Source of the DNA: a virus
Direction: 5' to 3' (one strand)
IMG/VR virus record: IMGVR_UViG_3300031237_000003
Coordinates: 1 to 64,000 of that record
Length of the DNA stretch: 64,000 nt
The notes under the pieces were generated by a model. The model did no database searches. It was not told the DNA's origin and saw only the letters and a program-made list of their open reading frames with translations. A program made the translations under genes and the position numbers. Below are positions 1 to 64,000 of the stretch, piece by piece (position 1 is the first letter of the stretch; every line of letters starts with the position of its first letter).

Positions 1-99
1 AGCGGCGTAGGCTACGCGAACCAGACGCGAACAATACAATGCCAGCGGTGCACGCGAATTTACCGGCTAAAACTTTTGCGCACGTCGAGTTCGCAATGA
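1..99 (+). CDS. 3' end of an unknown small protein, cut by the window edge
   Basis: Frame 1 is open from the first base to a TGA at 97-99. The visible tail has a C-x2-C pair followed by basic residues (CQRCTRIYRLK), like the second knuckle of a zinc ribbon, a fold common among the small proteins here. The next ATG at 96 overlaps the stop as ATGA, the junction style used throughout the early region, but the short ORF from it gives only 13 codons. The fragment is too short to name. Confidence 0.35.
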   Translation, partial: SGVGYANQTRTIQCQRCTRIYRLKLLRTSSSQ

Positions 100-152
100 T
101 CGACCAGCATTTGCGCGAGTTAGCAAGGGCGTTATGAAAGGAATTGAGTGAC

Positions 153-449
153 ATGACTTTGCACGAAGAATATCCGTTGCCGTGGCGTATAGAAGACAGG
201 CTTTTGCTAGCCGCAAACAACGAGATAATATCAGATTATCTGGATTGGTGCGAAGACCCAGACGACCTTTCTTTCGACGAATTTGAATCGCATTTGGTGT
301 ATGACATACCCGGCGCTTTCGGTAAAGGCGGTCCAATAGACACCATAGAGCAGGCGAGAGCCGGTCTTATCTCTGCTTCGTTTGTCGGCGGCAAAGGGCG
401 CGATTGGGCCAAAATAGAAAAAATACGTGCTGCAACGACGACAGATTAG
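153..449 (+). CDS. hypothetical acidic protein, 98 aa
   Basis: The ATG at 153 is chosen because AAAGGA at 138-143 sits at normal spacing from it. An in-frame TTG at 144 overlaps that site and would be too close. The product is rich in Asp and Glu (LDWCEDPDDLSFDEFES) with a basic C-terminus. It has no recognised motif, no signal peptide and no membrane segment. It heads a run of small genes read in the same direction, followed after 11 bases by the next one. Function unknown. Confidence 0.6.
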   Translation: MTLHEEYPLPWRIEDRLLLAANNEIISDYLDWCEDPDDLSFDEFESHLVYDIPGAFGKGGPIDTIEQARAGLISASFVGGKGRDWAKIEKIRAATTTD

Positions 450-460
450 GAGGATCAATA

Positions 461-652
461 ATGAGAACCTATATTGTTAACTACGCCACAAGCCTAATCG
501 TTATAATGGCGTATAACCAGGACGAAGCTAAAAGATTGGTGACTCGAAAATTTGGCGCTAAAGAATTTGGCTTCGTGCGTGAACTGACACAGAGCGAGTG
601 CGTAGTTGTCGGCGAAGACGGCTACATAACCGATAACGGGTGGCACGAATGA
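461..652 (+). CDS. hypothetical small protein, 63 aa
   Basis: AGGAGG at 449-454 precedes the ATG at 461, so an upstream in-frame extension from 404 is rejected. The protein starts MRTYIVNYATSLIVIMAYNQ, alternating hydrophobic residues like a beta strand, then a basic helix-like stretch (DEAKRLVTRKF). It probably forms a compact alpha/beta fold. No family is recognised. Its stop overlaps the next start as ATGA, implying translational coupling. Confidence 0.65.
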   Translation: MRTYIVNYATSLIVIMAYNQDEAKRLVTRKFGAKEFGFVRELTQSECVVVGEDGYITDNGWHE

Positions 653-792
653 CGCGAGACCGCGAGATTTATCGCTTAGAACGCGAGGATGAGATTATGG
701 AATTCATGCAAAAACTCTGTACCCGAATTGGCGGCGCGACGGTTGGCTGGATCGCGGTGCTGCTTTGTTTGCTGGACGGGCAACATTGCTAA
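649..792 (+). CDS. small single-span membrane protein, 47 aa
   Basis: The start overlaps the previous stop (ATGA at 649-652). The first 25 residues are strongly charged (MTRDREIYRLEREDEI). A hydrophobic stretch follows (GATVGWIAVLLCLLDG), long enough for one membrane pass. Such tiny membrane proteins are common in phage early regions and mostly uncharacterised. Function unknown. Confidence 0.5.
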   Translation: MTRDREIYRLEREDEIMEFMQKLCTRIGGATVGWIAVLLCLLDGQHC

Positions 793-847
793 TTTATTTG
801 GTGACTTGTTTCACCTAGGTATCGTAACTAAAACCTTTACGGCACCG

Positions 848-975
848 AATGGAACCGCCAAATGCAGAACACTAGATACCCTGTGTATCAGGCCTAGGCA
901 TACTAGAAAGAGAGTAAAAACGGGATACTAATCTCTCTTGGACGGTCTAATCCGTCAGGGTTTGGCGGTTCCGTT
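848..975 (+). ncRNA. structured intergenic element with a long closing stem and two inner hairpins
   Basis: Arms 848-862 and 961-975 pair over 15 positions (GGAACCGCCAAA against TTTGGCGGTTCC, extended by two A-T pairs and one G-U). Inside lie AAGAGAG 908-914 with CTCTCTT 933-939, and GACGG 941-945 with CCGTC 952-956. The result is a three-way-junction-like fold filling most of the gene-free gap 793-1013, just upstream of the AGGAGG of the next gene. It may be a 5' UTR regulator or a processed small RNA. This is inferred from complementarity only. Confidence 0.45.
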
Positions 976-1013
976 AGTCTTTGCATTACGAGTCTAAGAA
1001 AGGAGGTTAAAAA

Positions 1014-1274
1014 ATGACTGGTACCGAAGGAACACAGTACGTCGAAATTCTCAGCACTCCGCTGGGAGTGTTGGGATATCGACAGATTGGAAACACCCGT
1101 TTCCGGGTTCGTATCGAACCGAAAATTTCGGGTCTGCAAACCCCGGAATTCGCGTCTTCCCTCTGGAAGCGCCCCGGTAACGGCGGACAAAACCGCTTCT
1201 CGCTTGTAGTTGACGACGTTAGCGAGTTAGCGAGCGCTATTGCCGCCGGAAGTGTGACCATCACGCGCGTCTAG
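1014..1274 (+). CDS. hypothetical protein, 86 aa
   Basis: A strong AAAGGAGG (1000-1007) precedes the ATG. The sequence alternates short hydrophobic strands with Gly and Thr (TQYVEILSTPLGVLGYRQIG; NRFSLVVDDVSELASAIAAG), suggesting a small beta-rich soluble protein ending in a helix. No catalytic motif, cysteine or membrane segment is visible. It is preceded by the structured element at 848-975, which could control its translation. Not assigned to a family. Confidence 0.7.
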   Translation: MTGTEGTQYVEILSTPLGVLGYRQIGNTRFRVRIEPKISGLQTPEFASSLWKRPGNGGQNRFSLVVDDVSELASAIAAGSVTITRV

Positions 1275-1341
1275 ATCCGCCGTGGATCTTTTCGCTACCG
1301 TTCACCGAAACTTTTGCTGCCGGACATACCGGCCAACCTGC

Positions 1342-1393
1342 CCCGGCAGAAGCGTTTAGTCCCGATGTTAACGGGCAAGCGACTTCTGCCGGG
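1342..1393 (+). repeat. inverted repeat in the gap before the phosphotransferase gene
   Basis: CCCGGCAGAAG (1342-1352) pairs perfectly with CTTCTGCCGGG (1383-1393). Within the loop CCCG (1361-1364) can pair with CGGG (1372-1375). The element lies in the 273-base gap between 1274 and 1548. It lacks the T-run of a simple terminator, so it may be a 5' UTR structure or an attenuator. Confidence 0.4.
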
Positions 1394-1444
1394 CGTTTAA
1401 CTTCTTATCGCGCGCCACGCGACTTACCCGAAAGGGCTGCTGAA

Positions 1445-1522
1445 TTGTTGTGTATTTTAGTAATACTAATCGCAGTTGTTGTCATTTGCTCTATCCCGTT
1501 GTGGTTTTCCACAACGAAATAG
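1445..1522 (+). CDS. possible tiny membrane peptide, 25 aa, TTG start
   Basis: AAAGGG at 1431-1436 is eight bases before a TTG whose frame encodes a very hydrophobic peptide (LLCILVILIAVVVICSIPLW) ending at a TAG at 1520-1522. The same frame is open upstream to about 1230 without an ATG or GTG, so the coding part could be longer or reached by frameshift from the 1014 gene. The membrane-like composition is the only support. Confidence 0.25.
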   Translation: MLCILVILIAVVVICSIPLWFSTTK

Positions 1523-1547
1523 AAGAAAGGACACCGGGAGAAACTGC

Positions 1548-3917
1548 ATGAAGTGCAAAATCTGGGATTTTCTCAAAACCGCACAAGACCCCGGCGCACC
1601 GGGGCAATGTAATGTGGTCGAGAATGAGTTTAGATACTACTGCACGAATGAAGCGGGACACTCCGGGCCTCATCACGCACACACATTGTACGATTGTTAC
1701 CTGATCTGGTCAACAAACGTGTTTGCGGATGTTGCCGGCGCAGAAAACAAAGACGAAGCGCCCGTAGAAAAAACTCCGTCGCCGAATGGCGTTACTGAAG
1801 TTTCGTTTGTCGAGCAGTATTTAAACGCCGACCGAATCGGCGGCAAAGCAGCCGGATTGTATCGTCTTTCCCATACTTGCGATCTTTCAGTCCCAGAATA
1901 CGCGGTGCTTCCGGTCGCGGTTCCGCCAGTTAGAATTTGTGTCTCCCCTAGCGCGCCAATTTTGCATCGTCGTGTGGTATCTGTGCGTTCCGGCGCGCCG
2001 ACTTCTATGCCCGGAATGCTGAAAACGAAAATCCCCGTTCGCGGACCTGACAGGATAATAGCGGCGGCGCTGGAAGTTTACGAATCGTGGAATGCGCCGG
2101 AAGCAGTGGCGTACCGAGAGGCAAACGGAATTGCCGATACCGGCACGGCCGTAGTGATACAAGTCGTGCCCAAGAATATTGTGTATTCTGGAGTCGCGTT
2201 TACTTCTGACCCGAATCATACGCACGGAACGTCGTTCTTCCCGATTGTGGAAGCCGTCGAAGGCTTAGGGACGGCGCTGGTAGGCGGCGAGAAAAAAGGT
2301 GTAGAGATTTCTTTGTCTGACCCGCGTTTCGCGACGTTGTTCAAAGCGTTAATAAAGATTCATCAGAATCTAGGGCCTAGCGACGTAGAATGGTGCGCAG
2401 AAAACGCTCCGGATGAACCGGGCGGTTTGAAATTTTGGTTCTTGCAGCACCGCGCTTTGAAGTTCTCTAAGATTCCGGAGTCGGACACAGCGATTCCAGA
2501 TGGCGCCGAAAAACTCGCAGATTTGATGCCGATAGGCGCGTCGAGTACGGCGGTTATCGACAGCGAGACGTTTTTCTACTTAACGAACTTCTCGCCGTCC
2601 GAGTATACTCGGATGCAAAAAGCAGCCGCGATATTTGTCCGGAACGGATCGGCCACTTGTCATGCAGCGATTATAGCGCGGGAACTTGGAAAACCCGCGT
2701 TTTTGTTACCCGAAATCGTTTCTGCAACGATATACAAAGCGACAAAAAGCGGCGAAAAGCTGTTAGTCAACGGTTCGTCTGGCGCGGTATATCGTGTTCC
2801 GCCGGACTTCGTACCCGCGTTAGTCGTCGAGGAAAAGCCGAAACCGCCGAGACGAATTAACAACCCGAACACAGAACGATTCGTGTCCAGCTTCGTCTCC
2901 ATAGCGCCGTTAATGATCGACTTTTACCGTTCCTGGGAGAACGGAGACAAAGGCCGGGTCCGAGAGTACGCAGAAGTGATCGCGGGGTATTTGTATCTTT
3001 GCGTCGTAGCAGAACTACGGCATGTGCGTACTCGCGCGGATGGAGACGCGTATTGGAAATTAACCTCTGCGATGAAGAAAATCTCTCCGCAGATAGTCGC
3101 AGGTTTCGGCATTAAAGCTCGCGATAAGTTTATTTCAAGTTTTCTTCCGGAGCTTCCGCCGGAGAAGAAATGCCATGTGGTTTCGTTATCCATCGGGTAC
3201 TTTACCAAAATGAGCTGGTACGGGTCGTACGGCGGAAAAAAGTGGGCGGTTATCGCGACGCATTTGCTGCGCTGGATGACCGGGCGGTTATCGGATGCGT
3301 TGTTCCTGGACGGTGTTTTCAATCTGAAGCACAACTCTTGTTTGGTTTTCAACAAGCTGACGAATCTTACGATTGGTTTGAGCAGAGGTGACGAAGGGTT
3401 AATGGCGTTACTGGATTTGAAACAATCGTGTGGGTTAACTTTTATCGCCGATCCGCTTCGTATCGTCCAGTTGGTTAACGAAGCGTTTTGTCCGATCTGG
3501 TCAGATCCAGATGCGTTAGGTCGTCACCAAGCTAACAAACCGGTACAAGCGTACTGGCCTTTCATAAACGCCGCGTTCAGAAATTCTAACCGAGAAAAGT
3601 TGCGGGCCGGGTTTCCCGCATCGGAGCTTAAGCTAGTCGTGGACGACCCGGTAGAAGACGATGAAGAACAGCCGCCGGAAGAGGCTCCGCCGCAGATTCT
3701 TGAAGACGTCGAAGACGACGATAGTGTCCCCGAACCCGCCGAAACAAATAACGGCGCGGGGTCCGGAAACTGTGTAGACGAAACGTATAGTTTTTCCAGT
3801 TATCCAACGACGATCCCGGTAAACGAGGAGTCGTCGGCGTCGGAGGCGACAGATGAAAAAATCGCGGAAACACCGCAAGATTCGCCAGCACCGCAACATT
3901 CGCCAGAGCGTGCTTAG
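1548..3917 (+). CDS. pyruvate phosphate dikinase / PEP-synthase-like phosphotransferase, 789 aa
   Basis: The architecture matches the ATP-grasp plus swivelling phosphohistidine part of PPDK, PEP synthase and rifampin phosphotransferase. Visible motifs are GGKAAGL (98-104), VSVRSGAPTSMPGM (144-157, PPDK-like), DTGTAVVIQ (197-205), SGVAFTSDP (214-222) and LQHR (299-302). A swivel motif TCHAAIIARELGKP (370-383) keeps the catalytic His372. The C-terminal TIM barrel that binds PEP/pyruvate in PPDK is not seen; residues about 440-710 are unrecognised and about 715-789 form an acidic, Pro-rich tail. The N-terminal 45 residues carry Cys and His that may bind zinc. The ATG at 1548 follows GGGAG at normal spacing; an upstream TTG at 1476 is rejected. 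It probably moves a phosphate from ATP through His372 to an unknown acceptor. A phosphatase gene follows 28 bases later. Confidence 0.85.
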   Translation: MKCKIWDFLKTAQDPGAPGQCNVVENEFRYYCTNEAGHSGPHHAHTLYDCYLIWSTNVFADVAGAENKDEAPVEKTPSPNGVTEVSFVEQYLNADRIGGKAAGLYRLSHTCDLSVPEYAVLPVAVPPVRICVSPSAPILHRRVVSVRSGAPTSMPGMLKTKIPVRGPDRIIAAALEVYESWNAPEAVAYREANGIADTGTAVVIQVVPKNIVYSGVAFTSDPNHTHGTSFFPIVEAVEGLGTALVGGEKKGVEISLSDPRFATLFKALIKIHQNLGPSDVEWCAENAPDEPGGLKFWFLQHRALKFSKIPESDTAIPDGAEKLADLMPIGASSTAVIDSETFFYLTNFSPSEYTRMQKAAAIFVRNGSATCHAAIIARELGKPAFLLPEIVSATIYKATKSGEKLLVNGSSGAVYRVPPDFVPALVVEEKPKPPRRINNPNTERFVSSFVSIAPLMIDFYRSWENGDKGRVREYAEVIAGYLYLCVVAELRHVRTRADGDAYWKLTSAMKKISPQIVAGFGIKARDKFISSFLPELPPEKKCHVVSLSIGYFTKMSWYGSYGGKKWAVIATHLLRWMTGRLSDALFLDGVFNLKHNSCLVFNKLTNLTIGLSRGDEGLMALLDLKQSCGLTFIADPLRIVQLVNEAFCPIWSDPDALGRHQANKPVQAYWPFINAAFRNSNREKLRAGFPASELKLVVDDPVEDDEEQPPEEAPPQILEDVEDDDSVPEPAETNNGAGSGNCVDETYSFSSYPTTIPVNEESSASEATDEKIAETPQDSPAPQHSPERA

Positions 3918-3945
3918 CTGGTTCGCTGGAAACGAGGAGACAAAC

Positions 3946-5178
3946 ATGGGACAAGACCGACATCTCGGCAGTTTCGTATTCGGCGGTAACGCGAACGCTG
4001 ACGTCGATAAAACCGCCGTGACTGTAATCCAAGGTGGAAAATGCCGTCATGCTGCGACGCCCGTAAAAATCGGCGAGTATACGGTTTGGGCCGGAAGCGA
4101 ATACGCGATAACCAAAGAGAACCTGAGCGAGATCGACTGGGTGGTGACGCTGAACGGTAATCTTCCTGGAGGCAGCTATCTTCAGCCGTTGACGATAATC
4201 GACTGCGAGATGCAAGACTACAACGCGCCGAAAGCGGAAATGTGGCGCGTGCTGGTCGAATACTTCGCAGACGTGGTTAAAACTGGGAAACGGGTTTTGT
4301 TTTTCTGCACCGGCGGTCACGGCCGCACCGGGACTATGCTGGCGTCGTTAATTGCGTTTCTGGAACCGGAGATCGACGACCCGATAGCGGCGATACGCGA
4401 ACGGTATTGCGATAACGCGGTAGAATCATTGGCGCAGCGGAAAGCGATTTACGAAATCCTTGGCAGGGATCTGCCGGAGAAATACGCGGTAGTTGCGTCC
4501 ACCGCTGGCTGGGCTAGAAAAGATTGCGATCATGTTTGTCCGCAATGCCAGACGGCCTGGAAGCATTCGATAAACGCGACAGCCACGGCGTGCGAGTTCC
4601 CGGAAAAAGACCGCGATCTGTGCACGAAATGTTTTAGCAAAGTCCGCGCACAAACATGGAACCCGTCTACCGGGACGAGCACGGGGGGAACCCGTGTATG
4701 CGCGCACGTTTGTCCGTGCGGCGAAAACTGGTCGCACGATATAGCGCAGAACGCGGCGGAGTGTTCGTTTGCCAAAGAAGACCGCGATCTTTGCGTGGTT
4801 TGTTTTCAGACCGGGATGAAAAAGAAATCCGCCGTCGTCGGGACTGACCCGACTGCGCAGATTGTGGACGAAGATTGGCCCGATCAAGACGGCGTGATAT
4901 GTCACCACACTTGTCCGTGTGGAGTTCGCTGGTCGCATTTGCAGAGTGTGGATAACAAATCGTGTATTTTTCCGCTGGCGAATCGCGATCTTTGCTCGAA
5001 ATGTCTGACACCGGAGTATTGTAACGGCGGCAGCATGAAACGCTGTGAACACGAATGTCCGGAGTGTTCGTTACGCTGGACGCATTGGATCGCGGCAGAC
5101 GAGTCTTGCGCAGAAGACGTTTTCTGCTCCTCGGCATGTGAGCAGAAGCAGAAAGTTCCGAAGTTGATTGTTAACTGA
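3946..5178 (+). CDS. cysteine-based (PTP/DSP-like) phosphatase with four Cys/His modules, 410 aa
   Basis: Residues 1-175 form a protein-tyrosine/dual-specificity phosphatase-like domain. The P-loop is FFCTGGHGRTGTM with C121-x5-R127, and Asp91 (IIDCEMQD) is a candidate general acid. Then come four diverged Cys/His modules at about 194-229, 252-286, 319-353 and 367-398, sharing C-x-H-x-C-P-x(1,2)-C-x4-W-x-H and, except the last, RDLC-x2-C. They look like tandem zinc ribbons that could bind nucleic acid or protein. The ATG at 3946 follows GAGGAG (3934-3939); the longer frame from 3853 overlaps the previous gene and has no such site. Family knowledge supports phosphomonoester hydrolysis. The substrate is unknown; its position right after the phosphotransferase suggests the two act on the same target. 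Confidence 0.82.
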   Translation: MGQDRHLGSFVFGGNANADVDKTAVTVIQGGKCRHAATPVKIGEYTVWAGSEYAITKENLSEIDWVVTLNGNLPGGSYLQPLTIIDCEMQDYNAPKAEMWRVLVEYFADVVKTGKRVLFFCTGGHGRTGTMLASLIAFLEPEIDDPIAAIRERYCDNAVESLAQRKAIYEILGRDLPEKYAVVASTAGWARKDCDHVCPQCQTAWKHSINATATACEFPEKDRDLCTKCFSKVRAQTWNPSTGTSTGGTRVCAHVCPCGENWSHDIAQNAAECSFAKEDRDLCVVCFQTGMKKKSAVVGTDPTAQIVDEDWPDQDGVICHHTCPCGVRWSHLQSVDNKSCIFPLANRDLCSKCLTPEYCNGGSMKRCEHECPECSLRWTHWIAADESCAEDVFCSSACEQKQKVPKLIVN

Positions 5179-5198
5179 AACAAGGCGGGGGAGAAGCC

Positions 5199-5429
5199 GT
5201 GGCTACGAATTCTAATTGCCTAGAAGGTATCGCGTGTCCGGAGTGCAAAAGCCAAGAACCGTTCTTCATAGTTGTACAGATGACCGTACAGGTTTGGGAC
5301 GACGGAACGGAGCCGGGCGGCGATAGCGTATGGGACGATGAATCGCTGATTACGTGTTGCGCTTGCGGACACTACGGTAAGGTTAAAGAATTCGCGGTTC
5401 CTGAAGAATCCGCCGACGAAAGGACGTAA
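5199..5429 (+). CDS. small zinc-ribbon-like protein, 76 aa
   Basis: GTG start with GGGGGAG upstream. Two cysteine pairs, CPECK near residue 13 and CCACG near 53, flank a strand-rich middle (FFIVVQMTVQVWDDG), the usual arrangement of a zinc ribbon. The rest is acidic. It follows the phosphatase by 20 bases and precedes the next gene by 3, so it is probably in the same transcript. Function unknown. Confidence 0.65.
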   Translation: MATNSNCLEGIACPECKSQEPFFIVVQMTVQVWDDGTEPGGDSVWDDESLITCCACGHYGKVKEFAVPEESADERT

Positions 5430-5432
5430 CTT

Positions 5433-5891
5433 ATGTGTTTGTACAGCATTGACGAAACTAAACGTCGGCGGCCTAAAAAGATTTGGAAGATCGTGTACGT
5501 ATCGGTTACGGAATTGCGCAAATACCGACGGTCCGGTAAGGTACCTAATACTTATTATTCGTCAGTAAAAACCGCAAAATTCCAGTTAGGCCGGATAGAA
5601 ACCGCCACTCCAGTAGCGCTATACCCAGGAGAGGGGGGTGTTTACGAATCTGGCTTTCACGGATATTTAACGCTATCGGATGCAAAGAGATCTAAGTATC
5701 TTGAGTCCCCACCGCAAAAGTTTATCCTCTGTAGCGAAGTTCTAGATGGCGCGGTTACGATTGGCTACGGAGACGGGAACGGGAATGATACGGTTCGACA
5801 AGCGGTTTGCAGTAAGATCCGGCCGGTGGCGGTTTACGACAGTACCGGCAAGAAGTTAAAATCCTGGAATTACTCCTTATGTGGTGTATGA
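5433..5891 (+). CDS. hypothetical protein of the MCLY-start type, 152 aa
   Basis: The ATG follows AAAGGACG. The N-terminus is MCLYSIDETKRRRPKK, followed by a strand (WKIVYVSVTE) and a central GFHGYLTLSDAK motif. Small phage proteins with a similar MCLY start and G-F-H block exist, from memory, but their function is not established. The C-terminal half is strand-rich with three Cys. No catalytic signature is identified. Soluble, no signal peptide. Confidence 0.6.
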   Translation: MCLYSIDETKRRRPKKIWKIVYVSVTELRKYRRSGKVPNTYYSSVKTAKFQLGRIETATPVALYPGEGGVYESGFHGYLTLSDAKRSKYLESPPQKFILCSEVLDGAVTIGYGDGNGNDTVRQAVCSKIRPVAVYDSTGKKLKSWNYSLCGV

Positions 5892-6079
5892 ACTGTAACC
5901 ACGATTTGTCCGAATGCGCGTGTCCGGACATCGCCGAACGACTCGCGGCATTAGGACGCAGCAAACATTTTGTATTCCGGATGTGCAAACGATGCGGTAA
6001 GCATTATGCACAATGCCGGTGCGAATCGCCGGAATGGACGAGGTCTGATAAAGTGTACCAAGGTCCGGACGTACAATAA
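5879..6079 (+). CDS. small double Cys-cluster protein, 66 aa
   Basis: Overlaps the previous gene by 13 bases in another frame. It has C-x2-C...C-x-C at the N-terminus (MWCMNCNHDLSECAC) and again near the middle (MCKRCGKHYAQCRC), with basic residues between. This looks like two zinc knuckles or one split ribbon. The spacing suggests a nucleic-acid or protein-interaction module rather than an enzyme. Not assigned to a family. Confidence 0.6.
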   Translation: MWCMNCNHDLSECACPDIAERLAALGRSKHFVFRMCKRCGKHYAQCRCESPEWTRSDKVYQGPDVQ

Positions 6080-6123
6080 ATCGCGAAAATCTTGTCTTTG
6101 GAGTAAAGGAGATAAAACAGCAT

Positions 6124-6450
6124 ATGAAGAAAGAACCGACAGTGCGTCGGCGTAAACCAACGTATCGACGGTGGTTAAAACTACACAACGCGTGTGAGTC
6201 TGGCCTCCTCGCTACTGGGAACAAAAAGTTCCGAGAAGCATGGTACGGCTACGGCCGTTTAGACTGGCTGGAATGGTTATTGATACGGTTAAACGTTCCG
6301 ACGGATAAAATCGCTCGTATTGTCGGGTACCTTTGTACCTGCGATATTTGTTGCTGCCCGAAAGGAGGCCGGTGGCTTCGGACACGCCAGAATCGGTTGT
6401 GGGATTTGTTACCGGACGAACTTCCGTGGCGCGGAGGATGCAACGGATGA
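6124..6450 (+). CDS. hypothetical basic protein with a cysteine cluster, 108 aa
   Basis: ATG after AAAGGAG at 6105-6111. The N-terminal 20 residues are strongly basic (MKKEPTVRRRKPTYRRWLKL). A tryptophan-rich helical region follows (YGRLDWLEWLLIRLN), then CTCDICCCPKGG, a dense cysteine cluster that could hold a metal. The end is Trp- and Arg-rich. The next gene starts inside its stop (ATGA). No family recognised. Confidence 0.6.
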   Translation: MKKEPTVRRRKPTYRRWLKLHNACESGLLATGNKKFREAWYGYGRLDWLEWLLIRLNVPTDKIARIVGYLCTCDICCCPKGGRWLRTRQNRLWDLLPDELPWRGGCNG

Positions 6451-6698
6451 CAAAAAACCAATTGCACGCACATAATTGTGGACGCACTGGTAGACAGAAT
6501 GTAATTGTTGCTAATTGCCGAATGGACTGTCCCTGCTGGTGCCATGCAGAGTTAGTATTTTGTAAGAACTGTGGATTTCACAGCGATGTGCATTACGCAA
6601 TGAATGCCTCTCGGAACAAACCCTGCTACGAGTTTGTGCCAGATACCATGCGCAACCCGAGGCCGCGTGCGCGCAAAAAGGAGACAACGACAAAATGA
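6447..6698 (+). CDS. hypothetical Cys/His-rich protein, 83 aa
   Basis: The ATG at 6447 is chosen because GCGGAGG (6431-6437) is well placed and the start overlaps the preceding stop; an upstream extension in this frame is rejected. Cys and His cluster in DCPCWCHAELVFCKNCGFHSD, suggesting a metal site. The C-terminus is basic (RPRARKKET). The stop overlaps the next start as ATGA. Function unknown. Confidence 0.6.
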   Translation: MTKNQLHAHNCGRTGRQNVIVANCRMDCPCWCHAELVFCKNCGFHSDVHYAMNASRNKPCYEFVPDTMRNPRPRARKKETTTK

Positions 6699-6970
6699 TC
6701 GGACGACGAGAGTTTTTCTCCACAGCGTTCGCGCCGTTCCTGCGTATCGCGGACGACGCGCGCGTTTGGGCGGTTAGATGCCGGTGCGCGGTTAGACCGC
6801 ATTGGTTGCAGCTAAAAAATCTGGTGGCGTCACCAACGCCAGTGCGCATGACGCGCAAAGACGCACAGAAGATACTTGAGTCCTACATGCCGTTCGGCGA
6901 GTTAGTTTTCTTACCCGACGTATCGCCGTTGACACGAAGCAAAAAGACTCGTCAGGAGAAGAAGCGATGA
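6695..6970 (+). CDS. hypothetical basic protein, 91 aa
   Basis: Coupled to its neighbours by ATGA overlaps at both ends. The N-terminus (MIGRREFFSTAFAPFLRIAD) resembles a weak twin-Arg or amphipathic leader but lacks a clear hydrophobic core. The centre carries a helix-like MTRKDAQKILESYMPFGELVF, and the end is Lys/Arg-rich. No recognised domain. Confidence 0.5.
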   Translation: MIGRREFFSTAFAPFLRIADDARVWAVRCRCAVRPHWLQLKNLVASPTPVRMTRKDAQKILESYMPFGELVFLPDVSPLTRSKKTRQEKKR

Positions 6971-7260
6971 TGCTGCGGGCCGAGGCGGAGAAGGTGGCCG
7001 AAACCGTTGACAAGCGGCCAGGAGTGCCGAGATGCGATTGTGCAGGCTGTAGAGAGCGCCGCACCAGAATGGCCGATGCCCTCATCGCCTTCGCCGAGCG
7101 CCGCGAGAAAACGGCGCGGCTGAAGGGCCAGATCAAACAGGTAAGTAAAGACATAGAAGCCATCACGGAGTTCGGACAGATGTTTGTCAATACGAGGCAG
7201 TGGGTAGCCCGTGACCGCGAGCAGCTTCGCGCCGAACTCGCTGCGCTGGAGAAGGAATGA
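6967..7260 (+). CDS. coiled-coil protein with a Cys pair, 97 aa
   Basis: Begins inside the previous stop (ATGATG). A short CDCAGC motif near residue 23 is followed by about 65 residues of Lys, Glu, Ala and Leu heptads (ADALIAFAERREKTARLKG; LRAELAALEKE), so a long coiled coil is likely. GC content looks higher than in its neighbours, hinting at a separate origin. It may be a scaffolding or oligomerising accessory protein. Confidence 0.55.
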   Translation: MMLRAEAEKVAETVDKRPGVPRCDCAGCRERRTRMADALIAFAERREKTARLKGQIKQVSKDIEAITEFGQMFVNTRQWVARDREQLRAELAALEKE

Positions 7261-7288
7261 ACCAAGGCGGAAAAAGGAGCCGCCGTTT

Positions 7289-7858
7289 ATGGACCAAGAA
7301 AAATTAGGACTCGGTAAGATTATTCTCGATTCTGAGTATCGACCGCGTGACGCAGTGCACATTGCTATCGCGCCCGTGTCCGCCGACACAGATTTGTGGC
7401 CAGGAACGCGTTTGAAACTCGTCACGGGTACAACGGACCGCGTAGAACAAACCAACATCGCAGCCGATGTCGTCGGCATCGCCGATCCGTTTTTACCTCT
7501 CAAAGCGATTAAGTCCGGCCAGAAATTCTGGCTGTACTTACTCCCCGGTTCGATTTCATCGCTGCGGCACGACTGGACGCATCCGGCGTTTCTCGACATT
7601 CCACTTGGACTAAAACCGTCAGCGTCGCTGAGCGAAAGCTGGCTGCGCGTCTTCGCCGAATGCGAAGCTGGGATCTCATATCAAGAGCTTATGGACGGTG
7701 CGAAAGCGTACCTGGAGAACGAAGAATACTTGATCGACGAAGGCAAATGGGAGGGCTTTTCGTTTAACACCGTCGAGTTCTGGAAACATTATGAACGTGT
7801 TACCGGCGTGCACAAACCGGACGACATGTACGGGCACTTTTTCTCGTGCGCGTGTTAA
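7289..7858 (+). CDS. conserved-looking hypothetical protein, 189 aa
   Basis: The ATG at 7289 follows AAAAAGGAG (7271-7279); the longer frame from 7211 overlaps the previous gene and is rejected. A beta-rich N-terminal half (VGIADPFLPLKAIKSGQKF) is followed by LRHDWTHPAF, an acidic helical middle and a cysteine-ending tail (GHFFSCAC). I recall similar proteins of unknown function in environmental phage contigs. No enzyme motif is identifiable. Confidence 0.65.
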   Translation: MDQEKLGLGKIILDSEYRPRDAVHIAIAPVSADTDLWPGTRLKLVTGTTDRVEQTNIAADVVGIADPFLPLKAIKSGQKFWLYLLPGSISSLRHDWTHPAFLDIPLGLKPSASLSESWLRVFAECEAGISYQELMDGAKAYLENEEYLIDEGKWEGFSFNTVEFWKHYERVTGVHKPDDMYGHFFSCAC

Positions 7859-7870
7859 AGAGGAGACAGT

Positions 7871-7900
7871 ATGAAACTCTGGGAAATCGTTAAGACATGA
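7871..7900 (+). CDS. possible nine-residue leader peptide
   Basis: AGAGGAGA directly upstream of the ATG is one of the stronger ribosome-binding sites nearby, yet the frame encodes only MKLWEIVKT. The peptide opens the 211-base gap before 8070, which also holds a hairpin (CCCAGC-GGC-GCTGGG at 7992-8006). A translated leader followed by a foldable UTR could be an attenuator, but a remnant of a lost gene is equally possible. Confidence 0.25.
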   Translation: MKLWEIVKT

Positions 7901-8020
7901 CCGTTTGGAAGCATAAGTGAAGCTAAACTTCCTTCGCAGAGTAAGGTCCGCGCTCTCCGTTTCGCTTTCGAGCTACACTCGATAGACGTTCCCCAGCGGC
8001 GCTGGGTTACTACGTCTTAG

Positions 8021-8043
8021 TTCTATTATGTAGTCAAGATTAC
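8021..8043 (+). repeat. direct repeat, left copy, flanking the 8070 gene
   Basis: This 23-base segment matches 8317-8339 at 20 of 23 positions (TTCTATTA, AGTCA and GATTAC blocks shared). The two copies flank one gene exactly: the left lies in its 5' UTR and the right starts just after its stop. They could mark a past insertion of this gene, or be two copies of one regulatory site. Confidence 0.5.
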
Positions 8044-8069
8044 AATTTGATCCCAAAAAGGAGTACGGT

Positions 8070-8315
8070 ATGGCACATTTTTATGGAACCGTTCGCGGGA
8101 TGAGCGGATTGGCATCCCGGTTAGGTAGTAAATACTCCGGGCTTCGGACGAGCGCTAACGGCTGGGGGATTGGGGTAGATGTCCAGCTAATCGAGGAGAA
8201 CGGCGAGGATACGTGTATCGTATGGTTAACGTCTGGGAGCGGTGGGGTACGTAAGCAAAAGTACATTGGGTCGTTCACCGCTGCCGATTTGACCTCGGAC
8301 CCGGCGGACGTGTAA
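8070..8315 (+). CDS. small conserved phage protein of unknown function, 81 aa
   Basis: AAAAAGGAG at 8054-8062 precedes the ATG. The N-terminal half (MAHFYGTVRGMSGLASRLGS) followed by SKYSGLRTSANGWG is, from memory, a very common small protein type in phages and prophages with no assigned role. The second half has two beta strands (IGVDVQLIEENGED; TCIVWLTSGSGG), so a small beta barrel is likely. It is bracketed by the direct repeats at 8021 and 8317. Confidence 0.7.
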   Translation: MAHFYGTVRGMSGLASRLGSKYSGLRTSANGWGIGVDVQLIEENGEDTCIVWLTSGSGGVRKQKYIGSFTAADLTSDPADV

Positions 8316-8316
8316 C

Positions 8317-8339
8317 TTCTATTACGAAGTCAGGATTAC
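8317..8339 (+). repeat. direct repeat, right copy, flanking the 8070 gene
   Basis: Partner of 8021-8043. This copy also forms a small hairpin, ACTTC-TATTAC-GAAGT (8316-8331), which the left copy cannot form in the same way. It begins two bases after the TAA of the 8070 gene. Confidence 0.5.
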
Positions 8340-8407
8340 GCTGTAACCTGCGGCCGTTGGGCCGCGTCTTATATATAGAGTCCGAAAAGGACCGGAGACT
8401 GTACACT

Positions 8408-8698
8408 ATGTCGGACCAGCCGCAGAAGTCGCACGCCCACAACGGCGTCACTGTTACCTATTTACCCCCCGGACCGGAAGATCCCGCCTTGCACTTCCAA
8501 CCTTTCCAGTTCTGGAAAGAGAAGTTCGGGAGTACGGCCTCCGCGCACGCGCTGACGCCGGAGACTTCGCGGCTGGTCGCTAAGGACCCGACGTTGCTAC
8601 CAGCGATTGCCGGGATGCTAGCGGAAGCGAAGAAAAAATTGCTGGAGGAGCCCGATGAAGAACGAGTTGAACAGTTATTGGATGACGTCACCCGCTAG
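8408..8698 (+). CDS. hypothetical protein, 96 aa
   Basis: The ATG at 8408 is preceded by CGGAG at somewhat long spacing. Residues 1-45 are Pro- and His-rich (YLPPGPEDPALHFQPFQF). The C-terminal half is helical and acidic (AIAGMLAEAKKKLLEEPDEE) and may be an oligomerisation helix. Its 3' end overlaps the next gene, which is read in another frame. Unknown function. Confidence 0.6.
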   Translation: MSDQPQKSHAHNGVTVTYLPPGPEDPALHFQPFQFWKEKFGSTASAHALTPETSRLVAKDPTLLPAIAGMLAEAKKKLLEEPDEERVEQLLDDVTR

Positions 8699-8831
8699 TT
8701 TGCTGGACGCGATTCGTTGGGCGAAACGTTTGGGCTTGTTTCCGTACGCGGACGGGTCGTACGCGCCGGATTCGCTTGTGTGGCGTCCGGACGAGATTCC
8801 GAAGTTCGCCGGAAACGGGTATATATGCTGA
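8655..8831 (+). CDS. overlapping small protein, 58 aa
   Basis: GGAGGAG (8644-8650) lies five bases before an ATG inside the end of the previous gene, in a different frame. The 58 residues (MKNELNSYWMTSPASLLDAI at the start, then WAKRLGLFPYADGS and SLVWRPDEIPKFAGNG) have ordinary protein composition and continue past the earlier stop for 130 bases. The next gene starts within its last codons. Strong translation signal, unknown function. Confidence 0.6.
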   Translation: MKNELNSYWMTSPASLLDAIRWAKRLGLFPYADGSYAPDSLVWRPDEIPKFAGNGYIC

Positions 8832-8941
8832 CGTTTAGCGATGTAGAAAGAGTTGCATGGCTGATAGTGACACTACTTAGCCTGTTAGGAGTTATTACTG
8901 CCGCAACTGTGATAGTAGCGCGTTTGTTTCTCACACGTTGA
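8825..8941 (+). CDS. small single-span membrane protein, 38 aa
   Basis: The ATG at 8825 overlaps the end of the preceding gene. After a short amphipathic start (MLTFSDVERVA), residues 12-35 are a continuous hydrophobic helix (WLIVTLLSLLGVITAATVIV) ending in a single Arg-flanked cap. Type III-like topology is plausible. Role unknown; such peptides can be superinfection or lysis modulators. Confidence 0.5.
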   Translation: MLTFSDVERVAWLIVTLLSLLGVITAATVIVARLFLTR

Positions 8942-8986
8942 TGATCCACCGGTTCTAGAAAACTTGCGGTAAGGAGCCGCGCGAAT

Positions 8987-9436
8987 ATGCCAAAAATCTA
9001 TTTATCCGGCCCGATCTCCGGGCTGACGTTCGGCGAGTGCACGGACTGGCGCGAGTACGTCGCCGCGAGGTTGCCCGGTAGCGTGTCGCCTTTACGCGGC
9101 AAGGAATTCCTTAAATCAGTCGGCGTCATCAATCAGTCGTACGAGAATCATCCGTTCGCGACTGCGAAAGGGATCACGACGCGCGACCGGAACGACGTCC
9201 GGACGTGCGATTTGATGTTAGTGAATCTGCTCGGAGCGACGAAAATCACAATCGGCACGATGATTGAAATCGGTTGGGCAGACGCGTTCCGGAAACCGAT
9301 TGTTCTCGTGATGGAAGAAGATAACCTGCACTCGCACCCGATTCTTAACACGTGCTGCGGGTTTATTTGCCGGACGCTGGACGAAGGAATAGAATGCGCG
9401 AAGATTGTGTTGATGCACGGCGGACAGAATGAGTAA
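8987..9436 (+). CDS. nucleoside 2-deoxyribosyltransferase-like protein, 149 aa
   Basis: MPKIYLSGPISG at the N-terminus and TRDRNDVRTCDLMLVNLLGA in the middle match the Rossmann-like nucleoside 2-deoxyribosyltransferase fold, followed by GTMIEIGWADAFRKPIVLVM, whose Glu fits the catalytic glutamate position of that family. Known members swap bases on deoxyribose; related phage proteins may clear or make modified nucleotides. Cytosolic. Length is typical. Its end overlaps the next gene by 8 bases. Confidence 0.75.
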   Translation: MPKIYLSGPISGLTFGECTDWREYVAARLPGSVSPLRGKEFLKSVGVINQSYENHPFATAKGITTRDRNDVRTCDLMLVNLLGATKITIGTMIEIGWADAFRKPIVLVMEEDNLHSHPILNTCCGFICRTLDEGIECAKIVLMHGGQNE

Positions 9437-9719
9437 GGACGGTAAGCTGACTTCTGTCTGCGACCATGCGTTCCGCCCGGTTGCGTTCGCCGGGCCGGTT
9501 AAAGAGTCGATGTTAGCGGTAACGCCGGTCCCGGACGCCGGAAGCGGGACGTTGCGGTGCGTTGTGTGCGGTAAAATCGAAGTCATCGCGTTACCGGATC
9601 GCGGCGCGTGGTGGCGGATTGTGGACGCGGTGCGGCCGATACGCGACGCCGCTACCAGACGTCCCGTTATGCGGTTACCGTGGAGCGCGGTGGTGCGGAG
9701 AGCAACGATGGAGAAGTGA
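9429..9719 (+). CDS. hypothetical protein with a possible zinc site, 96 aa
   Basis: Starts inside the previous gene. It contains C-x-H near residue 11 (VCDHAFRPVAFAG) and C-x2-C near 44 (LRCVVCGKIEVI), consistent with a small zinc ribbon. The C-terminal third is Arg-rich and may contact nucleic acid. No enzyme motif. It ends one base before the exonuclease start, so the two are probably co-translated. Confidence 0.55.
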   Translation: MSKDGKLTSVCDHAFRPVAFAGPVKESMLAVTPVPDAGSGTLRCVVCGKIEVIALPDRGAWWRIVDAVRPIRDAATRRPVMRLPWSAVVRRATMEK

Positions 9720-9720
9720 T

Positions 9721-10248
9721 ATGATCGACAAACTTGCTGTTCTGGACCTAGAAACGACAGGTCTGAATCCGAGCAAAGATGAAATAATCGAGGTTGGCAT
9801 AGTCATTGTTGGCTGGCCGGGTATTGAGATTCACCGGACCTACGAGACAAAAGTGAAACCGTCGCCGATAGCAGTTTGTACTCCGGGTGCGGCAGCCGTG
9901 AATGGATATGACCCAATCGAATGGGTTAACGCGCCTAACTTGCGGGATATCTGGCCAACACTAATAACTTTTCTCGGCGGTAGTAAGACGTCAATTCTCG
10001 CTCAGAACGTCACGTTAGATCGAGGCTTCTTGCACGAAGCTGAACGATTGCTCGGGCCGCTTGGTGTTGATTATCATTATCTTGATTTATGCAGTATGGC
10101 GCTACAAGCCTTCCCTAACATCCCGAGTTTGTCTATGAAGAATATTGCTCCCTTTCTTGGTGTTCCGGAAGAACCGCTCCCGCATCGCGCGATAAACGGG
10201 GCAACAACGGCAGTTAAGATTCTTAGAAAACTACGGGGCGTCGAATGA
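9721..10248 (+). CDS. DEDDh-type 3'-5' exonuclease (DnaQ-like), 175 aa
   Basis: Exo I is clear (LAVLDLETTGL, residues 5-15, Asp and Glu metal ligands). Exo II is recognisable as ILAQNVTLDRGFL. Exo III begins with PHRAINGA but has Gly where the family has the last catalytic Asp (usual pattern HRAxxDA). Family members trim DNA or RNA 3' ends and proofread. The altered motif could lower or abolish activity, or a nearby residue may compensate. An upstream extension from 9562 is rejected because it overlaps a good gene. Confidence 0.75.
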   Translation: MIDKLAVLDLETTGLNPSKDEIIEVGIVIVGWPGIEIHRTYETKVKPSPIAVCTPGAAAVNGYDPIEWVNAPNLRDIWPTLITFLGGSKTSILAQNVTLDRGFLHEAERLLGPLGVDYHYLDLCSMALQAFPNIPSLSMKNIAPFLGVPEEPLPHRAINGATTAVKILRKLRGVE

Positions 10249-10322
10249 AGCATTATCATTGCTGGCACCGGCAAGGTAACGCGTTAAAACGCTGTTGCAA
10301 GTGCGGGGAGATTGAACGATGA
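10245..10322 (+). CDS. micro-protein with Cys/His cluster, 25 aa
   Basis: Overlaps its neighbours by ATGA at both ends (10245-10248 and 10319-10322), which argues for real translation despite its size. The sequence MKHYHCWHRQGNALKRCCKC has Cys and His spaced as in a single zinc knuckle. Function unknown. Confidence 0.45.
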   Translation: MKHYHCWHRQGNALKRCCKCGEIER

Positions 10323-10489
10323 ACACAAAACTGCTAGACCGATTCATTGACTTGCTGGAAAACGAGTTAGCGGATCGGACGTCGTGGGGCCGTAACCAAA
10401 TCCTCGATCACATGAAGAGATGCCGTGTGGCGGTGTTGACGGAAGCATTGAACGCAACGCTAGACAAGTATCTGGTGACTGGAGCATAA
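10319..10489 (+). CDS. small helical protein, 56 aa
   Basis: Starts within the previous stop and ends one base before the next ATG. The sequence is mostly helix-forming (LLDRFIDLLENELADR; VAVLTEALNATLDKYLV) with no Cys and no membrane segment. It may form a small helical bundle that partners one of the neighbouring nucleases. No family recognised. Confidence 0.5.
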   Translation: MNTKLLDRFIDLLENELADRTSWGRNQILDHMKRCRVAVLTEALNATLDKYLVTGA

Positions 10490-11263
10490 ATGTCTACTCC
10501 GGAAATCGACTGGACACGCGTGGACGCCGAAATCCTTGACGCGGAAAAATCTGCGTTTATTCCAGACTTCGACTACGAGGACGCGAAAGACCTTGTCCGC
10601 GTGCTTGCGGACAGATTTCTAGCGCGTGACCTAGCGGGACTACGAGTGTCCCATGTAGAACTGGGGTTTGAAACGCTTTACTCACGTGGTATCTGCGACG
10701 TATTAGCTGAAAACGATAATGTTGCGATAGATTGGAAAACGCGCGTCACAGGTTCGCTTGACGTCGAGTGGCAGAACCGGCAAGTCGAGTCGTGGCAATG
10801 GCGGATTACAGCGGACGCACTGGATCTACAGAAGTTCGTATATCGCGGCGTATCGCGCCTGGAGCACAAAGTTCGCGAAATCGAGATCGAGGTTCCAACG
10901 GATAACCGAGCGCGCGTAGCCGAGTTTTTGGAAGCGTTGTACTTATCGCGGGAAGCTGTAAAGGATTACGGAATTTGGCCCCAGAACAAACCGTTCGCGT
11001 GCAAAGCGTACAATCGGATCTGCGCGTTTGATTCGGACTGCCGGAATGGCGCTGAGCCGTTGGTAAGTATTCTAAGCCCGCTTCCGGCGTTCTCGTATTC
11101 TGGGGCGACGACGTTTATGTTGTGTAACGAAAAATGGCGTCGGCAGCATATGTCCGCGCGTACGGACAGCGAGGAAACGGCGTTCGGGAATCTGGTGCAC
11201 GCCGGGATCGCGGAAGTTTATCGGCAAGCGTATGGTTTGGACAAACTCGTTGTCGCGTTATGA
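10490..11263 (+). CDS. PD-(D/E)XK nuclease, RecB/Cas4-like, with an extra C-terminal half-module, 257 aa
   Basis: The nuclease core has a candidate first acid in SHVELGFET, then SRGICDVLAENDNVAIDWKT with the Asp and Asp-x-Lys of the PD-(D/E)XK superfamily. A cysteine group (FACKAYNRICAFDSDC) follows at the place where Cas4/AddB-type enzymes bind an iron-sulphur cluster. The last 60 residues (FSYSGATTFMLCNEKW, then FGNLVHAGIAEVY) look like the helical segment that normally precedes such a core, so the order seems permuted or a second copy is truncated. A role in recombination or end processing is likely. Confidence 0.75.
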   Translation: MSTPEIDWTRVDAEILDAEKSAFIPDFDYEDAKDLVRVLADRFLARDLAGLRVSHVELGFETLYSRGICDVLAENDNVAIDWKTRVTGSLDVEWQNRQVESWQWRITADALDLQKFVYRGVSRLEHKVREIEIEVPTDNRARVAEFLEALYLSREAVKDYGIWPQNKPFACKAYNRICAFDSDCRNGAEPLVSILSPLPAFSYSGATTFMLCNEKWRRQHMSARTDSEETAFGNLVHAGIAEVYRQAYGLDKLVVAL

Positions 11264-11550
11264 AACCACCGCTACGCAAATCCGTCGTCCGGTTTCAGAT
11301 CTTTGACCATCGCACGCCTAAGGTTTGCGCTTGGACTCAGACGTTTTCCGGGCCGTTAACAGTGAATAAACTATACTGCGCAGTTAACGCGGTAGTCGGC
11401 GATTTGCCGCGCGACAAAATCGACTTTGACGAATACGGCACGATTACTTTTCTGAACGGCCGCTCGATTGGTACGTGGACGCTGCTGGAAGGCCCGCGTA
11501 TGGGCTATAGTCATCGGTTACGAGGGAAACGTGGATACGAGACCGGCTAA
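11260..11550 (+). CDS. hypothetical protein, 96 aa
   Basis: ATGA overlap with the nuclease gene fixes the start at 11260; the longer frame from 11134 lies inside that gene. The product is strand-rich and basic (SVVRFQIFDHRTPKVCAWTQ) with an acidic middle (DKIDFDEYGTITF). Possibly a small beta protein acting with the nuclease. No motif recognised. Confidence 0.55.
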   Translation: MKPPLRKSVVRFQIFDHRTPKVCAWTQTFSGPLTVNKLYCAVNAVVGDLPRDKIDFDEYGTITFLNGRSIGTWTLLEGPRMGYSHRLRGKRGYETG

Positions 11551-11725
11551 AGCGGATCTTGTTGGCGGGCAGATCTGGATGCGGCGTCGGCAGCTAACCC
11601 GCCGGTGTCCGGAGTGCGCCGAGCGCTTCCGGGTAACCGTGCCGTGGTCTACGGCTGTGTTCTGCGCCCCGTGCCGCCCGCGCAAAAAGAACGTTACGAA
11701 AGAGGAGATAAACGACGATGCGTAA
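11531..11725 (+). CDS. small zinc-ribbon protein, 64 aa
   Basis: A GTG at 11531 preceded by GAGGG is chosen as start, though an ATG at 11579 would keep the domain. The core RRCPECAERFRVTVPW followed by VFCAPCRPRKK has two C-x2-C pairs about 20 residues apart, a textbook ribbon layout, with basic flanks suited to nucleic-acid binding. Overlaps both neighbours. Confidence 0.55.
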   Translation: MDTRPAKADLVGGQIWMRRRQLTRRCPECAERFRVTVPWSTAVFCAPCRPRKKNVTKEEINDDA

Positions 11726-12113
11726 GAAAATCAGTATTGGCGGATTAGTTCTCGCCGCCGGATTGTTTGCCCAGCACGTAGTTTTTCTGGGTACGAACGG
11801 CAAAGTAACTTGGGCGAAATTGGGCAGCACGGTTGCCGTTAACGCGACTGTGCCGTATCCGACGTTAGAATGCGTAGTGCCACCGTCCGTCCCGCGCGCG
11901 CCGGTTACGTACACTTTCCCGGTAGTCGCCGGGCAAACCACGTACGCGATTCCGGCATCGGAGCCAAGTAACCCGCGTTGGTTGCTGGTCACGTACGCCG
12001 TAGTGCTGGTGGAAGGCGAGGATTATACGGTGTCGGCGGACAAACGGACTGTGACGTTTACCAAAACCGCGCCGACGCCCGGCGGAACTGTGCAGATAAC
12101 AGCGGTGTTTTAA
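11718..12113 (+). CDS. exported or virion-like beta-rich protein, 131 aa
   Basis: The N-terminus MRKKISIGGLVLAAGLFAQH looks like a signal peptide (basic start, hydrophobic core, small residues). The rest is Thr/Val/Pro-rich and strand-forming (TYTFPVVAGQTTYAIPASE; VVLVEGEDYTVSADKRTVTF), like Ig-like or phage adhesin repeats. Placement among early genes is odd for a virion protein, so export to the host envelope is possible. No family named. Confidence 0.55.
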   Translation: MRKKISIGGLVLAAGLFAQHVVFLGTNGKVTWAKLGSTVAVNATVPYPTLECVVPPSVPRAPVTYTFPVVAGQTTYAIPASEPSNPRWLLVTYAVVLVEGEDYTVSADKRTVTFTKTAPTPGGTVQITAVF

Positions 12114-12114
12114 G

Positions 12115-12573
12115 GTGGACGACGTTACTTTATCGTCAGACGGCGAACGGCCGTGGCCGGAAATCCATCTTCGCAAGCCTCCCGCGCCGCCGTTGCTCGA
12201 ACACGAGATCGCCGAAATCGCAGCGGAAACGCCCGGATATTTAACCGACATGGCGGTCGGCGAATTCCGGGTCGAAATCGCGAATCCGTTTATCCTTCGC
12301 TCCGTCAACGCCGGTATCGGCCGGATGTTGCGGTTCACGCTGACCTGGGCGCTACGCCACGAGCGCCTGGGTCTGCTCGGGAAAGCCGAAGACGGGTGTT
12401 TGTTTATGCGTCTTGCGTCTGGTGTGTACCGCTGGACGCCGCCGGTAGTCCGGCGTGGCCGTAGGACGATTCACAATTCGTTAGTTTTCCCGGATTACTA
12501 CCAGTATTTGTTACGCTTTCTTATTGCGAACTTCGGCGGGCAAGTTGGTCCGGAAGACGTGAGATTCTTATAG
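12115..12573 (+). CDS. hypothetical protein, 152 aa
   Basis: GTG start one base after the previous stop. It is mixed alpha/beta, with a proline-rich N-terminal segment (WPEIHLRKPPAPPLLEHEI) and a basic, aromatic C-terminal half (LVFPDYYQYLLRFLIANFGG). It could be a DNA-binding or structural adaptor, but no motif supports either. The next gene begins after one spare base, so it sits in a packed operon. Confidence 0.55.
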   Translation: MDDVTLSSDGERPWPEIHLRKPPAPPLLEHEIAEIAAETPGYLTDMAVGEFRVEIANPFILRSVNAGIGRMLRFTLTWALRHERLGLLGKAEDGCLFMRLASGVYRWTPPVVRRGRRTIHNSLVFPDYYQYLLRFLIANFGGQVGPEDVRFL

Positions 12574-12574
12574 T

Positions 12575-13153
12575 ATGAAGAAGCGATACAAAGAGTTTTC
12601 CGACATCCCGCTCCTGGACATCCCAGACGAAGCGGACTCCGACGACCGCCCGCCCGTCGGATTCGTTATCGCGGACGACGCAGACGAACCGGCCGTAGAA
12701 GTAGCGCCGCCCCGCGCGCCGAGCGGAGAGAAGTTTGTTGTTCTCCGGGAGTCCGGCGTCACCGGCCCTTCTCGGCAAGGCCCTGAGATCCGAGAGAAAC
12801 CATCCGCGAACGCCGTGGTCGCCGAGCGGTTTATCGACTTAGTCCGTAACGGGACGGTTCGTGAAGAAGCGGCGTTGCAAGCGGTCGGTTTACCGTACGC
12901 GATATTCAAAGGCCGACGCGACGTCGTCGAATGCGTGCAGGCGTTGATGGACACGTTTCATCTGGAACCGGACGTTCGGGCCAAGTCGCGGGCCGGTTTC
13001 TTGAACAAGTTGATGCTGGAAGGCGCGGTTAGCGACGATCCGATGACGAAGAAGCTAGGGCTGGAAGCGAGTAAACAAATCGCGGCGGACGGCGGCGTTA
13101 GCGATACCAATATCAACGTGAATCTAGGAGACTTAAAGAAATTTCTGGAGTAA
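12575..13153 (+). CDS. putative HTH protein, small-terminase-like, 192 aa
   Basis: Residues 1-70 are acidic and disordered-looking. About 85-120 read as a helix-turn-helix (ERFIDLVRNGTVREEAALQA then VGLPYAIFKGRR). Helical residues follow and the end is LGDLKKFLE. Order and length resemble phage small terminase subunits, but the gene is about 38 kb from the large subunit and on the other strand. A transcription factor is an equally good guess. Confidence 0.45.
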   Translation: MKKRYKEFSDIPLLDIPDEADSDDRPPVGFVIADDADEPAVEVAPPRAPSGEKFVVLRESGVTGPSRQGPEIREKPSANAVVAERFIDLVRNGTVREEAALQAVGLPYAIFKGRRDVVECVQALMDTFHLEPDVRAKSRAGFLNKLMLEGAVSDDPMTKKLGLEASKQIAADGGVSDTNINVNLGDLKKFLE

Positions 13154-13156
13154 TAT

Positions 13157-13408
13157 ATGCCTAAAAAGCATGAACCAGAACCTTTGTGTTTATGGTGCAA
13201 ACATTTCGCTCTGCATACCGGATCTCCCGGATATTCGGAATGGACTCCGGGCTCGGAGTTTGATATGTATTGTTTACTAAAAGGACATTGGACTTGGACA
13301 CAGTATTCAAGCGAAGATGAATACCGAAAATGTATTCTGACTGCGTTGCGATGCCCGGACTACGAGTTATCTCCCGAGATCCTGGTACAGATTCAGAACG
13401 CTAGGTAA
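13157..13408 (+). CDS. Cys-rich hypothetical protein, 83 aa
   Basis: Three bases after the previous stop. The N-terminal LCLWCKHFALHTGSPGYSEW holds a C-x2-C-x-H-like site; two more cysteines lie at FDMYCLL and RKCILTALRCPDYEL. Many aromatic residues. Small metal-binding proteins of this kind are frequent here but none is recognised by name. Confidence 0.55.
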   Translation: MPKKHEPEPLCLWCKHFALHTGSPGYSEWTPGSEFDMYCLLKGHWTWTQYSSEDEYRKCILTALRCPDYELSPEILVQIQNAR

Positions 13409-13434
13409 CCTCGGCGAACCCTGCCTGCTAGTTT

Positions 13435-13509
13435 TCCGAGATCGTCTAATTGGTAGGACGGCGGTCTTTGAAGCCGCTAATCTACGTTCGAGTCGTAGTC
13501 TCGGAACCA
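13435..13509 (+). tRNA. tRNA-Gln (anticodon UUG)
   Basis: All four arms fold: acceptor TCCGAGA/TCTCGGA, a short D arm (GTC/GAC), anticodon stem GCGGT/GCCGC with loop CTTTGAA (UUG at its centre), and T stem CTACG/CGTAG with loop TTCGAGT. Discriminator A13506 is followed by an encoded CCA at 13507-13509. It would read CAA/CAG codons. Confidence 0.92.
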
Positions 13510-13523
13510 GAAAGGACAAAAAC

Positions 13524-13673
13524 ATGTTCATAGTTGAAATCGGAGTCGAGGTAAACTGGTCGAAATACGAAAAACTAAAAGAATTTCTGCGCGTCGCCGG
13601 TATCGCGTACTACGTCGAACCGTCCTGTTACCAAACGCTAGACGAATTAGAAGCGGATTGCAAAGGTAAGTAA
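13524..13673 (+). CDS. hypothetical protein, 49 aa
   Basis: AAAGGAC (13511-13517) precedes the ATG, 14 bases after the tRNA. The peptide MFIVEIGVEVNWSKYEKLKE continues through FLRVAGIAYYVEPSCYQTLD, a beta-alpha-beta pattern that could form a tiny ferredoxin-like fold. No motif. It is followed by AAGGAG for the next gene. Confidence 0.5.
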   Translation: MFIVEIGVEVNWSKYEKLKEFLRVAGIAYYVEPSCYQTLDELEADCKGK

Positions 13674-13682
13674 GGAGAAACT

Positions 13683-14102
13683 ATGGGCAAAGTGTGTCGG
13701 GTTTTGCGTGTCCTCGAATATGTTGGTGAACCGGAATGGGTCGCCGAGACCTTGGCGAAACGTAAGGTAAAGGGTCGCATTGAATACTCAAAGATAAATA
13801 ACAATACTTTTGCGTTTGTAGGCACTATCTCGGAAGCTGTAATCGGGGAAACCCCCGAACTGCTAGAGTACTCTGCATTAGCGGCATCCGCCGACCGGTT
13901 ACTGGAACGAACGGCCTGCCCGGTTTGTAACGGCGGTCGGAACCTGGACTCCCGGAACTGTACCGCGTGCTCGGGACTTGGGTACCGAGACGGCTCCGGA
14001 CCGTGGCCAGAGTCCGCTGCCGAACAAGCGTCGGTTAGTCAGGACATTGCGGAAGCGGACGCCACTTGCCGGGCTAAGGAACTATTGGTCGCTAGGGGGT
14101 AA
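13683..14102 (+). CDS. hypothetical protein with a DnaJ-like zinc motif, 139 aa
   Basis: AAGGAG upstream. The N-terminal 70 residues are alpha/beta. Then CPVCNGGRNLDSRNCTACSG gives two C-x2-C pairs with the Gly pattern of a half DnaJ-type zinc finger, which typically binds protein or RNA. The C-terminus is helical and acidic. It probably acts as an adaptor; no enzyme motif is seen. Confidence 0.6.
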   Translation: MGKVCRVLRVLEYVGEPEWVAETLAKRKVKGRIEYSKINNNTFAFVGTISEAVIGETPELLEYSALAASADRLLERTACPVCNGGRNLDSRNCTACSGLGYRDGSGPWPESAAEQASVSQDIAEADATCRAKELLVARG

Positions 14103-14105
14103 CCA

Positions 14106-14204
14106 ATGGAGGCTGTGTTATACATAGTACTTTTCTTTATCGTAATCGTCCTAGTCATCCGTGATATATCGAACCTTGGACCGCCGCCGTCCGGATATGT
14201 GTAA
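14106..14204 (+). CDS. tiny single-span membrane protein, 32 aa
   Basis: Begins four bases after the previous stop. After MEAV the chain is continuously hydrophobic (LYIVLFFIVIVLVI), then RDISNL and a Pro-rich tail (GPPPSGYV). One membrane segment, N-terminus probably outside. GGAGG is absent, so expression may depend on coupling. Confidence 0.4.
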   Translation: MEAVLYIVLFFIVIVLVIRDISNLGPPPSGYV

Positions 14205-14243
14205 CCTGTTGGCCGGAGCGAACGTCTATATAGAGAGGGGATA

Positions 14244-15188
14244 ATGGAGAGACTGTCAAGCTACTCCCATGTGCTGAACCTGGGGCACCGGGCGTTAGAC
14301 CCGTTGTTGACCGTCCCGGTCGTCGCGGAAGAAAAGATCGACGGGTCGCAGATATCGTTTGGCCGAGTCGGTGACGACGTGATCGTTCGGAGCAAAGGCG
14401 CGGACATCCCGGTTCCGGCCCCGGCCGGACACATGTTTCGCGTCGGCGTCGAGGAAATTTTGAAACGTCGCGAAGCACTTATCCCCGGCTGGACATATCG
14501 CGGCGAGTACCTGTCGAAGCCGAAACATAACGTAATGGCGTATTCGATGCTACCGTCCGGTAACATTGTGCTTTTCGATATCGAAACCGAACCATCCCGA
14601 TTCCTGCCGCCGAAAGAGAAACGAGAAGTCGCGCAGCGTCTAGACTTCACGCCAGTCCCGTCGTATGGCGAGTTCCAGATTTCCGCTCCTGACTTCACCA
14701 ATACTCTCAACGAGTTGCTGAAACGCGAATCTTGTCTCGGCGGTCCGATTGAAGGTATAGTGCTGAAGCCTCGGGACGGCAACGTGTTCGGCGTGGACGG
14801 AAAACTTTTGATCGCCAAAATCGTCCGTGCGGAGTTCCGCGAACGGCACGCGAAAGAATGGGGCGAAGCGAACCCGTCGAAGAACGATGTGATCGCAAAG
14901 TTAATCGTCGCGTTACGAACCGAGGCGCGGTGGCGCAAAGTCATCCAGCATTTGCGAGACGACGGTACTTTGCAAGGTTCAATGCGCGATATCCCAGTGT
15001 TACTGGAAGAATTGTCCGCCGATACGCTTCGTGAAGAAAAGGATTACATCGCGTCCGCGTTGTGGAAATTCGCGTGGCCGCAGATAGAACGTGGGTTACG
15101 ACGCGGTCTGCCGGAGTTTTACAAAGCGCAGTTACTTAACGAACAGATAGGAGAAGCGGATGCCAGAAGCGTTGAACCTAACTGCTAA
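14244..15188 (+). CDS. RNA ligase family nucleotidyltransferase, 314 aa
   Basis: Covalent nucleotidyltransferase motifs are in order: I EEKIDGSQ (29-36, Lys31 takes AMP), Ia RSKG (49-52), III YRGEYL (85-90), IIIa VLFDIETE (109-116), IV EGIVLKP (170-176), V AKIVR (191-195). No DNA-ligase OB-fold signature is seen after motif V, and a helical C-terminal part is more like Rnl2/Rnl5-type RNA ligases. Known roles are sealing nicked tRNA or other RNA during infection. Start after GAGGGG. A polynucleotide kinase partner is not recognised in the window. The next gene overlaps by 29 bases. Confidence 0.85.
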   Translation: MERLSSYSHVLNLGHRALDPLLTVPVVAEEKIDGSQISFGRVGDDVIVRSKGADIPVPAPAGHMFRVGVEEILKRREALIPGWTYRGEYLSKPKHNVMAYSMLPSGNIVLFDIETEPSRFLPPKEKREVAQRLDFTPVPSYGEFQISAPDFTNTLNELLKRESCLGGPIEGIVLKPRDGNVFGVDGKLLIAKIVRAEFRERHAKEWGEANPSKNDVIAKLIVALRTEARWRKVIQHLRDDGTLQGSMRDIPVLLEELSADTLREEKDYIASALWKFAWPQIERGLRRGLPEFYKAQLLNEQIGEADARSVEPNC

Positions 15189-16089
15189 ACCGGCGGCAGC
15201 GGGGCCTAAAGTGTCAGTGAAAACCGATTCGGCGATAAAACCAACGCCGGTTAGCAAAGTCCGCGTTTACCGGGCGGACGAACGCGACGACGATCCCGTT
15301 AAGACAATGATTTACGGCGATACCGGGACCGGCAAGACGTTTGTAATCCGGGATCTCCTGCGTATCGGTTTGGACGTGTTGTATTTCTCAACCGAGCTAG
15401 GGGGAAGCGGCTTGCGGACGGTGAAAGAAGATGCGACGCCCGATATGTTGTCGCATTTGTACGAGGTAGAAGGATTAACCGATTACAACACGCTGACGAC
15501 GTTTCTGAAGACGCCAGAAAAACTGTGGCCAGAAGTATACGACGTGCCGATTGACCTCGTGTTCTGGGACGGCGGCAGCGAGGCGCAGCTTGTCCAGCTT
15601 GAGGAATACATCGGCGAAAACATCCTGCCGAAGAATGAACGCGAGATTTCGGACGCTCGTCGTAGCGGTTTGCAACTGGAAACCCGTGACTGGAGCATGG
15701 TGTTGAACGGAACCGTCCGGATGGTAAAAGACTACCTGAACATGTACAATGTCCGGACCGGCAAACGCTGGCACAAAATCCTGACGTTCAAAGAAACCGA
15801 AAAAGAACGCGTCGAGGATCTTGCGGGCGGCGACTCGAAGCCAAAATACCGGCAGAAGAATTCTATGCTGATTCACGGCGCGGCGAAAAAACTGGTCGAA
15901 GGCGCGTTTGACTTTATTATCCGGACGCGCGTGAAGACAAACGCGATCGAGAAGACATCGGAGTTCTTGTACTGTACGCTTCCAAGCGATTCACAAACCG
16001 CGAAGGCTCGGGGCGTAAAGTTACCGGCTGAAATGCCCGCTGACATGGAGAAGTTGTGGGGGATGTTGGCGAGAAAAAGGAATAAGTAA
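15160..16089 (+). CDS. RecA-like AAA ATPase, possible Sak4-type annealing protein, 309 aa
   Basis: Walker A is GDTGTGKT (53-60). A strand LDVLYFSTE and a Walker B-like DLVFWDGG follow, then a basic middle with repeated Lys and a C-terminal strand region. Length and pattern fit the single-RecA-core phage proteins (AAA_24/Sak4 group) that help anneal ssDNA. ATG after AGGAGAAG. A possible ssDNA-binding gene lies downstream at 16790, as often seen for Sak4. Confidence 0.75.
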   Translation: MPEALNLTAKPAAAGPKVSVKTDSAIKPTPVSKVRVYRADERDDDPVKTMIYGDTGTGKTFVIRDLLRIGLDVLYFSTELGGSGLRTVKEDATPDMLSHLYEVEGLTDYNTLTTFLKTPEKLWPEVYDVPIDLVFWDGGSEAQLVQLEEYIGENILPKNEREISDARRSGLQLETRDWSMVLNGTVRMVKDYLNMYNVRTGKRWHKILTFKETEKERVEDLAGGDSKPKYRQKNSMLIHGAAKKLVEGAFDFIIRTRVKTNAIEKTSEFLYCTLPSDSQTAKARGVKLPAEMPADMEKLWGMLARKRNK

Positions 16090-16214
16090 TGCGGATATTT
16101 ATTTCTCTGCTCCTGATATTGTGGGCGGAACAGACGACAAATCTGGGCCAAAAATGGTCTACGATAATACTCTGTTTCTGGATAGGATGGCTGTCCTATA
16201 AAAGGAGAAACTAA
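16089..16214 (+). CDS. small two-helix membrane protein, 41 aa
   Basis: Starts by TAATG overlap with the ATPase stop. Two hydrophobic stretches (IFISLLLILWA and TIILCFWIGWLSY) are joined by a polar linker, and the end is basic (KRRN). The next gene starts inside its stop codon. The pair could be holin/antiholin-like or an inner-membrane exclusion module; nothing decides between these. Confidence 0.5.
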   Translation: MRIFISLLLILWAEQTTNLGQKWSTIILCFWIGWLSYKRRN

Positions 16215-16375
16215 TGGAAAGCGCGAAGAAGGGTAAAGTAACGTATGTACTTTCTTGTCTCTGTGAGTTTGTAGCATTAGCGCTTGCAATGTCTAGCGCC
16301 TGGCGGACACACTGGTCGGAAGCAACGTACCTCATAATGTTCGCGATTTATGTAAACGTCTCCAGAAAGGATTAA
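16214..16375 (+). CDS. small two-helix membrane protein, 53 aa
   Basis: AAAGGAG (16200-16206) precedes the ATG, which overlaps the stop of the previous small gene. Basic start (MESAKKGK), helix 1 VTYVLSCLCEFVALALAM, a short loop, helix 2 YLIMFAIYVNV and a charged end. It is likely to sit in the inner membrane with its neighbour. Unknown function. Confidence 0.5.
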   Translation: MESAKKGKVTYVLSCLCEFVALALAMSSAWRTHWSEATYLIMFAIYVNVSRKD

Positions 16376-16376
16376 T

Positions 16377-16745
16377 ATGGACGATACGAAAACCGAGGTT
16401 TCAGACCCCGCAACGGAAGCCAAAGCGGAAGACGCGCCGACAACAGAAGGAAGCGTTGGCGAACCGGTCGCGCCGTCGTCGCCGGAAGAAATCTGGGCAT
16501 CCGTAATGCGCGAAATGTACGTAACGGTCGGCGGTGTCGTCGCATTCCTCGCCGGTAACCCCCAATACGGGTGGATAAAATCGCCGAACGATATTATTTT
16601 CGTCGCGTCGGAATTCAAAACTCCCGAGATGCTCCGGCCCGAGCAAGTCGGTGTAATGGTTGTTATGGGCGCGGATATGGTTAAACAAGTCCGAGCGGTA
16701 CTTGATGGCCAGAAAGATGCGTTGAAACCGCTTATTGTTCACTAG
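16377..16745 (+). CDS. hypothetical protein, 122 aa
   Basis: The first 40 residues are Glu/Pro/Thr-rich and probably unstructured. The rest is alpha/beta (IWASVMREMYVTVGGVVAFL; QVGVMVVMGADMVKQVRAVL) without a membrane-length segment. No motif recognised. It lies between the two membrane peptides and the 16790 gene, in the same operon. Confidence 0.55.
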   Translation: MDDTKTEVSDPATEAKAEDAPTTEGSVGEPVAPSSPEEIWASVMREMYVTVGGVVAFLAGNPQYGWIKSPNDIIFVASEFKTPEMLRPEQVGVMVVMGADMVKQVRAVLDGQKDALKPLIVH

Positions 16746-16753
16746 ATTTAGAC

Positions 16754-16769
16754 TACTAGGAAACTAGTA
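16754..16769 (+). promoter_or_regulatory. GNRA-type hairpin in the leader of the 16790 gene
   Basis: TACTAG-GAAA-CTAGTA is a perfect six-pair stem closed by a GAAA tetraloop, placed 21 bases before the start codon and just upstream of AAAGGAG. It may control translation or mark an RNA end; no T-run follows, so it is not a simple terminator. Confidence 0.45.
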
Positions 16770-16789
16770 TACAAAGGAGAAGAAACAAA

Positions 16790-17365
16790 ATGCCGTTTAA
16801 AGCCCCTGATGTTCCCGAGCTTCCCGATCTGGTCTGCATCGGTCGTGTCGCGTCTGTAAGCGGGACGAAGCTGTCGCCCGCCGGTTACGTGATGACGAAC
16901 GTTCAGATCCAAGGGATTCAAGCTGGGAAATCGACGAAGTACAACTTTATGTATCGACCAGACTGGCTGGTTGAGAACTTCAATCCGAACGGACTGGAAA
17001 AAGGCCCGATGTTCGTGTTCTCAAAGAACATCGCGTCCGATCAAACCCCTGCGCTTCGGGCGTTCTGCGGGTCCGACGCGGCCGCTGAGGAACGGTACCT
17101 GACGTTGTCCGACGAGTTGATTTCTCTCGCCGACAAGTCGCCGGAGCAGGTTGAAAAACTGCTGGCCGATCGCTGGCTGGCGGCTGCTGAATCCGGGGCG
17201 ATCTTCGGGTACGTGATGCAGCAGAAGAAGGACAAGGACACCGGAGCGTTGACGCGGTTCTACGACGTCGGGTATTTCTTCCCGGCGACGAAGGAAGACG
17301 CGGACCGATTCGCGCGGAAAGCGGCTTCCGATCCCGGACGGTACGTGATGACGTTCGAGACGTAG
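16790..17365 (+). CDS. possible ssDNA-binding protein, 191 aa
   Basis: AAAGGAG upstream. The N-terminal part (LVCIGRVASVSGTKLSPAGY followed by VMTNVQIQGI) alternates strands like an OB fold. The middle is helical and the C-terminal third is again strand-rich and aromatic (FYDVGYFFPATKEDADRF). Position after the RecA-like ATPase is the usual place of a phage SSB. The family assignment is inference from context and strand pattern, not from a diagnostic motif. Confidence 0.45.
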   Translation: MPFKAPDVPELPDLVCIGRVASVSGTKLSPAGYVMTNVQIQGIQAGKSTKYNFMYRPDWLVENFNPNGLEKGPMFVFSKNIASDQTPALRAFCGSDAAAEERYLTLSDELISLADKSPEQVEKLLADRWLAAAESGAIFGYVMQQKKDKDTGALTRFYDVGYFFPATKEDADRFARKAASDPGRYVMTFET

Positions 17366-17660
17366 CGAAATCTAGATCGGTGCGGTGCTCTCGCAATCAG
17401 TCGTAGTTTCCAAGAAACAACGGCGGGGATAAGAGAGACGTAAATGATGGCCTTAAACATCAGCCGACTAGCCTAGGGGTGATTAGGAAACCCTCGAAGG
17501 AGTGGGAGGCTCCGAAGTGGTGCTCGGCTGGGCGGAGTTAAACGGGTGGTGTATAAACCCGGCCACCGATACGCGGTGCCCTACAGGATAAGGCCAGTAA
17601 CGCTGAGCCGCTACTGCTACGAGGGTTAAACTGGACGACCATCCGACCGCGAAAATTTAT
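17366..17660 (+). ncRNA. gene-free structured region before tRNA-Ala
   Basis: No ORF is supported here. AACCCTCG (17489-17496) pairs with CGAGGGTT (17620-17627), enclosing 123 bases that contain CGGGT/ACCCG (17543-17547 and 17557-17561), the alternative GGTGG/CCACC, and ACCG/CGGT (17565-17568 and 17574-17577). The segment is G/C- and GNA-rich like a folded RNA. RNase P RNA, tmRNA and group I intron core motifs were looked for and not found. Large phage RNAs beside tRNA genes are known (GOLLD, ROOL), but membership is untested. Confidence 0.45.
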
Positions 17661-17736
17661 GGGCTCCTAGCTCAATTGACAGAGCAGTCCGCTTGCACCG
17701 GACAGGTTGCTGGTTTGAATCCAGCGGGGTCCACCA
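17661..17736 (+). tRNA. tRNA-Ala (anticodon UGC)
   Basis: Acceptor GGGCTCC/GGGGTCC (two G-U pairs), D arm GCTC/GAGC, anticodon stem GTCCG/CGGAC with loop CTTGCAC (UGC), T stem GCTGG/CCAGC with loop TTTGAAT. Discriminator A17733 and an encoded CCA (17734-17736) complete it. It reads GCN codons with A/G in the third position. Confidence 0.93.
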
Positions 17737-17744
17737 AATCCGCT

Positions 17745-17843
17745 GCCCGTCGGAGCGCAGTGCCAATACGGGCGACTTAGTAGTTGGGGTCGCAACTACT
17801 CTGTTTGTTCGTTTGTCAGCTTACAAACGTCGGTGAGACACCG
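17745..17843 (+). ncRNA. four consecutive hairpins between tRNA-Ala and tRNA-Tyr
   Basis: In order: GCCCGT/ACGGGC (17745-17750, 17768-17773), AGTAGTTG/CAACTACT (17779-17786, 17793-17800), CGTTTGT/ACAAACG (17810-17816, 17823-17829), and CGGTG-AGA-CACCG (17831-17843). The density of perfect stems exceeds what a spacer needs. It could be part of a longer RNA with the region at 17366 or a tRNA-processing scaffold. Confidence 0.5.
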
Positions 17844-17921
17844 TGAATATCGGGGGAATAAACGGGGAGGCTCCTTTGCTGGTTTCGGGCTTCTTCCAAC
17901 GTCTCACTCCCCAATTTTTCT

Positions 17922-18011
17922 GGGCAAGCTGCGGAGACTGGCGAACCGCACCGGGCTGTAACCCCGGCTCCCCTTAGGGGATTGAAGGTTCGACTCCTTC
18001 CTTGCCCACCA
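17922..18011 (+). tRNA. tRNA-Tyr (anticodon GUA), class II
   Basis: Acceptor GGGCAAG/CTTGCCC, anticodon stem CCGGG/CCCGG with loop CTGTAAC (GUA), a long variable arm (CTCCCCTTAGGGGATTG) as in bacterial tRNA-Tyr, and T stem GAAGG/CCTTC with loop TTCGACT. CCA is encoded at 18009-18011. It ends five bases before the glycosylase start codon. Confidence 0.93.
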
Positions 18012-18016
18012 AATTG

Positions 18017-19753
18017 ATGTCTACTTTTCCGATCCTCGGCGTTCGTAGCAAACCCTCGTTATGCGCGTTATGCCCATGGTCCGCCGATTCCCATTCGTTC
18101 GTTCCGGACTGGGTTCCGGCGTCTCCGAAGTTTGCTCTTTTGCTGGAAGGCCCCGGCGAAAACGAAGCCCTGAAACGTACCCCGCTAGTCGGCGCTTCCG
18201 GTGACATTACGTTCCATGCGTTTCTGCGTCCGTTAGGTTTAGAACGTGCGGACGTCATAATCGCGAATACATTGCGTTGCTTTGCTTCCTCAAAGACGGA
18301 AGTATTGACATCAACTGGATATCGACAAATGCTCCGAGTACAGCCGGGGGATTTAGTTCTGACTCACCTTGGAAGATTCAGGTCCGTTCTAAACAAGGTT
18401 AGAATAGCTTCAGAGTCTTCGGTGATAAAAATAGTCCGAGTGGACTCCAGAGGGCATAAGTCACATTATACAGTTAGTCTAGATCACTTGTTCATGACAG
18501 CCGTTGGTTGGAAACGAGCCTCGGACTTAAGAGCCGGAGACACAATAACAGTTGTGGCCGAGCGTTGTTTGGGCTGTGGAAAGGTCTTTAATAGAGGGCA
18601 CAAAAATCAGTTTCATACTCTCGCGTTTTGTTCACGTGAGTGTCAAGGCAAATTTGCTCCCTATGATTCCGAAGCCATCTCTAGAAAGCTAAAGGAAAAT
18701 TACCGGAATGGAACAAGAGATCCGTACCTAATAACAAAAGCTGCGAATGCAGCTACTCGCGATTTGATTAGAGAAGGTAAACACAATCTTCAAAACCTAA
18801 GTGCAGAAGCGCACGCTAAAAGCCGTCTTGCAACGGCTAAGACACGTGAGTTGCTAGGAGTAGGAGATTTTCCTTGGATCGGATTGGGGGAGCCGGAAGT
18901 TCATGCTGTTTTATTAGCTGCGGGACGTGATCCGGTATCACAGTTTTCTTTAGGTCCGTTCAACTTTGATTTCAAGGTAGGCAATGTTCTGATCGAGATT
19001 GATGGTCCGGGAACAAATAATAATCAAGCCCGTGTTACCGAAAGAAACAGCTTAAAAAGAAAACTGGCTGCTGAAGCCGGGTACTCTGTTATACACGTTC
19101 CATGTACTGCACCCGATTCGATCCTGTCGTTGTTGGATAACGATGAACATGAGTACTTGTTTATGGAATCGGAGGTAGTCGAAATTGCGGAGCAAAAGTG
19201 GAACCGGGGTATTTATTCATTGTCTGTAGAAGAAGATGAAAGTTATGTGGCGCAAGGTTTGGTCAACCATAACTGTCGCGGCGAAGCTAACGAGTATCCG
19301 GACGGCCAGACCCGGAAGAAAGCCGAACAGATTTGTCGTCAGTACGACTGGTACCACGGGGACTCCAGAGGTAACCTTGCCGCATCCGGAATCGCCGACT
19401 GGGACCCGAATCTCTTCGTCATTACGCTACACCCGGCTGCGGTTCTTCGCGAAAACGCCTATTTCTTCCTTGTCCGCCGCGACTTTGAGAAAGCCGCGCG
19501 GTTTATGGAACAAGGTTACCGCGTTTGTGTTCTGTGCGGCGATAAAGCGGCCGCGTTGGTTTTACCTGCTATCGAAGGTACTGGGGGCGTAAGCTACTGG
19601 CGCGGGCATTATTTCAAAGCCTCGTTGCGGACGGAACGGAAGTTGCTGGACACGTCGAGTGTCACCCGCGCGTTTCGGCCCGTTACCGCCACGTCGTGGC
19701 GGCGTAAGAAGTCGAAGAAGCCGACGTTAATTTTGCCGGGAGACTTGTTCTAA
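18017..19753 (+). CDS. uracil-DNA glycosylase, family 4/5-like, interrupted by an intein, 578 aa precursor
   Basis: After removing residues 88-419 the host protein is 246 aa. It shows CALCPW (Cys16, Cys19), LLLEGPGENE (water-activating region), TPLVGASG, IANTLRC/RGEANEYPDG and ITLHPAAVLR, the motifs of Fe-S uracil-DNA glycosylases (family 4/5, SPO1-polymerase-like group). Cys16, Cys19, the cysteine at the splice junction and Cys440 are the likely cluster ligands. It removes uracil from DNA. The ATG at 18017 has no visible Shine-Dalgarno site because tRNA-Tyr ends five bases upstream, so translation may need processing of the tRNA. The stop overlaps the next start (TAATG). Confidence 0.85.
   Translation: MSTFPILGVRSKPSLCALCPWSADSHSFVPDWVPASPKFALLLEGPGENEALKRTPLVGASGDITFHAFLRPLGLERADVIIANTLRCFASSKTEVLTSTGYRQMLRVQPGDLVLTHLGRFRSVLNKVRIASESSVIKIVRVDSRGHKSHYTVSLDHLFMTAVGWKRASDLRAGDTITVVAERCLGCGKVFNRGHKNQFHTLAFCSRECQGKFAPYDSEAISRKLKENYRNGTRDPYLITKAANAATRDLIREGKHNLQNLSAEAHAKSRLATAKTRELLGVGDFPWIGLGEPEVHAVLLAAGRDPVSQFSLGPFNFDFKVGNVLIEIDGPGTNNNQARVTERNSLKRKLAAEAGYSVIHVPCTAPDSILSLLDNDEHEYLFMESEVVEIAEQKWNRGIYSLSVEEDESYVAQGLVNHNCRGEANEYPDGQTRKKAEQICRQYDWYHGDSRGNLAASGIADWDPNLFVITLHPAAVLRENAYFFLVRRDFEKAARFMEQGYRVCVLCGDKAAALVLPAIEGTGGVSYWRGHYFKASLRTERKLLDTSSVTRAFRPVTATSWRRKKSKKPTLILPGDLF
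18278..19273 (+). mobile_element. intein with zinc, helical-repeat and nuclease-like segments, 332 aa
   Basis: Block A begins at Cys88 (CFASSKTEVLTSTGYRQML), block B has SLDHLF, and blocks F/G read YSLSVEEDESYVAQGLVNHN before Cys420, so Cys1, His-Asn and Cys+1 are all present. Between the splicing blocks lie CLGCG and CSREC (zinc-like, 184-209), helical NUMOD3-like repeats (about 218-280), and a DUF559/Vsr-like nuclease stretch (FNFDFKVGNVLIEIDGPG, 315-332, then KRKLAAEAGYSVIHV). No LAGLIDADG motif. Splicing should restore an intact glycosylase. Confidence 0.9.
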
Positions 19754-20520
19754 TGAAGCTGCTTATCTACAGCGACCTGCATTTGGAATTCGGCGACTGG
19801 ACGCTACCGGCTGACGCAGATGCGGATGTATTAGTGTTAGCTGGAGATATAATTTCATTCGTGAATTTCTCGCCGCTTCGCCGTTTCCTTTACGACTGGG
19901 CTAAACCTGTGTTGTATGTTGCGGGTAACCACGAATACTACACTAAATTGCCGATGGATACCTCAGAGGCAAGTTTTGCCTTTTGGCTAAACGTAAACTG
20001 CCCGAACGTCTCGTTATTGTCGGATAAACCAATTAGTCTAGACGGCGTCAATTTCTTCGGCGGTACGATGTGGACGTGGTTCGCAGATTCGGACTGGAAC
20101 GCAATGCACGACGCAAAGTACGCGATGTCCGATTTCCAGCTAATCCGGAACGCGGACGGAACAAAGTTCACGCCACACCGAAGCGTCGAGTTACACGAAA
20201 AGTTCGTCGCGAGACTTCACGACTGGTTTGACGAGCCGTTAGCCGGACCGCGCGTAGTTATCTCGCATCACGCGCCGGTTAGATACTCGAAGACCAAGTA
20301 CCGTAACGGGCCGTTGGAGCCTGCATTTAATTCATTAGACATGGTTCCGGTAATAGAAACACGGCAACCCGATCTGTGGATCTACGGACATACCCATGAG
20401 AACGACGACCAGACGATCCGTCGGACGCGCGTCGTGACAAACCAACGCGGGTATCCGGCGGGTGATGGGAAGTTCGAGTGCCGAGACTTCCAGCCGGAAG
20501 GTTTAATGGTGATCGTCTGA
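19753..20520 (+). CDS. calcineurin-like metallophosphoesterase, 255 aa
   Basis: The motifs are complete: SDLHLEFG (7-14), LAGDI (29-33), AGNHEYY, SHHAPVRY and YGHTHEN, which together bind two metal ions. Family members cleave phosphomonoesters or phosphodiesters, including nucleotides and nucleic-acid ends. Soluble, no signal peptide. It is coupled at both ends (TAATG with the glycosylase, TGATG with the methyltransferase). A second enzyme of this fold is at 25088; the substrates are not evident. Confidence 0.85.
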   Translation: MKLLIYSDLHLEFGDWTLPADADADVLVLAGDIISFVNFSPLRRFLYDWAKPVLYVAGNHEYYTKLPMDTSEASFAFWLNVNCPNVSLLSDKPISLDGVNFFGGTMWTWFADSDWNAMHDAKYAMSDFQLIRNADGTKFTPHRSVELHEKFVARLHDWFDEPLAGPRVVISHHAPVRYSKTKYRNGPLEPAFNSLDMVPVIETRQPDLWIYGHTHENDDQTIRRTRVVTNQRGYPAGDGKFECRDFQPEGLMVIV

Positions 20521-21173
20521 TGCTAAAAGCGCTAGATCTGTTCTGTGGTGCGGGCGGCGCTACACGTGGGTTGCAACTAGCGGGCTTCCACGTGACCGGC
20601 GTCGATATCCGCCCGCAGCCTCGATATATCGGCGACGCGTTTCATCAAGCCGACGCGTTCGACGTACTCCTTGTTACCGGTTACGCTTTGATCTGGGCAT
20701 CGCCGCCATGTCAAGCGTACACTCGCGCGAAGAGTTTACACAAGCGCGAGCACCCGAAGCTGATCGAGCCGGTTCGTGTTGCGTTGCGGGCGACTGGTAT
20801 CCCGTACATAATCGAAAACGTTCCGGGTGCGCCGTTGTTGGAACCTGTGCAACTATGCGGCACGGCGTTCGGTTTATCTGTGAAAGTTTATGGTACTAGA
20901 TACGAGTTGCGACGTCACCGGCTATTTGAATCTAATCTACCTCTGGTTGGAGTCGAGTGTCAACACAAACTACCAGTCATCGGCGTGTACGGACACGGCG
21001 AGTCAAAACCGATGCGGGATAAACGCGGATTCCAGATCTCGACGCTACAACCGCGTCGTGATGTTATGGAAATGCCTTGGGCGAGTACGCGTGAGATAGC
21101 AGAAGCGATACCCCCCGCGTACAGTTTGTATTTAGGTCAACAAGTAATCCGGATAGTAAATGTCTCGGCGTAA
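20520..21173 (+). CDS. C5-cytosine DNA methyltransferase-like protein, 217 aa
   Basis: Motif I LDLFCGAGGATRGL (5-18), motif IV ASPPCQAY with catalytic Cys64, motif VI IIENVPGA (98-104) and a motif VIII-like RRHRLFES. The C-terminus keeps SLYLGQQV, a motif X-like helix. At 217 aa it is short and has little room for a target-recognition domain, like compact phage Dcm enzymes. The first ORF start at 20478 is rejected because it overlaps the phosphoesterase. It methylates cytosine, perhaps to evade restriction. Confidence 0.85.
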   Translation: MLKALDLFCGAGGATRGLQLAGFHVTGVDIRPQPRYIGDAFHQADAFDVLLVTGYALIWASPPCQAYTRAKSLHKREHPKLIEPVRVALRATGIPYIIENVPGAPLLEPVQLCGTAFGLSVKVYGTRYELRRHRLFESNLPLVGVECQHKLPVIGVYGHGESKPMRDKRGFQISTLQPRRDVMEMPWASTREIAEAIPPAYSLYLGQQVIRIVNVSA

Positions 21174-21411
21174 ATCACAAATCGTTCTACCTGACGGTTA
21201 TTTTATAACTGTTGCAGACATGAAAGCCGCGCGGCAGGTAGCGTTAGAGCACGCCTTGAAGACGAATGGGACTGTAGGCTATCACTTCGTCGCACCGTGG
21301 CCGGTAGTAAAGTCCGGGCTACAAGAAATATACGGTTGGTCTGATGACAAATGCGAAGAGTTACGAAAGAGGTTAAGTGTCCCGTCGAAAATCGCAGATA
21401 GTTCTACCTGA
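21160..21411 (+). CDS. small protein sharing the polymerase N-terminal peptide, 83 aa
   Basis: Begins MSRRKSQIVLPD, identical to the first 12 residues of the DNA polymerase encoded 217 bases downstream, while the codons differ at six synonymous positions. The rest (YFITVADMKAARQVALEHAL; VKSGLQEIYGWSDDKCEELR) is helical with no known motif. It overlaps the methyltransferase and the polymerase. A duplicated binding or leader peptide is the simplest reading. Confidence 0.65.
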   Translation: MSRRKSQIVLPDGYFITVADMKAARQVALEHALKTNGTVGYHFVAPWPVVKSGLQEIYGWSDDKCEELRKRLSVPSKIADSST

Positions 21412-23464
21412 CGAACGTCTTCAGTTCGGGTTGTTTGCCGGTTCGTCTCCGGACACGTCCGCTGACTATCCGCCAGTCCACCGGACGCAACGTGACTACC
21501 AACGCGTTGTTGAATCGGCGGACCGTGTGGGTTTGGGGTTAGATCTCGAATTCTCAACGGACACCGGACGCCCGTCGATATTAGGTATTAGTACGCTCCG
21601 TGAAGCCGCGTCGATTCCTTGGGACTCGCGGCTGGCACAATGGACAATCGACGAAGCGAGAAAACGTGACATCAAGATTGTAGGATACTTCTCGGCATCC
21701 GCTGACAAAAAAGTCATGGACGGCTGGGGGTGCGCGAGTCCGCTGGACCTGTGGGAAGACGGCGCGATTACGCATTACTTGAACAACCAGCATTTGTGCA
21801 AGATCGCGAACCGCGACGAAGACGATGATCCCGGATCGCTTGGGTTTATGAATCTATGGACCGCGACGTCGTTAGTCGCCGACGTCCAGAACTGGAAATC
21901 CTGCTGGCGGCAGTATTGTTCCGGCCAGTATCCTTGCCCAACGCACGACGTATTTGGATACAACGGCGTGGATTCGTGGGCCGGACTTAAAGTCCACGTC
22001 GAGAACGGCGCAGAGCTAGACCGAATGAAAGTCCCGGTTCAATTCCGCCGTGAGGTCCTGGAGCTAAGTGAACTCTGCGAGACGATGCGCGAACGCGGGA
22101 TGCGCGTGGACACGGATCGCGTTAGAGAGCTAGACGCGAGGATTTCCAACATTCAGGACACTCTTTTCCCCGAAGTCGGCCGACGGTTCAATCCCAAGTC
22201 GTCGAAGCAAGTCCGCGAATGGTTCGCCGAACGCGGGGTTCGGCTGGCGAATTCACGCAAGGATACTTTACGCGACGAGCTATTAAAGATCGGTAAACGT
22301 CACGATATCTTTGATTCCAAGCCTGTAGAAGTCGCCGAGCAGTTAAGCGAGGTAACACTAACGGAAGTGGAATCTGGTGTCGTTGACCTGTGGAAAACCA
22401 AAGACGGCGGCAAAGGCATCGACTCGTGGTTCGGCGAGAAGCATTTGTCGGACGAAGGCGCGGCGGGCGTATACTTACACTCGCGGTTTAATACCACGGG
22501 CTCGTCGCTAGGACGTTTGTCGTCGTCCGGACCGAACGCTCATAACTTTCAGAAGTATGGACTCGGCAAGCAAGCGCGCGCGGCGATTATCCCGCGCGAT
22601 CCGGCGCTAAAACTTATCCGCGCGGATTACAAGCAGCTAGAAGCTAGGATGATTATGTATCTTGCTGGCTTCGATATTCGAGATTTCCCGAAGGACTTGT
22701 TTACTTGGCTTGTCCAGAACTCCGATGGGAAGTTCGACAAAGCAGCGGAGCTAGGCGGCCGGAAGCCTCGCGACATGGCTAAAATCACGTCGCACGGATC
22801 GAATTACGGTATGGGACTAAAAGTCCTAACATCGCAAGATTTGGACACGTCATATGTTAAGCAAGCTATTAACGCAGGCGCGCTCCGAGTTCATAGAGAC
22901 TGGGAGTATGCGGGCGGAGTTGTTGCGTTTACCGGAAAACACCTCGCTAATATGCTGTTCGGGAACGAGTCTTTTGACTCCCGACGTCTGGCTCTTGAGA
23001 TACAAGAAGACGTGTACTTCGCGGCGTACCCGCAAATCCGGGCGTGGCAACGCCGTGTCCTCGCCGAATTTGAAGCGCGGCGGTACGTCAAATACCCGAC
23101 CGGCCGTTTCATCCGGCTTATCGGACCGTTTCGAGAAGACAACGCGTTAACACGTGCGATGGAAGAGGACAGCAAGATCGTGCTGGCGGCGTACGGACAA
23201 GGCGTTTCAGCGGACCACGTTCAGGCAATCATGCTGCGGTATAAACGAGAACTTGGAGCCGTCCCGATCCTGCAAGTTCACGACGAACTTGTGAACGAGA
23301 TCCCGCGCGAATGGACCGATAAGCAAGCTGGCGAGTTCATTAGTCTTATGCAACAGGAGACGTGGCGGTTGCCTGGGTTCAGTTGCCCGGTGGACGCCGG
23401 GATCGGCGAGAATTGGTTGGACGCGATGACGAACGCAGACAAGCATCCATTAGTATTGAATTAG
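21377..23464 (+). CDS. DNA polymerase, family A, 695 aa
   Basis: An N-terminal 3'-5' exonuclease domain shows LDLEFSTD (55-62) and GYNGVDSW near 194. The polymerase core shows TTGSSLGRLSS (373-383), motif A RADYKQLEARM (415-425), motif B RDMAKITSHGSNYGMG (465-480) and motif C QVHDELVNE near residue 635. GTG start after AAAGAGG. Residues 16-20 (QFGLF) resemble the bacterial beta-clamp binding consensus. It replicates the phage genome with the RepA-like helicase and accessory ATPase. No 5' nuclease domain. Confidence 0.92.
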   Translation: MSRRKSQIVLPDERLQFGLFAGSSPDTSADYPPVHRTQRDYQRVVESADRVGLGLDLEFSTDTGRPSILGISTLREAASIPWDSRLAQWTIDEARKRDIKIVGYFSASADKKVMDGWGCASPLDLWEDGAITHYLNNQHLCKIANRDEDDDPGSLGFMNLWTATSLVADVQNWKSCWRQYCSGQYPCPTHDVFGYNGVDSWAGLKVHVENGAELDRMKVPVQFRREVLELSELCETMRERGMRVDTDRVRELDARISNIQDTLFPEVGRRFNPKSSKQVREWFAERGVRLANSRKDTLRDELLKIGKRHDIFDSKPVEVAEQLSEVTLTEVESGVVDLWKTKDGGKGIDSWFGEKHLSDEGAAGVYLHSRFNTTGSSLGRLSSSGPNAHNFQKYGLGKQARAAIIPRDPALKLIRADYKQLEARMIMYLAGFDIRDFPKDLFTWLVQNSDGKFDKAAELGGRKPRDMAKITSHGSNYGMGLKVLTSQDLDTSYVKQAINAGALRVHRDWEYAGGVVAFTGKHLANMLFGNESFDSRRLALEIQEDVYFAAYPQIRAWQRRVLAEFEARRYVKYPTGRFIRLIGPFREDNALTRAMEEDSKIVLAAYGQGVSADHVQAIMLRYKRELGAVPILQVHDELVNEIPREWTDKQAGEFISLMQQETWRLPGFSCPVDAGIGENWLDAMTNADKHPLVLN

Positions 23465-23473
23465 GAGGCAAAC

Positions 23474-23689
23474 GTGTCACTCGGATTACAACTGCAAGAG
23501 TTAAAAGAGAAACTAGCGGCTTGGACGCGCCGCGATTTCACAACTAGGCCTGAGCCAGCGGAGAAAGTTTTAATCGCGATCAACCTAGTCCAGTCGTTCC
23601 TGTTCGTTCTGGATTGCGAGGCTAACCCGGTGGCGCGCGAACTTCCGGCGTACAAAGCCGCAGCGGCAGAGGTGTTTGGTGACTCTTGA
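23474..23689 (+). CDS. hypothetical helical protein, 71 aa
   Basis: GTG start preceded by GGAGG (23463-23467). The sequence is helix-rich (LGLQLQELKEKLAAW; AEKVLIAINLVQSFLFVLDC) with one Cys and no catalytic motif. It overlaps the next gene. Position directly after the polymerase suggests an accessory role, but nothing in the sequence proves it. Confidence 0.55.
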   Translation: MSLGLQLQELKEKLAAWTRRDFTTRPEPAEKVLIAINLVQSFLFVLDCEANPVARELPAYKAAAAEVFGDS

Positions 23690-24002
23690 TATCGAATCCA
23701 TCATTATCCCGGAACCCGCCGAACTCCCGGACGTTATCGTCGTCGCCTGGATCGACGCCGAGTCCCAGTCCGGTTACGCGCGCGTAGACGAGAAACGACA
23801 AACCGGTATGGTGAATTACGACGTCGGGTACCTCGCGGCCGAAACCGACGACTGGGTGATACTCGCGCAAGAGCGGTACGATACGATGCCTAATGACATC
23901 GCGGGGTACCGGCGGACGATCGGTATCCCAAAAGTACTAATTAAAACAGTTGTCCGACTAACCCCGGTAACCGAACCCGACGACGCCGCGTCTATACTAT
24001 AG
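23679..24002 (+). CDS. hypothetical protein, 107 aa
   Basis: The GTG at 23679 is chosen because AGAGG lies at good spacing; a TTG at 23676 is in frame. The N-terminus is strand- and acid-rich (PEPAELPDVIVVAWIDAE) and the rest alternates strands with charged turns. No recognised family. Directly followed by the next ORF with no gap. Confidence 0.55.
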   Translation: MTLDIESIIIPEPAELPDVIVVAWIDAESQSGYARVDEKRQTGMVNYDVGYLAAETDDWVILAQERYDTMPNDIAGYRRTIGIPKVLIKTVVRLTPVTEPDDAASIL

Positions 24003-24506
24003 GTGCCGTGTTATCGTCGTTACTATCTTCGCTGGCCGCGTTTTCCCCGCACGCAGTTGTGGGGTGCAGAACGGGAACGCCGCGACATCCGGCCGCATTT
24101 ACTACAGACAATTGAGATCGAGGAAGGGCTCCCGCTGGGAACGGATACTATGCCGGTTAAGAAGAAAGCGAACGATTTATTTGCGACGCGAGAGATTAAA
24201 ACGTATCTTAACAACGCAGTGATTGCGGCGTTGCGTCCGGCGACACTCGGCGCAGAAATGCCTAGGAAGCGTTTATTCCGCCTCTCCGGTTACGTCACCG
24301 CTCTCGTTGGCGAAGTCAATGAGCACGTCGAGGAAGGTTTGTTACGACCCGAAGAACTCGTTCTAATATTTCTCGCGTCTGCCCTCGCGGTGCAAGATCA
24401 AATCAAAGAAGTCGGCGGCGACGATGCGAACCAGTTAGCCGGAGCGTCGGATCTCGCGCGTCAAGTGTTAGAGGATCTTAAGTTAACAGATCCAAAGGAG
24501 AAATAA
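24003..24506 (+). CDS. hypothetical protein, 167 aa, start uncertain
   Basis: The open frame starts at GTG 24003, adjacent to the preceding stop, but the first 49 residues are Arg/Tyr-rich and poorly protein-like. An ATG at 24150 (MPVKKKANDLF) would give 118 aa. The C-terminal 110 residues are helical (PEELVLIFLASALAVQDQIK). Neither start has a strong Shine-Dalgarno site. Function unknown. Confidence 0.5.
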   Translation: MPCYRRYYLRWPRFPRTQLWGAERERRDIRPHLLQTIEIEEGLPLGTDTMPVKKKANDLFATREIKTYLNNAVIAALRPATLGAEMPRKRLFRLSGYVTALVGEVNEHVEEGLLRPEELVLIFLASALAVQDQIKEVGGDDANQLAGASDLARQVLEDLKLTDPKEK

Positions 24507-24509
24507 GTT

Positions 24510-25079
24510 ATGCGTTTATTTCTAACTCTGCTTATTACCGCCGCACTAAGCGCGCAGAATCATCTCGGTCTGGAACGCGTCGAGTTATCGGAAGCCGCAT
24601 CGCAGTTGTTCGTCTGGACCAGCGTAGTGCACGACGCGGACGAGCGTATAGTATCGGAAGACGCCAAGTGGACGCTGGATTTTGACAAAGAAACCGTGAC
24701 GCGTAACGATCGCGCGGTATCGACGAAATCAATATACGCAAAGACGCAGATCTCGACTCAAGCGCGGTTGTGGTCTGCTGTTCGAGAGCTAACAACCGTC
24801 GCAGCTAAAGCGTGTGGGACAATGCCGCTGACCACGGAAAACCGCGTGTTCACGATGTCCGCTAGCCGCGCGGAGTTCTTGGTCGCAGATACATCGGGCA
24901 AAAACCTGTTGTCTTTAACGCCGGAAACTGCGGTGTGTCCCGGCGACCGAACCGTCCCGTTGACCGAACCACAGTCCCGCGTCGCCGTTGGGTACATGCA
25001 GTTGCTTTTCCGCATCGCCGCTAGTATCACGGACTGGTTTGCGTCTGTGGTCGAGGTTCCGGCACGCGTACAACGTTAA
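24510..25079 (+). CDS. exported protein with signal peptide, 189 aa
   Basis: AAAGGAGAAA precedes the ATG. MRLFLTLLITAALSAQ is a typical short signal peptide with an AQ-like cleavage site. The mature part is alpha/beta with two Cys (KACGTMP and AVCPGDR) that could form a disulphide. It probably acts in the periplasm or envelope. No family recognised. Confidence 0.6.
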   Translation: MRLFLTLLITAALSAQNHLGLERVELSEAASQLFVWTSVVHDADERIVSEDAKWTLDFDKETVTRNDRAVSTKSIYAKTQISTQARLWSAVRELTTVAAKACGTMPLTTENRVFTMSASRAEFLVADTSGKNLLSLTPETAVCPGDRTVPLTEPQSRVAVGYMQLLFRIAASITDWFASVVEVPARVQR

Positions 25080-25087
25080 GGAGATAC

Positions 25088-25936
25088 ATGACTAAGAAAG
25101 TCCGTAAGGAGCCGTTGTCCGCAACGGCCAGCAAATTCGTCGCGTTGTTTGACGTGCACGTTGGCTGGGAGTGGGCGCAGACCGGCGGGAAGCGCGTAGT
25201 CCGGCCGACGCATAACGAACCCGCGATCCGCGCGACGTTAGATTTCGTTCAGGACTTTGCGCCGGACGTCCTGATCTTCGGCGGCGACCAGATTAACTGC
25301 GGCCCCGTATCACATTGGCTGAAAGGAAAACCCCGGCTTGTTGAAGGCTTCCGGTTGAAGACGGAATTCGATAAGTTCCAAACTTTGTTCCACGATGTCT
25401 TATGTGGCGGCGCAGAGAATGTATGGCTGGACGGTAACCACGAAGCCTGGATACACCAGCTTGTAGATGAACAGCCGGGTCTGGAAGGGATGGTTGAGGC
25501 GCATTCGTACCTCGGGGGTTCCGGTGTGTGGAAGCATATCGTCTCACAAGGCGAAATGTACCAACTCGCGCACGGCGCGCGCAAAGCCAAACTGTACTTT
25601 GTGCATGGCGACTCCGTTCTTCAAGCCCGCCAGTACCGGAGTCCGGCCCGCGCCCTTGTCGAAGCGTACAACCGGAACATCCGCGCGGGCCATGTCCACA
25701 CATACGACGCGTACACAAAGAAATCGCCGATCGACAAGCAGGATTACCATTCCGGCGTGATCGTTCCCGCGCTGGCGTCGCGCGACCCGTACTACGTCAA
25801 ATCCGCGCCGTCGAACTTTATGCACGGTTTCGAGTACGGCTGGTTCTGGCCGGACGGCGAGTTTACGGACAATATCGTCGTGATTAACCGTGGCCAGTTT
25901 ACAGTGAATGGAAAACGGTATGGGAAGGAGAAGTAA
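25088..25936 (+). CDS. calcineurin-like phosphoesterase, 282 aa
   Basis: Motifs are ALFDVHVGWE (Asp and His), IFGGDQIN (GGD), WLDGNHEAW (GNHE), LYFVHGDS (HGD) and RAGHVHTYD (GHxH), the full metal set of the fold. AAGGAG upstream. Its closest look is to phage-type phosphoesterases with unknown substrates. Different in length and spacing from the one at 19753, so not a recent duplicate. Likely cytosolic. Confidence 0.82.
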   Translation: MTKKVRKEPLSATASKFVALFDVHVGWEWAQTGGKRVVRPTHNEPAIRATLDFVQDFAPDVLIFGGDQINCGPVSHWLKGKPRLVEGFRLKTEFDKFQTLFHDVLCGGAENVWLDGNHEAWIHQLVDEQPGLEGMVEAHSYLGGSGVWKHIVSQGEMYQLAHGARKAKLYFVHGDSVLQARQYRSPARALVEAYNRNIRAGHVHTYDAYTKKSPIDKQDYHSGVIVPALASRDPYYVKSAPSNFMHGFEYGWFWPDGEFTDNIVVINRGQFTVNGKRYGKEK

Positions 25937-25939
25937 CCG

Positions 25940-26467
25940 ATGTCCGACGAAAGGGTAAATATGTTTGAAGGGCTAGTTTGGAAAGGTTGCAATAACCCGC
26001 TTTGTCCGATTTGTACTGCGAACCCGCTTAATATTTCTCCTAAAGAGGAATTACAAATGAAGGAACCAACGACTTCGCAGTACCGAGGTATTCAGGATCT
26101 CCAGCTTCCAAAGCTGGACATACCAATTCGCAAATTCGACACGGGCGCAACTCGCGACACCGACGCGAATAAGCTGGACTATGAAGCGTTCCTGTCGCCA
26201 GCGGTCCTGGAACGGTACGCGCAGTACTTGAACAAGCACCGCGTACAAGCGGACGGAACGCTGCGGGACGGCGACAACTGGCAGAAAGGGATGCCGTTGT
26301 CGGTATACATGAAGTCGGCGTTGCGGCATTTGTTCGCGTGGTGGAAGCTGCATCGTGGAATCGCGGACCCAGCCGATCTAGAAGAAAGCATCTGCGCAAC
26401 GATGTTCAACGCAATGGGGTATTTGCACGAGGTCCTGAAAGCTAAGGAGGCGTCTAATGCCCGCTGA
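25940..26467 (+). CDS. dATP/dGTP diphosphohydrolase N-terminal-like protein (DUF5664), 175 aa
   Basis: RKFDTGATRDTDANKLDYEA (about residues 64-83), FLSPAVLERYAQYLNKHR and MPLSVYMKSALRHLFAWWKL match my memory of the DUF5664 domain found in MazZ-type phage diphosphohydrolases that alter the dATP/dGTP pool. No PurZ-like gene is visible, so base replacement by 2-aminoadenine is not implied. The ATG at 25940 follows AAGGAG; an internal ATG at 26057 with AAAGAGG is also well placed. CNNPLCPIC lies between the two starts. Confidence 0.6.
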   Translation: MSDERVNMFEGLVWKGCNNPLCPICTANPLNISPKEELQMKEPTTSQYRGIQDLQLPKLDIPIRKFDTGATRDTDANKLDYEAFLSPAVLERYAQYLNKHRVQADGTLRDGDNWQKGMPLSVYMKSALRHLFAWWKLHRGIADPADLEESICATMFNAMGYLHEVLKAKEASNAR

Positions 26468-26660
26468 CTTCGACGACAACGCGGTACCGGACACCCGGTA
26501 CGCCAATTGGGTCTGCAAGTTCTGCTCGGAAGGTTTTCACAATCTCGCGTCGTTAGAAGTGCATCTAAACCACAGCCGGTGCCAAGATGCGCATTTCGCG
26601 GATCGCGGGAAGGCTCCGTGGCGGCGATACGAAGACGGTGTAGGGCCGGAGTCCGAATAG
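26457..26660 (+). CDS. C2H2-like zinc finger protein, 67 aa
   Basis: Overlaps the previous gene by 11 bases. WVCKFCSEGFHNLASLEVHL followed by NHSRC gives Cys-x2-Cys, then His and a final His/Cys, the spacing of a C2H2 or C2HC finger. Acidic tail. Single-finger proteins of this sort occur in phages and may bind DNA or protein. Confidence 0.6.
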   Translation: MPADFDDNAVPDTRYANWVCKFCSEGFHNLASLEVHLNHSRCQDAHFADRGKAPWRRYEDGVGPESE

Positions 26661-26692
26661 CTCGTAAGTTGTTGAAAACAAACAAAACCCTT

Positions 26693-27109
26693 ATGAAATC
26701 CATAACTGCTTTGTTATCAGCAAGTAAGGCAGAAAACGTCGTCGGTACGGCCGTGATTTCACGTCCTAGGAAGCGTCGGATTGAACCGGCTGATAAGTTA
26801 CCCCGGTCTGAACAAGAGTTCGCTGCGAAGTATAAAACAAAGCTGTCGCTGGACGAAGTCGGCGACCCGATCATACCCGGCACGAATGGACATCTATACT
26901 TTGACGACGGCCGTTTGTGCTGGATGAAACTCGGTGAAGTCGAGCACCTCGTCAAAGCGCGTAATCTGCTGGCGGACTGTACGGAGTTCTGGTTCGGAGA
27001 CGGCGAGGATTTGGAAGTTCGCGGCATCCCACCTGAACTCTGGGAGAAGACTATGGATCTCGCGGGCGTCAAGTTCCGCCGAACGCGTAAACGGAAAGGA
27101 AAGAAGTAA
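26693..27109 (+). CDS. hypothetical basic protein, 138 aa
   Basis: The ATG at 26693 (MKSITALLSASKAENVVG) is the first plausible start after the previous gene; the longer frame from 26507 runs through that gene. No clear ribosome-binding site. The middle is strand-rich (HLYFDDGRLCWMKLGEVEHL), the ends Lys/Arg-rich (FRRTRKRKGKK). Perhaps nucleic-acid binding, but no family is recognised. Confidence 0.5.
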   Translation: MKSITALLSASKAENVVGTAVISRPRKRRIEPADKLPRSEQEFAAKYKTKLSLDEVGDPIIPGTNGHLYFDDGRLCWMKLGEVEHLVKARNLLADCTEFWFGDGEDLEVRGIPPELWEKTMDLAGVKFRRTRKRKGKK

Positions 27110-27114
27110 CCGAT

Positions 27115-27477
27115 ATGCCGATACCTGATTACGATCTTTTGAAGCCAGAGGTTCTGGCACGTATTACCGAAGACCATGCGATTTTCGTCAAGAACGATAC
27201 GCCGGTTGATTTCAATACCTTCGTCCACGAGGTTTTTGTGACTAACACACCAACGTTTGACGACTGGGTATATCTGTCCGCACTGGCGATGACCGCAGCG
27301 GATCGCGCGTTTGCTTCGTTTCCGACTGAGACCGAAATTCCAATTACCTCGGAGTCTGTGCCAGAACAGACCAAGCTAAACAAAGCGAAAGATTTCCTAA
27401 CCAATCTGTTCCGTCCACGGGGAACCCCGTTAGTTCTGGGAGCGGCGCAGAGTGACGGAAACCCAACCGGAAGCTAG
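27115..27477 (+). CDS. hypothetical acidic protein, 120 aa
   Basis: Starts six bases after the previous gene. The sequence is mixed with an acidic helix (FDDWVYLSALAMTAADRAF) and a Pro/Gly-rich C-terminus (FRPRGTPLVLGAAQSDGNP). It overlaps the helicase gene by 26 bases in a different frame. Could be a helicase accessory or loader, judged only from position. Confidence 0.5.
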   Translation: MPIPDYDLLKPEVLARITEDHAIFVKNDTPVDFNTFVHEVFVTNTPTFDDWVYLSALAMTAADRAFASFPTETEIPITSESVPEQTKLNKAKDFLTNLFRPRGTPLVLGAAQSDGNPTGS

Positions 27478-28294
27478 AACTATCGCCGAACTACTCGCCG
27501 CTCCAGTTCCGGAAACTCCGTCCTGGATATACCCGGCCGTTCTTCCACGCGGCGGTAAGCTGATGTTCGGTGGGAACGCTAAGGCCGGGAAGTCGTTGGT
27601 AGCGATGGAACTTGCCCGTGCGCTTGCGTCCGCCGACGTCCCGTTCGGATATCCGGGTTTCTGGGTGCGCGATCCCGCCCGCGTTCTGTACCTGGAACAA
27701 GAGCTAGGAACGTATGGCTTGCAGAAACGTTCGCGTAAAATCTTCTCGGATCTGCACGCTGATTGCCTCGCCGAAAATCTTTGGTGGGTGTCGAAGAACC
27801 CGGAGATGAAGCTGGACTCCCCAGAAGGACGTCGTATAATCTCTGACCTCGTCGAACAAGTCCGGCCGAATGTGCTGATTCTAGACCCGATCTCGAAGTT
27901 CCATACGGCAGAAGAGAACTCGAACACCGAAATCGCGCGGGTGCTGCTTAGCATCGACAGGTTGATAGCCGAATACCGCGACCTAGAACTCTCCGTGATT
28001 ATCTCGCATCACTTCGGCAAGCCGGTCCGCGATCCGCGTTTCCTCGCCGATCCGCTGGACCCATATAACTTTCGTGGCTCGTCGAATTGGTACGGCGACA
28101 TGGATACGTTAGGGACGGTTGCACGTTTGCCGCAGATCGCCGGATGCAAACACGAAGCGTGGCGACTTCGGTCGCGATGGATCTCACGGCATGGAGAGGC
28201 TCCGGTGAAGGAATTGATCTTTTCGGTAAATCAACGCGACGACCTGCGCGTACGGTTTGAACGCGAGGTTGACATAGGCGTAGTAGTCGGTTAA
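27452..28294 (+). CDS. RepA-like replicative helicase / RecA-fold ATPase, 280 aa
   Basis: Walker A GGNAKAGKSLV (40-50), a beta strand VLYLEQELG with the usual acidic residue, Walker B VLILDPISKF and the sensor-like VIISHHFGKPVRD are characteristic of the AAA_25/RepA hexameric helicase group. GTG start inside the previous gene. It likely unwinds DNA for the family A polymerase. No primase domain is fused. Its stop overlaps the convergent stop of the next gene in the palindrome TTAA. Confidence 0.8.
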   Translation: MTETQPEARTIAELLAAPVPETPSWIYPAVLPRGGKLMFGGNAKAGKSLVAMELARALASADVPFGYPGFWVRDPARVLYLEQELGTYGLQKRSRKIFSDLHADCLAENLWWVSKNPEMKLDSPEGRRIISDLVEQVRPNVLILDPISKFHTAEENSNTEIARVLLSIDRLIAEYRDLELSVIISHHFGKPVRDPRFLADPLDPYNFRGSSNWYGDMDTLGTVARLPQIAGCKHEAWRLRSRWISRHGEAPVKELIFSVNQRDDLRVRFEREVDIGVVVG

Positions 28295-30315
28295 GGCTGC
28301 TGTGGAATATCGGCCCTCCGGCGATTCTTAGCCCGGACCGCCGGTTCCGCGATAGCTTGTCCCGCTGTAGACGACGCGACGCCTTTCGCGGGTAGCAACA
28401 TACGGTTTTCCATAGCTTTGAACAACGCTTGCGATGCGTCTGTATCCTTATGCGCCCGGCTAACTACGTAATCGACAAATTTATCCCATCCGATTTTACC
28501 GGCAATAATAACGCCGGTGCCGATACCAGCCGCGCCCAACGCTTCGTGCTGCTGCGCGAACCGCGCGCCCCAGAAGAACATTGCCATTCCACCCGCGACG
28601 GACCCGCCGCCTAGCGCGATAAGCCTCAGACCCGGTTTGTTAGCGGTATTGAGATCATCCGCTAGCTTAGTCAGGTTCGTATACGCGCTCGGGGAATCAA
28701 AGATAGTATTAATCGCGTCTTCCCCAATTTTGCTTAATCCGCTATGCGTGAACCCCGTCTCGCCGCCTTTCGTCCGAAGGAACTGTCGCATCGTGCCGGT
28801 CGCAGGGTCCCGTGATTCAGCAACAATGCGTCGCGCGACAAGCGTCCGCATAGCATTCCGTTCTTCCTCGTTCAGAATCTTGCTATTCGGATCGAATAGC
28901 GTTTTTGCCCAATTATACGCGTGCTCCTGCGCTTTCTCTACCGCGCCGGACATCGCTTGACCGATAGTTTTGTCTACCATTTCGTTCGGCGCTTCCTTAG
29001 CCAGCCGTCGGATAAGCTCTTTATCGTCCGGATTCAACTGTCCGAACTTCCAACCGGTTCGTTTATCAAAATCGTTAACGATGTTTTTCCGCGCAACCTC
29101 ACTAGTCTTCACAGTGTCCCATTGTTTTAATGCGACCTGAGAGGTTGTTTCCGTGCTACGCGCCAGTTCCTCAAACTGAGCGATCTGCGATTCGGACGCG
29201 TCGATGTTCTTTCTTAACTCCGCTTGGCGCATAAGCAGACTTTCCTTGCGATCCGGTAACTGCCCCATTTCCTCGCGTAACGCATTTATTTGTTTGTTTT
29301 TCGCCAGATCGCCGATGTCCGGGTTCTTCAGCAACGCGCCAATATTCCGTTGGATTTGCTTTTCGCGAACCGAAATCAGCGACAAATCGCGACCGACATC
29401 GGTAAGCGACGCTTTAAGCAGACTGCGCGCTTGCTGTGCGTCTCGTAACCGGTCGGACGCTAACTGAGCCGATCTGGAAGCGTTTTGTCTAACTAGATCC
29501 GCATTCTGCGACGGCGGCAGGTTACCGGGTAGCTGTTCCAAGTCTGTAAGAGCCCCTGCGCCAATCCCAGCGCGTTTTTGCAGCGCTTCCAGATCGGCGC
29601 GCGCCACGTCGATATCCGGTAACGGAGCGCCCGTTATTTCGCCGGACGTCACTTGTCCTGGGGCGCGCGCGGCCATAGCCGCCGGTCCTTGCGTCGCCCG
29701 ACGGTACGTGTTTGTCGCGTGGACGCCGCCGAGCGCGCCAAGCAAACCGGGCAACCCGACTGCGAAGGCTTTGCTAGGCCCGGTTAACGTATCCCCCTCC
29801 CGCGCGGACTCGCCAACGTACGCGGCCCCCGGTACCGCGCCTTCCAATAGTCCTTTCAGGACTAACGGGCCGTATTTAGTCGCTTTACCTAACGGCGACG
29901 CCTTGGTCGCGAGGTTAGTCAGCAGGGACGCTCCGGACGCGGCGTTCTCCGGCGACATGTACTCCGGCGGTTTTTGATTCGGGAAGATCATCCGCATAAG
30001 AGCCGGGATAGCGACCGATGCGGCCATAGACGTCCCGCCGCCCGGCGCGGCCGCTGCTACGTCTAGTCCGGTAGAAAATAATTGCTTCAGAACATCCTCC
30101 GCTACGCCCGCACGTTTACGGCCTTGCTCCGGAGACCCTTCGGTATCTTCCGTCCCAGGACGCCGAAATACAGTCGGCGTCTCGACTGCCGGAGCCGCTT
30201 CTTCTTTGTACATCCGGCGAACCGCGTCCCTGTCTCGGGGATCGTCCGACGCACCTAGTTTGTCCAGCAGCAAATCTAACTCGTCAGGTTCGCGTTTATT
30301 AGTCGCTTGTGGCAT
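28291..30315 (-). CDS. large virion/ejection-type protein, 674 aa
   Basis: N-terminal 80 residues are acidic and disordered-looking. Then come Gly/Ala-rich segments, a long coiled coil (about 240-390), and near the C-terminus a hydrophobic stretch (LIALGGGSVAGGMAMFFWGA and GAAGIGTGVIIAG) that could enter a membrane. This mix and the position at the end of the virion operon fit internal ejection proteins of podoviruses (gp14-16-like). No lytic domain seen. Last gene of the block. Confidence 0.6.
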   Translation of the reverse strand: MPQATNKREPDELDLLLDKLGASDDPRDRDAVRRMYKEEAAPAVETPTVFRRPGTEDTEGSPEQGRKRAGVAEDVLKQLFSTGLDVAAAAPGGGTSMAASVAIPALMRMIFPNQKPPEYMSPENAASGASLLTNLATKASPLGKATKYGPLVLKGLLEGAVPGAAYVGESAREGDTLTGPSKAFAVGLPGLLGALGGVHATNTYRRATQGPAAMAARAPGQVTSGEITGAPLPDIDVARADLEALQKRAGIGAGALTDLEQLPGNLPPSQNADLVRQNASRSAQLASDRLRDAQQARSLLKASLTDVGRDLSLISVREKQIQRNIGALLKNPDIGDLAKNKQINALREEMGQLPDRKESLLMRQAELRKNIDASESQIAQFEELARSTETTSQVALKQWDTVKTSEVARKNIVNDFDKRTGWKFGQLNPDDKELIRRLAKEAPNEMVDKTIGQAMSGAVEKAQEHAYNWAKTLFDPNSKILNEEERNAMRTLVARRIVAESRDPATGTMRQFLRTKGGETGFTHSGLSKIGEDAINTIFDSPSAYTNLTKLADDLNTANKPGLRLIALGGGSVAGGMAMFFWGARFAQQHEALGAAGIGTGVIIAGKIGWDKFVDYVVSRAHKDTDASQALFKAMENRMLLPAKGVASSTAGQAIAEPAVRAKNRRRADIPQQP

Positions 30316-31925
30316 TACAAACTCCGGGGCAGCGGAAAGTCTTTAGGATTCGCAGCGCGCGCTTTGCGTATCGCTAACGCGACGGGTACGCGCGGGTCCA
30401 TATCGACGTTGCTCGGCAACCGGTTACGCCAGTCCTTCCGGCCTTTTGCGTCTTCGGTTGTCTGCACGATCTTAGCAGACCGGTCCGCCATTTCCTTGAA
30501 CCAGTACCCGGCTAACAAATCGCGCTGACGCTGCGTCAGCCCCAGTTCGCGCATATACCGCGATCCCTGGACCGTCATATTTATCATATTCATCCGCTGC
30601 ATAATACTACGCGGGTGATCCGTAATCTTCGGCCAGTTCGCTTCCGCGATCTCAAGTTCTTTAGTCGAGAACTGCAACCCCGACGACTCGTTGACTTCGG
30701 ACGGCAAACCTTTACGCAGCACCCAGTCGATAGTCTGAATCTGCTCGTTGCTGGTTCCGAGTTTCCTACGCGCGCCTTCGATCCAGCCTTCCGGCGTTCC
30801 GATCACGTCGTCCAGATTCCCGCTAGCCCACCATTCCGGCATCGCGCGCGCGAGACCGGAGATTCGGGCTTCGCGGTCCGCCGTCAACCGCTTCGCCTGC
30901 ATTTCCGGAGTAGTCCGCGAGAACTCTTCCGGTAGCGTCATAATGTTCCGGACACCGGGAGGAAGCGCTGGTTGGTTCGCGCCGCCGGATGCCGGGCCTG
31001 GAGTCTGGGGCCGAATCATGTTCTGCAACGCAGCTTGCGGCGCAGGCACCGGAGCCGCCGGGAGCGGCGCAGCCGGTTGGGTTGCAGCAGGCGCAACGTC
31101 CGGGGACAGTTGTGGCAACGCGGCTCCGGATGCGCCACGAGACCGTTGCAAAACATCCTGTATCCGTTTCATCGCGTCGTCCTGGTTCGCTCCCGGAGTC
31201 CGCTGCGACCGGCTTGTTGCCGGAGCGCTAAAAAATTGCCACCGGCCTTGCTGATCCTGAACAGGCGGTAAAAACCGTTCGCTGGTCGTAGTCGTAGTCC
31301 CGCCTTGTCCCTGTCCCATGCCGCGCGCCGCGCCTTGGATTACATTCAAATCCGCGAAGCCTTCCAGCCATGCCTGGGCTGCGTCGGGGTCCTTTGCTTT
31401 CAACCGTTGATAATACGCTGAACTCTGCGCTAAAGATGTTAACTTCGGACCTGCCTCATCGTTTATCCGTTTCGCTTCCGCGAACTTATCCTGTGCGAGT
31501 TTTAGATTCCCGGATTCCAGTGCAATCCGCGCGGCTTCGTATTGCGCGTGCGCCTCGTTTTTATACCGCACAGACTGCGCAGTTAACCGCGCAATATCGT
31601 TTCTTTCCTCGGCAACGCGCGTAGCCTGTGCCGCTTTTTGCTCCGCTGCGATAACGGCGGATTCTCGCTGCAAAGTCGGCGCGACTGTTTTGTACTCTTC
31701 CAACGCTTTTTCTCGCTCTAGATCATACTGTGATCGCCCAGTTAACAATCCGCCCAAACCGCTTAGTACAGACCCTATCTTCTGACTCTTAGATGCAGAA
31801 TTCCAATTCTTCCCAAACATCTCCTGTATCCGCTCTTTAGCGGTGACGCTTGGTGTTCGTTGTATATACGAGCGAACGAACTTCTCTAACTCGCTTTGTT
31901 CCTGATCTGCTAATTCATCAGCCAT
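30315..31925 (-). CDS. coiled-coil virion/ejection-type protein, 536 aa
   Basis: The first third is helical with heptads (REKALEEYKTVAPTLQRESA; NDIARLTAQSVRYKNEAHAQ). A Pro/Ala/Gln-rich linker follows (PAAPLPAAPVPAPQAALQ), then a helical C-terminal third. It abuts the 674-aa gene without a gap. Size, low complexity and place suggest an internal head protein. No enzymatic motif. Confidence 0.6.
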   Translation of the reverse strand: MADELADQEQSELEKFVRSYIQRTPSVTAKERIQEMFGKNWNSASKSQKIGSVLSGLGGLLTGRSQYDLEREKALEEYKTVAPTLQRESAVIAAEQKAAQATRVAEERNDIARLTAQSVRYKNEAHAQYEAARIALESGNLKLAQDKFAEAKRINDEAGPKLTSLAQSSAYYQRLKAKDPDAAQAWLEGFADLNVIQGAARGMGQGQGGTTTTTSERFLPPVQDQQGRWQFFSAPATSRSQRTPGANQDDAMKRIQDVLQRSRGASGAALPQLSPDVAPAATQPAAPLPAAPVPAPQAALQNMIRPQTPGPASGGANQPALPPGVRNIMTLPEEFSRTTPEMQAKRLTADREARISGLARAMPEWWASGNLDDVIGTPEGWIEGARRKLGTSNEQIQTIDWVLRKGLPSEVNESSGLQFSTKELEIAEANWPKITDHPRSIMQRMNMINMTVQGSRYMRELGLTQRQRDLLAGYWFKEMADRSAKIVQTTEDAKGRKDWRNRLPSNVDMDPRVPVALAIRKARAANPKDFPLPRSL

Positions 31926-31937
31926 GTGAAATCCAAT

Positions 31938-33806
31938 TTATAACATTGGTGGAACGCCGCCGGGGAATGGGAAGTAAGCTGGCGGGCCAGTTTGGATTCC
32001 CGAAATGTTCGGATGTCCTATTGCGGCAGCCCCGGCCTGCGCGACCTGTCCCACGCCGCTAAGAATACTCGCCCACGGAGACGCTTGCCCCGCTTGTGCA
32101 GATCCGTACGGAGAAAACGGATTGAACGACGCGAGATTACCGAATACGCTAAGAGCTTGATTAGCCATAGACGTTTGCGGGTTGTACGTCGCCGCCAGAG
32201 CTTGCAACAGATTCCCGTAAAACTGATTCTGATTCCCGAATCCTTGATTCGTCGCGTTCGATATCGCCGTGCCGCGATTCGCGCCAAGCTGTCCGCCTTG
32301 CAAAATGTTCTGCAAGATGTTGTTATAATTCTGGCCTTGCGTCCCAATCATACTGTTCTGTAACCCGCCCGCGCCTAACGCGTACTGGTTCATCGCTTGC
32401 AGCCCTTGCTGACCAAGCGACAAACCGCCTAATCGGTACCGGTTGTAAATATCCATCAGCGACCCGCCGGTTTGCATCCGTTGGTTCTCAAGTTCGCCCG
32501 CATTGACCCCGAGACCGCCTAGCCCTAACTCGCGTTGCGCAGCGACCCTCTCGGCATCGGACATCATCCCGCCGCCCGCCAGGAATCGGCGAGACGCAAC
32601 GTCCTCCAGATTCCCGAGCATCGACGCGGATACCGCCTGCCGCGCGCGTTCTTGGTCTAACGCGTTCAACGCCATCCCGGTGCCTTGTTCTTGGCGCTGC
32701 AACTGCAAACCCTGCTGTTTCATCAACGCGTCGCGGATCGCTTGTGATTCGGCTTCCAACGCATAGTCGGCAAACTCGGCGACGCCTTGGGCTTGTGTCC
32801 CGCCCATCCCGCCTTGCGACAACGCGGCCGGACCACCCCCGCGCGCTAGAATCTGTCGCATTGCGCCTTCGCGCTGTCCGGCAACATTCTGGGCTGCTTC
32901 CTGACGCGCGAAGTTCAGAGCTTCGTCCATCGGCAGCAACGGTTCTTGTGCCGCCTGTTGCGTCCCAAAGTTCGCTAGTTCCTGAGTCTGCGGCGTCCGG
33001 CCGCCTTCCAGCAATTGCTGCAACCCAACGCCTTCACCGACTGCGCCGGTCGGAGTCAGTCCGCCAACACCAAACGACCCGCCGAGCGCGTTTTGTCCCG
33101 CCGCCGACAGATTGTTTATACCGGGCGTCCGGCCTTGTCCGGCTAACGCAGCTAATGCTGCGTCTTGCGCGCCACCGGTCATACCGTTCACACCGTACCG
33201 CCCGAGTAACTCACCGCCGGTCGTCGCGAGTTGGCCTAACTGCCACCCTTGCCCTTGCCCCATCTCCATCGCGCGGTCCAGGACTTGCTGTCCGAACGGG
33301 GACCATCCGCCGCCCGCGAATACCTGTCCGGCAAGATTCCCAGTATTCGCCGCACCTTCGTTCAACCCGAACAGCCCTTGGTACGCCTGCTGCATCTGCG
33401 GCGTAGTGTACTCGCCAAGATTCCGGAACAGATCCAATATCCCGCCCTGCCAGTCCTGCATCGCGCCGCCGAACTGCGGGATTTGACCAACGCCGTTGTC
33501 ACCGCCGCCCCACAGATATATATTAGCGCTTCCCTGGTTCTGCTGCAAACCGGCCATCAACGGCCCAATAAGCTGATTGTATCGGTCGAGCGAGATTTGC
33601 CCGGAGTCTCGCGCGTAATTCAGCATATTTATCGCGGCTGCTTGTTGCCATTGCTGCTGATTCTGTTGGTCAATGCCTCCCACAGCGCCAGCCAATCCGC
33701 CCGGTTGCTGCGATCCGCTGCTACCAGATGGTCGGGCCGCTAATCCTCCGCCGATAGCTCCGGCAGCACCGATGATAGCGGGAAGTAAAGGTACGATAAA
33801 CGGCAT
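31938..33806 (-). CDS. Gln/Gly-rich virion/ejection-type protein, 622 aa
   Basis: Start set at the ATG complement of 33804-33806 with AGAGGAC upstream. After a hydrophobic lead (MPFIVPLLPAIIGAAGAIGG) the protein is dominated by Gln, Gly, Asn and Ala in helix-like blocks (LQALAATYNPQTSMANQALS). Such low-complexity proteins are typical of podovirus internal proteins that refold during ejection. No catalytic signature. One base separates it from the acetyltransferase gene. Confidence 0.6.
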   Translation of the reverse strand: MPFIVPLLPAIIGAAGAIGGGLAARPSGSSGSQQPGGLAGAVGGIDQQNQQQWQQAAAINMLNYARDSGQISLDRYNQLIGPLMAGLQQNQGSANIYLWGGGDNGVGQIPQFGGAMQDWQGGILDLFRNLGEYTTPQMQQAYQGLFGLNEGAANTGNLAGQVFAGGGWSPFGQQVLDRAMEMGQGQGWQLGQLATTGGELLGRYGVNGMTGGAQDAALAALAGQGRTPGINNLSAAGQNALGGSFGVGGLTPTGAVGEGVGLQQLLEGGRTPQTQELANFGTQQAAQEPLLPMDEALNFARQEAAQNVAGQREGAMRQILARGGGPAALSQGGMGGTQAQGVAEFADYALEAESQAIRDALMKQQGLQLQRQEQGTGMALNALDQERARQAVSASMLGNLEDVASRRFLAGGGMMSDAERVAAQRELGLGGLGVNAGELENQRMQTGGSLMDIYNRYRLGGLSLGQQGLQAMNQYALGAGGLQNSMIGTQGQNYNNILQNILQGGQLGANRGTAISNATNQGFGNQNQFYGNLLQALAATYNPQTSMANQALSVFGNLASFNPFSPYGSAQAGQASPWASILSGVGQVAQAGAAAIGHPNISGIQTGPPAYFPFPGGVPPML

Positions 33807-33807
33807 G

Positions 33808-34161
33808 TTACAACGTCCTCTCAAACAGCTTCCAGGGTTTCTCTATGAAGCCACAATTCCGCGCTATTTTATCCACGATCGCACTAGACGAAAAGGCGTA
33901 TACAGTTCTAGCTCCAAGCGTCTTCAATTCCTTTGCAAGAACCTCAAATAGCTTTTCAGGTACACGTTGTCCACGAGTATCTTCTCGAACCCACACGGGT
34001 TCAGTGTGTACAACAGCTTGTCCAAATAGAAAACCAACGATCTCTTTGTTATCGTTCTCAGCGATAACCGGTAAGCCGGTTTCCGGAAACATCCCGGATG
34101 GGAACACACCAAGGTCCCTGATTCTCTCGTAGTCTTCAGATGTAGCGGGGCGTATCGTCAT
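33808..34161 (-). CDS. GNAT acetyltransferase, 117 aa
   Basis: IRPATSEDYERI at the start and a C-terminal block (KLFEVLAKELKTLGARTVYA; IVDKIARNCGFIEKPW) match the GNAT fold; the CoA-binding Q/R-x-x-G-x-G/A segment is approximated by RGQRVPEKLF. Small GNAT proteins occur in phage virion regions. It may acetylate a structural or host protein; the acceptor is unknown. Confidence 0.7.
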   Translation of the reverse strand: MTIRPATSEDYERIRDLGVFPSGMFPETGLPVIAENDNKEIVGFLFGQAVVHTEPVWVREDTRGQRVPEKLFEVLAKELKTLGARTVYAFSSSAIVDKIARNCGFIEKPWKLFERTL

Positions 34162-34225
34162 AATCTCTTCTTCTTCTTTATTTTACCGCATCGCGCCGGG
34201 TTTAGAATAAATACTTTGCACCCTG

Positions 34226-34651
34226 TCAAATCCGTTTAGATCTGGTAACTGTAACTTGGAGTTCCCCGGTTACTCCCGCTGCTCCGGTTACGTTAATCCC
34301 GACGCGTACGGACGTAAGATATGGAACATGAAAGGATATAACCCGGAAATCGCCAACAGCGGATGTACCGGAACCTGGTACCGCTTTCCAAGCCGCTGAT
34401 AACGTAGCCGCTCCTGCAAAGATCGGAGACGATATTGTAGACCCACCGTCTATCTGGATTTCCAGATTAGCTGTAGCAGACGCTAGTACAACGGTGTTTA
34501 TCGCGATCCCAATTTCATTTAAAACACCTGCTTCGGTTTCATTTACTATATTAGTAATTCCAGTAGCCGTTAACGATACTACCGAAGTCGATAGCGCTTG
34601 CGGTACGTAGCTTCTAGTAAAGTCGGTATAACTCACTACAAAATACTCCAT
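34226..34651 (-). CDS. structural beta-rich protein, 141 aa
   Basis: Thr/Val/Gly-rich with regular strands (TSVVSLTATGITNIVNETEA; LEIQIDGGSTISS; VRVGINVTGAAGVTGELQV). It overlaps the fibre gene by 16 bases, so it is probably a fibre cap, chaperone or accessory tail protein. No Cys, no signal peptide. Family not recognised. Confidence 0.6.
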   Translation of the reverse strand: MEYFVVSYTDFTRSYVPQALSTSVVSLTATGITNIVNETEAGVLNEIGIAINTVVLASATANLEIQIDGGSTISSPIFAGAATLSAAWKAVPGSGTSAVGDFRVISFHVPYLTSVRVGINVTGAAGVTGELQVTVTRSKRI

Positions 34652-35898
34652 TCAGACGGTCCGGAGAAAATCATGAGACTTTGATACTGAGTGGTTAAAA
34701 TCTGAGTCGTAGCTCCATCAATAGTCTCGCTACTATCTCCATCTAACGTTACTGTGTTCACAGACGAATCGGTTTTCTTTATGTGATAAATTCGGCCGGA
34801 GACTCCACTTAACACTGGAAGATTAACGATTATATTTCCGCCAGTAGCGTCTGCGAGGATAACGGTTTCGGCAGCGGCAGTGTACGGAGAATCCCCAGCA
34901 ACAATGCTTTTGACTTTGAGCCCGAAGGTACCGCCGCTTTCTAAGGTGGATTTTGGGGCGGTTGTTGCGACTCCCAACCGGTTATTTGTATCATCATAGA
35001 AAAGATTCGCGTTGTCTTCTGCTAAAGCGGTGCCTCCGGCCCCAGCGAATACTACGCTTCCGGCGGTCCATGACGTCTTATTCGTCCCGCCGTTCCCGAT
35101 CGGTAACGTCCCGGTGATATCGGTGGTAAGCGAAACCGCGCCGAACGACGGCGATCCGGCAGCGTTCCCGTGCAGAACCGTCGTCGTTGTTCCCAGACTC
35201 CCTAACTGAGTAACAACCCCAGCTGATCCAACAAGCACAATGCGGTTCGCGGTTGTCAGCGCGCTTCGGCCCTCCACGAGATCCAAAGTTGCGCGGCTGC
35301 GGAACACCGGTATCGCGACACCGTCACCGGTTAGAATTTCGTTTGTTGCGCCCGGTCCGATTAGTGTCGCGGTGGCTCCGGTCCACGTCAGCAATTGACC
35401 TGTCGTGCCAACGCCGTTTAGATCACTGGGTACAAATCCTTGCACCAAGGTCTCGGAAGAAACCGTTGGCGATTCCAGCAAATCGCTAACCATCCCGTTT
35501 TTTAACTGCGTCTGGACGATAAACGAAATCCGCGATATGTCGCCGTTTACTAATCGAATCACAGCCGGGGAACGCTGAACCGTGCTCGGACCTTGCGGAG
35601 TTTTGTTGTTATCCAGTAGCCCGGTTACATACACGTTATAATGCGAGACGTTAGTTAACCCTTCTGGTTCCAACCATGTCAGCGTGAACTCAGTGCCGCC
35701 AAGATACGACCGGCGTTTCGCGACGCGAAGTCCGTACACAAATGGAACACGGAACTGGCCTTTCTGCGGCGGTGGCAGCAACGCGCCTTCCGCCGTACCA
35801 AGTTGATTGACCGAAGTTTCTGTTACAAAGACGCTGTCCGAATTGATACGGCTTATCCGCGCTCTTTGCTCGGCGGTCTCTTTGTAACTACTCTGCAC
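34636..35898 (-). CDS. tail fibre-like protein, 420 aa
   Basis: After a short helical start there is a fibronectin-III-like region (TEFTLTWLEPEGLTNVSHYN followed by VYVTG). Then come Thr/Gly-rich fibre repeats (TGQLLTWTGATATLIGPGAT; DITGTLPIGNGGT) and a C-terminal beta part typical of receptor-binding tips. The order fibre then 34226 protein suggests both form the host-contact structure. Confidence 0.7.
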   Translation of the reverse strand: MQSSYKETAEQRARISRINSDSVFVTETSVNQLGTAEGALLPPPQKGQFRVPFVYGLRVAKRRSYLGGTEFTLTWLEPEGLTNVSHYNVYVTGLLDNNKTPQGPSTVQRSPAVIRLVNGDISRISFIVQTQLKNGMVSDLLESPTVSSETLVQGFVPSDLNGVGTTGQLLTWTGATATLIGPGATNEILTGDGVAIPVFRSRATLDLVEGRSALTTANRIVLVGSAGVVTQLGSLGTTTTVLHGNAAGSPSFGAVSLTTDITGTLPIGNGGTNKTSWTAGSVVFAGAGGTALAEDNANLFYDDTNNRLGVATTAPKSTLESGGTFGLKVKSIVAGDSPYTAAAETVILADATGGNIIVNLPVLSGVSGRIYHIKKTDSSVNTVTLDGDSSETIDGATTQILTTQYQSLMIFSGPSEWSIL

Positions 35899-36163
35899 GG
35901 CACACGTCCATAGGAAAGTTATATAAATCGGCGGCGCGCAAACATGTTTGCCGGAACACGCTGTAATCTATTCGGCCGGTCGCCGGATGACACTCGGACG
36001 CCGGGTCCGTCAGCACTCGACCCTCCGGACACCCGAACATCCGTCGTATAAATTTGTCCCAGGTTATCTCAAAACGCAGGACTTTACTGGTAAACACGTC
36101 GTCCGGAGCACGCAGCGGGGCTGCCGGAATCAGTAACCCAAGAAGTAGAATTATTTTCCGCAT
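35888..36163 (-). CDS. exported small protein, 91 aa
   Basis: The ATG complement of 36161-36163 gives MRKIILLLGLLIPAAPLRAP, a clear signal peptide. The mature part has four Cys (FGCPEG, SECHP, QTCLR, DVCRAE), enough for two disulphides, so it likely works in the periplasm or on the cell surface. It lies between the tail-nozzle and fibre genes. Unknown function. Confidence 0.6.
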   Translation of the reverse strand: MRKIILLLGLLIPAAPLRAPDDVFTSKVLRFEITWDKFIRRMFGCPEGRVLTDPASECHPATGRIDYSVFRQTCLRAADLYNFPMDVCRAE

Positions 36164-36165
36164 GG

Positions 36166-38496
36166 TTACGTCCCGGAGTTCGGCGCGAACGTGACCGCCA
36201 AATTGCAAATCTGCATCAGGTCTTTACTCGCGAGTTTGCGAATCTGCACCGATATACGTTGTCCGCTGGTCCAGATCGGGTAGGTTAGCGTCCGGTATCC
36301 AACCGACTTCACGCGCCGAGCCGGATCTTCCGCGGGTTTCACCTGTATCGGATCATTCCCGAAATCATCCCAGTAATAATAAACCAACGGATCTCGATCC
36401 GGCAAATTAGCTACGCCGGTAAACTGCATCCGGTCCATAGTAATGTTGTACGCGACGGTGACCGTCGGCGGCACGCGCAGTTCGTTCACGTGGTTCCCGG
36501 CTGGGACGCGGAACAAATTCGTCCGGGCGTCCACAAAGAACCCGGTTGCGTCGCCGGTCGCCGGGTCCGAGTCAGAACCGGTCCGCCCGGTCGGGTCGAT
36601 TCGTACTAACCGGCCTTTAGCCGCAGCGGGGTCCCAGACAAAGAAACACAACCGTCGTTGCGACGAGCCTTCCGTAATCCGGTACGAGAACATCGCGGTT
36701 GCACGGATTTTCCACGGCGGCGACCAGAAGTGCCGTTTGTTCTTCTCCGATAGCTTAATATCGTACAGCCATTGTTTACTAAGCGTTGTGTCTGTGTCGT
36801 TATGCGCCGCGACTACCAGCCATTCTTTTTCGAGATCGCCGAAGTACGCGATTTCAAATCGGCTTCCTTCATTCGCCGCATCGACTAGATCGGTGAACAA
36901 CGGGTCGGAGATCGTCACGTACTGATCGTTCTCGATAAGCACCACGCGCAAATCGTGTGTCAGCATTGCTATCGTGCTGCCGAACCGCGTAATTGCGGCG
37001 GGCTGTCCGTACGGCGCGCCGACGTTATCAAACAACGGCCGGTAGTTAAACGTCGCCGGGTTCGTCCCGGTTACTTGGTACGTCGCACCGGAAATCGTGA
37101 ACACGTACAGCGCGTCATTAGTCGCCTCGATATTCGTTATCTGCGTCGGGAACCGAAAGAACCGGCCGGTTGCTGAATAATCCCAGCTTTCCTCTGGAAT
37201 CCCAAGCAGAATCTCTTCCTGCCCGGAGAAAAACAAGATGTTACCGATCGCGAACCACAAACGTCCTGAATACGCGGCAATCGGCGTGCTGCGTTGAACC
37301 GTGTTCGTCCCGACTACTTCCGGAGCGATAACCGTCGGCGGCGGGTTGTTCCCGGTTTCAGTTGGAGCCCGTAGCCCCCGGTTCAACGCTTCGTCCGGAG
37401 TCGGATCGTTAAACGTCCCGCCTCCGGTTCCGGACTCCAAATATTTATCTTCTATCGTAATCGCTCCGGCTCCGGTGTTTGTGTATGTCCGAAGTTCATA
37501 GAACACCCCGCCGCCGTCTTCACTGCGCATAACGACCAAAGACGGAACGTTTGTAGTATCCGCGTCCCCGGTTATCGTGAACTTCGGGATCAAATCGAAA
37601 AACGGCCCGGTTTGAGACGGAAGTTTGTCCGGATTAGTTTGTAACGGCGCGCGCGACGAGTACTGCCCGGTGACCGACTTTTTGCAATACGAATACCGCC
37701 AGAACAACGCGACGTCTACTTGGTGATCGGACGCCGACCAGTTACGCCAGAACACCGGGACGTCTTTGTCGTGCGCTGCCGCTGTCGTACCGTTATACGC
37801 GCGAGTCACCGTCCACGAAACCCCCGGCAGACCGGCTGTTACCAACATCTGCTCAAATTCAACTTGAACGATAAACGAGACCGCCGGAAATCCGGTGTCA
37901 GACACAACCGGCAACGTCCCAGTGACATCGTCTACCGCTGCCGATAACCGTGTTATCGCACCAACCGCCGCAGCCGGGACCGTCGGCGGTAACAATCCCC
38001 ACGGTCGGACTACCGGTGTCCCGGTGCTGCCGTCAAACACAACACTGCCTAATTTATCGCCCGCTGCATTCGGGAACGCTTTGATATATGCTAACCCGCG
38101 CGATATACGGACTTCATGCGGGTATACGCTGGCATCAATGTCTCGCAAAGACCCTAACGACGTCCAGGCTGGCGACGCGGCGTCCAGTTGTATCCATTCC
38201 ATTCGGTATTTTGCCGTCGCTGCGTTGTACACAGACGCTAACTGAAAAATATGCGGCGGGTTACCGAGCGTTTCGATTGTCCACACTCGTACAACCCGCG
38301 ACGTGTTAGCGGTATCGTTCAGATCGCCGATTTCCAACGTCCCCGGACGCTTAGCCAATTTCCCGCCAAGCATCACGTACACGTTTTCCCCGGCTACTAA
38401 ACGCGGCGGCGAATCTTCTAGCTCATTAGTTATCCGGTCGTACGGAAACTCTAAAGACGTAAATTCTAGAGCATCGAGTTGCGTAACGAACGCCAC
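36166..38496 (-). CDS. tail nozzle / tail-tube-like protein, 776 aa
   Basis: The opening (LEFPYDRITNELEDSPPRLV followed by AGENVYVMLGGKLAKRPGT) is the pattern of podovirus tail nozzle proteins, the T7 gp12 / P22 gp10 type, where an early NxxxxxxGxxxxRPG block is conserved. The rest is strand-rich, suited to a beta-propeller assembly. It would sit at the tip of the tail and contact fibres encoded just downstream. Length is close to T7 gp12 (794 aa). Confidence 0.7.
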   Translation of the reverse strand: MAFVTQLDALEFTSLEFPYDRITNELEDSPPRLVAGENVYVMLGGKLAKRPGTLEIGDLNDTANTSRVVRVWTIETLGNPPHIFQLASVYNAATAKYRMEWIQLDAASPAWTSLGSLRDIDASVYPHEVRISRGLAYIKAFPNAAGDKLGSVVFDGSTGTPVVRPWGLLPPTVPAAAVGAITRLSAAVDDVTGTLPVVSDTGFPAVSFIVQVEFEQMLVTAGLPGVSWTVTRAYNGTTAAAHDKDVPVFWRNWSASDHQVDVALFWRYSYCKKSVTGQYSSRAPLQTNPDKLPSQTGPFFDLIPKFTITGDADTTNVPSLVVMRSEDGGGVFYELRTYTNTGAGAITIEDKYLESGTGGGTFNDPTPDEALNRGLRAPTETGNNPPPTVIAPEVVGTNTVQRSTPIAAYSGRLWFAIGNILFFSGQEEILLGIPEESWDYSATGRFFRFPTQITNIEATNDALYVFTISGATYQVTGTNPATFNYRPLFDNVGAPYGQPAAITRFGSTIAMLTHDLRVVLIENDQYVTISDPLFTDLVDAANEGSRFEIAYFGDLEKEWLVVAAHNDTDTTLSKQWLYDIKLSEKNKRHFWSPPWKIRATAMFSYRITEGSSQRRLCFFVWDPAAAKGRLVRIDPTGRTGSDSDPATGDATGFFVDARTNLFRVPAGNHVNELRVPPTVTVAYNITMDRMQFTGVANLPDRDPLVYYYWDDFGNDPIQVKPAEDPARRVKSVGYRTLTYPIWTSGQRISVQIRKLASKDLMQICNLAVTFAPNSGT

Positions 38497-38518
38497 TTAT
38501 CCGCTCCTTTCGTTAAGA

Positions 38519-39946
38519 TTAGCGGGGGCCGTACCCAGAAGGATATAGATAACTACTGCCGCCCCGGAAAATTCCGTTGCCGCCGAACGCGGGCGGACGC
38601 TGCTGGAACCCACCGACGCCGCCGAACTGTCCGCGTAACGACTGGATAAAGGCTAGCAACTGTGCCACGCCCGCGAGGTTCCCACCGCCCCCGGCCAACG
38701 GGTTCATAAGATTCTCGCCTCCGCCCCCGAACAGACTAGCTAGCAACTGAGCGACCTGGGGGTTAACCGGCTGGCCGGTCTGCGGGCCGATCGGACCCCC
38801 TGGACCCTGCCCAGGCCCTAGCTGAGCCGGACCCAGGGTCGGACCAGCGGGGTTAGGTCCAAGACCCCCAGGACCGAACGCCCCCGGCCCTTGATGTAGC
38901 CCTTGCTGGGCGTACGCGGCCATAGCTGGGTTCTGGGCCGGTTGCCCGCCCGTTAACTGCGGCGGAAGCCATGGGGACGGCGTTCCGGAGACAGTTTGGC
39001 GCGGGTTCTGCATTTGCTGCTGTTGCAACTCGGCCATGAACAAACCGGGGTTGTTCTGCATTAGGTTTGTGTTATAGGACGTTCCGAGGTTTTGGTAACC
39101 CGGCAAAAACGTCTGCCCGTGTCGTCCGACTACCGGCGGTTGTACCCCTTGCGCACCATAGAACGCGCCGAGATCGGTTGGCCCGCCAAGATTCTGTCCG
39201 GTCGTCGGATTGAACGGCGCGCGCCCGGTGAAATCCATCATCGCCGCACCCGGTTCCCATTTTTGCCCACCGCTGAACCAGTTCATAAACGCCTGGAACG
39301 GATTTCCTTGTGTATTAGCGGACGGAGTGACTTGCTGTCCGCCGGGGTTAATAGCCGTAATCTGACCGCCCGGATTCGCCGCTGCCTGACGCGACCGAGC
39401 CGGTAAGTTCATCGTTGTATTCGGCGACTGGCTCATGTCTTTAGGCTGACTGAAACGGGACAGCAAGTCCGTTATGTAACGAGTTTGACTTAACGGGTCC
39501 GCACCTTGCAGCGTTGGGAGAGCCCTAACCGGTCCGCCTAAATACTGCGATCCATCGGCTCCCGGCGCGCCGTACAAGCCACGCCCTTGCATCGTGTTCA
39601 GAATATTAGTCCCGGTTCCGAATGTATCCGGCGCGATATCACGAAGAAACGTGGACATCCCGGCCGGATTTGCGCGCGATGCAGAACCCGCGCCCCAGTC
39701 TCGTCCGGCTTCTCCGGGCATCCACAATGCACCACCGGCGGCTCCGGCCAGCGGGTCTGCTTGCCAACTACCTTCCCAGCCACGAACGGCGCGTCCAGTC
39801 GGGTCTGTATACGTCAGATCGCCGTACGTCTGTGCGCGCTGTTGCTGTCGCTGTTCGTCCGTAGTACCCGGAGCGTCCCCTTGATCTCCGGCGTTCCGAT
39901 ACGCTTGCTGTTCTCCGGCTGTCCAAAATCCATTAGCATCTGGCAT
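38519..39946 (-). CDS. Gly/Pro/Gln-rich virion protein, 475 aa
   Basis: Extreme low complexity, with long Gly/Pro/Gln runs in the C-terminal half (GPGAFGPGGLGPNPAGPTLG; QLASLFGGGGENL does not occur but LLASLFGGGGENL does). No hydrophobic core is obvious. It lies between the tail nozzle gene and small structural genes. It may be an internal or fibre-linker protein. Family unknown. Confidence 0.55.
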   Translation of the reverse strand: MPDANGFWTAGEQQAYRNAGDQGDAPGTTDEQRQQQRAQTYGDLTYTDPTGRAVRGWEGSWQADPLAGAAGGALWMPGEAGRDWGAGSASRANPAGMSTFLRDIAPDTFGTGTNILNTMQGRGLYGAPGADGSQYLGGPVRALPTLQGADPLSQTRYITDLLSRFSQPKDMSQSPNTTMNLPARSRQAAANPGGQITAINPGGQQVTPSANTQGNPFQAFMNWFSGGQKWEPGAAMMDFTGRAPFNPTTGQNLGGPTDLGAFYGAQGVQPPVVGRHGQTFLPGYQNLGTSYNTNLMQNNPGLFMAELQQQQMQNPRQTVSGTPSPWLPPQLTGGQPAQNPAMAAYAQQGLHQGPGAFGPGGLGPNPAGPTLGPAQLGPGQGPGGPIGPQTGQPVNPQVAQLLASLFGGGGENLMNPLAGGGGNLAGVAQLLAFIQSLRGQFGGVGGFQQRPPAFGGNGIFRGGSSYLYPSGYGPR

Positions 39947-39958
39947 GTATACCCGCTT

Positions 39959-40285
39959 TTAATCTTCGTCTTTCTGCTGCACAATCCTGCCGATAGTCAC
40001 CGCTTTCTTTTTGGGCCGTGGCGTCGATAACTCCTGCAACCCGGAAGCCGGAGCGCGCGGCGGAGCAACCGGCACAGCGGGCGCAGCGGCTTTCTTTGCG
40101 TCCTCGGCTCGTTTCTTTTCCGCCATGTACTCGTCAGTCCGTTTCTTCGCGGCTTTCCAGTCTTCCGCAGAATACGACGGCGCGGCTTTATCAACTCCGC
40201 CACCCGAATCCTGCAATGTCTTGTTCGTCTTTTTGAAGAACAAGATATCGTATAGTTTATCTAACGCCGATTTCTCTTCGGGCAT
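39959..40285 (-). CDS. small Lys/Ala-rich structural protein, 108 aa
   Basis: Contains a helical, highly charged centre (AEDWKAAKKRTDEYMAEKKR) and a Pro-rich segment followed by a basic motif (PRPKKKAVTIGR). No membrane segment. Probably a minor virion or assembly protein, judged from the neighbours only. Confidence 0.5.
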   Translation of the reverse strand: MPEEKSALDKLYDILFFKKTNKTLQDSGGGVDKAAPSYSAEDWKAAKKRTDEYMAEKKRAEDAKKAAAPAVPVAPPRAPASGLQELSTPRPKKKAVTIGRIVQQKDED

Positions 40286-40288
40286 ACG

Positions 40289-40726
40289 TTACTCCGAGGC
40301 TTTCGGCTTTGCTAAATTAATCAAATCCACCGCTGTAGAATACGTCCCGAAGCGCTGAATGTACTCCACGTCGAACGCTTGCAGATTCCCCGTACCCTTA
40401 TGCTTCGCAACAAGGTACACGCGGGCGTGGACGCCAACCGGACCGGCGAAATTCGCCTTTGTAACCGCAAACACGATTTCAAAGTCGGGAATCTTAACCT
40501 TGTCAACGTTAACGCCCCAGGTCTCGAACTTACCCAGCGCTTTGCCCAGTTCCGCAACAATCCCGGCATCCTGATCCGGCAGAACCTTAGCATTCTTAGT
40601 CAGCAAGTACTCTACGTCTTCCGGAGTAATCGGGCCGACCGCCGACAATGCGGGAAAGGCAAAAAGCGTCAATGCGATCACGGCGGACGCAAAGCCACAA
40701 AGCAGTTTGTTTTTCAAGTTATTCAC
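40289..40726 (-). CDS. exported protein, 145 aa
   Basis: A GTG (complement of 40724-40726) with GGGAGA upstream gives MNNLKNKLLCGFASAVIALT then LFAFPALSA, a signal peptide; an ORF start at 40756 is less well placed. The mature part has regular strands and a helix (AKVLPDQDAGIVAELGKALG) and no Cys. Likely periplasmic or virion-surface. Unknown family. Confidence 0.55.
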   Translation of the reverse strand: MNNLKNKLLCGFASAVIALTLFAFPALSAVGPITPEDVEYLLTKNAKVLPDQDAGIVAELGKALGKFETWGVNVDKVKIPDFEIVFAVTKANFAGPVGVHARVYLVAKHKGTGNLQAFDVEYIQRFGTYSTAVDLINLAKPKASE

Positions 40727-40787
40727 GTTTATCTCCCTACAAGTATTATCGCGCATCCGATGGGCCGGATGTCACGTGTGCAAAGCG

Positions 40788-40964
40788 TTACTTCTTTTTC
40801 CGGGGCCGCGCGAGTTCTTTGCTGCCCGCGTCTTCTTTTGCTGTTTGGTGAGTTTTGTTAGCGGTCGCGTAGAATACAGACTTACCTTTCTTTTCCCCGT
40901 ACTGCTTCTGCATCTGCGACATTACTTCGTCACCGTGTCCATGAAAATACTTATTAAGTGGCAC
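40788..40964 (-). CDS. small basic phage protein, 58 aa
   Basis: GTG start after AAGGAGAAG. The sequence (MPLNKYFHGHGDEVMSQMQK; SVFYATANKTHQ) matches a small protein type I recall beside portal and capsid genes in many phages, with the core G-x-G-x-x-V and YATANK. It is basic at the end (ARPRKKK). Role unproven, perhaps assembly. Confidence 0.6.
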   Translation of the reverse strand: MPLNKYFHGHGDEVMSQMQKQYGEKKGKSVFYATANKTHQTAKEDAGSKELARPRKKK

Positions 40965-40965
40965 G

Positions 40966-41046
40966 TTACTTCTCCTTCTTCACCGGGGTTTTCTTACCCT
41001 CGTTCAAACCTTCGCTATGCAGCGGAAGATCGTTTTTCTTCGGCAT
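40966..41046 (-). CDS. micro-protein, 26 aa
   Basis: ATG preceded by GGAG; one base from the next start. MPKKNDLPLHSEGLNEGKKT continues to PVKKEK, entirely polar and basic. Its position in a gapless series supports translation. Function unknown. Confidence 0.4.
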   Translation of the reverse strand: MPKKNDLPLHSEGLNEGKKTPVKKEK

Positions 41047-41103
41047 ATCAGGTCTCCGTTTATTCGGCGGTCGGAACGCTTTCAGCACACGCGCGGGCAC
41101 AGG

Positions 41104-41349
41104 TTAATACCGATGTCCTTTGCGCGGATTCTCGTTCTCGTATCCATCTTCCGGGTCGTCGCCGGGAAAAATCAGGTTCACAGTGTCGTAATAATACGAC
41201 TCGATTTCTTCGGCCCCCGCCCACAACCCGTGCTTCCGCTGTTTCGCCTCACACTCGGCTTGTTCTTCGCGGCATTCAGCATCCAGGTCAACGTATTTGC
41301 CGTCAAACGTTTCTACTAACCTCGGTCTCTCGTATACGCCATGCGGCAT
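41104..41349 (-). CDS. hypothetical acidic protein, 81 aa
   Basis: Glu-rich helix (DLDAECREEQAECEAKQRKH) followed by an acidic, aromatic C-terminus (IESYYYDTVNLIFPGDDPED). Two Cys in the helix. Possibly a small head or tail assembly protein. Nothing distinctive. Confidence 0.5.
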   Translation of the reverse strand: MPHGVYERPRLVETFDGKYVDLDAECREEQAECEAKQRKHGLWAGAEEIESYYYDTVNLIFPGDDPEDGYENENPRKGHRY

Positions 41350-41360
41350 GTATCACCTCG

Positions 41361-42113
41361 TTAATACCAATATACCCCGGTAGCTCCGGTGTACCCGCCT
41401 GCTCCTCGGACGCGCGGATACGCTTCACGCGGCGCGATAACCGGGTTACCCAGGTCTACCGCCTCGGTCTGCGCCATCTCTTCGATTCGTTCTTTCATAA
41501 TCCCATACTGCCCGGTGTACACGCGCTGCCCGTTCTGCCGGATTTGAAGGTCTCCGGCGCGCGGGTCCCCGCCGATCCGCATCGCCGCCCATTTGATGCT
41601 CTCCAGCATAACGGAAAGGAAAACGTCGTCAAATGGCAACGTAGTGTTCTGAATATTCGCGGCCGTAATCTTCGTCGGGCGTTTCTTGTAAATCCCGTCT
41701 ACCATATAGTTCGGAGCGGTGAACGAATCCGGGACGCGCGGGAATAAGCGAAACGCGTTTTTAGATGGCTCGTACGATATCGCGTGCGGGATCTGACGGC
41801 CGTGTATTAGCCGTAAGTCCTTAATCACTTCTAGCTCCTGCCGGTACGCGGGTTCCGAGTTTACGCAAACTAAAAACGCCTCACGTAACCCCATAAAATT
41901 CGCAGGGATAGTAACCGCCGGAGCCCCGTGATCCTGCTCGGATGGGATTAGATAAAACGGCGGCAGGTCTGCTAGCGACTCGCGCCAATCCCACGAGTTC
42001 CAAATTTCGTTAAGCGCGAGATTGCAAATAGCAGCAGAATGATCCGCTTCCGTTGACGACGTTACTTGTTTACGCGCCAGATTCCAAGCATCCAAAAAAG
42101 TATACGTCTTCAT
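41361..42113 (-). CDS. tail adaptor/connector-like protein, 250 aa
   Basis: Mostly helical N-terminal half (FLDAWNLARKQVTSSTEADH; ICNLALNEIWNSWDWRESL) and strand-rich middle, reminiscent of head-tail adaptor proteins of podoviruses (T7 gp11-like arrangement). It follows a second protein of similar build, so the pair may form the ring between portal and nozzle. Assignment is inferential. Confidence 0.5.
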   Translation of the reverse strand: MKTYTFLDAWNLARKQVTSSTEADHSAAICNLALNEIWNSWDWRESLADLPPFYLIPSEQDHGAPAVTIPANFMGLREAFLVCVNSEPAYRQELEVIKDLRLIHGRQIPHAISYEPSKNAFRLFPRVPDSFTAPNYMVDGIYKKRPTKITAANIQNTTLPFDDVFLSVMLESIKWAAMRIGGDPRAGDLQIRQNGQRVYTGQYGIMKERIEEMAQTEAVDLGNPVIAPREAYPRVRGAGGYTGATGVYWY

Positions 42114-42115
42114 CG

Positions 42116-42820
42116 TTACTTATCCGCCGTCTGCGTCGCCGGGAATATGCTGACATCCGGCATCTTTTCGCGCTGCTTCATAACGGCCAAATTCGCTTCA
42201 AATACCCCGCGCTGCCCGGAGAACTGCCACTGACCAGTAGACGTCATCGTCGCTGCGCCCGCCCGCTGATCGTCTGCATACGCATATGCCAGCCACAACA
42301 CGCCGCTTTCGTACACCCAGAACCACTCGTCGTCCATTACCAGAACCCCGGCAGTCGCTTGATTCCGGTTCGTAATCGTAGGCGCGACTTTTTTATACAA
42401 CGAATAGATCTTTAGCGTCGCGCCCGAAATCGTTCCGGGCTTCGGCCGGACCCGCGCCGTACCGCTTCCACCGGCTGTTCCAGTCACCGCTATTTCGTTG
42501 GGGAACCCAATGGCTCCGACGTTCGTCGGAAGCACTGGCGACACGCTGATCGGACGCCCGGATTCGCCGGTAGTCGAGTCCGTTATCGACGCGGTGACGA
42601 CGTATAGAAAGTCGTTTGGCAACGCCACCGTATAATCCTGCGTGTTCGACGCCAACGTGATTTCAGGAAACGACGCTAACGTCCAACGCCACGGAGCCGC
42701 CATCCAGATTATTTTGCTGACCCGATCGAGAATCGCCGGTCCGACGTCTTCAATCGGCAGATTCTTGACCATTGTCTTGACAAAATCAGATGCAGCGATC
42801 GGTCTGTAGTTTGAGGCCAT
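42116..42820 (-). CDS. tail adaptor-like protein, 234 aa
   Basis: An N-terminal helix pair (ASDFVKTMVKNLPIEDVGPA then ILDRVSKIIWMAAPWRWTLA) followed by strands (EITLASNTQDYTVALPNDFL; RVRPKPGTISGATLKIYSLY), a layout shared with the 41361 product. No catalytic motif. Placed between the capsid genes and the tail nozzle gene, where connectors usually lie. Confidence 0.5.
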   Translation of the reverse strand: MASNYRPIAASDFVKTMVKNLPIEDVGPAILDRVSKIIWMAAPWRWTLASFPEITLASNTQDYTVALPNDFLYVVTASITDSTTGESGRPISVSPVLPTNVGAIGFPNEIAVTGTAGGSGTARVRPKPGTISGATLKIYSLYKKVAPTITNRNQATAGVLVMDDEWFWVYESGVLWLAYAYADDQRAGAATMTSTGQWQFSGQRGVFEANLAVMKQREKMPDVSIFPATQTADK

Positions 42821-42823
42821 TGG

Positions 42824-43237
42824 TTACTCGCTAGACTTACTCCACGAGATGTTGTCAGACGTCTGCATTAAACCGCTGGTTCCGCCTAAATAGGGTTGTC
42901 CCCAATACGGCGTTGTGTACGGTGGATAAAACGGATGCGTCTGATACCCGCCGCGTCCACAATGCGGACAATGTCCACACGTTGGACAAACGTCGCCGTG
43001 AGGACGTGTGTACACGCCGAGTTGATTGGATGACGCGGTGTTATTTTTGTTCCGGTCGGAACAATCTGCGAACGCCTTTAGCTTCTTTACCGCCTCTGCG
43101 TTCTCTTTGGACTCGGGGGATACTTGCATGTATCCTGTCGTGTGTATCATAATCTCTCCTTTGCTCCTAGCTGCAATTCTATCGTTAAGGGCTTTTAAGC
43201 CGGGGCTTGTCGAGTCCTCAGTAAGTTGGTAAGACAT
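42824..43237 (-). CDS. hypothetical protein with a double CxxC motif, 137 aa
   Basis: Two starts are credible. TAATG overlap at 43235-43239 gives 137 aa; a strong AAAGGAG before the ATG at 43150 would give 108 aa. The core has CPTCGHCPHCGRGG, a compact zinc-type cluster, followed by a Tyr/Pro-rich tail (HPFYPPYTTPYWGQPYLGG). Virion role possible. Confidence 0.55.
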   Translation of the reverse strand: MSYQLTEDSTSPGLKALNDRIAARSKGEIMIHTTGYMQVSPESKENAEAVKKLKAFADCSDRNKNNTASSNQLGVYTRPHGDVCPTCGHCPHCGRGGYQTHPFYPPYTTPYWGQPYLGGTSGLMQTSDNISWSKSSE

Positions 43238-43599
43238 TACAGCGGCCCGCCAACCTGATCCCGGCTCGGCCGTAGACCGTTCGGTACGTCTGCCCCGAAC
43301 CATTCCTTGAAACAGTTTTGACAAATAAACTGCTCAACGTGCTGGTGCGACCGATACCCGACGACAGCGGACGCATTGTTCGGTTTCCGATGATTACAGA
43401 TCGCCTGGGTCATAGCGAGTTCTTCCGTCTTACGCTTAGCTTCCAGCGCATTCATCATGCGGAACTTCTTCATCTGTTCCTGCGTAGCTGTTTCGTCGGA
43501 AAGCTCTTTCTCCAGCTTCCGCAGTTGCAACTCGGCTAACCGGCGCGCGACCGAATCGCTCGGTTCGTCCGGTGTCAATCCTTCCATACCTTTAGGCAT
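43237..43599 (-). CDS. hypothetical protein with Cys/His motif, 120 aa
   Basis: Long N-terminal helix (DSVARRLAELQLRKLEKELS) that may form a coiled coil, then ICNHRKPNN and FICQNCFKEWFG, spaced like a zinc-binding C-x-H...C-x2-C site. It overlaps the next gene at its stop. Perhaps an assembly protein. Confidence 0.55.
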   Translation of the reverse strand: MPKGMEGLTPDEPSDSVARRLAELQLRKLEKELSDETATQEQMKKFRMMNALEAKRKTEELAMTQAICNHRKPNNASAVVGYRSHQHVEQFICQNCFKEWFGADVPNGLRPSRDQVGGPL

Positions 43600-43627
43600 C
43601 TTATCTCCTCAATTAAATTCTACCGCG

Positions 43628-44275
43628 TTACCACGGTATCCCGTGGTTCTTCTTTCCCGTATGCTGCTGCCAACTTGGGGTGTCGTCGGAATAAAACTCC
43701 CGCTCCACCGCGTCCACAGATGCGACACCTCCGACAATCATCATCAGCAGCACAGTACGCCAACCTCGGCGGATCTCATGGGACGGCAACTCCACGCGCT
43801 TGAAACCGGGCGCAGGCTGCGTCTCGTCCCAGCGATACCCTTCGCCCGGTATAAACTCGTACTTCGGCAGATCCGCGCGCCGAACAGACTTCGCGTCCGG
43901 ATCGATTACGTCTTTCGTCACGCGCGCGCGAATCGACCGCTCAGGCAGTAACCCGGTGTTGTATACACACGACCAGATTTCAACTCCGTTCGCATCCGGC
44001 AACACCATTTTCTTAGTCCCTTTGATATCGGACAGCGGTCCGGAGAGAAACTGCATTCGGGGAACGAGTTTCTTGATCCGGCGTTCCAAGGTCTCAGATG
44101 TCATCGGCGAACCTAACCGGGACGGGATATTGGTACAATCCGTCTTCGGGTCCAGCATGAACTGGCAATTAGCGGATTCCAGTTTAGCCCAGTTAGCGAC
44201 TGTTTCACGGTACGCGTCTAGCGCCGCGCGTTTCCGCGCAGCTTCGACCGCCGCAGAATCTTTAACGAGGAGCAT
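43628..44275 (-). CDS. hypothetical protein, 215 aa
   Basis: Helical start (AAVEAARKRAALDAYRETVA), then strands, then a hydrophobic patch near the end (WRTVLLMMIVGGVASV) that may be a membrane segment, followed by a polar tail. Overlaps the 44262 gene by 14 bases. Possibly a membrane-bound virion or lysis protein; no motif decides. Confidence 0.5.
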   Translation of the reverse strand: MLLVKDSAAVEAARKRAALDAYRETVANWAKLESANCQFMLDPKTDCTNIPSRLGSPMTSETLERRIKKLVPRMQFLSGPLSDIKGTKKMVLPDANGVEIWSCVYNTGLLPERSIRARVTKDVIDPDAKSVRRADLPKYEFIPGEGYRWDETQPAPGFKRVELPSHEIRRGWRTVLLMMIVGGVASVDAVEREFYSDDTPSWQQHTGKKNHGIPW

Positions 44276-44483
44276 TTCGTACCAACGTGACCAATTCGGT
44301 CATCGCCTCCGTGTTGTTGATAATTATAGATTTGAAATCATTCGCTATATTCTGCCACCTAACCGCGTCCGCTTTTCTATCTTCGCGATAGAACAGAAAC
44401 GTAATAAGCGCAAGAACACCGCCAACGCCTAGCGCCGCCCAACTGTTCGGTGTGATCGGGTCTTGTAATAGAATCGCCAGCAT
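44262..44483 (-). CDS. holin/spanin-like small membrane protein, 73 aa
   Basis: Short start, one membrane helix (WAALGVGGVLALITFLFY), then a charged, helical C-terminal half (REDRKADAVRWQNIANDF) that could coil. This build fits type III holins, spanin subunits or XhlA-like proteins. No endolysin gene is seen nearby, so a lysis role is only suggested. Confidence 0.45.
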   Translation of the reverse strand: MLAILLQDPITPNSWAALGVGGVLALITFLFYREDRKADAVRWQNIANDFKSIIINNTEAMTELVTLVRNAPR

Positions 44484-44485
44484 GA

Positions 44486-44887
44486 TTATGTGTCCGGAGT
44501 TGGGTTAGTGGAACCGACTGACGGCGCGGTTAACGTCGGAGTCGGCGGGGTGAACGGGTCTGAGGTTACCTGGAACTGCGCGGACGGGCCGGTAATTTGT
44601 CGGCCGGTCGCGTCGTACCACCAAGCGATGTACCGAGTTGACGGCGGTTCCAGGTCGGCGGTAAAAAACAACCCCGCGACCGAGTTATACTTACCGGCTT
44701 TAATCGGCACCCGAGCAAACACCGGAACCCGTTGGGTCGGGTAGTATCCGGACAAAGCGATCGACGACCAGTCTGTGCCCGAAGTAGGAGGAACAAGTCC
44801 GACTAGAATAAATCCGTCAAATAAACTAGCGTCGGACCAAGTGAGGGTCACGTCCTGCGAGAATTTCCCGACCCTCGGTAAACTCAT
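44486..44887 (-). CDS. beta-rich structural protein, 133 aa
   Basis: FN3-like pattern (VTLTWSDASLFDGFILVGLV; PPSTRYIAWWYDATGRQITG) followed by a Pro/Thr-rich tail (FTPPTPTLTAPSVGST). Possibly a capsid decoration or head fibre protein, since it lies one tRNA away from the major capsid gene. Confidence 0.55.
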   Translation of the reverse strand: MSLPRVGKFSQDVTLTWSDASLFDGFILVGLVPPTSGTDWSSIALSGYYPTQRVPVFARVPIKAGKYNSVAGLFFTADLEPPSTRYIAWWYDATGRQITGPSAQFQVTSDPFTPPTPTLTAPSVGSTNPTPDT

Positions 44888-44900
44888 AGGTCACCTTTAT

Positions 44901-44977
44901 TGGTAGCGGGGGTTGGATTTGAACCAACGTCCTCAAGGTCATGAACCTTGCAATCTGCCGGGCTGATATACCCCGCA
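44901..44977 (-). tRNA. tRNA-Met (anticodon CAU), initiator-like
   Basis: On the minus strand the 5' end is TGCGGGG (complement of 44971-44977) and the 3' end CCCCGCT-A-CCA. Anticodon stem CAAGG/CCTTG has loop TTCATGA; T stem GTTGG/CCAAC has loop TTCAAAT. Bases 1 and 72 (T and T) do not pair and 11-24 is A-T, both typical of bacterial initiator tRNAs, while only two of the three G-C pairs expected at the base of the anticodon stem are present. CCA is encoded. It follows the capsid gene in the late transcript. Confidence 0.85.
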
Positions 44978-44983
44978 ATAATC

Positions 44984-45985
44984 TTACCCAAGCGTGCTCT
45001 GAGGTAAAAGAATTCTGAAGCGATACGACCCGCCGATACCCGCCGGGCCTTCCAGAATCACCACGGCGAACTTAACGTTGTAGCTAACCGCCCCACCGAT
45101 CACGCCTTCCGGATCTGCGATAGTCAACGCGTCCTGTCCGCCCGGAACCACGCGGATGTTAAACCGCTGCTTCGTTGGGTCCTTAACGCGAGTCGGGCCG
45201 CGTCCTTCCAGATCCACGCTGCCGATACCGTTCTTTCCAGCGACGTACGTGTAGTACACGTTCGGACCAGAAGTAGTTTTGACGTTAGTGCTCTCAAAGA
45301 TCTTGACGCCGCCGTAATTGATAACCTCGCCGCGATCTTCCAACTTCACGAACGGCGAGTTCAAAACGTTTGTGTTGTATTTGTAAACATCGGCAACACC
45401 GACTGCCGTCGGGTCGTTCAGGAAGTCGAAGGACACAAACGGGTGCATAACCATCCAGAAATACCCGTCGTCCATAGGCTTCACGTCGTTAGACTGAAGA
45501 ACGTGACGCGACGCTTTAACGTCCGCGCCTTTGATCGTGGTACCGGACAGCAACGCCTGCGTTACCGAAGCGACCTCGGCGTCCAGCACGTTCCGCGTCA
45601 CCGTGTCCACCAGCAACCCGCCTTGGTATCCAAGCAACTCCGAGTACGATTGCGCGACCGGGTCGATACCGGTATCAGAAAGCAAATCGGAGAAGTTGAT
45701 ATAGTTAGAAAACTGCGACATTGTCGCCTGCACGATACGCGAAGACGGCGAGAGAGAAGTCCCAACGGTCCCTTCCGTAGTCGGCGATTGAATAGTCGTC
45801 AGGTTCGAGTACCGGAACCACTGAACAGTGAGTCCACTCTGCCGCTCCAGAATATCCTTCATGCAGAACATGTCGAACAGAAACTTTTTCTGAAGGCGGT
45901 CAAGACCTTTCTTGCGATACACAATCGCCTGAAGATGCGGAAGTGTCGCCGAAGTGGTCAAATTTGCTGCGGGGGAATAACTCAT
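44984..45985 (-). CDS. major capsid protein, N4-gp56-type HK97 fold, 333 aa
   Basis: Helical N-arm, then LTVQWFRYSNLTTIQSPTTE and GTVGTSLSPSSRIVQATMSQ, then FSNYINFSDLLSDTGIDPVA, the pattern of the N4-gp56 capsid family. Scaffold and portal genes lie upstream in the same operon. AAGGAG precedes the ATG. Length and order are as expected for a T=7 podovirus head. No cleavage motif noticed. Confidence 0.85.
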   Translation of the reverse strand: MSYSPAANLTTSATLPHLQAIVYRKKGLDRLQKKFLFDMFCMKDILERQSGLTVQWFRYSNLTTIQSPTTEGTVGTSLSPSSRIVQATMSQFSNYINFSDLLSDTGIDPVAQSYSELLGYQGGLLVDTVTRNVLDAEVASVTQALLSGTTIKGADVKASRHVLQSNDVKPMDDGYFWMVMHPFVSFDFLNDPTAVGVADVYKYNTNVLNSPFVKLEDRGEVINYGGVKIFESTNVKTTSGPNVYYTYVAGKNGIGSVDLEGRGPTRVKDPTKQRFNIRVVPGGQDALTIADPEGVIGGAVSYNVKFAVVILEGPAGIGGSYRFRILLPQSTLG

Positions 45986-45996
45986 TGTAAGTCTCC

Positions 45997-46476
45997 TTAG
46001 TTAACTGCGGTCGCCACAACAGCTTTAGGTCTAAAGTTCTGTCCGGCATACAATGCAGCTTCTACATCCAAAAATTCTTTGGGCGTCTTGTGACCTCGCC
46101 CTTTTCTACGCGTTCGATTATCCAAAGCAAAGAACGACAAAATTAGGTCCGCCTGTTGCTTCTTGAATCCACCCAGCATGGGCAGCAAAACTTCCAAGAA
46201 TTTCCGGCAGTCCTCAACACGAAGAATCCGAATATCAGCGCAAGGTGCCCAATGAGTCTTACGCTTAGAGTTTCCGTTGCTCTTTCGTAGGGAAAAGGTA
46301 ATTCCAAGTCTAGTGAGTATGCTACATGCACGCTCTATAATTGTGAAATCCGTACTGGTGGCTGCCTGTATCTGGACCCAATAACCAACACTACGAGTGT
46401 TTCGTTTATAGATTCGCGCCGAACCTTCGCCCTCGAAGATCCCCGCTAGCCAGCCGAGTTCAAAGTCCGTTACCAT
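45997..46476 (-). CDS. free-standing LAGLIDADG homing endonuclease, 159 aa
   Basis: GWLAGIFEGEGSARIYKR holds the single LAGLIDADG helix with its catalytic acid. The following residues (YWVQIQAATSTDFTIIERAC then SILTRLGITFSLRKS) match the fold. Monomers with one motif act as homodimers. It is inserted between scaffold and capsid genes, with no splicing blocks, so it is not an intein. A gene-free 163-base structured stretch precedes it. Confidence 0.85.
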   Translation of the reverse strand: MVTDFELGWLAGIFEGEGSARIYKRNTRSVGYWVQIQAATSTDFTIIERACSILTRLGITFSLRKSNGNSKRKTHWAPCADIRILRVEDCRKFLEVLLPMLGGFKKQQADLILSFFALDNRTRRKGRGHKTPKEFLDVEAALYAGQNFRPKAVVATAVN

Positions 46477-46515
46477 ACTTATTTCCCTACCTGAATATTA
46501 ACATACGACGACGCC

Positions 46516-46558
46516 AAGGCGTTAAGTCTGGGGCTCATAAGTCAGAGATTAACGCCTT
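46516..46558 (-). other. long inverted repeat upstream of the LAGLIDADG gene
   Basis: AAGGCGTTAA (46516-46525) and TTAACGCCTT (46549-46558) pair perfectly across a 23-base loop. Nearby, GTAAC/GTTAC and CCGAG/CTCGG can also pair within the 163-base gap 46477-46639. No T-run, so not a classic terminator. It may be a remnant of an intron or the recognition region of the nuclease. Confidence 0.4.
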
Positions 46559-46639
46559 TCCCGAGGAGGGGTAGTACTCGGTGAACCACAGGCTCGTTAG
46601 CTGCGGCGGGTCGTAACTGGAGGTTACTGTGCAAAGTGC

Positions 46640-47452
46640 TTACCTTCCGGACATTCGCTGGACGAACTCGGCGGCTTTGTCAGGTGACATCCGTTCTACC
46701 ATCTCGATTAGGTCTTCAGACTGAGACGGAATCGACGCGTTGCGCATGTTGATACTTGGCGGCGGCGTCACCCGGTTGTCAACGGATTGCTGTTGCGGCT
46801 GTGCGGCGGCAGTATTAGCAAACACCCCGTACTGCTTACCTACCGCGTACGCCGCGTTCAGCCCTTGTACGTTAAACGGCAAACCAAGGTTAGCGCGAAT
46901 ACCGTTCAGCATATTCGTGTTGTTCTGATTCGGCACGAAGTCTTCGTTCATTTCCTTGAATTGAATCGCGACCAACGCGCCTTCGATTTCTTCGGTCCGG
47001 CGCGCTTGGTTCAATAAGTAATCCATACCGACACCGTACTTTTGCTTGAACGCGTAATCAATAGCGTCCGTCGGATCTTTTTGAATACGGTTGACGAATT
47101 CGTCCAGATCTACTTTCGGTTCTTCGACAACCGTTTTTTCGGTACCTTGCTTCGCTGCAAGCGCTTGCTGCGCAGCGGCAAGATTCGTCTGGTACTCGTT
47201 GACTAAACGTTCTACCGCTGAAGAAATTTCATTCGCGTCTTTGAACTCGCGTTCCTGCCCGAAAATCTTTAGCTTCAGCGGTTCGGCGGGTTCATCGATT
47301 ATTGGAGGCGCTCCGGTCCGCGCGGCGTCCGCCGCAGCCTTAACGCGCGCTTCCTCGGCCAGAGCTTTAGCGGCTTGCTCTCGCAGATACGTGTAAAACT
47401 CGTCTTCTGTTACCCCTCCATTACCGTTCAATGGATTCGGCGTTGTGCTCAT
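46640..47452 (-). CDS. scaffold protein, 270 aa
   Basis: Acidic, Ala/Glu/Gln-rich and mostly helical with heptads (LREQAAKALAEEARVKAAAD; LAAAQQALAAKQGTEK), ending in a charged helix (LIEMVERMSPDKAAEFVQRM). Position directly upstream of the capsid gene is the usual place for the scaffold that guides procapsid assembly. No protease motif. Confidence 0.75.
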   Translation of the reverse strand: MSTTPNPLNGNGGVTEDEFYTYLREQAAKALAEEARVKAAADAARTGAPPIIDEPAEPLKLKIFGQEREFKDANEISSAVERLVNEYQTNLAAAQQALAAKQGTEKTVVEEPKVDLDEFVNRIQKDPTDAIDYAFKQKYGVGMDYLLNQARRTEEIEGALVAIQFKEMNEDFVPNQNNTNMLNGIRANLGLPFNVQGLNAAYAVGKQYGVFANTAAAQPQQQSVDNRVTPPPSINMRNASIPSQSEDLIEMVERMSPDKAAEFVQRMSGR

Positions 47453-47478
47453 ATAATCTCCTAATTACAGTATACATG

Positions 47479-47808
47479 TTACCAGCGGACTTTGTACTCC
47501 GGGCCAGTACCGTCAAAATGCTTAGGGAACGTTGGAGGCACAGCGGTTTCGTCTGGCGAGTCTGGGGTCACCGACGCTTGCTGCGCATAAAACTGTGGCG
47601 TAGTCATCAAAACCGCGTGTATCTCGCGTAACCCGCGCCAGTGTTGCAGAAGTTTTAGAGATTCCGCATCTGGCAGCGTCGGTTCCGACAACCGGGTTAA
47701 ATACCCGTCCAAAACCGCTTGGATATAATCCATTAGTAACGTGTATCCGCGATCTCCAGTTAAACCGCCAATCCGTTGCAGATCTTCTTTCGATACGTCC
47801 GGTAACAT
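47479..47808 (-). CDS. hypothetical protein between portal and scaffold, 109 aa
   Basis: Helical (YTLLMDYIQAVLDGYLTRLS; ESLKLLQHWRGLREIHAVLM) with a disordered acidic tail (PDSPDETAVPPTFPKHFDG). Small helical proteins at this position often help portal or scaffold assembly. No specific family recognised. Confidence 0.5.
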   Translation of the reverse strand: MLPDVSKEDLQRIGGLTGDRGYTLLMDYIQAVLDGYLTRLSEPTLPDAESLKLLQHWRGLREIHAVLMTTPQFYAQQASVTPDSPDETAVPPTFPKHFDGTGPEYKVRW

Positions 47809-47817
47809 AACCCCTCG

Positions 47818-50121
47818 TTAATCCTTCTTGGTCCGCGATGCGGCGCGCGTTTTATTCATTCCAGCAGACGCTTTTGCCCTGCCTGCCGCGCGTAAGTTTT
47901 CGTTCTCAATTTGATGCCGGTCGCGCGTAGCCTGAAGCTCCTGCTGCGATTTAACGGCGTTAACAGCCAGATCGTGCTGCGATTGGATCTGAGACGTCCG
48001 GACTTCTTCAGCTTTACGCTGCGCTTCCATCTGTCCACGAAGCCCTTCCAGAGAAAACTCTTGCTCCGCAGAACGTTGCGTGTTGAACATTTTCATCTGT
48101 GCTAGGATCTGCTCATGTTGCAGCTTAGTCCGGCTGGACTCGGCATCCAATGCCGCTTTCTGTTTAGCGATATCCAGCTTTTGCGCTTCCATCGCCATTT
48201 TTAGCTGCGCTAGTTGCGCCTCTGTTTCCAGTTTCATCTGTTGCGCTTGCTGTTCTGCTGGGTCCGGAGACTTCTTAATCAACTCGCGCTGAATATCGCC
48301 GCGAACTTTTTCGGATTCCGTCTGCGCTTTCATCTGGCCCATTTGAATCCGGACTTGCGCTTCCTGCTGCGCTTTTATCTGGGTCGCTTGCACTTCCGGC
48401 GGCGGTTGATTCAACGCTTGTTTCTCTTGATCGCTAAGCGGCCGTATAAGGCGATACATCCGGCCCAGACCAGTCGCGTCCTGCATCATCTGAATCAGTT
48501 CGCCGAAATCAATGGTTTGTCCGGTCCGGTTAAGATCGGAAACAAACGGCCCGGAGAGTAAGTATTGCGCGATAAACGGAAACATCGCGCCGATCTCCTG
48601 TCGAGACCTGACGCGTGACGCCGCCAGCATTCGGAACCGCACCGGCGCTTGAAAGTGCGACGCCGGAGTTGCCATCGGACCTTCCGGAGACCGCGCCGGA
48701 AGCTGCCGCTCGGACGCAGAATGAATCTGAATCATCTTCTGCATCTTGTACAACATTGGGACGATCATGTACTTTTCAATGTTGTCGATGATATACGACG
48801 TCCGATCCGACGACGAACCAAGCTGTGCTTGCACGCCGCCTTTGGTACGATTAACGTTACCGCCGCGCGGAACGCCCATAGTCATCGAGTTAAGTCCATC
48901 GGTTTTCTCGGATAAAATCTCGATGAACTGAATATCGCGATACACGTCGTCCGTGGACCCTTGCGGCGTCAGTAACGCCACGTCGGTATCCGGATTCTCG
49001 ACCGGATACGTCGCGGACGGGTACCATCGTTGTTGCGACGGTGTCAGATACGCGCTGCGTTTGAAAGCGCGCGGGGGGTTAACGGTCAGACTAAGATGGT
49101 CTAGACGTTTATTCAACAGGTCTTCGGTGTACCGTTGGTATCCTTCCAAGACATCCGGCATACCCAACGCGTAAAACCGGCCGGGGTAAATATAGCACGG
49201 CGCAGATGACACCGGGATAAACCCGTACGGGTTTTCTCGGTTAACCGCCACCCATACGCGGTTAAGCACCCAGATAATCCGCGATTTTGTGTAATAGATC
49301 AGAATCTCGACTTCGCGCTGTGACGGAACCGGAGAATGCCGGTACTGCGCCGGAGAGTACTGCACGCCACGAACCGCTTCCTGCACTTGCTTCGTCATGT
49401 CGCCGAGGGTAGTCGGTGCGTTCCGGGACAAATACGCCAGGATACTACGGGACGGAATATTCACCTCTGCGCTGCGCATAGAATCCAAGTCTTCTATCGG
49501 CACGGTCCGCCGGACGATAACGCTTCGGCAATTGTCGATGTTTGGCGTCGAACACGTCGGGTCTACGTACACGTCGCGGATATCCAGCCACGCTGGAGTT
49601 GGGACGCCTAACGACTCGTCGTACTCTAAGTGGATAAATCCGTTCCCGTACTGCAAGATATTCTGAACCGCCAATCCGATTTCGGTCTGTCCGGACCGGC
49701 CGGATTCAATGTTGGCTTCTTCAACCGCGTATCGAAGAACGCCTTTCTGAGCGCGCGCGGACGCCGGATCTACTCCTTCCGGCGCTTCCGTCTGGAACCA
49801 ATCGTCATTACCGTTCGCGAAGATAGCGGACAGAACGTTCGGCAGAACGGTCTCGATATGCGAGAACGTCATCGGTACCGGCAACGCGGCACGCGGCACG
49901 TTTGTCCCTTCCCAGAGTTTCGGCGGGACCCAGGCGGTAAACAGCCCATCCGCGTTCGTCCAGCGCCGGTCGTGGTTATTGGACCGGTATTGTTCGTACG
50001 AATAGAATGACTGATTGACCATCGCCAGCGCTTGAGAGTTGTTTACTGCTTCCTCAAGCATCCGGATGTCGTCGGCTTCTAAATTCGCTTCTGGCAGATT
50101 TGGCGGAGTCTGTTCGACCAC
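47818..50121 (-). CDS. portal protein, 767 aa
   Basis: An early helical region (LPVPMTFSHIETVLPNVLSA) and the core IGLAVQNILQYGNGFIHLEY, WLDIRDVYVDPTC and SAPCYIYPGRFYALGMPD fit portal proteins of podoviruses with N4-gp56 capsids. The C-terminal 200 residues are a long Gln-rich coiled coil (QAQQMKLETEAQLAQLKMAM) and a basic end. Follows terminase by 14 bases. Forms the dodecameric DNA gate. Confidence 0.85.
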   Translation of the reverse strand: MVEQTPPNLPEANLEADDIRMLEEAVNNSQALAMVNQSFYSYEQYRSNNHDRRWTNADGLFTAWVPPKLWEGTNVPRAALPVPMTFSHIETVLPNVLSAIFANGNDDWFQTEAPEGVDPASARAQKGVLRYAVEEANIESGRSGQTEIGLAVQNILQYGNGFIHLEYDESLGVPTPAWLDIRDVYVDPTCSTPNIDNCRSVIVRRTVPIEDLDSMRSAEVNIPSRSILAYLSRNAPTTLGDMTKQVQEAVRGVQYSPAQYRHSPVPSQREVEILIYYTKSRIIWVLNRVWVAVNRENPYGFIPVSSAPCYIYPGRFYALGMPDVLEGYQRYTEDLLNKRLDHLSLTVNPPRAFKRSAYLTPSQQRWYPSATYPVENPDTDVALLTPQGSTDDVYRDIQFIEILSEKTDGLNSMTMGVPRGGNVNRTKGGVQAQLGSSSDRTSYIIDNIEKYMIVPMLYKMQKMIQIHSASERQLPARSPEGPMATPASHFQAPVRFRMLAASRVRSRQEIGAMFPFIAQYLLSGPFVSDLNRTGQTIDFGELIQMMQDATGLGRMYRLIRPLSDQEKQALNQPPPEVQATQIKAQQEAQVRIQMGQMKAQTESEKVRGDIQRELIKKSPDPAEQQAQQMKLETEAQLAQLKMAMEAQKLDIAKQKAALDAESSRTKLQHEQILAQMKMFNTQRSAEQEFSLEGLRGQMEAQRKAEEVRTSQIQSQHDLAVNAVKSQQELQATRDRHQIENENLRAAGRAKASAGMNKTRAASRTKKD

Positions 50122-50135
50122 GGTCTTCCCCTACG

Positions 50136-52730
50136 TTAATTATAGCCTGTCACGTTGCGGTAATACGGCGAGTCCGGGACGCCGCGCCGAGCCGCCGCGT
50201 CGTCCTCGATACCTAACATCCGCTTCGTGGCCGCATCTATCGCTTTGTCCCATTTGGTCTTTAACCAGTCTTCCGGATATTTTCCGCCAACGCCGCGCCG
50301 GGCAACTTCGCGGCCAAACCACTCTTTTCCCTGAAACAGATCGGACATAGCGTCCAGGACGTCGTCGAACCGCGAATTCGGAAACTTCGTCATCTCGTCC
50401 TCGACTTCATCTAGGTTCCCGCAGTCCGCTACAAACACGATTTCTTTTCGTTTGTACCACGGTGACAAAGTCCGCAGTATCCGTTCTTCCTTAGAGATCT
50501 GCGTGCTGATTGGAATCAAGTCTACCGGGACGTATTCGCCAAGCAAGTCTATGATCCGACGTAACGCTGGCTCCATTCCCCGAACATACGCGGTCTTCTC
50601 GATTTTGATCTTGTCCGGCCGGTACTTGCGGTTTAAACGAATAATCTCGTCGATCATCTGATCCTGATCCAAACGCGCTCGGATGATCTCAACAATGTAC
50701 AGGACGCCGCTGTCGGACCAGCCGCCGACTACCATTGCGGTGTAATCCGAACGGTCGCTGGTGGTATCGGCGGTGTCCACAGCTACATCGTAGTGCGCGA
50801 TACGGACGTTGCGGGTAAAAATATCGCGCGGCAGAATTTTCGGATAATTCTTAGCTGGGTCCCACGGGAAAGGTGAGTGCACCGCTTCTTTTGGTTTGTT
50901 AAGCATCTGCGAAGCGAAAGTTAACGATTGAACTGGGTGTAACCGGCGAAGTTCCAGCACGTCTGTCGGAAATCGCTCCGGCCACCAGGACTGGCGGCGA
51001 AAATCCGGGTCTTCTTCGTTCTTCGGAGCCGGTTTTGACGTGTCCAACAGGTACGGCCAGTCCAAAGTCTCCGGGTAGAAGTCTTTTTGGACGTCTCCGG
51101 ACGCCGGATCGACGCGTTTGTAGCAACTTCTGACGTGAATTGCCCATTTTCGGTCTCCGGCGGCCTTTTTCTGCTCCGATTCCATGAGATCAGTGTACAA
51201 ATCTGAGTTTTTGGAGCAATAACCTTCCGCTATATAATTTCCCGTCTCCGTCTGGAACCAATAAACAGTTTGTACTCCTGCATCTTCGATCTTGACAATT
51301 TCATCTCGATCCGTCATTAATGCTCCGTACAACGTACCAGATATTTTCTGTGACCTCGCAGGACGCAGCATAGCTAAAAACCGGTAACGCTCACGCCAAC
51401 CTCCTTGTATTTTAAAAATGCAGCGGTCGGACCAATTCTCACTACCGCCCTCAGATTCCGAAGGTTTAGTCCAGTTCTCGGAATATCGGAAACCCAAAGC
51501 GGTCAATGTCTGTCGAATCCGCTCAAGGACTTCGGGATTGTGTGTCGTTTGACAAATAGATATCTCACCACTTGGAAAGCCTTTGTTTGTCCAAACCGTA
51601 CCTTCGCCATCAAAGATTCCGGTTAGCCAACCGGCGTCAGCGGATTCAAGTTTGTCAACGGGAGTTAAAAGTCGTTGTAATCCAGATACGTTATTCGGAC
51701 CGCCTTTTCCTAGTGTTCCGAACTCCTGACTTAAAGGTCCTTTCGCCCACTGTTTTCCCCGCCACCATTTATGTTCTGGAGTACAAGTAATCGTTCTACC
51801 CGATGCCGTAGTGTACGCGTTGGTTTGTGCGATAAGACTTCCGCACGCAAGTACTTTGCTTGGCCGTAGACGTCTGCGCTTACCTTTCTTCAACTCCCAG
51901 CCTACAACTTCGTCACCAACCTCGATATCCTTAATCGGTTTATGCGCCCAGTCGGACATCAAAATACGATTCTCGCCAGTCAGGCAGTAATGATATGTCG
52001 TCCCTTCGACGTCCATCCAGCTATCCGGCCGGACCAACAAATTTTCCATCATGTAAAACGACCGGATGACAGTCATGTTCTGGTCCACGGTCAGCGAGTT
52101 ATTCTGCTCAACGATATCCGAGAACTTCATTACGTCAAAGTGATATCCGGCGGTTCCAGCGTCTATCGACGACGCCATAACAGTGCTTTCTTTCCGGATG
52201 AAACCCGGCGTACGGGCTTCTGTTGTGAATTCAGACTGCGTTCCCCAGTCGAAAACATGTTCGGTCGGGCAGTGTTCTGGAAACAACGCGCGGAGCGACG
52301 GATTGATCTGAAAGTGCTTCTTGACTTCGCGCAAAAAATCGTACGCTTTCTTTGTCGTGGACTGCACGACGAGAATACTGACGTCCGGGTAATTCAAAAT
52401 CCACTGTATCGTGTGCGCGATAACATTAGACGTTGTCTTGAGGAACGAACGCGGGTCCAGAATCAACACACGACGTCCACCGGGTAACTCATACATCGGT
52501 GTAATCGGCCGATATGTCCACGCCGTACCGGTGAACGCGTCGTGCTGCGCCGCTTCGTCATAACTCGCCGGAACCGGGAACTTCTGTAACCGGTTAATAA
52601 ACGGTCCTTGAACGTCCCAGGAGACGTCTGGATAGTTAAGAACTTCGTTGCAGAGCCAGACTAGGTCGGTCCGCGCGCGCCAGCGGTTCTGCCGCCATCG
52701 GTCTATCGCGATTTTTGTCAATATCGGCAT
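50136..52730 (-). CDS. terL: terminase large subunit with an intein, 864 aa precursor
   Basis: Exteins total 604 aa. The ATPase region shows VLILDPRSFLKTT (88-100, Walker A-like) and FDVMKFSDIVEQ (Walker B-like). The RNase H-like nuclease shows IAHYDVAVDTADTTSDRSD, KIKIEKTAYVRG and SRFDDVLDAMSD, the three acidic clusters of terminases. It packages DNA through the portal encoded next. Residues 249-508 are an intein. No small subunit lies beside it; the 12575 HTH protein is a distant candidate. Confidence 0.92.
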   Translation of the reverse strand: MPILTKIAIDRWRQNRWRARTDLVWLCNEVLNYPDVSWDVQGPFINRLQKFPVPASYDEAAQHDAFTGTAWTYRPITPMYELPGGRRVLILDPRSFLKTTSNVIAHTIQWILNYPDVSILVVQSTTKKAYDFLREVKKHFQINPSLRALFPEHCPTEHVFDWGTQSEFTTEARTPGFIRKESTVMASSIDAGTAGYHFDVMKFSDIVEQNNSLTVDQNMTVIRSFYMMENLLVRPDSWMDVEGTTYHYCLTGENRILMSDWAHKPIKDIEVGDEVVGWELKKGKRRRLRPSKVLACGSLIAQTNAYTTASGRTITCTPEHKWWRGKQWAKGPLSQEFGTLGKGGPNNVSGLQRLLTPVDKLESADAGWLTGIFDGEGTVWTNKGFPSGEISICQTTHNPEVLERIRQTLTALGFRYSENWTKPSESEGGSENWSDRCIFKIQGGWRERYRFLAMLRPARSQKISGTLYGALMTDRDEIVKIEDAGVQTVYWFQTETGNYIAEGYCSKNSDLYTDLMESEQKKAAGDRKWAIHVRSCYKRVDPASGDVQKDFYPETLDWPYLLDTSKPAPKNEEDPDFRRQSWWPERFPTDVLELRRLHPVQSLTFASQMLNKPKEAVHSPFPWDPAKNYPKILPRDIFTRNVRIAHYDVAVDTADTTSDRSDYTAMVVGGWSDSGVLYIVEIIRARLDQDQMIDEIIRLNRKYRPDKIKIEKTAYVRGMEPALRRIIDLLGEYVPVDLIPISTQISKEERILRTLSPWYKRKEIVFVADCGNLDEVEDEMTKFPNSRFDDVLDAMSDLFQGKEWFGREVARRGVGGKYPEDWLKTKWDKAIDAATKRMLGIEDDAAARRGVPDSPYYRNVTGYN
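51207..51986 (-). mobile_element. terminase intein with LAGLIDADG motif, 260 aa
   Basis: Starts at Cys249 (CLTGENRILMSDWAHKPIKD), block B has ITCTPEHKW, the endonuclease motif is GWLTGIFDGEGTVW (367-380), and the end is TGNYIAEGYCSKN before Ser509. The residue before the terminal Asn is Lys, not the usual His, so splicing may be slower or conditional. Only one LAGLIDADG helix is apparent. Confidence 0.9.
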
Positions 52731-52815
52731 ATCGGTGGTAACATTCCAACGTTAACGCGATCTCGCCGACTTCGTCCGCGTCGTAATCGTCTTCAACAAT
52801 TCCGCATATGACCAT
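52636..52815 (-). CDS. possible small acidic protein overlapping terL, 59 aa
   Basis: The ATG (complement of 52813-52815) has AAGG upstream and reads MVICGIVEDDYDADEVGEIA, then runs 95 bases into terL in another frame. The N-terminal half, outside terL, is acidic and protein-like; the rest is Arg/Ala-rich. Expression is uncertain. Confidence 0.35.
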   Translation of the reverse strand: MVICGIVEDDYDADEVGEIALTLECYHRYADIDKNRDRPMAAEPLARADRPSLALQRSS

Positions 52816-52824
52816 GACATAACC

Positions 52825-53034
52825 TTAACATATCTCCAAACTGGCGTCCGGGTCGTCCGGGGTTATCAGGAAAATCGGGTCCGGGTGCCGCAAAGCACTC
52901 GACGCATCCAAAACGTTAATATCAAACCGCGCGCAAATAGCGGATTCGTCTGCACTAAAACTTGAAGAACCTAGAAGCAACAGTCCTAAGAGCGCGGATG
53001 ACGAACCCAATAATGCAGATTTTGGAACCGACAT
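52825..53034 (-). CDS. small exported protein, 69 aa
   Basis: A signal-like N-terminus (SALLGSSSALLGLLLLGSSS then FSADES) is followed by about 45 polar residues with two Cys (AICARFDINV; ASLEIC at the end). Three bases downstream of the fibre gene. Possibly envelope-located. Unknown family. Confidence 0.5.
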   Translation of the reverse strand: MSVPKSALLGSSSALLGLLLLGSSSFSADESAICARFDINVLDASSALRHPDPIFLITPDDPDASLEIC

Positions 53035-53037
53035 CTT

Positions 53038-54516
53038 TTACATCGCTTTCCAAGATAACAATGTCATTCCCGAGGGATACGTTGCGTTATTAGCGTTACA
53101 GTAAAACCCAACTTCATCAGCGGTCAGAAACGTGGTGCGAGATTCTGAAGATGTTTGATACCAGTTCTGCCCATCTTTACTGAATTTGGTTATGCGGTTA
53201 GTGCCATTGTCTTCCGCCCAGAGCCACCATAGGCTGTCCTGGATCGCGTAGCCTCTTAAGCGATCAAAGTTTCCAGCGTTATAAGTTGTAGGATTTGTCC
53301 AGTCTGCGGAAGTTATTACTGTATCGGAACCCCCGATTGTGTAACCTAACGTGATAAGTTTGCCGTCCGAAGATTGACGCCAGCAAAACCCACAGTCGGA
53401 ATTCGCGGTTTTCTCTGGAAATAAAGGTATGAATGCTATTATTATTACATACGGAGTAGAAGGAGCCGCTTTTTTTCGGATGCGCAGATTGTTACCGGCT
53501 CCAGCAGGCGCATTAAGAAAAATACCGCCGTAAGTTGTGGTTACCGATGCGCCGCCTTGATTAACCCATGCAAAATCTCCGGATATGGGTTGTGTCATAG
53601 GGTATACAGGTCCCCAAGGAACCCAAAGGCTTCCAGAGTATCGTTCTAACTGAAATCCATTGTTTGGAAAATACAGATCGCCACCGGCTGGACCCCCAGG
53701 TTCACTTCCGAAAGCTCCGGTAGATGTAATATTCCCGCTACCTCCAGCGCTTCCCGACGCCGCTGCCGTTATGCGGCCTTTAGCGTCCACTGTCAAATTC
53801 GTGTTAGTGTACGATCCCGGCGTAACAGCGGTGTCATTTAGTGAAATAGCGGGCGTTGAACCGCCCGAACTAGCAATCGGCGACGTTCCGGTGACCGAAG
53901 TAACGCTAGACGACCCGCTTGACGCCGCCGTAATCCTTCCTTTTGCGTCTACGGTAAGACTGGTATTAGTATACGAACCGGGTGTTACTGCTGTATCGTT
54001 AAGAGAAATAGCTGGAGTCGCGCCGCCGGATGACGCGATTGGGGAAGTACCGGTAACAGAAGTTACTGGCGCGGTTCCAGAAGAAGCCGCAGTCAAACGG
54101 CCTTTCGAGTCCACAGTTAACGCCGTATTCGTATAGCTACCAGGTGTAACCGCTGTGTCGTTTAAGGAAATAGCCGGGGTTATTCCGCCTGACGACGCGA
54201 TAGGCGCGGTTCCAGTTACAGCGGTAACGGCGCTTCCGGTTTGCAGAAGAGTATCTAAAGACCCGGCGGTTAAAATCCCCCAGACTTTACTTCCCGAAAT
54301 ATGCGACGCCGGGACAGTCCCTTCTATCCCGCGTGTTAAAGACGAGAAAGTAGCACCCGCAACTGCGCCGACAAGTATCAGTTCGTCGTCAATGAGGATT
54401 CTGAAATTTCCGGACGCCGGAAAACTTGCAGCCGATGTTACGTCTAGCGTTGTTATGCCACTTGATATCGGCGCGGATAAAGTCGTCTGCGCGTTATTAG
54501 ACCATTTCTCAGCCAT
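53038..54516 (-). CDS. tail fibre/adhesin-like protein, 492 aa
   Basis: A short N-terminal beta domain (ISSGITTLDVTSAASFPASG; LILVGAVAGATFSSLTRGIE) is common to phage fibre proteins. Then three 54-residue repeats (residues about 96-257), a linker, and a C-terminal lectin-like beta part (FAWVNQGGASVTTTYGGIF; ITKFSKDGQNWYQTSSESRT). Likely host recognition. Upstream of the terminase gene, unlike the other fibre at 34636. Confidence 0.7.
   Translation of the reverse strand: MAEKWSNNAQTTLSAPISSGITTLDVTSAASFPASGNFRILIDDELILVGAVAGATFSSLTRGIEGTVPASHISGSKVWGILTAGSLDTLLQTGSAVTAVTGTAPIASSGGITPAISLNDTAVTPGSYTNTALTVDSKGRLTAASSGTAPVTSVTGTSPIASSGGATPAISLNDTAVTPGSYTNTSLTVDAKGRITAASSGSSSVTSVTGTSPIASSGGSTPAISLNDTAVTPGSYTNTNLTVDAKGRITAAASGSAGGSGNITSTGAFGSEPGGPAGGDLYFPNNGFQLERYSGSLWVPWGPVYPMTQPISGDFAWVNQGGASVTTTYGGIFLNAPAGAGNNLRIRKKAAPSTPYVIIIAFIPLFPEKTANSDCGFCWRQSSDGKLITLGYTIGGSDTVITSADWTNPTTYNAGNFDRLRGYAIQDSLWWLWAEDNGTNRITKFSKDGQNWYQTSSESRTTFLTADEVGFYCNANNATYPSGMTLLSWKAM
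53746..54231 (-). repeat. three tandem 54-residue repeats in the fibre gene
   Basis: Each unit contains VTGTxPIASSGG, TPAISLNDTAVTPGSYTN and LTVDxKGRxTAA. The protein units are nearly identical, but the DNA has drifted at many third positions, so the copies are old and kept by selection. They probably extend the fibre shaft. Confidence 0.8.
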
Positions 54517-55250
54517 TAGATCGTCTCCGTGGCGTTAGGGAGCACTATAAACGCGCCGCGCGCTACTGTGTGCTCCGAGGTATCCGGTTTCTTCACTTTT
54601 ATATCGTACACTAAGTCGGACCGATGCACGGGTAACGACGCGGTCGCGGTTTTTGGAATAGTAACCCGGCCGGTACCTAGTGCCGCCGGAGAGTCTACTG
54701 TTACTCCCGTCAGCGCCGTGTTATCCAGTTTAATTACCGCATTCGCATCGGCATCGAAGTAATCCCATTTAACGGTGAATCGAACGGCGCACCCGGTAAG
54801 ATCCATAACGGTTCCGTCGCCGTTGAACGCGAGGAACTCGATTACTTTGGTGTCTAAACGAATCATTCGGATATCCATACTCCAATGCTCCCTTTGATAT
54901 ACGTTACCGACTGGATAAGGCCAGATCGGAGGTAAAGGTGGATCTGTGTTCGGAGGCGGTATAGGACAGGGCGTACAAATACTGTCCGCATCCAAAGTTT
55001 GCCGCAGGTAAACATTAAAAATCGGTTGTTCAAAGACAAAATAAGAAGGGCCTAATTGATTATCCGGGCCGAAGTTACCGTCCAAAAAAGGTCCTTCGCC
55101 GCCTATAGTGGAGCCGCCGACCAGAAAAGTACCGCTTGGAACATCCAGTAAAGTAAATGCCGAGTCTAAATACTCAATAGAAGTCGCGGCAGGAGTTATC
55201 GCAGCCTGATCGTTGATTATCTCCAGTTGAATAGCTACATTGGCTGACAA
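54516..55250 (-). CDS. tail/baseplate-type protein, 244 aa
   Basis: Strand-rich N-terminal half with a CTPCPIPPP linker, followed by a domain (IRLDTKVIEFLAFNGDGTVM; DLTGCAVRFTVKWDYFD) that resembles the N-terminal module of baseplate upper proteins (BppU type) which dock fibres. Coupled by overlap to the fibre gene, so the two probably assemble together. Confidence 0.6.
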   Translation of the reverse strand: MSANVAIQLEIINDQAAITPAATSIEYLDSAFTLLDVPSGTFLVGGSTIGGEGPFLDGNFGPDNQLGPSYFVFEQPIFNVYLRQTLDADSICTPCPIPPPNTDPPLPPIWPYPVGNVYQREHWSMDIRMIRLDTKVIEFLAFNGDGTVMDLTGCAVRFTVKWDYFDADANAVIKLDNTALTGVTVDSPAALGTGRVTIPKTATASLPVHRSDLVYDIKVKKPDTSEHTVARGAFIVLPNATETI

Positions 55251-55271
55251 GAGGCACCGCCATTTGTCTTC

Positions 55272-56156
55272 TTATGTTTCCGCTAGTAGTAAGCACCCAG
55301 TAACATCCGAATCTGACCAGGAACGCCATGTCCTACCATCATAAGAGAAGGTCTGTTCGGCAGCAACACTTGGTTTTAGTAATATTAGAGCGTTATAATG
55401 ATACCCTTGTTTACGAGCGCGGGTTAGACCGCTACCGTCCGGACTAAAAGCTATGACTGGCGTAATCATAGCGTAGCGGTCTGCGCTATTCCAGCGTAGA
55501 GTGGTGCGCCCACCCGAGCCAACAGAGGGTTCTAGAATCTCAAATTGAACGCCGCCGATATCCGCACCTGCTCCTGTATTGCCGATCGACATGATCTGCC
55601 CGTTGCCGATTTTGACGCAGACGCCGCCGTTGGAAAAGTTCGGTTGGTTTCTAAACGAAGTATGAAAACTCGCATCTGTATCACTAAGAGCAATACCCCC
55701 TCCACAAGCTCGTAGATTTGCGTCTGGTACCTCAAAGGCTGGTAGCGAAGGAAGCTGCGCCCACATAAAAGAGCGATTCGCTGTGAACTGCGTCGGTGTG
55801 ATACACGCGATGGTGAAACCGTACTTATGAGCGTTGATCCGATATTCGCGACCGGCATCGGGCAACAAATGGCCGAAAGCAGCGGTCTCCAGTGTGTTAT
55901 CCGTCTTCTTCAAGCGGCAGGTAACCGTGTTCGTCAGGTCACCTCGGATACGAGCGCGCATTGCCATACCGCCTTCGCCGACTGGAGTTGTTGCGCTCTG
56001 CATAAGTAGATCGTCCGTCCCGCTTCCCGAGACGGTAGTCCAGCCAGCAGCTAGTAACGACGCTTCGATCCAGTTGGCGATCCCTTGCTTGGTCGCATCG
56101 CCTGCATGGGTGTCGTTGACGATAGTACCGCCCGAATAAATCGGTGTCACACTCAT
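55272..56156 (-). CDS. tail structural protein, 294 aa
   Basis: Beta-rich throughout (TVTCRLKKTDNTLETAAFGH; HYNALILLKPSVAAEQTFSY) with scattered Cys and aromatic residues, like phage tail-tip or adhesin proteins. No signal peptide. Placed between small structural genes and the fibre set. Confidence 0.6.
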   Translation of the reverse strand: MSVTPIYSGGTIVNDTHAGDATKQGIANWIEASLLAAGWTTVSGSGTDDLLMQSATTPVGEGGMAMRARIRGDLTNTVTCRLKKTDNTLETAAFGHLLPDAGREYRINAHKYGFTIACITPTQFTANRSFMWAQLPSLPAFEVPDANLRACGGGIALSDTDASFHTSFRNQPNFSNGGVCVKIGNGQIMSIGNTGAGADIGGVQFEILEPSVGSGGRTTLRWNSADRYAMITPVIAFSPDGSGLTRARKQGYHYNALILLKPSVAAEQTFSYDGRTWRSWSDSDVTGCLLLAET

Positions 56157-56534
56157 TGCTGTATTCCTCTATTTAATAATAGCGCGGGTTTTGAAAAGAA
56201 TAGCTTGAACCTTCGACGATCTGGTTTACAGCCAGAGGCTTTGCTGTTTAACTACCAGAGAAAAGACGCCCGTTCCACTACTAAGGCAAGCAACGAGCCG
56301 AAGCCGTCCACGGAACGCGGAGTACTCGGATGCAGTCATCAACTCACCCGCCGGTCCCAAACCGCCCGTCCGCAGACGAAGCGGTCACGCGCGCGGAAAG
56401 TCCGGCCGTCGCCGGACGACGCGGCCCCTGACGCCACTGTGAGAAGCTATCTCGGGACGCCACTAAAGGACCGCACAAGCGGGAAGAGTCATCGGCCAAT
56501 GGCCTCGTCTATCCCACACCTAAATATACCATAC
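56157..56534 (-). ncRNA. gene-free structured gap with a tRNA-like remnant
   Basis: No supported ORF. Complement of 56220-56236 forms an anticodon-like hairpin (stem TCTGG/CCAGA, loop CTGTAAA, Tyr-like GTA) followed by GAAGGTTCAAGC, but the expected acceptor halves do not pair, so it is a degenerate or mimic tRNA. Farther along, GTCCGGC-CGTC-GCCGGAC (56400-56417) is a perfect seven-pair hairpin and GGCC-AAT-GGCC a small one. A folded RNA inside the late transcript is likely. Confidence 0.4.
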
Positions 56535-56777
56535 TTACGCTGGCGCGCCGTTGATCGCCAGAGCGTTCAGAATCGCAGCGACGCCAGCCTGAATCGCGAC
56601 CTTCAAATTCGCAGAGGCAGTAGCCGGAGTCGATTCCATGTTGTTAGTCACCCACGGGATCGTGATCGCAGTCCCGCCGGAAGCGAGAGTCAAGTCGTTC
56701 GCGGTAGAGCGAAACGCCGTGGGGGTGTACTTCCCAGTAGCCAATACCAGATTAAGACAATACCCGATTCCTGCCAT
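56535..56777 (-). CDS. hypothetical structural protein, 80 aa
   Basis: Small, Ala/Thr-rich, with strands (AGIGYCLNLVLATGKYTPTA) and a helical end (ASANLKVAIQAGVAAILNAL). It lies in the virion block next to the divergent HTH gene. Possibly a head decoration protein. Not recognised. Confidence 0.5.
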   Translation of the reverse strand: MAGIGYCLNLVLATGKYTPTAFRSTANDLTLASGGTAITIPWVTNNMESTPATASANLKVAIQAGVAAILNALAINGAPA

Positions 56778-56852
56778 GTTTATCTCCTAAGTTAAAGATA
56801 CCGCGCGCGAGGAAGCAAGTGCCAAGTGGTATAGTTGTGATAGAGGAGATGT

Positions 56853-57260
56853 ATGCCCAGACCAAAACACAAACTGGATCAACTGCTCGATTCAATGAAA
56901 AAGAAGACTAAGTTACGCCGGTTACCAGCGACGCGGCGCGGAGAACGCGTGCAGACAGCGAAGCTGACGGCCGACGACGTGAGTGGTATCCGCGCCGGGT
57001 ATATGCTCGGTTTTTCGACCGCCGAGTTATCGCGGAACTTCTCGTCGCTGCTTACCCTACGGCACAGCCGCGATGTGATGATTACGCGTCAACAGATTTG
57101 GCGGATTGTTGCGCGGAAGGATTGGAAGCATCTTCCGGACCCGAAGGTGCGGCCGGAGGATTTAGCGCCGCTTGAAGCTGATCCAAGTTCAGAACCGGAA
57201 GTTCCAGTGGTTCCGGCGGCGGCGGATCGTCTCGGTCCAGATACGCCAGCCACGATTTAA
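56853..57260 (+). CDS. HTH DNA-binding protein on the opposite strand, 135 aa
   Basis: A basic start (MPRPKHKLDQLLDSMKKKTK) and then LTADDVSGIRAGYMLGFSTA and ITRQQIWRIVARKDWKHL, an HTH pattern like the DNA-contact domain that accompanies some homing nucleases. AGAGGAGA upstream. It is read against the virion genes, and its last 179 bases overlap the minus-strand gene 57082-57366. It may regulate late transcription. Confidence 0.65.
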   Translation: MPRPKHKLDQLLDSMKKKTKLRRLPATRRGERVQTAKLTADDVSGIRAGYMLGFSTAELSRNFSSLLTLRHSRDVMITRQQIWRIVARKDWKHLPDPKVRPEDLAPLEADPSSEPEVPVVPAAADRLGPDTPATI

Positions 57261-57366
57261 CTTCCTGCAACGCACCGAAGTAAGCGTTGTAATCCGCGCG
57301 AAGTTGTTCGAGTCGCGACTCGATGTCCTGAACGCGTTGATTCAGAACGGACGTTGTGATTTTCAT
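57082..57366 (-). CDS. coiled-coil structural protein, 94 aa
   Basis: Clear heptads in the first half (LNQRVQDIESRLEQLRADYN) and a Pro/Ala-rich end (ALNPPAAPSGPEDASNPSAQ). ATG follows the 57371 gene by five bases. Half of it lies antiparallel to the HTH gene. The composition favours a real protein on this strand; a virion spacer or tail-needle role is possible. Confidence 0.6.
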   Translation of the reverse strand: MKITTSVLNQRVQDIESRLEQLRADYNAYFGALQEVKSWLAYLDRDDPPPPEPLELPVLNLDQLQAALNPPAAPSGPEDASNPSAQQSAKSVDA

Positions 57367-57370
57367 AAAG

Positions 57371-57982
57371 TTAAGTGAAGTTCGGTCGCCGCCATCCTTC
57401 GACGGTTACTTCGAGCCCAGTTGCAGACGCGTAAAATACCGCTCCTTCCTCACAGAGTTCAGGTGGATGGAAGCCTTCGGGCGGATTCGGACTCGGCGCG
57501 GTATTAGCGGCGACAGAGAAACCTTGGTACCGATAGTTCGGTCCAGAAACGGAAGTTGATCCGCTTAGATTATCTGTGAGGTTAAAGGTAATTGCACCGC
57601 CGGTTGTGTTGTTCAATCGGACCTTTACCAAATGGATACTACGTGAGGAGACAAGACCGGCAGTCGCCGATGATGCTTTGGCGGACGTTCCGTTCTGAGT
57701 GTATGCGCCGTTCCCAGCTACGTTTATCCCGGCTAGCGTTGTGATCTCATAAGTATTAGCAGTTTTGTTAGCTACCAATCGCCAGCCGTTAGCCGCCGTA
57801 TTGCCTTCGACTCCTGCGACCAAGATCAAGTCACCGTTCGAGTATCCGTGGCCGTTCGACGTGATAACAATCGGCGACGCGTTGGTTGCGCCAGTGATCG
57901 CTTTCGTCGCCGCCAACGTAGGAGCGTTCACGCGAACTCGAACGAATTGTTCAGGAACCGGAATTCCATCAATATGTGGCAC
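57371..57982 (-). CDS. tail/head surface protein, 203 aa
   Basis: Contains a segment seen in many phage surface proteins (SPIVITSNGHGYSNGDLILV then AGVEGNTAANG), followed by beta repeats (HLVKVRLNNTTGGAITFNLT). Probably a trimeric or decoration module. No catalytic motif. Read with the 57994 gene, 11 bases apart. Confidence 0.6.
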   Translation of the reverse strand: MPHIDGIPVPEQFVRVRVNAPTLAATKAITGATNASPIVITSNGHGYSNGDLILVAGVEGNTAANGWRLVANKTANTYEITTLAGINVAGNGAYTQNGTSAKASSATAGLVSSRSIHLVKVRLNNTTGGAITFNLTDNLSGSTSVSGPNYRYQGFSVAANTAPSPNPPEGFHPPELCEEGAVFYASATGLEVTVEGWRRPNFT

Positions 57983-57993
57983 GTCGTCGCTCC

Positions 57994-58605
57994 TTAGTCA
58001 GCGAAGAGTTGAATATGATACAACGTGTTGTTCGCGATGACTTTGATCGTTCCGGATTTTGCGTTCCCGGTTTTGTCCGAGTTCGTAGTCATCGAATGCG
58101 TCCCGAGCGCTTCCGCGAACTTGACAAACCCGTCCCAGCCCTGAGACCCTTCGTGGTTCACGACTTTGTGAAGAACAATATGCCCAGTTGGGTTAGTGGA
58201 GATCTCCGCGCGAGACCGGAACACAACAACGTCGCCGCCGATCACGTGGTTGGCGGACGCCGCGCCCATGTACAGGTTCAATCCGCGCAGGTCCGAGGTA
58301 ACAGTGGTCGCGCCGGTGCCTTTTAGCTCAGAGTCGATGCCAAGTCCGTTGACGGTCGCAGCGGAAAGTCCGGACGCGAGACGCGGCTTGATCTGGCCGC
58401 CGAACACTTCGCCCGTAGTCGTCGCGATCTGATTCGGCTGCGCTATAAACGCGATGGAGTCGCCCGAGGTCTGCGAGAAATCGCGGGCATTCAACTTCAC
58501 CTGTTTGTTGTCCTTGACAGTCTCCAAACGCATGTGGTCGTTAAACACCGAATCCGTGATACCGTACACACTCGCTTGAATCGTCGCACCGGGTAGCTTC
58601 GCCAT
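57994..58605 (-). CDS. virion structural protein, 203 aa
   Basis: First gene of the main late block. Strand-rich with Thr/Gly/Val (ITDSVFNDHMRLETVKDNKQ; GGQIKPRLASGLSAATVNGL) and one HIVLHKVVNHEGSQGW stretch. Likely a capsid-surface or tail protein. AAGGAG upstream. Family not recognised. Confidence 0.55.
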   Translation of the reverse strand: MAKLPGATIQASVYGITDSVFNDHMRLETVKDNKQVKLNARDFSQTSGDSIAFIAQPNQIATTTGEVFGGQIKPRLASGLSAATVNGLGIDSELKGTGATTVTSDLRGLNLYMGAASANHVIGGDVVVFRSRAEISTNPTGHIVLHKVVNHEGSQGWDGFVKFAEALGTHSMTTNSDKTGNAKSGTIKVIANNTLYHIQLFAD

Positions 58606-58744
58606 CGTCGTTCTCCTTAATTACATGATACACGATAAGTCCCCGCGATGTCGTGTGTTAGACGGAAACAGGCGGGACGGAAAATAAATGTAACCCACAG
58701 TAACTTTTATACGTCTATACGAAGAGAGGCCCAGAAGTGTTCTC
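58606..58744. promoter_or_regulatory. divergent gap between the late block and the HNH cassette
   Basis: This 139-base stretch separates a minus-strand gene (58605) from a plus-strand gene (58745) and is A/T-richer than the flanks around ATTTATTTTCCG and TTTTATACGTCTATACG. It must hold signals for both directions, but no sequence close to a sigma-70 consensus pair is convincing. Treat as the probable late promoter region. Confidence 0.4.
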
Positions 58745-59149
58745 ATGTTACCGAAACGGGATACTGAGTTCCAAGCCCGCGCCAAGGACTTTCTAAGTCG
58801 TAGAGACCACGGGGTTTGCGCCGTGTGCTTTGTTGATACCGATGCGTTGAAAGCCGAATACGAAGCGTGGCGGGCGGAAACCGGCCGACGGATCGGGTGG
58901 CCGAAGCGGAAGGTATTGAATCTTACACTTAAGCAAATGGCCCGCCGGACTTGGTGGGACGCCGACCATGTTAAACCCCGGTACCAGTTTCCGGACTTGG
59001 AAACCGATCTGGCGAATATGCAGACGTTGTGTATCCGATGTCACCGCGCGAAGTCGCGACGCGAACGGTCGCCGCGCCAAAGGTTAGCTTTTGCCCGATT
59101 GCGGGCGGCGAGGAGAGGATTCGTATGGAAACGTACACGTGGACGTTGA
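58745..59149 (+). CDS. HNH endonuclease, 134 aa
   Basis: A Cys pair VCAVC near residue 25, then WWDADHVKPRYQF (Asp-His) and NMQTLCIRCHRAKSRRE with the second Cys pair and the final His, the layout of zinc-containing HNH nucleases. The C-terminus is basic. Could be a free homing nuclease or a packaging/degradation enzyme. It overlaps the next gene by 25 bases. Confidence 0.85.
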   Translation: MLPKRDTEFQARAKDFLSRRDHGVCAVCFVDTDALKAEYEAWRAETGRRIGWPKRKVLNLTLKQMARRTWWDADHVKPRYQFPDLETDLANMQTLCIRCHRAKSRRERSPRQRLAFARLRAARRGFVWKRTRGR

Positions 59150-59328
59150 CGCAGGTTCAAGCCGCGATAGGCTTGGTGACGGTAGTTACCGTTGCCGGAC
59201 TAATCGGCGCGTTCTGGCATGGTTGGGAGCGCGGATACGAGCGCGGATGGAAGGACGGCGGCGAGTGGTCTGTTAAAGCGTTGGTGGAGGTTGGCGCGAC
59301 GATGCGCCCGGAAGACGAGGAGAATTAA
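59125..59328 (+). CDS. small membrane protein, 67 aa
   Basis: AGGAGAGG (59111-59118) before the ATG. Residues about 8-27 (LTQVQAAIGLVTVVTVAGLI) are a membrane helix, followed by a Gly/Trp/Arg-rich stretch (WHGWERGYERGWKDGGEW) and an acidic end. Starts inside the HNH gene. Unknown. Confidence 0.5.
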   Translation: METYTWTLTQVQAAIGLVTVVTVAGLIGAFWHGWERGYERGWKDGGEWSVKALVEVGATMRPEDEEN

Positions 59329-59329
59329 G

Positions 59330-59530
59330 ATGCCGGAAGAAATAAAATTACCTAGCGAGTTCAAGTTAGCCGTGGGCGGTGTTTTGCCGGGAGAAACCGT
59401 GCTGGCGGCGGCGTTCGATTACGCCGGGGTCGTTCGCGAGACAATGTCGAAAGAAAACCTAGACGAGTTTGACAAGCTAAACCTCGCGGCGTACCGCGCG
59501 TGGTTACGGTTGTGGAAGATCGTGCCGTGA
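59330..59530 (+). CDS. hypothetical protein, 66 aa
   Basis: Follows GAGGAG; the ATG at 59330 is one base after the previous gene. Mixed alpha/beta with a helical end (DEFDKLNLAAYRAWLRLWKI). Last gene of the plus-strand cassette that begins with HNH, and it converges with the next minus-strand gene two bases away. Confidence 0.5.
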   Translation: MPEEIKLPSEFKLAVGGVLPGETVLAAAFDYAGVVRETMSKENLDEFDKLNLAAYRAWLRLWKIVP

Positions 59531-59532
59531 CA

Positions 59533-60477
59533 TTATTCCGTAAGCTTACCGAGCAATCCGGTTCGTTCGAGAAGTTTATACAGAGTATCTTTTCGGTTGT
59601 AGCTATTTCCTGGTAATTCAGTTAACTCGTTCGGGCCTATCGGTTGTAATTTGGGCGTTCGCGGATTGACAACGAAAACTTCTGGTTCGCTAATGCTGCT
59701 CAAACGCTTCCGCACTATTGCATCAATTCCTTCGCGTTTCAGAAGTTTAGTTTTGTACAGATCGTACAGAGCATCCCGAGTCTCACGAGCCGAGAGTGCT
59801 TGCCGAATCTCTTCTGGCTTCGCGCCGATTTTACCAAGCAAACCAGACTGCAAATATGCGACCGGGTCAGTCGGACGACCCTTACGGCGAACAGTTTCTG
59901 CCATCTCGCCCTTTTGTAATTCAACAGCGTTGTAAAACTCGGTTTTTAATTCTCGCCCCATATTCTCACCCAAGAAATGATCTAGAAAAGACCGAGTGTA
60001 ACCTTTAGACGAAACGAATGTCGGATTTTCAAATTCCAGTTGACGAAGTTTCAGAAGTTCGCCGCCCTCACCTTCTCCATACGTGGCGGGTTTCTTGTAC
60101 TGCGGCGCGACAAGCGAATCCGGATCTAATCCAAGATAATATTCACCGCCACGTCGGTATACTTCTTCTCCCGCCTTTTCGTTCTGGAACCGTTGCAGAT
60201 TAACTTTCGGATACGTGTTTATGAAGTCGCCGAATAGCTCTTGTATCTTGGGCCACGCGCGACTTCCGGGGCGGGCCATACTAACCATACCGCCGACGCC
60301 CATCGCTTCCGGGCCGACACCGATGTCACCAGACTCGTACCACGACCGGAGTAAGTCTTTGATTTTGTCTATGCCGCTTCCCGCGACCGCCGATTTCTCG
60401 CGACGCATCGTTTCGCGCAACGCGCGCTCCGGCGTCCCGAAGGATTCGATGTCGTCAAGAAACGCGTTTTCTCCCAT
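59533..60477 (-). CDS. hypothetical protein, 314 aa
   Basis: ATG (complement of 60475-60477) chosen; the frame is open upstream to 60681 but only non-ATG starts exist there. The protein is mainly helical with charged loops (KAGEEVYRRGGEYYLGLDPD; LKREGIDAIVRKRLSS) and ends LPGNSYNRKDTLYKLLERTG. No catalytic signature could be confirmed. It is isolated from the main minus block by the HNH cassette. Unknown. Confidence 0.55.
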   Translation of the reverse strand: MGENAFLDDIESFGTPERALRETMRREKSAVAGSGIDKIKDLLRSWYESGDIGVGPEAMGVGGMVSMARPGSRAWPKIQELFGDFINTYPKVNLQRFQNEKAGEEVYRRGGEYYLGLDPDSLVAPQYKKPATYGEGEGGELLKLRQLEFENPTFVSSKGYTRSFLDHFLGENMGRELKTEFYNAVELQKGEMAETVRRKGRPTDPVAYLQSGLLGKIGAKPEEIRQALSARETRDALYDLYKTKLLKREGIDAIVRKRLSSISEPEVFVVNPRTPKLQPIGPNELTELPGNSYNRKDTLYKLLERTGLLGKLTE

Positions 60478-60762
60478 ACCTAATTCTACTGCTTCCGGAG
60501 CCGGAGGCGTAAAGCCGCGCGCGCCGCAGACGTCTGGAGACGTAACGTGCAATGTGTCCGCGCAAATTGCCAGAAATTTTTCTCCGCGAATACGCGGGGC
60601 GTCAAAGGCTCCTTCGTCGCCTTTCTTGGCTTCCGCTCTCCGCCCGGCCCCCTCGGGGGTCTGTACCCCCGGCCCCGGTCACTTGGAACCTTCTTGGGAA
60701 TACTTGCGACCTCGCGCGGCAAGCGGTCGCTGGGTATTGGGAATACTAGGTATTTGTGATAC

Positions 60763-60866
60763 GTAGGTAGTAGGCGGTAGGTAGTAGCGCGTAGGTAGCG
60801 ATAGTGCGTAGTGCGCGGTATTGGTAGTGCGTAGGTCGTAGCGCGTTAGTCGTAGTGCAATAGTGC
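60763..60866 (+). repeat. GTAGGTAGTAG-type short direct repeats
   Basis: GTAGGTAGTAG occurs at 60763-60773 and 60777-60787, with a partial GTAGGTAG at 60791-60798, a 14-base period. Variants on GTAG, TAGTGCG and CGTAGTGC fill the remaining 70 bases. The block resembles an iteron or a slipped microsatellite and is unlike any other sequence in the window. Confidence 0.6.
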
Positions 60867-60959
60867 ACGGGTATTAGCCTTGTGTACTCCCCGTCACCGT
60901 TCGCCCCGCGCAGGCTGCAAAAAGTTCTTGTATCGCCAGGCGCGCTGTGATACTCTGAG

Positions 60960-61032
60960 AGTGACCTTGTGCGGCCAGAAGCTGACGGACCTGGGTTTGC
61001 GCCCGTCCTCACCTGCGCCGCACAAGGTCACT
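60960..61032 (+). repeat. perfect 16-base inverted repeat before the 61094 gene
   Basis: AGTGACCTTGTGCGGC (60960-60975) pairs base for base with GCCGCACAAGGTCACT (61017-61032). Inside the 41-base loop GACGG can pair with CCGTC. Forty-nine bases separate it from the AGGAGG of the next gene, so it could be a leader structure, a protein-binding palindrome or an origin element. Confidence 0.6.
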
Positions 61033-61093
61033 TCGCGACTCGTCGCAGCGCGTTTCTCTTGCGACGGAATTTTGCAAGACAGGAGGTTTTCAC

Positions 61094-61474
61094 GTGGCGA
61101 AATTGAAATCAATCGCAAGTGCACTGAGCGGCAGCGCACAAGCGGCGTCTGCAACGCGCATGACGGCTGGTATGCGCGTTAACAATGGCGTTCTCGAAAT
61201 CGTGCATGCGATTCCGGTCGGCGTCGCGTTTGAAGCGTCCCTCAGTGAGGGCGCGAACAAGCTGAAGGGAAAACCGCTCTGCATGTCAACGCGTGGTTTG
61301 CCCGTCCGCTTTCAATACACCGTGCCGAACGACTGGCCAGAGCCGGAAGTACGGGGCAAGGTGCTGGAAATCGTTCTCACGGCGACGGTTGGCGCGGTCA
61401 GCTTGACAGCGTTGGAATCGACGTTTGCCGAAGTCCCGGCGACCGCGAAGCCCGCAACGGCGACTGCGAAGTAA
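61094..61474 (+). CDS. hypothetical Ala/Thr-rich protein, 126 aa
   Basis: GTG start with AGGAGG at ideal spacing. Strand-helix mix with an Ala/Ser-rich start (ASALSGSAQAASATRMTAG), and an AlaThrProLys-rich tail (PATAKPATATAK). No motif. The GC-rich, Ala/Arg-heavy style continues in the next gene and differs from genes to the left. Confidence 0.6.
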   Translation: MAKLKSIASALSGSAQAASATRMTAGMRVNNGVLEIVHAIPVGVAFEASLSEGANKLKGKPLCMSTRGLPVRFQYTVPNDWPEPEVRGKVLEIVLTATVGAVSLTALESTFAEVPATAKPATATAK

Positions 61475-61567
61475 ACCCCACGTTCCTAGAAGCTGCGCGT
61501 CCGCGACACGTAAGACGCTACGGCGCTGTTTCGCGTATGGCGCGCGGGTTGACTAGGAGCAACCAGA

Positions 61568-62230
61568 ATGCGTAGCGTAAAACCTCTTCCGCGCACGCGG
61601 TACAGCATCATCGAACGCCTTGCGCGCGCGCAACGGGAAGCCGAGGTAGCTGAAATTGCGCGTCGTAGCGTCCGACCGCGCCCAAAACGCGGCGACCCGG
61701 TTATCCCCGCACGCCATGCGTCCAGTATCGTAGCGATTCTAGACGCGCCACGGGCGCACGCGCGTCCGGCCACCGGGGACAAACAACGGGACAAGCGGCT
61801 TGCGGAAATCGCACAAGCGCGGGCCACCCCGGTCTTACGACGCCGCGACCTCGCACAAGACGACTGGGTCACCGATACGACGCGCGTCGTGGGCGCGAAA
61901 CCGTTTGACCTCGGTTTGCTGCGCCGCGTTATTGCCGCAGGTGTCCCTGCCGTCCAAGTCGGACGTGAAGTGCGCGTTACCCCCGACGCCCCCAGCGCCG
62001 CGCCGCGTTACCTGCATGACTCGGACACAACGCTTGCAGACGGCCGCCCGACGCCCGCGCAAGAACGTGCGGTCGCTGAACACCGCGCAAACCTTGCCGC
62101 AGACCATCGACGCGCAACACTAGCGCGTTTAGCCGACGCGCGGGCGGACGAAAAACGAGCCGCGTACGCAATGCGGGCGTTTGGTCCCGCGTACACCGAT
62201 TTTTGGTTTGAGCTTTTGCCCGCGAAGTGA
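61568..62230 (+). CDS. hypothetical Arg/Ala-rich protein, 220 aa
   Basis: Very basic (RTRYSIIERLARAQREAEVA; HRANLAADHRRATLARLADA) with helical heptad-like stretches and a compact aromatic end (YTDFWFELLPAK). Third codon positions are strongly G/C. It might bind nucleic acid or form an internal head protein. Nothing diagnostic. AGGAGC upstream. Confidence 0.6.
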   Translation: MRSVKPLPRTRYSIIERLARAQREAEVAEIARRSVRPRPKRGDPVIPARHASSIVAILDAPRAHARPATGDKQRDKRLAEIAQARATPVLRRRDLAQDDWVTDTTRVVGAKPFDLGLLRRVIAAGVPAVQVGREVRVTPDAPSAAPRYLHDSDTTLADGRPTPAQERAVAEHRANLAADHRRATLARLADARADEKRAAYAMRAFGPAYTDFWFELLPAK

Positions 62231-62262
62231 TTTACCGCGCAAAGCGGCGCGGGGAGATGCGC

Positions 62263-62312
62263 CGACGAAGGCGAAAAACAAATCGCTATGCGCGTTGCAC
62301 GCTGCTTCGTCG
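62263..62312 (+). terminator. possible factor-independent terminator after 62230
   Basis: CGACGAAG (62263-62270) pairs with CTTCGTCG (62305-62312), and TGCTTTTTATT follows. The stem is eight pairs but the loop is 34 bases, so it is weaker than a classic terminator. It lies 33 bases after the stop of the Arg/Ala-rich gene. Confidence 0.4.
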
Positions 62313-62357
62313 TGCTTTTTATTACTTACTCGCAGCTAGAAACCGATGGAGAATTGT

Positions 62358-62510
62358 ATGAAACCGAAAGAAGTGTTTTTTTTGACTGAGGAAGACAGAT
62401 TCAGAGAATCGTACCGAATGTCCACGGAAAACAGACAAAGATTCCTAATCTGTCTTTTCATCGCCACACCGCTGATTCTTTGGTCGTTGTGGCAATTGTT
62501 GTTTCACTAA
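62358..62510 (+). CDS. small membrane protein, 50 aa
   Basis: ATG after GGAG. The first 28 residues are charged (FFLTEEDRFRESYRMSTENR); the last 22 form a membrane helix (FLICLFIATPLILWSLWQLL). N-in topology is plausible. Role unknown. Confidence 0.5.
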   Translation: MKPKEVFFLTEEDRFRESYRMSTENRQRFLICLFIATPLILWSLWQLLFH

Positions 62511-62534
62511 ACCGACAAGACAGGAGAGCGCAAC

Positions 62535-62828
62535 ATGACACTGAAAGAAACGATTGACGCGATTCGAGCGGCTTTGCCGCCAGACGCCGAAAACAGCATT
62601 GCGGAGTTAGCCGGAAGAAAGTTCGACGACAATCGGCAGCAACTCTACAACGAACTGAGCGACGAGAAACTGAAGCCGCTGGCCAAGTTAGTTGACCAGC
62701 TAATGTTATTAGTCTTCCTTGCCAGAGGCGTATCGTCGGTATTTGAAGCAGCGTTTGTCGTAATGTTTGTGCTCGGGGTACAGCACGGCACGGAGCTTAC
62801 CGCGCCGCCGAAAGGCCGGGTACAATGA
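62535..62828 (+). CDS. hypothetical protein with a hydrophobic segment, 97 aa
   Basis: AGGAGA upstream. A helical soluble half (TIDAIRAALPPDAENSIAEL) is followed by a hydrophobic helix region (LMLLVFLARGVSSVFEAAFV then VMFVLGV) and a Pro-rich end. It may be membrane-associated. The stop overlaps the next start (ATGA). Confidence 0.5.
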   Translation: MTLKETIDAIRAALPPDAENSIAELAGRKFDDNRQQLYNELSDEKLKPLAKLVDQLMLLVFLARGVSSVFEAAFVVMFVLGVQHGTELTAPPKGRVQ

Positions 62829-62908
62829 CGCTACGGCATTTAGTAATCGCGGCGTGGTTTTGGGTCGCGCTGTATTTTGTTTTCACCGAATGGACGATTG
62901 CGCGTTAA
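62825..62908 (+). CDS. tiny membrane protein, 27 aa
   Basis: Coupled to the previous gene by ATGA. The whole chain MTLRHLVIAAWFWVALYFVF is hydrophobic apart from a short basic start, then TEWTIAR. One membrane pass. Probably works with the 62535 product. Confidence 0.4.
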   Translation: MTLRHLVIAAWFWVALYFVFTEWTIAR

Positions 62909-62929
62909 GCGCGTGAGGAGAAAACGAAA

Positions 62930-63157
62930 ATGACGAGTATTAAATACTGCGGCTGTATTTCGGCGTACCAAGACGCGAGGTATGGTATTGGATTGCGCGT
63001 TCACAACTCGACGCAGACCGACACCGCGCGGTGTACGTCTTGCGGGCGACCGGCGTGCGACAAGATCGTGAAAATGCGCGCTAACACCGAGCTAATAAAA
63101 ACGAACGGCGGACGGCCGTTGTTTCCAGGTGCGTGGACTTGCTTGGGAGTAGCGTAA
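62930..63157 (+). CDS. zinc-ribbon-like protein, 75 aa
   Basis: GAGGAGA before the ATG. Cys cluster YCGCISAYQDAR near the start and ARCTSCGRPACDKIV in the middle give C-x-C and C-x2-C...C groups, consistent with a single zinc site. Basic overall. Unknown. Confidence 0.55.
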   Translation: MTSIKYCGCISAYQDARYGIGLRVHNSTQTDTARCTSCGRPACDKIVKMRANTELIKTNGGRPLFPGAWTCLGVA

Positions 63158-63165
63158 CATTACAG

Positions 63166-63293
63166 GTTAAGTAATTTCGGTGTGCGATTGCGTAGCTATA
63201 GCGGAAGCGTCGTACGGCGCCTTCCGTGAAAAGGGAATGGGACGCCTAGAAATCCCTACGCGCTTGAAACAGTCGCACACCGAAATTACTTAA
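63166..63293 (+). ncRNA. large stem-loop element with inner hairpins upstream of the 63318 gene
   Basis: TTAAGTAATTTCGG (63166-63179), a bulged T and TGTGCGA pair with TCGCACACCGAAATTACTTAA reversed across 63273-63293: 21 pairs with a single bulge, extendable to 24. Inside, CGGAAG/CTTCCG (63202-63207 and 63221-63226) and AGGGA/TCCCT (63232-63236 and 63253-63257) form two hairpins. It fills the gap before the AAAGGATAG of the next gene. An RNA regulator, small RNA or replication signal are possible. Confidence 0.6.
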
Positions 63294-63317
63294 AACAAGA
63301 GAAAGGATAGCAAACCA

Positions 63318-63692
63318 ATGCGGACAATAGAAACAAAACACGGCCAGTACGAAGTGGAGTTTTTTCATCTCCGGTTGGTGCTGTCGAAGAAACCGTTGCG
63401 GGACATAGCACGGGAAGGCGAAGCAAACTGGGAGCCCGTGACCTCAATTCCACATAAAACAGGCGGATCGACGACTTGCCACGTGATTTTTACGCCGCGC
63501 GCCAAATGGCGGAAGAAACTGCGCGAGAACCGTAAAACGTCGGTACTCGCCACCGCGAACTGCTCTATTCTTGACGATTTCAGCGAATCACGCGGCGAGT
63601 CGTTATCGCTGGCGCGCGCTATTCGCAAGATTCACGGCGAAGACCGCGACGCGCGGTTGACGTTCTGGACGGCGTGGGAAGGTGCGGAATGA
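63318..63692 (+). CDS. hypothetical protein, 124 aa
   Basis: AAAGGAT before the ATG, preceded by the large stem-loop. The protein is strand-rich at first (QYEVEFFHLRLVLSKKPLRD) then helical and basic (ARAIRKIHGEDRDARLTFW), with two separated Cys. Unrecognised. Confidence 0.55.
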   Translation: MRTIETKHGQYEVEFFHLRLVLSKKPLRDIAREGEANWEPVTSIPHKTGGSTTCHVIFTPRAKWRKKLRENRKTSVLATANCSILDDFSESRGESLSLARAIRKIHGEDRDARLTFWTAWEGAE

Positions 63693-63913
63693 AACCGTTC
63701 GTTCTTGTCGTCACCGATAACTACCGCGTCGTAATGAACGCCGTCATCTTGTTTCCAAGCCCGAACTCAACCCAGCGAGTACCGCAGCATAGAATTGAGG
63801 TGAAAAAGCACGACGCTCTAGGCGGGGTTAGTTGGCACAATGTCGATGTGACACCGTTTGTATTGGAAGAGATTTTTCAAGCTATCAACAATATTTTAGG
63901 TGACGACCGATGA
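63689..63913 (+). CDS. hypothetical protein, 74 aa
   Basis: ATGA overlap with the previous gene fixes the start; an upstream in-frame start at 63674 is rejected. Beta-alpha pattern (KPFVLVVTDNYRVVMNAVIL; VTPFVLEEIFQAINNI). No motif. Coupled in turn to the partial gene at the window end. Confidence 0.5.
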   Translation: MKPFVLVVTDNYRVVMNAVILFPSPNSTQRVPQHRIEVKKHDALGGVSWHNVDVTPFVLEEIFQAINNILGDDR

Positions 63914-64000
63914 AAACGAAAATCCTCTACGCAATCCGCCGTCTGTGGAACTGGCCCGAAAAGACGTATTGTCGCCACGAATGCGCGCTGTGCGGCGGGC
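63910..64000 (+). CDS. 5' end of a small zinc-binding-type protein, cut by the window
   Basis: The ATG overlaps the previous stop. The visible part MKTKILYAIRRLWNWPEKTY ends in CRHECALCGG, a first Cys group of a probable zinc ribbon. The second group must lie beyond the window. Confidence 0.5.
   Translation, partial: MKTKILYAIRRLWNWPEKTYCRHECALCGG

Follow-up and report, generated by a model that had tools for sequence, protein, structure and literature searches.

In pyruvate phosphate dikinase (PPDK) and rifampin phosphotransferase, a swivelling histidine ferries phosphate from the ATP site to an acceptor domain (PMC4844700), and in the two-component dikinase HpeHI the same domains are divided over two proteins (PMC12167813). 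VadK (Rv1127c) is a truncated PPDK of M. tuberculosis that has no PEP domain but is reported to phosphorylate itself on His422 when given ATP and Mg (PMC13400623). In phages, PPDK and PTP phosphatase genes have been listed as separate auxiliary genes (PMC12038007, PMC10671443, PMC9229204, PMC7326821, PMC5834331), and in Vibrio phage J26 residues 524-691, with four strands, were published as the pyruvate-binding domain (PMC12038007). The preliminary description of the locus reported here knew of no described phage system with such a pair. In agreement with this, we found no paper in the open-access literature that treats the kinase and phosphatase genes, together with a third gene that we call H, as one system.

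The window analysed here is a stretch of 64,000 nucleotides from an IMG/VR virus record of 64,338 bases. At positions 1548-5178 we observed a compact cassette in one directional cluster, in which gene A carries a swivel-histidine dikinase (K) fused to H, and gene B encodes a single DSP phosphatase (Table 1). The two genes lie on the same strand, and the gap between them is exactly 28 bases. This pair had been described as a PPDK-like phosphotransferase with a His372 swivel followed after 28 bases by a phosphatase, and the coordinates and motifs proved correct by Pfam and by the sequence. The H domain, the Cys/His-rich N-terminus of gene A and the four Cys/His repeats of gene B are parts that the preliminary description did not include. 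Promoter and terminator scans stayed at chance level.

Table 1. Features of the cassette, in positions of the window.
Feature	Position	Strand	Evidence
Putative ribosome-binding site of gene A, GGGAG	1536..1540	+	Sequence, 7 nt 5' of ATG 1548
Gene A, fused dikinase (K) and H domain, 789 aa (start ATG 1548, stop 3917)	1548..3917	+	ORF, translation, Pfam, L010 sibling
Cys/His-rich N-terminal extension, gene A	1548..1697	+	Sequence; pairwise alignment, kept in L010
K: PPDK-type ATP-grasp and swivel domain	1809..2801	+	PPDK_N, PEP-utilizers, invariant columns, Foldseek
Swivel phosphohistidine motif TCHAA, His372	2655..2669	+	Sequence, invariant columns
H domain, proposed acceptor/substrate domain	2853..3467	+	phrog_20946, tblastn, alignments A3, A4, A6
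H motif ELRH	3012..3023	+	Alignments
H motif YGGKKW	3228..3245	+	Alignments
H motif LKHNSCLVFNK	3324..3356	+	Alignments
Acidic tail, gene A	3636..3737	+	Sequence
Putative ribosome-binding site of gene B, GAGGAG	3934..3939	+	Sequence, 6 nt 5' of ATG 3946
Gene B, P2-type DSP/PTP phosphatase with Cys/His repeats, 410 aa (start ATG 3946, stop 5178)	3946..5178	+	ORF, Pfam, HMM, L010
Candidate general-acid loop MQDYNAP	4210..4230	+	Alignment; D/N-x-P ahead of Cys motif
Phosphatase signature CTGGHGRTG, Cys121, Arg127 (B121-129)	4306..4332	+	Sequence, alignment
Four Cys/His repeats (starts 4525, 4699, 4900, 5044)	4525..5085	+	Sequence; kept in L010

Gene A matched the Pfam families PPDK_N (E=1.3e-22) and PEP-utilizers, the swivel domain (E=7e-11), and Foldseek matched the model m27c18502b06d to PPDK (1kbl, E=2.4e-12) and to rifampin phosphotransferase. 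A trimmed-alignment model of the full fusion had a mean pLDDT of 66 and was usable for the kinase and the H core only. The window kinase has the ATP-grasp domain with the PPDK residues Lys22, Arg92, Glu323, Gln335 and Arg337 (the catalytic-type residues of gene A are Lys100, Arg147, Glu281, Gln300 and Arg302), and a swivel domain whose histidine is predicted to be phosphorylatable. The equivalents of these five PPDK residues and of His455 were intact in 68-71 of 71 non-redundant module kinases. The earlier label of the enzyme as PPDK/PEP-synthase-like holds as far as homology to the dikinases goes; the ATP-binding signature, RSGAPTSMPGM, is nearer to PPDK than to PEP synthase, but the barrel expected of a PPDK is missing.

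This C-terminal PEP/pyruvate TIM barrel, with its catalytic residues, is absent from the window protein. We scanned nine kinases (from the window, from a second virus contig, L010, and from seven named phages) and none matched PEP-utilizers_C; all nine matched the other two domains. The published pyruvate domain of J26 corresponds to about half of the usual eight-strand barrel. The kinases of the main group retain about 150-200 aa of variable C-terminal sequence, which could bind something else. The kinase of one locus (L018), which lies beside H and a phosphatase, aligns with PPDK over its full length and its barrel persists, with the catalytic residues replaced at all five positions inspected. 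In C. symbiosum numbering, the replacements are R561->K, R617->Q, E745->D, N768/D769->D/R and C831->S. Profile searches, the alignment of motifs and the length of the domain suggest that the barrel has been lost in the phage kinases examined. Since it is undetectable or, in one kinase, without its catalytic residues, the published label of a PPDK metabolic gene is very likely wrong. This corrects the published function, as PEP synthesis by the phage 'PPDK' is very unlikely.

Gene B matched Tc-R-P (E=4e-9) and PTP-SAK (E=5.5e-8) and has the Cys-x5-Arg signature with an upstream Asp loop, as in the DSP/PTP superfamily; the motif CTGGHGRTG and the Pfam matches confirm the Cys-x5-Arg phosphatase noted earlier. 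Most related loci have two phosphatases (P1 and P2), and the signature was intact in 85/85 P2 and 70/71 P1 proteins of the module. Together with the conserved active sites of the kinases, this puts the pairing far beyond chance. The repeats of gene B follow the pattern C-x-H-x-C-P-x-C-G..W-x-H, with RDLC-x2-C after repeats 1-3, and they probably bind zinc. The Cys/His-rich extensions of genes A and B would be compatible with a shared binding target. As for annotation, the 'thymidylate synthase' label carried by the P2 proteins of DLP3 and DLP5 and by phrog_17568 is a misannotation of a phosphatase.

H is a separate domain (approximately residues 436-640 of gene A, in the last third of the protein), and it is the exception in a cassette whose other parts belong to known families. 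Elsewhere it is encoded by its own gene; in Rhodobacter and Vibrio phages the free-standing protein has a length of about 330-360 aa. The H of gene A matched phrog_20946 (E=4.9e-14), and tblastn with H matched RcZahn gp10 and Vibrio phage proteins. No Pfam family and no nucleotide-binding family was common to the H proteins, and H had no match among PDB sequences. The AlphaFold2 model of DLP5 H consists mainly of helices (mean pLDDT 94.6); when it was compared with the PDB using Foldseek, no relative was found (best E=1.3, query TM about 0.2 or less), and in BFVD low E-values were obtained for phage proteins only. Across 81 sequences the residues Y55, Y99, E107, R109, H110, G179, G180, W183, D205, H212, N213, K220 and L235 (DLP5 numbering) are invariant, and a divergent group that includes the window still has E-x-R-H, GG-x-x-W, H-N and K. 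With E, R, H, D, H, N and K, the domain has an invariant polar core that resembles an active site or a ligand site. In a quick tree, the window and L010 fall together (100) inside a nine-row divergent clade (98).

When viral contigs were searched with single sequences, the window kinase gave no match and H matched L010 alone, so alignments were needed; the divergent H alignment (A6) was too variable as a search query. H was present in 40 named phage records (33 from Vibrio, four from Stenotrophomonas, two from Rhizobium and one from Rhodobacter). It was also seen in 6 of 84,980 prokaryote species genomes, each of which has the cassette, and in none of the plasmids searched. H is essentially exclusive to phages.

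To scan the loci we used HMMs of four families (K, P1, H and P2), built from the window, L010 and named phages, and each domain is independently backed by Pfam and PHROGs. Three independent seeds were used (kinase, phosphatase and H), with the best 80 loci per scan. Over all seeds there were at least 123 distinct H contigs, with the module genes on one strand throughout; these counts come from related phages and are not independent events. The order K-P1-H-P2 was found in 95 of the 123, among the matches listed. With the H seed, and again among the matches listed, K was found in every contig with 4.5 kb or more of upstream sequence (55/55), and a phosphatase followed H in every contig with 1.5 kb or more of downstream sequence (67/67). 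The preliminary description had staked its pairing on the two genes being conserved as neighbours in related phages, and they are.

The kinase seed yielded at least 60 distinct contigs, 14 with PEP/pyruvate barrel motifs and 46 without. Among the matches listed, H and P were both present in 41 of the 46 contigs with barrel-less kinases (39/41 where at least 4 kb of downstream sequence was available), while none of the 14 viral kinases with barrel motifs had H or P nearby. With the phosphatase (P2) seed, H was detected by HMM in 67/70 loci and K together with H in 58/70, among the matches listed. In two of the three H-negative loci an upstream ORF of 994-1082 aa bears both the H signature and a motif resembling that of the swivel, and the third is a 5-kb fragment.

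Annotated Rhodobacter, Vibrio, Stenotrophomonas and Rhizobium phages have, in this order, the kinase, small genes, a PTP phosphatase and H, usually followed by a second PTP phosphatase and then DNA polymerase I. Neither the window nor L010 (64.6 kb) has P1, and in both K and H are fused; the L010 counterparts of genes A and B are 46% and 48% identical to those of the window. Fusions of K or the swivel to H occur separately in window/L010, in L135 and in L153/L119/L140. The swivel domain forms a separate protein of 120-136 aa at three loci (L069, L080 and L098). The origin of the donor domain also varies, being PPDK-type but PEP-synthase-type in L029, with H and P constant. The elements constant across the variants are the swivel histidine, H and the phosphatase. 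A compact K with no H or P within 4-10 kb was seen in Bacillus phage G. Between DLP3 and Summit, dN/dS was 0.19 for K, 0.24 for H, 0.22 for P2 and 0.55 for P1; this purifying selection on all four genes indicates that they are functional in the Stenotrophomonas phages. H as a third obligatory partner, central to the expected action of the kinase, and the second phosphatase of most relatives also go beyond the preliminary description.

From the observed gene content, order, linkage, active-site conservation and barrel loss, we infer the catalytic steps that follow, their opposition and a target. We consider it slightly more probable than otherwise that genes A and B form a compact phage cassette for reversible phosphorylation. 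The ATP-grasp domain would split ATP and phosphorylate His372, as in PPDK, VadK and rifampin phosphotransferase; this step is suggested because the catalytic residues are fully conserved. As the PEP/pyruvate barrel is gone, the swivel would pass the phosphate not to pyruvate but to H, which would stand in for the lost barrel in binding the acceptor. This role is suggested by the repeated fusion of swivel and H, by the total linkage and by the residues E-x-R-H, GG-W, H-N and K, which are invariant in H. H would then direct the phosphate to the target (itself or a bound substrate), and the phosphatase or phosphatases would, most simply, remove it, thus reversing or trimming the product. The Cys/His repeats on both proteins may bring writer and eraser to one target. 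The kinase and the phosphatases could also catalyse successive steps, or the phosphatases could have phospho-His as their substrate. A common target is the most economical reading, and the earlier idea of a writer and an eraser acting on one target, perhaps host proteins or RNA, having come through the conservation test, is partly supported. As to the target, DNA polymerase A is a neighbour in 82/92 contigs and a family of 280-aa proteins in 73/92, both among the matches listed, and small Cys-rich proteins and CsrA-like or winged-helix-like proteins are found between K and P1. These neighbours hint at replication or regulation, but the pattern could be mere genome layout.

A more specific form of this, which we put forward only tentatively, is a phage-specific signalling or marking system, widespread and near-core in large siphophages, in which a PPDK-derived histidine dikinase and an all-alpha acceptor of new fold would write, and the phosphatases erase, on one macromolecular target. 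Candidate targets for such marking would be a host protein, nucleic acid or a phage replication protein.

It is unlikely, by our estimate, that the role is instead biosynthetic, with K and H phosphorylating a small molecule or nucleotide intermediate and the phosphatases acting later, for example towards an unusual nucleotide for DNA polymerase A. Small molecules are the substrates of related two-component dikinases (PMC12167813; PMC4844700). In the 82 contigs that have a DNA polymerase A gene as a neighbour, it lies about 4 kb downstream. However, the DNA polymerase of the window is 16 kb away from genes A and B, the H proteins have no nucleotide-binding family in common, and a thymidylate-synthase-type gene was absent from 39 of the 40 records searched, almost all of which carry the module. 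Since hydroxymethyl pyrimidines require such a gene, hydroxymethyl-pyrimidine modification of DNA is also unsupported. Pfam searches of the extended P and H proteins revealed no extra domain hinting at a target.

We think it rather improbable that the phosphatases serve to control the kinase, stripping phospho-His372 or a phosphorylated regulatory residue, with H as a regulatory or scaffold subunit and not an acceptor. The tight linkage fits this equally well, as P and K are neighbours throughout. However, phosphoesters are the usual substrates of CX5R phosphatases of the class of gene B, and both the invariant polar core of H and its occupation of the barrel's place in the fusions look more catalytic or substrate-like.

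Inactivation of an antimicrobial or defence small molecule, with the phosphatases independent, is very unlikely. The donor architecture is shared with rifampin phosphotransferase, but the rifampin-binding domain is not found (NCBIfam RPH, NF041857, where the score is 33.7 bits and the cut-off 999), H is without a PDB relative and is confined essentially to phages, and the obligatory phosphatases would be left unexplained. Finally, we reject as scarcely credible a true pyruvate phosphate dikinase serving as an auxiliary metabolic gene for PEP/pyruvate beside an unrelated PTP (PMC12038007; PMC9229204; PMC10671443), since the clear homology of the ATP-grasp and swivel domains to PPDK and the published docking of PEP in the C-terminal region (PMC12038007) stand against the barrel profile unmatched in all nine kinases (including the window protein), the half-sized J26 domain, the replaced L018 residues and the absence of the module beside viral enzymes with barrel motifs.

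The preferred reading, reversible phosphorylation, brings together as one unit genes that dozens of phage genomes list as unconnected 'metabolic' and 'signalling' extras. The cassette has been filed under sugar metabolism in error; more likely, it turns some target on and off. The H family brings a fold without a PDB relative and an invariant polar core that needs explanation. The cassette also allows a direct and simple test for reversible phosphorylation by phages via a His-swivel dikinase, a route so far known only from cellular metabolism and, recently, VadK.

When compared with the known systems, the cassette appears to be a variant of the swivel-His dikinase systems, undescribed in the open-access literature, and not a member of PPDK. 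PPDK and PEP synthase are the source of its ATP-grasp and swivel domains, but it has no functional PEP/pyruvate barrel. The nearest characterised relative is VadK, which shares the PPDK-type ATP-binding domain and the swivel histidine and, like the window protein, has no pyruvate/PEP domain. Unlike the phage cassette, the VadK gene adjoins methylcitrate-cycle genes, and the accessible part of the VadK report describes no H domain and mentions no phosphatase (PMC13400623). NF004531 (534 positions, named pyruvate phosphate dikinase, and taken here as the truncated-PPDK type) has a cut-off of 456, which the K of Stenotrophomonas phage Summit exceeds at 467.6 bits; the window protein scores 63.4. 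Rifampin phosphotransferase, HpeHI, CreHI and PpsAB share the ATP-grasp domain and the swivel histidine and have a third domain for a substrate other than PEP, with the domains either in a single protein or distributed between two. However, that substrate domain is unrelated to H, and the accessible texts on these systems describe no dedicated DSP-class phosphatases.

Plant glucan water dikinase and the DSP glucan phosphatases (SEX4, laforin type) are alike in working only, as a swivel-His dikinase opposed by phosphatases on one target. Glucan water dikinase differs in domain order and has glucan-binding modules; the cassette has no glucan link and is not a member of that system. Stand-alone phage PTP/DSP genes (Tc-R-P, PTP-SAK, phrog_17568) have the same phosphatase fold and signature as gene B. 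Unlike them, the phosphatase of the cassette accompanies K and H in almost all contigs and is often present twice, and in the window virus it carries Cys/His repeats.

The gp141 protein of Stenotrophomonas phage DLP3 and its DLP5 homologue (hit H24) are recorded as 'thymidylate synthase', a name also borne by phrog_17568. Both are DSP/PTP phosphatases, and the label is a propagated misannotation. Immediately 5' of the second module phosphatase, P2, we observed giant ORFs of 1082 aa and 994 aa on two contigs. These carry the signature of H (the proposed acceptor domain), a degenerate swivel and numerous Cys motifs, and the larger one also has a hexapeptide-repeat region.

A conserved family of ~280 aa was present in 73 of the 92 module contigs, ~1.7 kb downstream of H, with P2 on one side and DNA polymerase A on the other; no convincing Pfam match was found for it. 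Between the kinase and the first phosphatase we saw RNA-binding proteins resembling CsrA, together with putative regulators that are rich in Cys and winged-helix-like. The window virus has four tRNA genes, alongside an RNA ligase and two metallophosphoesterases.

Coordinates of the genes discussed
Feature	Location
RNA ligase	window 14244-15188
Metallophosphoesterase, first	window 19753-20520
Metallophosphoesterase, second	window 25088-25936
DLP3 gp141	L251:7017-7793
Giant ORF, 1082 aa	L119:6006-9251
Giant ORF, 994 aa	L140:6207-9188
~280-aa family (example)	L005:6725-7570
RNA-binding proteins and putative regulators (examples)	L004:3854-4336, L043:5465-6182
Bacillus phage G gp139	L008:3950-5047
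Full-length PPDK-like protein	L018:9377-11986

Bacillus phage G gp139 is a compact ATP-grasp and swivel protein (365 aa) without the C-terminal PEP/pyruvate barrel, and neither H nor a phosphatase was found within 4-10 kb of it. On L018, H and a phosphatase adjoin a full-length PPDK-like protein in which the catalytic residues of the barrel are substituted; this protein apparently represents an intermediate stage in evolution between PPDK and those phage kinases that lack the barrel.
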